From positions 1 to 15,789 of the forward strand of contig DAOVRJ010000027.1 of assembly GCA_030628225.1 (NCBI GenBank): 15,789 bases of DNA, in the 5' to 3' direction. Under the pieces are notes generated by a model that did not search any database, was not told the DNA's origin, and was given only the letters and a program-made list of their open reading frames with translations. This DNA comes from Candidatus Zixiibacteriota bacterium. GTDB lineage: Bacteria; SM23-81. Positions within the stretch are counted from its first letter, which is position 1. The number at the start of each line of letters is the position of its first letter. Shown piece by piece: positions 1-15,789 of this stretch. A program made the position numbers and the translations under genes.

Positions 1-698
1 ACAAAAAGGGCAATGCCGATAAATTCACTCAAGGCATGCTGGATGGTAGCCAGGGCCAAAAACTGACCGCCGTATTCAACCATCGGCCCGGATGAAATTT
101 CCTGTGGCGCCTTAACAATCTCAAAAGGCCGGATACCCAGGATTGCTGGCAGGATGAGAATATAGGAGATTCCGGATAATAATAAAGGCAAAGAAACGAG
201 AGCCCAACCCGTATCTTGCTGTATGCTGACGATGTGAACGATGGAGATGGTTTTATAGTGCGTCATCACTGCTAGAAGGATGAGTAACAATGGTATCTCA
301 TACCCCAGAGCCAAGAGCAGTTTACGAGATATACCAATACTGGTATTCGGGTTTGCCGCTTCTCCTCCGCTGAGCGCAATACCCAATGGGCTTAAAAGCA
401 TCATGTAAAGAATAACCAGCATCCCACCAGAACCGCTTAGCGGACAAATCTGCCCCACTGGAAGAAACAAAACCACGACAAGGGAACCGGCTAAGGCGCA
501 GATAATCCCCAGGTTAAACAATCTTCCGTGGCTGACACTCTTTTGACTGAATAGCCTGATGATATCAATCACGGGCTGGGTAATCGGTGGACCATAGCGC
601 CAATGGATTCTGGCCATGATCTTTCTGGATAAACCCAAGAAAAAAATCCCAATGATCAGTGCTAAAAGCGGGGATAAAATGATCTCGACGATGTGCAT
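1..698 (-). CDS. NuoH/EchB/MbxM-like membrane subunit of a group 4 hydrogenase-type complex (partial, 3' end outside window)
   Basis: This is the membrane anchor that connects the catalytic ferredoxin/hydrogenase arm to the ion-pumping arm in complex I-like enzymes. The visible part (about 232 residues) is strongly hydrophobic. Near the N-terminus it has WRYGPPITQP followed by a DIIRLF helix, the form typical of EchB/HyfC/MbhM rather than of true NuoH (which has RxGPNR). Further on are the YEIP segment in a membrane helix and PFEIVKAPQEI followed by SGPMVEYGG, the family's conserved acidic loop facing the quinone-like cavity. I chose the ATG at 698 because it overlaps the preceding stop as TAATG and has TGGAG upstream. 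An ATG at 713 is in frame but lacks a ribosome site. It is the last gene seen in the mrp/mbx-like operon. Whether the enzyme is a hydrogenase or an Mbx-type reductase cannot be told from this subunit. Confidence 0.93.
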   Translation of the reverse strand, partial: MHIVEIILSPLLALIIGIFFLGLSRKIMARIHWRYGPPITQPVIDIIRLFSQKSVSHGRLFNLGIICALAGSLVVVLFLPVGQICPLSGSGGMLVILYMMLLSPLGIALSGGEAANPNTSIGISRKLLLALGYEIPLLLILLAVMTHYKTISIVHIVSIQQDTGWALVSLPLLLSGISYILILPAILGIRPFEIVKAPQEISSGPMVEYGGQFLALATIQHALSEFIGIALF

Positions 699-2554
699 TA
701 CCACAGACTCCATTTAACTTGAATGAAAATGAGCAAGGCCACAAACAACACGATATACATCACATAATGGCCCACATACCCAGTGTAAATCCGCCTTACC
801 CCACTGCATAGATTTTGGGTCCATCCGGCCAGTTTCATATAAAACGCATCAATAAAATCTTTGAGATAGGGAGTGATCATCCGATACAGGGGATTATAAA
901 AATCTACAGTGTAATGATATTTGTCCTTGGGAATGGCTGCTCCAGCAGCGTAGTTATCTTCTTGGCCAACGGATATTGCTTTTTGTCCCGCCTTGAAAAT
1001 AAATGCCACAACAATGCACCCTACTAGAATTGCTACAAATAGGTTAATCGTATTCAATGCACCAGTCTCTGAAGCAATTCCCCACAACGTTACACTCAAT
1101 GATTCCAAACCGAAAGAAACGCCGATCGCATTGATCACCTTGAGCGGGATACCCGGAAGAATGCCAAAAAGAAGAATTGCAAAAGATAAGACGATGATGG
1201 GAAGTTGCATACTGAAAGGTGATTTCTGTATATCTCTGTATTTTTCTGGAAGCTGCCCTAAGAAAATATTATGAATGAGTTTATAACTGTAAAGAATTGT
1301 TCCCCATGTTCCAAATAAAGCTGCAAAGGCTAAGAAAGGAGACTGTTCAAGTATTAAAGTTTTATATATCAACCACTTTGAAACAAATCCATTGGTTAAT
1401 GGTAGTCCTATTAATCCACAAATACCAATCAAGGCACCAATGAAGGCAATTGGCATTTTCTTTATTAATCCTCCCAAAGAATTCAAATCACGTATTCCAT
1501 TGGTCCGATATTCTACTGCTCCAACAACAAGAAAAAGCAAACCTTTAAAAACTGCATGATTAAAAAAGTGGAAAATACCACCGGCCACACTCACACTTGT
1601 TCCAAAGGCAATTCCTAAGATTATATACCCTGCCTGTCCGATAGTAGACCAGGCGAGAAGTTTTTTGGCATCATCCTGAAGTACGGCAATAAACGTGGGA
1701 ATAAGTATAGTAAGTGCTCCTAATATACAGAGAATGTACCGAAAGCTTAATACACCATGACCTAAGTTCAAAAACTTGTTAAGTCCAACTATTACATATA
1801 TAAAAAGAATAAAACCATACGTACCCATTTTGATTAATATTCCTGAAAGAATAGAACTAAACGGAGAAGGAGCCTCGGCATGAGCAGAAGGAAGCCAGGA
1901 ATGGAAGGGAAGTATTGCATTTTTAATTCCAAAAGCAGTAAAGAAGAGAATCAGAATAGATAAAATGTAACCAGAAGAGGCCAGATTACTACTGGCAGCA
2001 ATTTCTGAGATATTCAATGTTCCATACGTTGTATATATCGATATTACTCCTATAAGCATAGCCATTGAACCAACAGTAGACATAATGATATACTTCATTC
2101 CTGCAGCCAGAGCGGCGCCCCGATTGTAACTGATTAAAAGGAACGTCGACCAGCTCATTATTTCCCAGAAGATGAAAAAGGAAAGCAAGTCACCAGAGAG
2201 AACAATACCAAGCATTGCGGCATTGATTAAAAGCAACATCAGATAGTAGAAATCTGCTCTTTCTCTGTTTTTTATATAGCTTAAGGAAAATATAACAGAA
2301 AGTGACCCTAAAACGGAAATGGCAATTGCGAATAACCAGGAGAGCATATTTGTTCTCAAAATCAACGGCAAACCCAAGAAACCGAAATAGAAAGATTTCT
2401 CAATGGTTTTGCCGTATAAACAGACAATCATCACCACCAAGGTCAGCGAAATGAGTACTGCAAAACTTTCTCTAAGCTTTGATGAAATCTTGCCTAAGAC
2501 GTATGTGAATAACGAACCACCAAAAGCAATGGCAAGTAAAAATTCCAAGCTCAT
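698..2554 (-). CDS. NuoL/M-like (MbxH'-type) ion-translocating membrane subunit
   Basis: A 618-residue proton-conducting antiporter-like subunit with about 14 or more membrane helices. Family landmarks are all present: Glu131 in the FIFWEIMSWS helix, Lys211 just before LPFHSWLPSAHAEAPSP (His218), Lys242 in SGILIKMGTYGF, the KKLLAWSTIGQAGY segment near 297-310, His333/Lys337 in HAVFKGLLF, and Lys393 in GFVSKW. The protein is longer than MrpD (about 490). Residues about 500-618 hold extra helices around a hydrophilic stretch (about 528-560), which fits a lateral coupling helix like those of NuoL and MbxH'; that fit is inferred. Its start overlaps the MrpD-like stop as ATGA, with AGGAG upstream. 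The middle of the gene (about 1260-2400) is much more AT-rich than either end. Confidence 0.93.
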   Translation of the reverse strand: MSLEFLLAIAFGGSLFTYVLGKISSKLRESFAVLISLTLVVMIVCLYGKTIEKSFYFGFLGLPLILRTNMLSWLFAIAISVLGSLSVIFSLSYIKNRERADFYYLMLLLINAAMLGIVLSGDLLSFFIFWEIMSWSTFLLISYNRGAALAAGMKYIIMSTVGSMAMLIGVISIYTTYGTLNISEIAASSNLASSGYILSILILFFTAFGIKNAILPFHSWLPSAHAEAPSPFSSILSGILIKMGTYGFILFIYVIVGLNKFLNLGHGVLSFRYILCILGALTILIPTFIAVLQDDAKKLLAWSTIGQAGYIILGIAFGTSVSVAGGIFHFFNHAVFKGLLFLVVGAVEYRTNGIRDLNSLGGLIKKMPIAFIGALIGICGLIGLPLTNGFVSKWLIYKTLILEQSPFLAFAALFGTWGTILYSYKLIHNIFLGQLPEKYRDIQKSPFSMQLPIIVLSFAILLFGILPGIPLKVINAIGVSFGLESLSVTLWGIASETGALNTINLFVAILVGCIVVAFIFKAGQKAISVGQEDNYAAGAAIPKDKYHYTVDFYNPLYRMITPYLKDFIDAFYMKLAGWTQNLCSGVRRIYTGYVGHYVMYIVLFVALLIFIQVKWSLW

Positions 2555-4020
2555 CCTATAACACTCCTGATGTAATCAATTCTGTTTAGAAACTCTGAAG
2601 CAGCAGAATTTAAAACATCTGTAAGAAGTTTGGGATATATCCCAATAACTATTATCAATGTCACAAAAATAAACATCGGAATTAGACCAGTCACAGGAGC
2701 TTCGTTTCTTTCCGAATCTCCATTTCCTTTCTTAAAATAAAGCGCCTGCACCACACGGAAAAAATAGGCGCCTTCGATGACCGTTCCCAAAAGGACAAGC
2801 CCGATGAGCCCAGTGAATAGGACCGCTTCCTTAGCCAGAGCCGCTTGAACAATCAGAAATTTGCTGGGAAATCCGACAAAGGGAGGTAGACCAACGATGG
2901 AGAACGCACCGATAGTGAAGGCCAGGGAAGTCAGGGGCATTCGCTTCCCCATGCCCTCTAAAGAGGATATTTCCATGGAGCCGCTTCGATAGATCATGTA
3001 TCCTACGGCTAAAAACAGAAGACTTTTGCCCAATGTATGACTGACCAGTTGGAACAGTCCTCCGGTAACGGCCAAAGAGGTTGCCATGGCCATGGCAAAT
3101 ACGATTAAGCCAATCTGGCCGATACTGGAATAGGCCAACATCCTTTTGATGTTTTTCTGGCTAAAGGCACACATCTCCCCGATCAAGAGGGTTAAAATCC
3201 CCAAGAATACTAAAAACATGAATATGCTGGAAACACCAAATATCGTGAAGATTACCCGGACAACAGCATAAAGACCGACTTCGATGGCGATGCCAGATAG
3301 AATCGCACTGATCGATGAGGGCGCGGAGGAATGTGCATCGGGTAGCCAGGCATTCAGTGGAAATATCGCTGCCTCGATTCCCAGGCCGGTGATTATCAGG
3401 ACCATGGGAACAAATACAGAGATGGGACTCGCTGATTCGATATGCTGGGCGAGGTCCGCCATGTTGAGGGTGCCGAAAAGACCATAAAGTAATCCGATGC
3501 CAATCAGCAGAAAGCTTGAGCCAACCGCTCCTTGAATCAAATACTTTATCGCCGATTCGATACCGGCCCGATCTCCAATATAGGCCACCAAAGCATAGGA
3601 TGAAATGCAGAGAATCTCAAAGAAGACAAAGAGGTTAAATATATCACCGGTAAGCACAACCCCTGTGGCTCCGGTAAGAAGCAGAAGATAAAGCATATGG
3701 TACTTTTCTTTCGAGCCCTCCTTAATATACGTTAACGCATAGATGGCCACTAAGAGACCTGCGACTGCGATGAGGACAGAAAACAGAACTCCGACTGGAC
3801 CAGCGACCAGATTGATGCCAAAAGGAGGAGGAAAACCCCCGATGCGTACCACAATCGGATGCTTCAATACCTCGGGAATAAGCAGCAAAGCAACAGCAAG
3901 GTTGAAAGCAAAGGCAGCAATGGGAATATATTTTACAATTCTTTTTGATATAAATCCAAACAGCGGTATGGCGAAAGCAAGTCCTAAAGGGACAACAATT
4001 AGAAGGACAGGGCTTACCAT
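2551..4020 (-). CDS. MrpD/MbxH-like antiporter subunit with Glu at both usual channel-lysine positions
   Basis: A 489-residue Mrp subunit D-type membrane protein, the typical length for MrpD/MbhH, with about 14 hydrophobic helices. Motifs: GDIFNLFVFFEI with Glu135, PLNAWLPDAHSSAPS at 221-235, KRMLAYSSIGQIGL near 292-305, SHTLGKSLLF with His328/Lys332, and FPSKFL with Lys387. The lysine normally preceding the F-P-x-x-x-WLPDAH motif is Glu216 (GIEAAIFPLNAW), and the lysine of the next helix is Glu247 (SGIAIEVGLY). The second NuoL/M-like subunit next door keeps both lysines. The change may be a subfamily trait. The start overlaps mrpC by 7 nt, with AGGAG five bases upstream. Role: sodium/proton translocation within the membrane arm. 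Confidence 0.94.
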   Translation of the reverse strand: MVSPVLLIVVPLGLAFAIPLFGFISKRIVKYIPIAAFAFNLAVALLLIPEVLKHPIVVRIGGFPPPFGINLVAGPVGVLFSVLIAVAGLLVAIYALTYIKEGSKEKYHMLYLLLLTGATGVVLTGDIFNLFVFFEILCISSYALVAYIGDRAGIESAIKYLIQGAVGSSFLLIGIGLLYGLFGTLNMADLAQHIESASPISVFVPMVLIITGLGIEAAIFPLNAWLPDAHSSAPSSISAILSGIAIEVGLYAVVRVIFTIFGVSSIFMFLVFLGILTLLIGEMCAFSQKNIKRMLAYSSIGQIGLIVFAMAMATSLAVTGGLFQLVSHTLGKSLLFLAVGYMIYRSGSMEISSLEGMGKRMPLTSLAFTIGAFSIVGLPPFVGFPSKFLIVQAALAKEAVLFTGLIGLVLLGTVIEGAYFFRVVQALYFKKGNGDSERNEAPVTGLIPMFIFVTLIIVIGIYPKLLTDVLNSAASEFLNRIDYIRSVIG

Positions 4021-4373
4021 CTTTGCTCCTTTATCTTTCGTAGATCAAGCACCCCGTAATGGTGATACAACCTTATGGCCAAGGAAAGAGCCAAAGCCAG
4101 AACCGCCACTCCGATGACAATAGCCGTCAGCACCAGCGCCTGAGGAACGGGATCGACCATACGTTCGGATTCAACTGCTGAATTCGAAAATATGGGGGCC
4201 GTTCCTTTGCTGATATAACCGACGGCAATCAAAAATAGATTAACACCCGTCTCGAGGATACTGAGGCCGATGATCACCTTAATCAAGTTGTGTTTCACCA
4301 GCATGATGAAAAGTCCGATGAATATAAGCCCAAAGGCTCCAATGTAATAAATATAGTCATGCAGAAAAGTCAT
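4014..4373 (-). CDS. mrpC: MrpC/NuoK-like (MbhG) cation antiporter subunit
   Basis: A 119-residue protein with three membrane helices, normal for MrpC/MnhC. It carries Glu41 in the second helix (LSILETGVNLFL), equivalent to the conserved helix-2 glutamate of NuoK, and the family signature VDPVPQALVLTAIVIG at 73-88. It is a small ion-path subunit that packs between the MrpD-like subunits. The start overlaps the previous gene's stop as ATGA, and its own end overlaps the MrpD-like gene by 7 nt, so the three are probably translationally coupled. Confidence 0.95.
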   Translation of the reverse strand: MTFLHDYIYYIGAFGLIFIGLFIMLVKHNLIKVIIGLSILETGVNLFLIAVGYISKGTAPIFSNSAVESERMVDPVPQALVLTAIVIGVAVLALALSLAIRLYHHYGVLDLRKIKEQRW

Positions 4374-5056
4374 TCACTTTCCTCCACCAAGTGATCGATA
4401 ACCCCGGTTAGTTCTGAACCAACTTTTAATCCGATGGCAATATAAATAATCGGAATGACCCCTGCACTGAATAACGAATTGAGCTCTCCCTTCGACAGAA
4501 AGTTCGAGAGAAAATAGTGTCCACCCACGGCCAAACCGACCAGTCCTACCACGATAAAAACCAATCCGCCTAAGGATTCAACCGTTTTGATCCCTGTTTC
4601 GCTGACTCTTCTTCCCCGGCAACCCAGATAAGCAAGAAGAAAGGCCGAGGCGACGACTACGCCTCCCTGAAAACCTCCACCGGGGGTGAGATGTCCATGG
4701 ATAGATATATATGCTCCGAAAAGGAGTATCAGAGGGAATAAAAATCGGCAGCCCGCGTACAACACCAAACTCGCCGGTTCGATTTCTCTTTTCTCCTTTT
4801 TTCTCCGGGTCGCCAAAACAGCACCCAATCCAATCGCCGCTATAAAAAGTATTGTCACTTCGCCGAGCGTATCAAAACACCGATAATTGACCACCACCGA
4901 AGTGACGATGTTTGCAGCCCCGGTCTCTTCCCTTCCTTTATCGATATAGTAATCGCCGATTTTCGTCTTTGGTACTCCAAAAGGAATCTTGTCCAATGAT
5001 ATGGCAATCCCCAAAGCAATGACAGACAATAGAATAAGGCTGATAATACTTTTCAT
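4370..5056 (-). CDS. Fused MbhE-MrpB (MnhB) membrane subunit
   Basis: A 228-residue protein made of two parts that are separate genes in Pyrococcus Mbh. Residues 1-86 match the MbhE / MrpA C-terminal segment: an N-terminal helix, a short extracytoplasmic stretch, VVNYRCFDTLGE at about 55-66, a helix and then a basic RRKKEKR turn. Residues 95-228 are the MrpB/MnhB domain with the signature HGHLTPGGGFQGGVV at 120-134 and four hydrophobic segments. I chose the ATG at 5056, which overlaps the MbhD-like stop as ATGA and has AAGAGG upstream. The frame stays open for 97 further codons upstream, but that part is antisense-like sequence over the MbhD-like and mrpG genes in another frame. Part of the membrane ion-translocating arm. 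Confidence 0.93.
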   Translation of the reverse strand: MKSIISLILLSVIALGIAISLDKIPFGVPKTKIGDYYIDKGREETGAANIVTSVVVNYRCFDTLGEVTILFIAAIGLGAVLATRRKKEKREIEPASLVLYAGCRFLFPLILLFGAYISIHGHLTPGGGFQGGVVVASAFLLAYLGCRGRRVSETGIKTVESLGGLVFIVVGLVGLAVGGHYFLSNFLSKGELNSLFSAGVIPIIYIAIGLKVGSELTGVIDHLVEESE

Positions 5057-5292
5057 TCCTCGTACCTCTTTGTTCGTCTGATTGCTATAATAAAGACAGC
5101 GCTGACCAATGCCGCCCCGATGGACGCCTCCGCCATGGCAACATCCGGAGCCTGCAGGAAATAGAAGAGGATCGACGCGATTAAGCTGACCATACAGGAA
5201 GCAATCACCGCATTTATTAAATCCTTGAAAAAGATCGCTGCAATTGCGGCGACGAGCATCAAGAGTATCAACAAGGAAATCACAAGTATCAT
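5053..5292 (-). CDS. MbhD-like (DUF4040) membrane subunit, MrpA C-terminal equivalent
   Basis: A 79-residue protein of three hydrophobic helices with QAPDVAMAEASIGAALVSAV in the middle. This is the hallmark of the MbhD/DUF4040 segment that lies near the C-terminus of MrpA in the stand-alone antiporter. It stands alone here, as in Mbh/Mbx operons, and no NuoL-like MrpA domain accompanies it. That supports the operon encoding an enzyme-linked Mrp module rather than a free Na+/H+ antiporter. The start overlaps mrpG as ATGA, with a strong AAGGAGAG site three bases upstream. Confidence 0.92.
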   Translation of the reverse strand: MILVISLLILLMLVAAIAAIFFKDLINAVIASCMVSLIASILFYFLQAPDVAMAEASIGAALVSAVFIIAIRRTKRYEE

Positions 5293-5621
5293 GATCTCTC
5301 CTTAAATTCCTCAAAGTCTTCCGTCTTGTCCACCACGCTTCTGTCACACAGAGAAACGCCGCTTTTACGGGAGGCTCTGGCTATAGCATGGCTGGAGATG
5401 GGATTGGTTACCAGAACAAACAGTGCAATAAGTAAAACTTTCCAGAACCAGGTCGGCTGTATTATCCCCACTCCGATAATAATGAAAAAAGCACCTAAAG
5501 TAGTGCATTTTGTTCCTGCCTGAATCCGGTTATAGACGTCGGGGAGTCTGAGTACACCAAGATTTCCTATAAATAGAAATAAAGTTCCAATTCCGATAAT
5601 AACCGTACCGAATAATTCCAT
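5289..5621 (-). CDS. mrpG: MrpG/MnhG (MbhC) cation antiporter subunit
   Basis: A 110-residue protein with three membrane helices and the MnhG signature RLPDVYNRIQAGTKCTTLG at 25-43. The usual HA of the RxHAxTK motif is QA here. A hydrophilic tail of about 30 residues (RASRKSG to the end) is expected on the cytoplasmic side. The ATG directly follows the mrpF stop codon (TAG-ATG). The ribosome site AGAGGA lies inside the mrpF end, so translation is likely coupled. Confidence 0.94.
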   Translation of the reverse strand: MELFGTVIIGIGTLFLFIGNLGVLRLPDVYNRIQAGTKCTTLGAFFIIIGVGIIQPTWFWKVLLIALFVLVTNPISSHAIARASRKSGVSLCDRSVVDKTEDFEEFKERS

Positions 5622-5882
5622 CTAAATTCCTCTTTCCAGAAATCTAGCAAGGGCGACTAATCCGATAAAAGCCAGCAAAGAATAAACCAGCGAAACATCC
5701 AGGTAAACATATCTTTTGAATACAAGTCCTAAAAGGACAAGCAAAGCGACGACAGTGGTGGTAATCGTATCCACCGCCACGGCTCTATCCGAAGCAGTAG
5801 GACCTTTCAGCATGCGTAAAAAAGAGAGGAAAATGCCTATTCCGATAATGACTATAAAAACGAAAACGACTGTTTCACTCAT
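5622..5882 (-). CDS. mrpF: MrpF/MnhF (MbhB) cation antiporter subunit
   Basis: An 86-residue, three-helix MrpF/MnhF subunit. The conserved cytoplasmic motif between helices 1 and 2 is present as GPTASDRAVAVDTI, with Asp32 and Asp38 at the family's conserved acidic positions. The length is normal for the family (about 85-95). The start overlaps the mrpE stop as ATGA, and the end abuts mrpG. Confidence 0.95.
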   Translation of the reverse strand: MSETVVFVFIVIIGIGIFLSFLRMLKGPTASDRAVAVDTITTTVVALLVLLGLVFKRYVYLDVSLVYSLLAFIGLVALARFLERGI

Positions 5883-6400
5883 GCAAATATCACCCTTAGA
5901 TATTTTTCAAACTTTTCACCAATGATCTTCGTAGCCTCATCCACATTTTCTGACTTAACATTGATCCAGTGAATGAGCAGCGTATCACCCAGGATGTCCA
6001 ATGTAAATGTTCCCGGCGTCAAGGTAATCGAATTGGCCAGGATCAACTTGGCAATATCCTGCTTTAATGTCGTTTTGATCACGACGATTCCAGGCTTGAT
6101 GGGCATCTTCGGATGAATCACCCTATAAGCCACATCAAAATTTGCCTTAATGATTTCTTTGAAGAGGACAACGATATAGATAATGAAAAATGCGATCCGT
6201 TTGATGCTAAACGGTGGGAACCCCAGCCCAAGATAGTTTTTATTTAAGATTAAGGAAATAACAAGACTAACGAGAACGCCGACTGAGAGTTCCTGCCAGT
6301 GGAAGTTTGAAGTGAGGGCAAGCCAAATGATCAGGAGGATGAAAAAGAGATAAAAGAAGTTTCTTACTCGATGGGTTGCTTTATAGGCCGTTTCTGCCAT
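5879..6400 (-). CDS. mrpE: MrpE/MnhE (MbhA) cation antiporter subunit; first gene of the left operon
   Basis: A 173-residue MrpE/MnhE protein. Two or three hydrophobic segments fill residues 13-100 (LFFILLIIWLAL, VLVSLVISLIL, FFIIYIVVLFKEIIKANFDV), followed by a soluble domain with the family pattern LANSITLTPGTFTLDI (about 120-135) and a Leu-x-His-Trp-Ile segment. No gene lies directly upstream on this strand, so transcription of the Mrp/Mbx-like operon should begin before it. A GAAAGG ribosome site sits about ten bases before the ATG. A MrpE-first order (E, F, G, D, E/B, C, D) is the reverse of the classical mrpA-G order and is the Mbh/Mbx arrangement. Confidence 0.95.
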   Translation of the reverse strand: MAETAYKATHRVRNFFYLFFILLIIWLALTSNFHWQELSVGVLVSLVISLILNKNYLGLGFPPFSIKRIAFFIIYIVVLFKEIIKANFDVAYRVIHPKMPIKPGIVVIKTTLKQDIAKLILANSITLTPGTFTLDILGDTLLIHWINVKSENVDEATKIIGEKFEKYLRVIFA

Positions 6401-6515
6401 CTATAAATGACCTTTCTCGAATAAGTTACGTCGCTAATGCTCCATCAAAATTGCACTAAATCATTTAATAACTAGCTGAAAGAGCATTATCTTTCAGCAG
6501 AGATCACATCACCAA
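6401..6515 (-). promoter_or_regulatory. Possible promoter region of the mrpE-led operon
   Basis: The operon needs a promoter here because the upstream sequence is transposon debris on the other strand. The best minus-strand match I see is TTGGTG (6510-6515), an 18-base spacer and GATAAT (6486-6491), about 85 bases before the mrpE ATG. A weaker alternative lies closer (TTGATG, 17 bases, CTTATT). Neither is strong. The GATAAT falls inside an inverted repeat. This is inference from consensus matching only. Confidence 0.2.
6475..6498. repeat. Perfect 8-bp inverted repeat upstream of mrpE
   Basis: The arms GCTGAAAG (6475-6482) and CTTTCAGC (6491-6498) are perfect complements around an 8-base AT-rich loop. 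It lies 75 to 98 bases before mrpE and touches the IS1595-like remnant. It could be an operator, a 5' leader hairpin or a by-product of the insertion sequence. There is no T-run on either strand, so it does not look like an intrinsic terminator. Confidence 0.45.
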
Positions 6516-6684
6516 CATCGAAACATTCTGATCTCACGCCAAACATTGCTTATATCAATGCCGTGGCGTGATCAAACAGTATTTCCATCTCTACCTGAAA
6601 GAAACAGAGTGGCGGTTCAGTCATCGAGATGAAAATCTGGTCCCGTTGCTTAAAAAATATATCAACCAACCGCTTAGCAAATAG
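6502..6684 (+). pseudogene. C-terminal remnant of an IS1595-like transposase
   Basis: Plus-strand translation gives HITNIETF, a TGA stop (6529-6531), SHAK, then KETEWRFSHRDENLVPLLKK and a natural TAG at 6682-6684. This resembles the end of IS1595/ISXO2-type DDE transposases, where N-x-I-E-x-F-W-S is followed by a helical stretch and an E-x-R-F-N-H-R-x-x-x-L motif. The TGA stands exactly where that motif has Trp (TGG), so it is a point mutation. The N-terminal and central parts of the transposase are missing, so the element is dead. Identification rests on remembered motifs, not a search. Confidence 0.7.
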
Positions 6685-6930
6685 CGATTTTAACGCAACT
6701 TTAGTGATAAGTGCCGCAATATATAATATTTCAATCGCAAAGTCAAGCACACTTTTGGTTATGTCCCTAAAAAGGTGACAAAAGATATCCAAATAAAGAA
6801 GGCGATCGTTTTTCTGATGAAGAGGAATTATATTGGACACCTCGCAACAACCCATAACCCCTAACTCAATCGATTGGCGGTAATCCAATATAAAAACAGC
6901 ACATCTTCTCCCTTGGCAGAAGAGGTTTTG

Positions 6931-7300
6931 ATCGATGATGACGATTTTCTCAGATAGCTGGCCCAGAGAGTCTGTCAAGTGCTTGTAGATGAAAAGCTGA
7001 ATTGTGTTCTGGAAACCGAACCTTATGAGCGCACTGGAACCAGAAAGGGTTATCGCAACTGTCGTCGGTCCAGAACGCTAAAGACTTGGACGGGGAGTTT
7101 AGAGCCGTTGGCGTCTCGGGATAGGGAAGGTCACTTCCAGACGGAGTTGTTTGAGCGTTACCATTCGCAAGGTCCGAGAGGTCACCGAGGCCCTCTGCGG
7201 CACCGAGTTCTGTACATCCCAGTTCTCTCAGCTTACCCAGCAGCTGGATGAACAGCTTTGCCCATGGAGACAAAAACCTCTTCCGGGAAGATATCCCTCG
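6931..7300 (+). pseudogene. N-terminal remnant of an IS256-family (mutator-type) transposase
   Basis: The plus strand reads DDDDFLR, a TAG stop (6955-6957), then LAQRVCQVLVDEKL, PYERTGTRKGYRN, SRTLKTWTGSLEP and RDREGHFQTELFERY. This is the N-terminal pattern of IS256 transposases (E-R-x-x-x-R-x-G-Y-R-N-G, L-x-T-R-x-G-x-L, P-R-D-R-x-G-x-F, E-L-F-E-R-Y). At about 7157-7162 the homology jumps frame to VTIRKVREVTEALCGTEF and LTQQLDEQLCPWRQKPLPG. The usual 20 or so residues between FERY and RKV are lost, so there is an internal deletion with frameshift. Only about a third of a normal 400-residue transposase remains, and the catalytic part is gone. Confidence 0.82.
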
Positions 7301-7316
7301 TCGGTAGCCCACACCA

Positions 7317-8351
7317 TCAACAGATGCGCGGAAGCAGCTCTCCCGTCGGCAGATCGATGATCCTGCTGCCCCCTATCTTGGTCCTTAACACAGCCATGCC
7401 GGGGTGCTCGGCCACAACTTGACCGATGATGGTCGACTCCCTTCCCAGAGGATCCTTTCTCAGAATCGAGAGAACCTCCTGCTCTCTCCCCTTGGCCACA
7501 AAAAGGACCATCTTCCCCTCGTTGGCTATGTATAGGAAATCGAGACCTAATAGCTCACATGCTCCACGCACCTCATCTCGCACCGGGATCTGCTCCTCAT
7601 CCACCTGTATGCCCATCTGTCGGTCCAGGGCAATCTCAGCCAAGATGGTCCCCACCCCCCCACGCGTTGGATCCCGCATACATCGGACGCCCAGGCTGGG
7701 ATCCAGCACGCCCTGAACCAAGCTCACCAGAGAGGCACAATCGCTTCTTAGCTGGCTGGCAAAGCCAAAGCTCTCCCTCTGGGACAGTATGGAGATGCCG
7801 TGGTCGCCGATAGGTCCGCTAACCAGGATGGCATCTCCCATCTCGATCCTCCGGGGAGATATATCCAGATCCGCTGGCACCACCCCAACACCCGAGGTGT
7901 TCACAAATATACCGTCACCCTTGCCCTTTTGCACCACCTTGGTATCTCCACAGATCACCTCCACACCTACTTCGCCCGCCTCCCTGCTGGCCGAGTCTAA
8001 AATCCGCTCCAGCTTATCCAGGGAGAACCCCTCCTCAAGAATGAGCGCCAGGCTCAAATAAAGAGGCCTAGCGCCAACACAGAGCAGATCATTCACCGTG
8101 CCGGTGACAGCCAGTTTTCCGATATCCCCCCCCGGGAAGAAAAGTGGCTGAATCACATAGGAATCGGTGGTAAAAGCCAGCCGTACGCCGTCGACCTCGA
8201 AGAGGGCGCTATCCTCCAAACGGTGCAGGGTCGGATGGCCGAAATGTTTGAGGACAAGATCCTGGATTAGCTCGCGACTCAATCGGCCACCAGAACCATG
8301 AGCCATGGTAACCCGTTTCACTTTTGGAACGTTATTCTTTGAATCAGGCAC
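7317..8351 (-). CDS. hypE: HypE, [NiFe]-hydrogenase maturation: thiocarboxamide to thiocyanate dehydratase
   Basis: HypE carries the carbamoyl group on its C-terminal Cys and dehydrates it with ATP to the thiocyanate that supplies the CN ligands of the hydrogenase iron. The 344-residue product has the N-terminal MAHGSGGRLSRELI motif, EDSALFEVDG and FTTDSYVIQPLFFPGGDIG (the PurM/HypE ATP-binding region), VICGDTKVV, MRDPTRGGV and the essential C-terminal PRIC ending in Cys344. I chose a GTG start at 8351 because it has AAAGGAGGGG five bases upstream. The frame is open 41 codons further up but has no such site. The gene overlaps hypA by 34 nt and ends the operon. IS256 debris begins almost at its stop codon, and I see no terminator. 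Confidence 0.95.
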   Translation of the reverse strand: MPDSKNNVPKVKRVTMAHGSGGRLSRELIQDLVLKHFGHPTLHRLEDSALFEVDGVRLAFTTDSYVIQPLFFPGGDIGKLAVTGTVNDLLCVGARPLYLSLALILEEGFSLDKLERILDSASREAGEVGVEVICGDTKVVQKGKGDGIFVNTSGVGVVPADLDISPRRIEMGDAILVSGPIGDHGISILSQRESFGFASQLRSDCASLVSLVQGVLDPSLGVRCMRDPTRGGVGTILAEIALDRQMGIQVDEEQIPVRDEVRGACELLGLDFLYIANEGKMVLFVAKGREQEVLSILRKDPLGRESTIIGQVVAEHPGMAVLRTKIGGSRIIDLPTGELLPRIC

Positions 8352-8692
8352 TCTCGCCCCTCCTTTATATCCATCCCCGGCTGACCGCAATGTGGGCAGA
8401 CCAGGGTGGGAAGCAAAAAATGAGCCTCCGGTCCGGGACACGAAGGTGCCCCCTGGAAACCACATTTCGAACACCTGACCAGGGCGGGTCTATTGATGAT
8501 CTCCAGGGTGGCCCCCCGGGATATATCTTTGTGAGAGAAAACCTCCTCAACCCAGAACCTCACTTGCTCTTCGTTGAGCAAAGTTAGCTCCCCAATTACC
8601 ACCACCACCCGCTCGATCAGCTTGGCCTCATTCTCCCGGGCGGTGCGGAAAACCACTTGGGTTATCTGCTGGGCAATGGAGAACTCGTGCAT
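8318..8692 (-). CDS. hypA: HypA, nickel insertion metallochaperone for [NiFe]-hydrogenase
   Basis: A 124-residue HypA, slightly longer than the usual 113-120. It begins MHEFSIAQQI, where Met1, His2 and Glu3 belong to the nickel site. It has a structural zinc site formed by Cys74/Cys77 (CSKC) and Cys99/Cys102 (CPHC), with a 21-residue loop between the pairs. It delivers Ni(II) with HypB to the large-subunit precursor after the Fe(CN)2CO unit is in place. The ATG lies seven bases after the hypB stop, with a GAGGGT ribosome site, and its 3' end overlaps hypE. Confidence 0.96.
   Translation of the reverse strand: MHEFSIAQQITQVVFRTARENEAKLIERVVVVIGELTLLNEEQVRFWVEEVFSHKDISRGATLEIINRPALVRCSKCGFQGAPSCPGPEAHFLLPTLVCPHCGQPGMDIKEGRECLIQRITFQK
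8357..8366 (-). promoter_or_regulatory. Strong ribosome binding site setting the GTG start of hypE
   Basis: AAAGGAGGGG on the minus strand, five bases before the GTG at 8349-8351. It lies inside the hypA coding end and decides the start in favour of GTG over upstream ATG codons or the internal ATG of MAHGSGG. Confidence 0.75.
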
Positions 8693-8699
8693 AGTACCC

Positions 8700-9392
8700 T
8701 CATGCGCCGGATTTCATCCCCGTTGCCAGACCCAGGGCCTCAATCACCTCTGCCGTTCCCTGATCGGCAATCAAGCTCGTCTTGACCACTTTGATCCGCG
8801 GATCGATCCTGGCCATGTCGGCTTTTAACTTTTCGGGGTCCACTTTCATGGCCGCGGCCAGTTCCACCTTATTAATGGCCACAACATCGGCCTCTCTAAA
8901 GATATACGGATGCTTAACCACCATGTAAGGTCCCTCGGTGACGGAGATAACCACCAGCCTCTTCTGGGCTCCCAGAGGAAACTCGGCCGGGCAGATGAGA
9001 TTGCCCACATTCTCGGTGAACAGCAGATCAAGCTCCTCCAGGGGCAGGGTCTTCAGGGCCTTGCCCACTAGGTTGGCGTCCAGATGACACTCCTTTCCGG
9101 TGTTCACCTGCACCACACTGGCACCTTGCTGTTCGATCTTCTGGGCATCGATGGTGGTGGTCAGATCTCCGGCCACCACCCCCACATTTGCGGTTTTCCC
9201 CAAATGATTGGTCAGCCGTTCGATCATGGTGGTCTTTCCCGACCCGATGGAACCCATCACATCGATACCCATCACACCGTGCTTATCCAGTAGCCGACGG
9301 TTAACCTCGGCGATCTCCTCGTTCTTCCTGAGCAGATCCTCCTCTAACTCTATATCGAAGCTCTCTCCTTCCTGAAACTCTACGACCTTCAT
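8700..9392 (-). CDS. hypB: HypB, GTPase for nickel insertion into [NiFe]-hydrogenase
   Basis: A 230-residue SIMIBI-class GTPase acting with HypA. The P-loop GSIGSGKTT is at 47-55. The metal site at the dimer interface is Cys102-His103 (NTGKECHLDA) with Cys134 (ENVGNLICPAEF). It has neither the N-terminal Cys motif nor the His-rich stretch of enterobacterial HypB, so it is the short form typical of archaea and many anaerobes. The guanine-recognition motif, normally NKxD, reads NKVE at 174-177. I chose the ATG at 9392 because GAGGAGGG lies four bases upstream. The frame is open 39 codons further but overlaps hypD there. It starts 10 bases after the hypD stop. Confidence 0.95.
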   Translation of the reverse strand: MKVVEFQEGESFDIELEEDLLRKNEEIAEVNRRLLDKHGVMGIDVMGSIGSGKTTMIERLTNHLGKTANVGVVAGDLTTTIDAQKIEQQGASVVQVNTGKECHLDANLVGKALKTLPLEELDLLFTENVGNLICPAEFPLGAQKRLVVISVTEGPYMVVKHPYIFREADVVAINKVELAAAMKVDPEKLKADMARIDPRIKVVKTSLIADQGTAEVIEALGLATGMKSGA

Positions 9393-9396
9393 CTGT

Positions 9397-9404
9397 CCCT
9401 CCTC
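9397..9404 (-). promoter_or_regulatory. Ribosome binding site setting the ATG start of hypB
   Basis: GAGGAGGG on the minus strand, four bases before the ATG at 9390-9392, overlapping the hypD stop codon. It rules out the longer reading frame as the hypB start. Confidence 0.7.
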
Positions 9405-10503
9405 AGGCAGAATTTGAAAAACGTCCATATCTAAAATGTGCTGCACAGGTGCCCTCAGATGAGACCATGCAGGCTCCCACGGGATGCTCGGGCGTGCAGG
9501 ATCGGGCAAACAGGGAACAGTCCCGGGGCGTTTTCAGACCTCGCAGAATGAGACCACAGATACAGCCGGCATGTTCCACCGTTCGCTCCACCTGTGCGGT
9601 AATATTGGCCTCTGCGTCGTGATCCATATAACTACTTCTCATGACCAGCCCACTGTCGGGGATGTTCCCCAGACCTCGCCATGGCGACTCTTTAGGCTGG
9701 AAGACCTCCTCTACCAGTTCCCGGGCCCGGGGGTTGCCCTCATCGGGTACCACTCGTCGATACTGGTTCTGCACCCGGATGTGTTCCTGGACAATCTGGG
9801 TGATCAACATCAGCACTGACTGGAGGATGTCGGTGGGCTCGAAACCGGAGACCACACAGGCGATGCCGTGATCTCTGGCCAAAAATTCGTAGATCCCGCA
9901 GCCGGTGATGGCGCTTACATGCCCCGGGCAGATAAGACCATGAAGCCTCAGCTGATCGTCATCCACCAGAACCTTCAGGGCCGGGGGCAAAATCTTGTGT
10001 CCCACAAGAACGAAAAAGTTTTTCACTCCCTGCTCATGAGCATCCACGATGGCCGCGGCCACCGATGGGCTGGTGGTCTCAAAACCGATGCCCAGAAAAA
10101 CCACCTTTTTGTGCACATAGCTCTTGGCCAGCTCCAGGGCATCGGCTGGTGAATACACCATACGAACGTCGGCGCCCCGGCCCCTTTCCTCGATGAGAGA
10201 GGAGCTGGAGCCGGGAACCCGCAACATGTCTCCAAATGTGGCCAGAAGGACATCATCTTGGCGGCTGTATGCCACGGCTCGATCCAAATAGGCGTTGGGG
10301 GTGACGCAAACGGGGCATCCCGGGCCGGAGAGGAGGTTCACGTTGGGTGGCAGAAAATCCTTGATCCCATGTTGAAAAATGGCCATGGTGTGTGTTCCGC
10401 ACACCTCCATCAGGGCGATCTCTCGACGGCCAGCCACCCGGGCAATCTCCCTGGACAGATCCTGGCAGAACTCAGCGTTGCGATACTCATCCAGGTGCTT
10501 CAT
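9403..10503 (-). CDS. hypD: HypD, iron-sulfur scaffold for Fe(CN)2CO assembly
   Basis: HypD with HypC holds the iron on which CN and CO ligands are built. The 366-residue product has all family landmarks: EVCGTHT with Cys35, GPGCPVCVTP with Cys63 and Cys66, GFETT, PGHVS, and the C-terminal cysteine-rich stretch CTPEHPVGACMVSSEGTCAA that belongs to the [4Fe-4S] site. I chose the ATG at 10503, with GAGGGAGGTG seven bases upstream; a TTG two codons earlier is too close to that site. It overlaps the end of hypC by 17 nt, which suggests coupled translation of the two partners. Confidence 0.96.
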   Translation of the reverse strand: MKHLDEYRNAEFCQDLSREIARVAGRREIALMEVCGTHTMAIFQHGIKDFLPPNVNLLSGPGCPVCVTPNAYLDRAVAYSRQDDVLLATFGDMLRVPGSSSSLIEERGRGADVRMVYSPADALELAKSYVHKKVVFLGIGFETTSPSVAAAIVDAHEQGVKNFFVLVGHKILPPALKVLVDDDQLRLHGLICPGHVSAITGCGIYEFLARDHGIACVVSGFEPTDILQSVLMLITQIVQEHIRVQNQYRRVVPDEGNPRARELVEEVFQPKESPWRGLGNIPDSGLVMRSSYMDHDAEANITAQVERTVEHAGCICGLILRGLKTPRDCSLFARSCTPEHPVGACMVSSEGTCAAHFRYGRFSNSA

Positions 10504-10714
10504 GGGCAAGCACCTCCCTCAGCAGTGAGAGGGTCTCCTCGGCCTCATTCTGGTCCAACCTCTGCAGGGCAAAGCCGGCGTGAACGATGACGTAATCGCC
10601 CACCTTCACCTGGGAGAGTAAACGCAGATCTATCTCCCGGCTCATCCCGCCGATATCGGCGATCCCCCTCTGCCCTTTGATTTCTAATACTTTCATGGGA
10701 ACGCTTATGCACAT
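10487..10714 (-). CDS. hypC: HypC, small chaperone of Fe(CN)2CO assembly
   Basis: A 75-residue HypC/HupF-type chaperone. It starts MCISVPMKVLEI, where Cys2 is the essential iron-binding residue exposed after Met removal, and shows the family pattern VKVGDYVIVHAGFAL at 36-50. It binds HypD and carries the iron unit to the hydrogenase large-subunit precursor. The start overlaps the hypF stop as TAATG, and a GGGGAGGGG site lies about six bases upstream. Confidence 0.96.
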   Translation of the reverse strand: MCISVPMKVLEIKGQRGIADIGGMSREIDLRLLSQVKVGDYVIVHAGFALQRLDQNEAEETLSLLREVLAHEAPG

Positions 10715-12303
10715 TATGTCCCCTCCCCACTCTGATAACCGGCTATGGCCGCCTGGCCAAGGGCAACACCGCCGTCATTTGGCGGCACCTGTCGGTGCAG
10801 CAACGGTTCAAAACCATCCCGGCGCAACAGGTCCACCACCATCTCTGTGAGCAGTTTGTTCTGAAAAACGCCTCCGGAGAGAGCTACCCTTTCCAGGCCA
10901 TGAGACCCCCGGATATGCTGACAGCAAAGGCTCACCAGGTCAGCCACCGACCGGTGAAACCGGCGAGCGATCTCGGGCACGGAGACCTTCCGCCTGAGAT
11001 CCCCTAGAATCTCCCTTACCATAGGGCGGGGATCAACGTTCAGATAGTCTCCTTCCCGGGAGATGGACCAGGAATAACCGTTCACAGGCCCGGAGATCCT
11101 CTCCGCGGCCACCTGAAGCTTCACCGCCGCTTCTCCCTCAAAGGTGTTATGCTGACAGATGCCCAATAAGGATGCGACGGCATCGAAAAGGCGGCCCATG
11201 CTGGAGGCCAGGGGGGCGTTGTACCCCCGGGCCAACATCTGAAAAACGGTTTCCAGGGCATCGGCTTCCAGATGGTCAAATAGGGCTCGTTCCCACGATC
11301 CCAGCCGTGATCCATACATGGAGAACAGATAGCTCAGAGCCATCCGCCACGGCTCCCGGTTGGCAGCATCACTGCCCGGCAAAGGCATGTAGCGTAGCTG
11401 GCCCAGGCGTCGGAAACCCTCGTAATCTGCCACCATGAACTCCGCACCCCAGATGTGCCCATCGGTCCCGTACCCCAATCCATCGAAGACCACGCCGATG
11501 ACCGGCTCCCGCACGCCGTTCTCAGCCATGCAGGCAACCACATGGGCGTGGTGATGCTGAACCGCTACCATTTTAAGTTTTTTTTCATGATCTGCGCCCC
11601 GTTCCAGGGCATAGCGAGTGGACAGATAGCTCGGATGCAGGTCATGGGCTAAAATACCGGGGCGTATGCGAAAGAGATCTTCAAATCGCTCGATCATCTG
11701 AAGGTAAAATCGGTACGTCTCCATATTCTTCAAATCGCCGATATGCTGGCTATTAAAAGCGTAATTTCCCCGAGCCACACAGAAGGTGTTCTTCAGCTCA
11801 GCACCACAGGCCAGTACCGATGGAACCTCAAATGGTAGCTCCACCGGCATAGGGACATAGCCCCGGGCTCGTCGAAAGGGAACGGGCCTTTCATCGATGA
11901 ACCGAAAAATGGAGTCATCGCACCGATTGTGGATCTCCCGGTCGTGGAACAAAAAGGCATCGGCGATCCCGGACAGCTCCCTGCGGGCCAGTTCGTTGTC
12001 GCCGATCAGAGGTTGATCGCTCACGTTTGCGCTGGTGGCCACCATGGCCAATAGATCACTCTCCAATATCAAGTTGTGCACCGGAGCATATGGCAACATG
12101 ACACCCAGCGTGTTGTTTCCCGGCGCGACTTGGGCCGAGATGGGGTGCTCGTCCCGCTGCTCTAAGATGACGATGGGCCGCATGGGCGACGAGAGCAGTT
12201 CCTCCTCGGCGGAGCAAAGGTGACAGTATGAGCGTACCCGATCCAGGCTCAGGGACATGATGGCCAGAGGTTTGGCCGACCGGCCCTTTCTGCGGCGGAG
12301 CCT
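10714..12303 (-). CDS. HypF C-terminal fragment: rest of YrdC-like domain and Kae1-like carbamoyltransferase domain
   Basis: The frame after the stop holds 529 codons plus the natural TAA. From the first internal Met (12258) it contains TSANVSDQPLIGD of the YrdC-like domain. The Kae1-like transferase domain follows, with the metal-binding HHHAH (235-239 from that Met), VVFDGLGYGTDGHIWGAEF, LSGGVFQNKLLTE and PPNDGGVALGQA. The Met at 12258 has no ribosome site (the bases before it are CTCTGGCCATC). Independent translation is therefore doubtful, and the piece is probably expressed only if the stop is read through or absent in the living cell. Its end overlaps the hypC start as TAATG. Confidence 0.75.
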   Translation of the reverse strand, partial: RLRRRKGRSAKPLAIMSLSLDRVRSYCHLCSAEEELLSSPMRPIVILEQRDEHPISAQVAPGNNTLGVMLPYAPVHNLILESDLLAMVATSANVSDQPLIGDNELARRELSGIADAFLFHDREIHNRCDDSIFRFIDERPVPFRRARGYVPMPVELPFEVPSVLACGAELKNTFCVARGNYAFNSQHIGDLKNMETYRFYLQMIERFEDLFRIRPGILAHDLHPSYLSTRYALERGADHEKKLKMVAVQHHHAHVVACMAENGVREPVIGVVFDGLGYGTDGHIWGAEFMVADYEGFRRLGQLRYMPLPGSDAANREPWRMALSYLFSMYGSRLGSWERALFDHLEADALETVFQMLARGYNAPLASSMGRLFDAVASLLGICQHNTFEGEAAVKLQVAAERISGPVNGYSWSISREGDYLNVDPRPMVREILGDLRRKVSVPEIARRFHRSVADLVSLCCQHIRGSHGLERVALSGGVFQNKLLTEMVVDLLRRDGFEPLLHRQVPPNDGGVALGQAAIAGYQSGEGT

Positions 12304-13101
12304 TTACACGGCCCGATCATCCGTGGCATCGCAACACAGATGGAAACCGCCAATGCCCTTAACGGCCACGATGTGGCCCATCTTTAGTCGTCGAACCGCC
12401 TCCCTCAAGGCCTCCTCTCCCTCCGCTTTGTTTCCCCGCATGTCGCGGAAGAACAGGTGCGGACCACAACGGCGACAGGCATTGGGCTGGGCATGATATC
12501 GGCGGTGGTCGATGTCCTCATATTCCTTCTGGCACGGAGGACACATGGTGAAGCTCCGCATGGTGGTCAGGGGACGATCGTAGGGCATTTTGGAGATGAT
12601 TGTAAAGCGTGGTCCGCAGTCAGTGCAATTGATGAAGGGATATCTATAGCGCCGATCATGGGGATCCAGCAATTCCTCCTGGCAATGGTCACACATGCAG
12701 ATATCCGGGGGCACCAGGACAAACTCATCGTTCACCTGTCTGCTCTTCTCAACGGAAAAGGCTCTCAATCCCTGGGGCGACCTTCTTTCGATTCGCTTAT
12801 CCACCACGTGCGCCATTGGCGGGGCTTCGGCAGAAACCCGGCTGTAGAATTCATCCACCCGCCCCCTGTCCCCCTCTATCTCAACTATCACTCCCCCGGA
12901 GAAATTGCACACCGAGCCGGCCAGCTCGCACTCTCGAGCCAGGCGGTGAACGAAGGGACGAAAACCGACACCCTGTACCATACCGCTGAGGGTGATCACC
13001 GCACCGACAGGAGAGCCCGGACCCTTCTTTTGACCATGGGCAGGTCGGAAAAGGCCACCAGCAGCTTGATTCCCAGCCCGAACTCCAGACCGCGACTTCA
13101 T
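12304..13101 (-). CDS. HypF N-terminal fragment: acylphosphatase, zinc fingers and start of YrdC-like domain
   Basis: This is what would be made if TAA at 12304-12306 terminates: 265 residues. An unusual Gly/Arg-rich N-terminal extension comes first. It is followed by the acylphosphatase-like domain (GMVQGVGFRPF, with the catalytic-type Arg48). Next come two zinc fingers of the form C-x2-C-x18-C-x2-C (CDHC with CTDC; CPPC with CRRC). The YrdC-like domain opens with GHIVAVKGIGGFHLCCDATD and is cut a few residues later. Alone it lacks the carbamoyl-AMP and transfer sites, so it should not support maturation. Confidence 0.8.
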   Translation of the reverse strand: MKSRSGVRAGNQAAGGLFRPAHGQKKGPGSPVGAVITLSGMVQGVGFRPFVHRLARECELAGSVCNFSGGVIVEIEGDRGRVDEFYSRVSAEAPPMAHVVDKRIERRSPQGLRAFSVEKSRQVNDEFVLVPPDICMCDHCQEELLDPHDRRYRYPFINCTDCGPRFTIISKMPYDRPLTTMRSFTMCPPCQKEYEDIDHRRYHAQPNACRRCGPHLFFRDMRGNKAEGEEALREAVRRLKMGHIVAVKGIGGFHLCCDATDDRAV

Positions 13102-13136
13102 AACACCTCTCCAAATGATTCCACAGAACACCGCTT

Positions 13137-14027
13137 TTAACTGGGTGAGGATGATCTCGCTCGTTCCAGAAACTCCTTTGAACCTATTCGATTCAGGGAA
13201 AAACCCAGCTCCTCCGCGGGGATATCCATGGCCAGCCCCAGCAGCTGGGGGTAATACACAACCGGCAGATCGTATTCCACCTGGAAGGTCATTCCGATCT
13301 TCTTCTGCATCGTCTCCAACATCACATTGCAGGTCCCGCACTGGAGCACAAGAGCATCGGCTCCGGCCTCTTTAGCCGCGTCCAGGGTCACTTTAGAGAT
13401 CTTCATGGCCGTATCCTGATCGATGCCCAGCAGGCTGCCACCACAGCACCATGTTCGATTCGAGTGGTACAGGGCGCGGGCTCCGGTAATTTCGATGAGC
13501 TCTTCCAAGCTTGTGGGACTTTCCGGATCCTCAATACGACCATGAACTTCCGCTGGCTTCAAGTAATGGCAACCGTAAAAGGGGGCCAACGCCAGGCCGG
13601 AAAGGGGATGGCGAATGTGCTTGCGGAGCCGATCCAGACCGACATCTTCGTATAGCAGCCGATCGAAATGCCTGACCTTCGTCTGGCCCGAATAGCGCCT
13701 TCCCACGGTTCGAAGATCGGAATTGATCCGAGCCAGAAAATGGGGGTCCTTCTCAAAAGCGTGATTGGCCTCTCCAAGACTGACCCCACAGGCACTGCAC
13801 AGAACGACGACGTCTAGGCCAGCCATCTCGGCCAGGCTCAAATTACCAGCGGCCAGCAACAGGGCCGAGTATTTATTCACCGACTGAATGGGAAAACCGC
13901 AGCAGAAGAAATCCTCGATGTCTACCAGGGAAATTCCCAGCTGATGGGCCACGCGCCGGGCCGAGATCTCGTAGTTCATGGCCCGCACCGGCACGGTGCA
14001 GCCAAGAAATATCGCGTATGCCAACAA
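13137..14027 (-). CDS. hdrB: HdrB, heterodisulfide reductase subunit B with two CCG domains
   Basis: HdrB carries the non-cubane [4Fe-4S] clusters that reduce the disulfide-type acceptor in Hdr complexes. The 296-residue product has both complete CCG motifs: Cys10 (FLGCTVP), Cys42-Cys43 (FFCCGFP) and Cys77/Cys80 (CSAC); then Cys153 (YGCHYLKP), Cys194-Cys195 (WCCGGS) and Cys230/Cys233 (CGTC). I prefer a TTG start at 14027 because GGGGAGGG lies five bases upstream and the protein then begins close to the FLGC motif, as in other HdrB. A TTG at 14054, overlapping the hdrC stop, would add nine residues. In a bacterium the acceptor need not be CoM-S-S-CoB and is unknown. Confidence 0.93.
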   Translation of the reverse strand: MLAYAIFLGCTVPVRAMNYEISARRVAHQLGISLVDIEDFFCCGFPIQSVNKYSALLLAAGNLSLAEMAGLDVVVLCSACGVSLGEANHAFEKDPHFLARINSDLRTVGRRYSGQTKVRHFDRLLYEDVGLDRLRKHIRHPLSGLALAPFYGCHYLKPAEVHGRIEDPESPTSLEELIEITGARALYHSNRTWCCGGSLLGIDQDTAMKISKVTLDAAKEAGADALVLQCGTCNVMLETMQKKIGMTFQVEYDLPVVYYPQLLGLAMDIPAEELGFSLNRIGSKEFLERARSSSPS

Positions 14028-14032
14028 CTGAT

Positions 14033-14040
14033 CCCTCCCC
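14033..14040 (-). promoter_or_regulatory. Ribosome binding site supporting the TTG start of hdrB
   Basis: GGGGAGGG on the minus strand, five bases before TTG at 14025-14027. It lies inside the longer frame that begins at 14054, so it favours the shorter HdrB. A second TTG follows at once (14022-14024) and could also be used. Confidence 0.55.
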
Positions 14041-14050
14041 ACAGGGAACC

Positions 14051-14575
14051 TCAATCCCCTTTGCCCTCCTTATCATCAGACAAAAAACCGCTTTTTTCCA
14101 GAAGGACGCGCACCTGGGAGGCATCCTGACGAAGTGGAGGGAGGTTAAAGCGACAACGCTTTTTGTTCTCCAAATCTCCGATTTCCATGAGCCGCCCAGC
14201 CTTGCTTAAAATCTTCATCTGCACCGAGAAAAACGGGTGAATGTGTCCTTCACGAACGGCGATATTTCTGAGGGCGATCATCAAATCGGCGATTTTCACT
14301 CCCTGAGGACAACGCTCCTGACAGGTGTAACAACTGGCGCACAGCCAGACGAAATCGTCGGTAAGAACCTGTTGCCTCATGCCCAGCAGGACCATATGGA
14401 CGATCCGCCGGGGGTTGAACCGTTCGTTCACCTGGCGAACCGGGCAGCTCGCCGAACATGTGCCGCAATCGAAGCAGCGGACGATCATCTCTCCACCACG
14501 CTCCCTGGCCACCTGAAATTTAAAGGTGGAATCCAGGCTGTCAATAGCGATCTTCTTCCTGTGTCGCTGGCTCAA
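14051..14575 (-). CDS. hdrC: HdrC, heterodisulfide reductase iron-sulfur subunit C
   Basis: A 174-residue ferredoxin-like subunit with two [4Fe-4S] motifs: Cys34, 37, 40, 44 (CFDCGTCSASCP) and Cys79, 82, 85, 89 (CASCYTCQERCP). It passes electrons from HdrA to HdrB in the cytoplasmic Hdr complex. It has no membrane helix, so it is the soluble HdrC and not the DsrM/HdrE-linked type. The start is TTG at 14575, overlapping the protease stop as TTGA, with GAGGAGG about five bases upstream. The end is next to hdrB in the usual C-B order. Confidence 0.94.
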   Translation of the reverse strand: MSQRHRKKIAIDSLDSTFKFQVARERGGEMIVRCFDCGTCSASCPVRQVNERFNPRRIVHMVLLGMRQQVLTDDFVWLCASCYTCQERCPQGVKIADLMIALRNIAVREGHIHPFFSVQMKILSKAGRLMEIGDLENKKRCRFNLPPLRQDASQVRVLLEKSGFLSDDKEGKGD

Positions 14576-15084
14576 AATCCCTCCTCACCCTTCCCCTCCG
14601 GCTCATCCACCGACGCATGGCCGGCGCAAAGCTCCTCCTTCAGAATGCGTTGCACAACAGCAGGGATGGCCTTGACAACCGCAGGGGTGCAGCCCCGATG
14701 CCAGGTCCGCACATCGGTCACCTCCACGGCATAGAAAATGACATCTTGGGGAACTTGACATCCGCACCTGCGGCCCAGGTCCAGGGCAGTGCTGATGCCG
14801 ATCCCATGAGCAGACCAGAATGGTACATCCTCTTTAAATGTATCCTGGGAAAGACGATATATCTGACCCGGTTTCCCTTCTTCGGTCTCGATAGCGTCGA
14901 TGACGACGAGTTTCTGGTATCCACATACCAGATCCAAGATGGCCAGACCGGCGACGCTTGCCTCCTGGAAAACCAGATCACCACGGTCAGAAAAACGCCG
15001 CCGAAGCTCCCGAACGACATGTATACCCACGGCATCATCGCTAAGCAGTTCGTTGCCCAAACCGAGAACAAGAGTCTTATTCAC
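14572..15084 (-). CDS. [NiFe]-hydrogenase maturation protease (HycI/HybD/FrcD family)
   Basis: A 170-residue endopeptidase that removes the C-terminal tail of the hydrogenase large subunit once nickel is inserted. It shows LVLGLGNELLSDDAVG at 5-20, with Asp17 at the nickel-ligand position (Glu16 in HybD), VVIDAI with Asp63, and SAHGIG with His93, the three nickel-sensing ligands of the family. The C-terminal 20 residues are Glu/Gly-rich and look unstructured. I chose GTG at 15084 because it places the protein start directly before the glycine motif; the ribosome site (GGGTGAG) is weak. It stands between mvhD and hdrC, which ties it to an Mvh-type hydrogenase whose genes are outside the window. 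Confidence 0.92.
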   Translation of the reverse strand: MNKTLVLGLGNELLSDDAVGIHVVRELRRRFSDRGDLVFQEASVAGLAILDLVCGYQKLVVIDAIETEEGKPGQIYRLSQDTFKEDVPFWSAHGIGISTALDLGRRCGCQVPQDVIFYAVEVTDVRTWHRGCTPAVVKAIPAVVQRILKEELCAGHASVDEPEGKGEEGF

Positions 15085-15121
15085 TGACTCACCCGAGAAA
15101 TGTCCTATAATTCTAAGAATC

Positions 15122-15529
15122 TTACTTGATGGGTATTTTCCCAAATTCCTTAATCTTCTGAATGAAGTCATTCACCGCCTGGGCATATTTTCGCCCCTCT
15201 GTAGCCTCGATATGCTGCACACTGAGCCGGTCTGGTTCCAGCCCGAATTGTCTCAGCAGAACCTTGGTCAGGGCCAGCCGAGCTTGAGCTCGATGGGCTC
15301 CTGCCACATGATGACAATCGGTTGGATGACAGCTGGCGATCATCACCCCATCGGCACCATTTCCGAAGGCCGCCAGGATGTGCTCGGGATCAATTTGGGC
15401 AGCGCAGGGAACCCTAAGGACCACAAAATTTGGGGCGATGGCAACTCGCTCCACACCGGCCATATCAGCTGCGGCACCGGCACACCAATCACAACAGAAA
15501 ACCAGAATTTTCGGCTGAAAGTCCTTCAC
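15122..15529 (-). CDS. mvhD: MvhD/FlpD-type [2Fe-2S] electron-transfer subunit
   Basis: A 135-residue MvhD protein, the normal family length. It links a hydrogenase or formate dehydrogenase to HdrA. The cysteines are Cys12, Cys13 and Cys16 in FCCDWCAGAAADMAG, Cys42 in VPCAAQIDP, and Cys67/Cys72 in ASCHPTDCHHVAG, with the family's FGNGADGV stretch before them. The usual N-terminal pattern FxCNWC-x-Y is slightly altered to CCDWCAG. The start is GTG at 15529, 19 bases after the hdrA stop; its ribosome site is poor, so coupling to hdrA translation is likely. Confidence 0.95.
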   Translation of the reverse strand: MKDFQPKILVFCCDWCAGAAADMAGVERVAIAPNFVVLRVPCAAQIDPEHILAAFGNGADGVMIASCHPTDCHHVAGAHRAQARLALTKVLLRQFGLEPDRLSVQHIEATEGRKYAQAVNDFIQKIKEFGKIPIK

Positions 15530-15548
15530 AGCACACCAGATCTCCGTA

Positions 15549-15789
15549 TCAACTCATGGCTGCCCTTATGGTGGCCAGCGTCTGATCCCGCCAATAGCCC
15601 GTTTGCTCAATGGCCCCGCAGGGACAGGCGACTACGCAACATCCGCAGCCCAGGCACAGACTTTCGGTGATTTCGGCTTTCCGGCCCTTTCCATCACCAG
15701 AATCCTCTCCCACAAGCTGGATGGCCCTGTACTCGCAGGCGCCGATACAGACCCCACACCCATCGCAGACATCCTCATCCACACGGGAG
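15549..15789 (-). CDS. hdrA: HdrA C-terminal end with two [4Fe-4S] motifs (5' part outside window)
   Basis: About 79 residues are visible. They contain two ferredoxin-type motifs: CDGCGVCIGACE, where the usual Pro after the fourth Cys is Glu, and CLGCGCCVVACPCGAI, which has two extra cysteines. The ending YWRDQTLATIRAAMS matches the HdrA C-terminus (F-x-D-x-Q-I-x-x-x-I). HdrA holds the FAD that bifurcates electrons to ferredoxin and, via HdrCB, to the disulfide acceptor. The frame is open to the window edge with no ribosome site before the GTG at 15782, so this is a truncated view of a longer gene (HdrA is usually about 650 residues or more), not a small ferredoxin. MvhD follows directly, the classical neighbour. 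Confidence 0.88.
   Translation of the reverse strand, partial: SRVDEDVCDGCGVCIGACEYRAIQLVGEDSGDGKGRKAEITESLCLGCGCCVVACPCGAIEQTGYWRDQTLATIRAAMS

Follow-up and report, generated by a model that had tools for sequence, protein, structure and literature searches.

HypF supplies the carbamoyl group for the CN ligands of the Fe(CN)2CO cofactor, which [NiFe] hydrogenases need (reviewed in PMC12134894), and deletion of hypF in E. coli leaves zero hydrogenase activity (PMC3149613). In E. coli BL21(DE3) the hydrogenases are silenced by a nonsense mutation, an amber codon at position 141 of fnr (PMC3149613). The hypF gene described here is similar in that one base change in one gene can accompany the loss of all [NiFe] hydrogenase activity. 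However, the BL21(DE3) mutation is proven and affects a regulator in a laboratory strain, whereas here an unverified base lies in hypF of an uncultured organism. The nearest HypF copy is that of candidate division Zixibacteria bacterium SM23_81 (LJUY01000002.1), with ~72% amino-acid identity and an equal domain order; its hypF is intact and carries alanine (GCC) at the position where the present gene has an internal TAA. A literature search gave no papers on nonsense alleles of hypF for this lineage. The internal stop in this hypF is accurately described but ordinary, with no sign of a special mechanism.

The stretch analysed (the window) makes up an entire 15.8-kb contig. The draft genome to which it belongs is ~92% complete and totals 2.34 Mb, spread over 306 contigs with a mean length below 8 kb. 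Translation of 13110-10714 on the minus strand gives a hypF frame with a single in-frame TAA at codon 266 of 795, numbering from the ATG at 13101 (Table 1), with GFHLCCDATDDRAV before it and RLRRRKGRSAKPLAIM after it. The acylphosphatase, zinc-finger, YrdC-like and Kae1-like domains follow one another in order (PF00708, PF07503 in two stretches, PF01300, PF17788 and PF22521), and only the uninterrupted reading frame expected of a HypF is lacking. Read through the stop, the whole frame scores 789.6 bits against TIGR00143 (curated cut-off 466.1) and covers profile positions 1-739, with one TAA inside the aligned part. The two parts match positions 1-227 and 229-739, thus exactly one profile position is missing and there is no indel. 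The frame is continuous for 230 codons between the beginning of the family match and the stop, and for 529 codons after it, which is more than chance. The YrdC-like domain is interrupted after its ~29th profile position. There is no homopolymer at the site, and no second stop or frameshift in 2,283 bases of the gene. The first-pass annotation had reported one TAA at codon 266 of an otherwise intact 795-codon hypF, and both the translation and the TIGR00143 match bear this out.

Table 1. Positions of hypF, its parts and the neighbouring hydrogenase-related genes in the window
Feature	Position	Strand	Remarks
hypF (carbamoyltransferase HypF)	10714-13101	-	795 codons + TAA, one internal TAA; family match proper starts at 12996
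Internal in-frame TAA, codon 266	12304-12306	-	Variable alignment column, YrdC-like domain
Truncated product, 265 residues	12307-13101	-	Acylphosphatase (PF00708), HypF zinc fingers (PF07503), first ~27 YrdC-like positions (PF01300 3-29)
hypF beyond the stop, 529 codons without defect	10714-12303	-	Rest of YrdC-like domain (PF01300 31-177) and Kae1-like carbamoyltransferase domain (PF17788, PF22521)
mvhD-like	15122-15529	-	Intact, upstream of hypF
Hydrogenase maturation protease	14572-15171	-	Intact, upstream of hypF
hdrC-like	14051-14575	-	Intact, upstream of hypF
hdrB-like	13137-14054	-	Intact, upstream of hypF
hypC, 75 aa	10487-10714	-	Intact; ATG overlaps terminal TAA of hypF (TAATG)
hypD	9403-10509	-	Intact
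hypB	8700-9509	-	Intact; true start probably within the frame
hypA	8318-8692	-	Intact
hypE	7317-8474	-	Intact; aligns up to last residues

In an alignment with 24 other HypF sequences, the column of the stop is variable (R, K, A, G, L, Q, E, I, S or N) and no gaps are found near it. The alanine codon of SM23_81 has no base in common with TAA, so the preceding sense codon cannot be named, nor can a single-base step be reconstructed. The lysine (AAA) ancestor suggested in the first-pass annotation therefore cannot be shown, given a column with ten residues and GCC in the nearest relative. Outside this position, the present HypF keeps 86 of the 87 columns that are invariant in other full-length HypFs, and the relatives keep about as many each. 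Apart from the stop, HypF is under full constraint and shows no relaxation, and the gene has none of the further stops, frameshifts or lost invariant residues of a decaying pseudogene. The comparison with close relatives that had been proposed gives no internal stop in any of their 17 full-length or nearly full-length hypF copies, and there is none among the ~150 matches listed in a sample of another phylum. An exact-pattern scan of viral contigs found no other copy of the stop site.

The gene order mvhD-like, maturation protease, hdrC-like, hdrB-like, hypF, hypC, hypD, hypB, hypA, hypE, mnhE, mnhF, mnhG is common to this genome and SM23_81, and hypF is the only one of these genes with an internal stop. 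Two [NiFe] large subunits are found in the genome. The one on contig C80 shows the motif RICGVC at its N-terminal side and breaks off where the contig ends, while the one on contig C191 has both VCGIC and DPCYCC; both keep the metal-binding cysteine motifs as far as the sequence is present. Judging by neighbours and motifs, our reading is that the C80 subunit is probably of the Mvh type and the C191 subunit probably of the membrane-bound group 4 type. The earlier proposal that the maturation operon and its hydrogenase are on the way to loss is unsupported, since the other operon genes are intact and syntenic, HypF is unrelaxed and the hydrogenase cysteine motifs are kept. A second hypF elsewhere in the genome had also been suggested. 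A TIGR00143 search of the draft genome found no second full-length copy, and hypF is thus single in the ~92% complete bin; the sole other match, a lone acylphosphatase-like one on contig C77, is not a second hypF. A second copy in this organism is unlikely, rather than excluded, because the bin may lack ~8% of the genome.

The reading slightly favoured here is that one nonsense substitution arose recently in the genome's only hypF, and that the sampled strain or some of its population carries it (fixed or segregating). That the change would be recent follows from the absence of a second lesion in the gene, which places the age of the stop below ~5% neutral divergence on stops only, or ~1% once indels are counted as well, at an assumed rate of 0.1 per substitution. 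A consensus artefact, in which a base error or strain mixture in a low-coverage metagenome bin produced the TAA while hypF of the organism is intact, is a close rival, somewhat less probable than the substitution, and it is by inference that we order the two. The fragmentation of the bin is consistent with such an artefact, as are the intactness of everything functionally tied to HypF, the invariant residues that HypF keeps, and the lack of internal stops in the hypF copies of relatives and in those listed from the other phylum. Stop-making errors, however, are uncommon in the bin, and no homopolymer favours an error at the site. A survey of ~0.53 Mb of this genome against ~1.1 Mb of SM23_81-type sequence covered ~34,600-37,600 codons with good alignment on either side. 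Among functional genes, hypF alone had an internal stop there, the other hits being shadow frames and a degraded transposase; zero others in the ~32,000 codons outside the window sets no tight bound, being compatible with dozens genome-wide. Some apparent extra internal stops (L116, L110, L090, L127 and window positions 5063-5473) were rejected as shadow frames of intact genes or as stops before the true start. As the hydrogenases here need the Fe(CN)2CO cofactor, a fixed null allele of hypF would be costly, or else the mark of a very recent change. Selection also seems to act on the hydrogenase and the remaining hyp genes, which makes an error or a minor allele likelier than a fixed null. From the options listed in the first-pass annotation, recent nonsense mutation and consensus error both still fit, readthrough is without support, and a second hypF was not found in the ~92% complete bin.

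Readthrough or recoding of the internal TAA, yielding full-length HypF, is improbable. It would account for the full constraint on both sides of the stop, but this is expected after any recent mutation as well; the variability of the column, where nearly any residue would do, is also compatible with it. Against it, there is no suppressor anticodon in the best 30 of 34 tRNA genes of the incomplete bin, RF1 is present in the genome, and no relative has a stop at that place. TAA is moreover in regular use as a stop, ending 27 of 107 surveyed genes (TAG 30, TGA 50) as well as hypF itself. A reassigned or suppressed TAA would show TAA in many conserved genes, a suppressor tRNA or TAA unused as a stop, none of which was found in the surveyed genes and the 30 tRNA genes checked; stop usage, release factor and tRNAs all lead to the rejection of recoding. 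The RF2 gene prfB was not found in the bin, but each of the three phylum relatives has it; this, together with the 50 of 107 genes that end in TGA, suggests that RF2 most likely lies in the missing part of the genome. Even less probable is the narrower idea that readthrough gives a small, perhaps regulated amount of full-length HypF, which would control all hydrogenases of the cell at translation. A split gene, in which termination and restart produce two working polypeptides, is equally hard to credit. Both parts are open, at 265 and 529 codons, but the cut falls inside the YrdC-like domain and not between domains, and none of the relatives is split. The first in-frame ATG (12258-12256) lies 15 codons past the stop, with no in-frame GTG or TTG between them. 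The earlier remark that this first Met has no ribosome site holds, as the purine-rich AGAAAGGG is ~25 bases upstream, which is too far. A restart at 12258 would also lose the conserved LRRRKGRSAKPLAI stretch. There is no positive evidence for either readthrough or a split gene.

If the TAA base is real, as the favoured nonsense substitution supposes, translation would end after 265 residues within the YrdC-like domain, so that the carbamoyl-adenylate-forming domain would be incomplete and the Kae1-like carbamoyl transfer domain absent, and HypF function would presumably be lost. Cells without complete HypF would be unable to carbamoylate HypE, and the CN ligands of their [NiFe] hydrogenases would be missing. 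Translation of hypC may be reduced too, because its start overlaps the hypF stop. The strain would then have recently lost hydrogenase maturation, with its hydrogenases and all other hyp genes still intact. For annotation, one base of a draft bin would lead a pipeline to score the genome as deficient in hydrogenase, or to annotate hypF as two genes.

On the other side of hypE, the hyp operon adjoins a Mrp-antiporter and membrane-bound hydrogenase-like gene set (window 3-6400, minus strand), which includes mnhE, F and G, a MbhD-like 79-aa frame (5053-5292), mnhB, mnhC, two ND-like subunits and a NuoH-like subunit, all intact. Directly beside the end of hypE (7317) lies what remains of an IS256-type (Transposase_mut) transposase (window 6826-7315, plus strand), a degraded copy that contains an internal stop as well as a frameshift and is missing at the corresponding place in SM23_81. 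The stretch at 6623-6857 has no Pfam or Rfam match, and shows ~71% identity to the hypE-mnhE intergenic stretch of SM23_81 (11251-11486, stretch L032).
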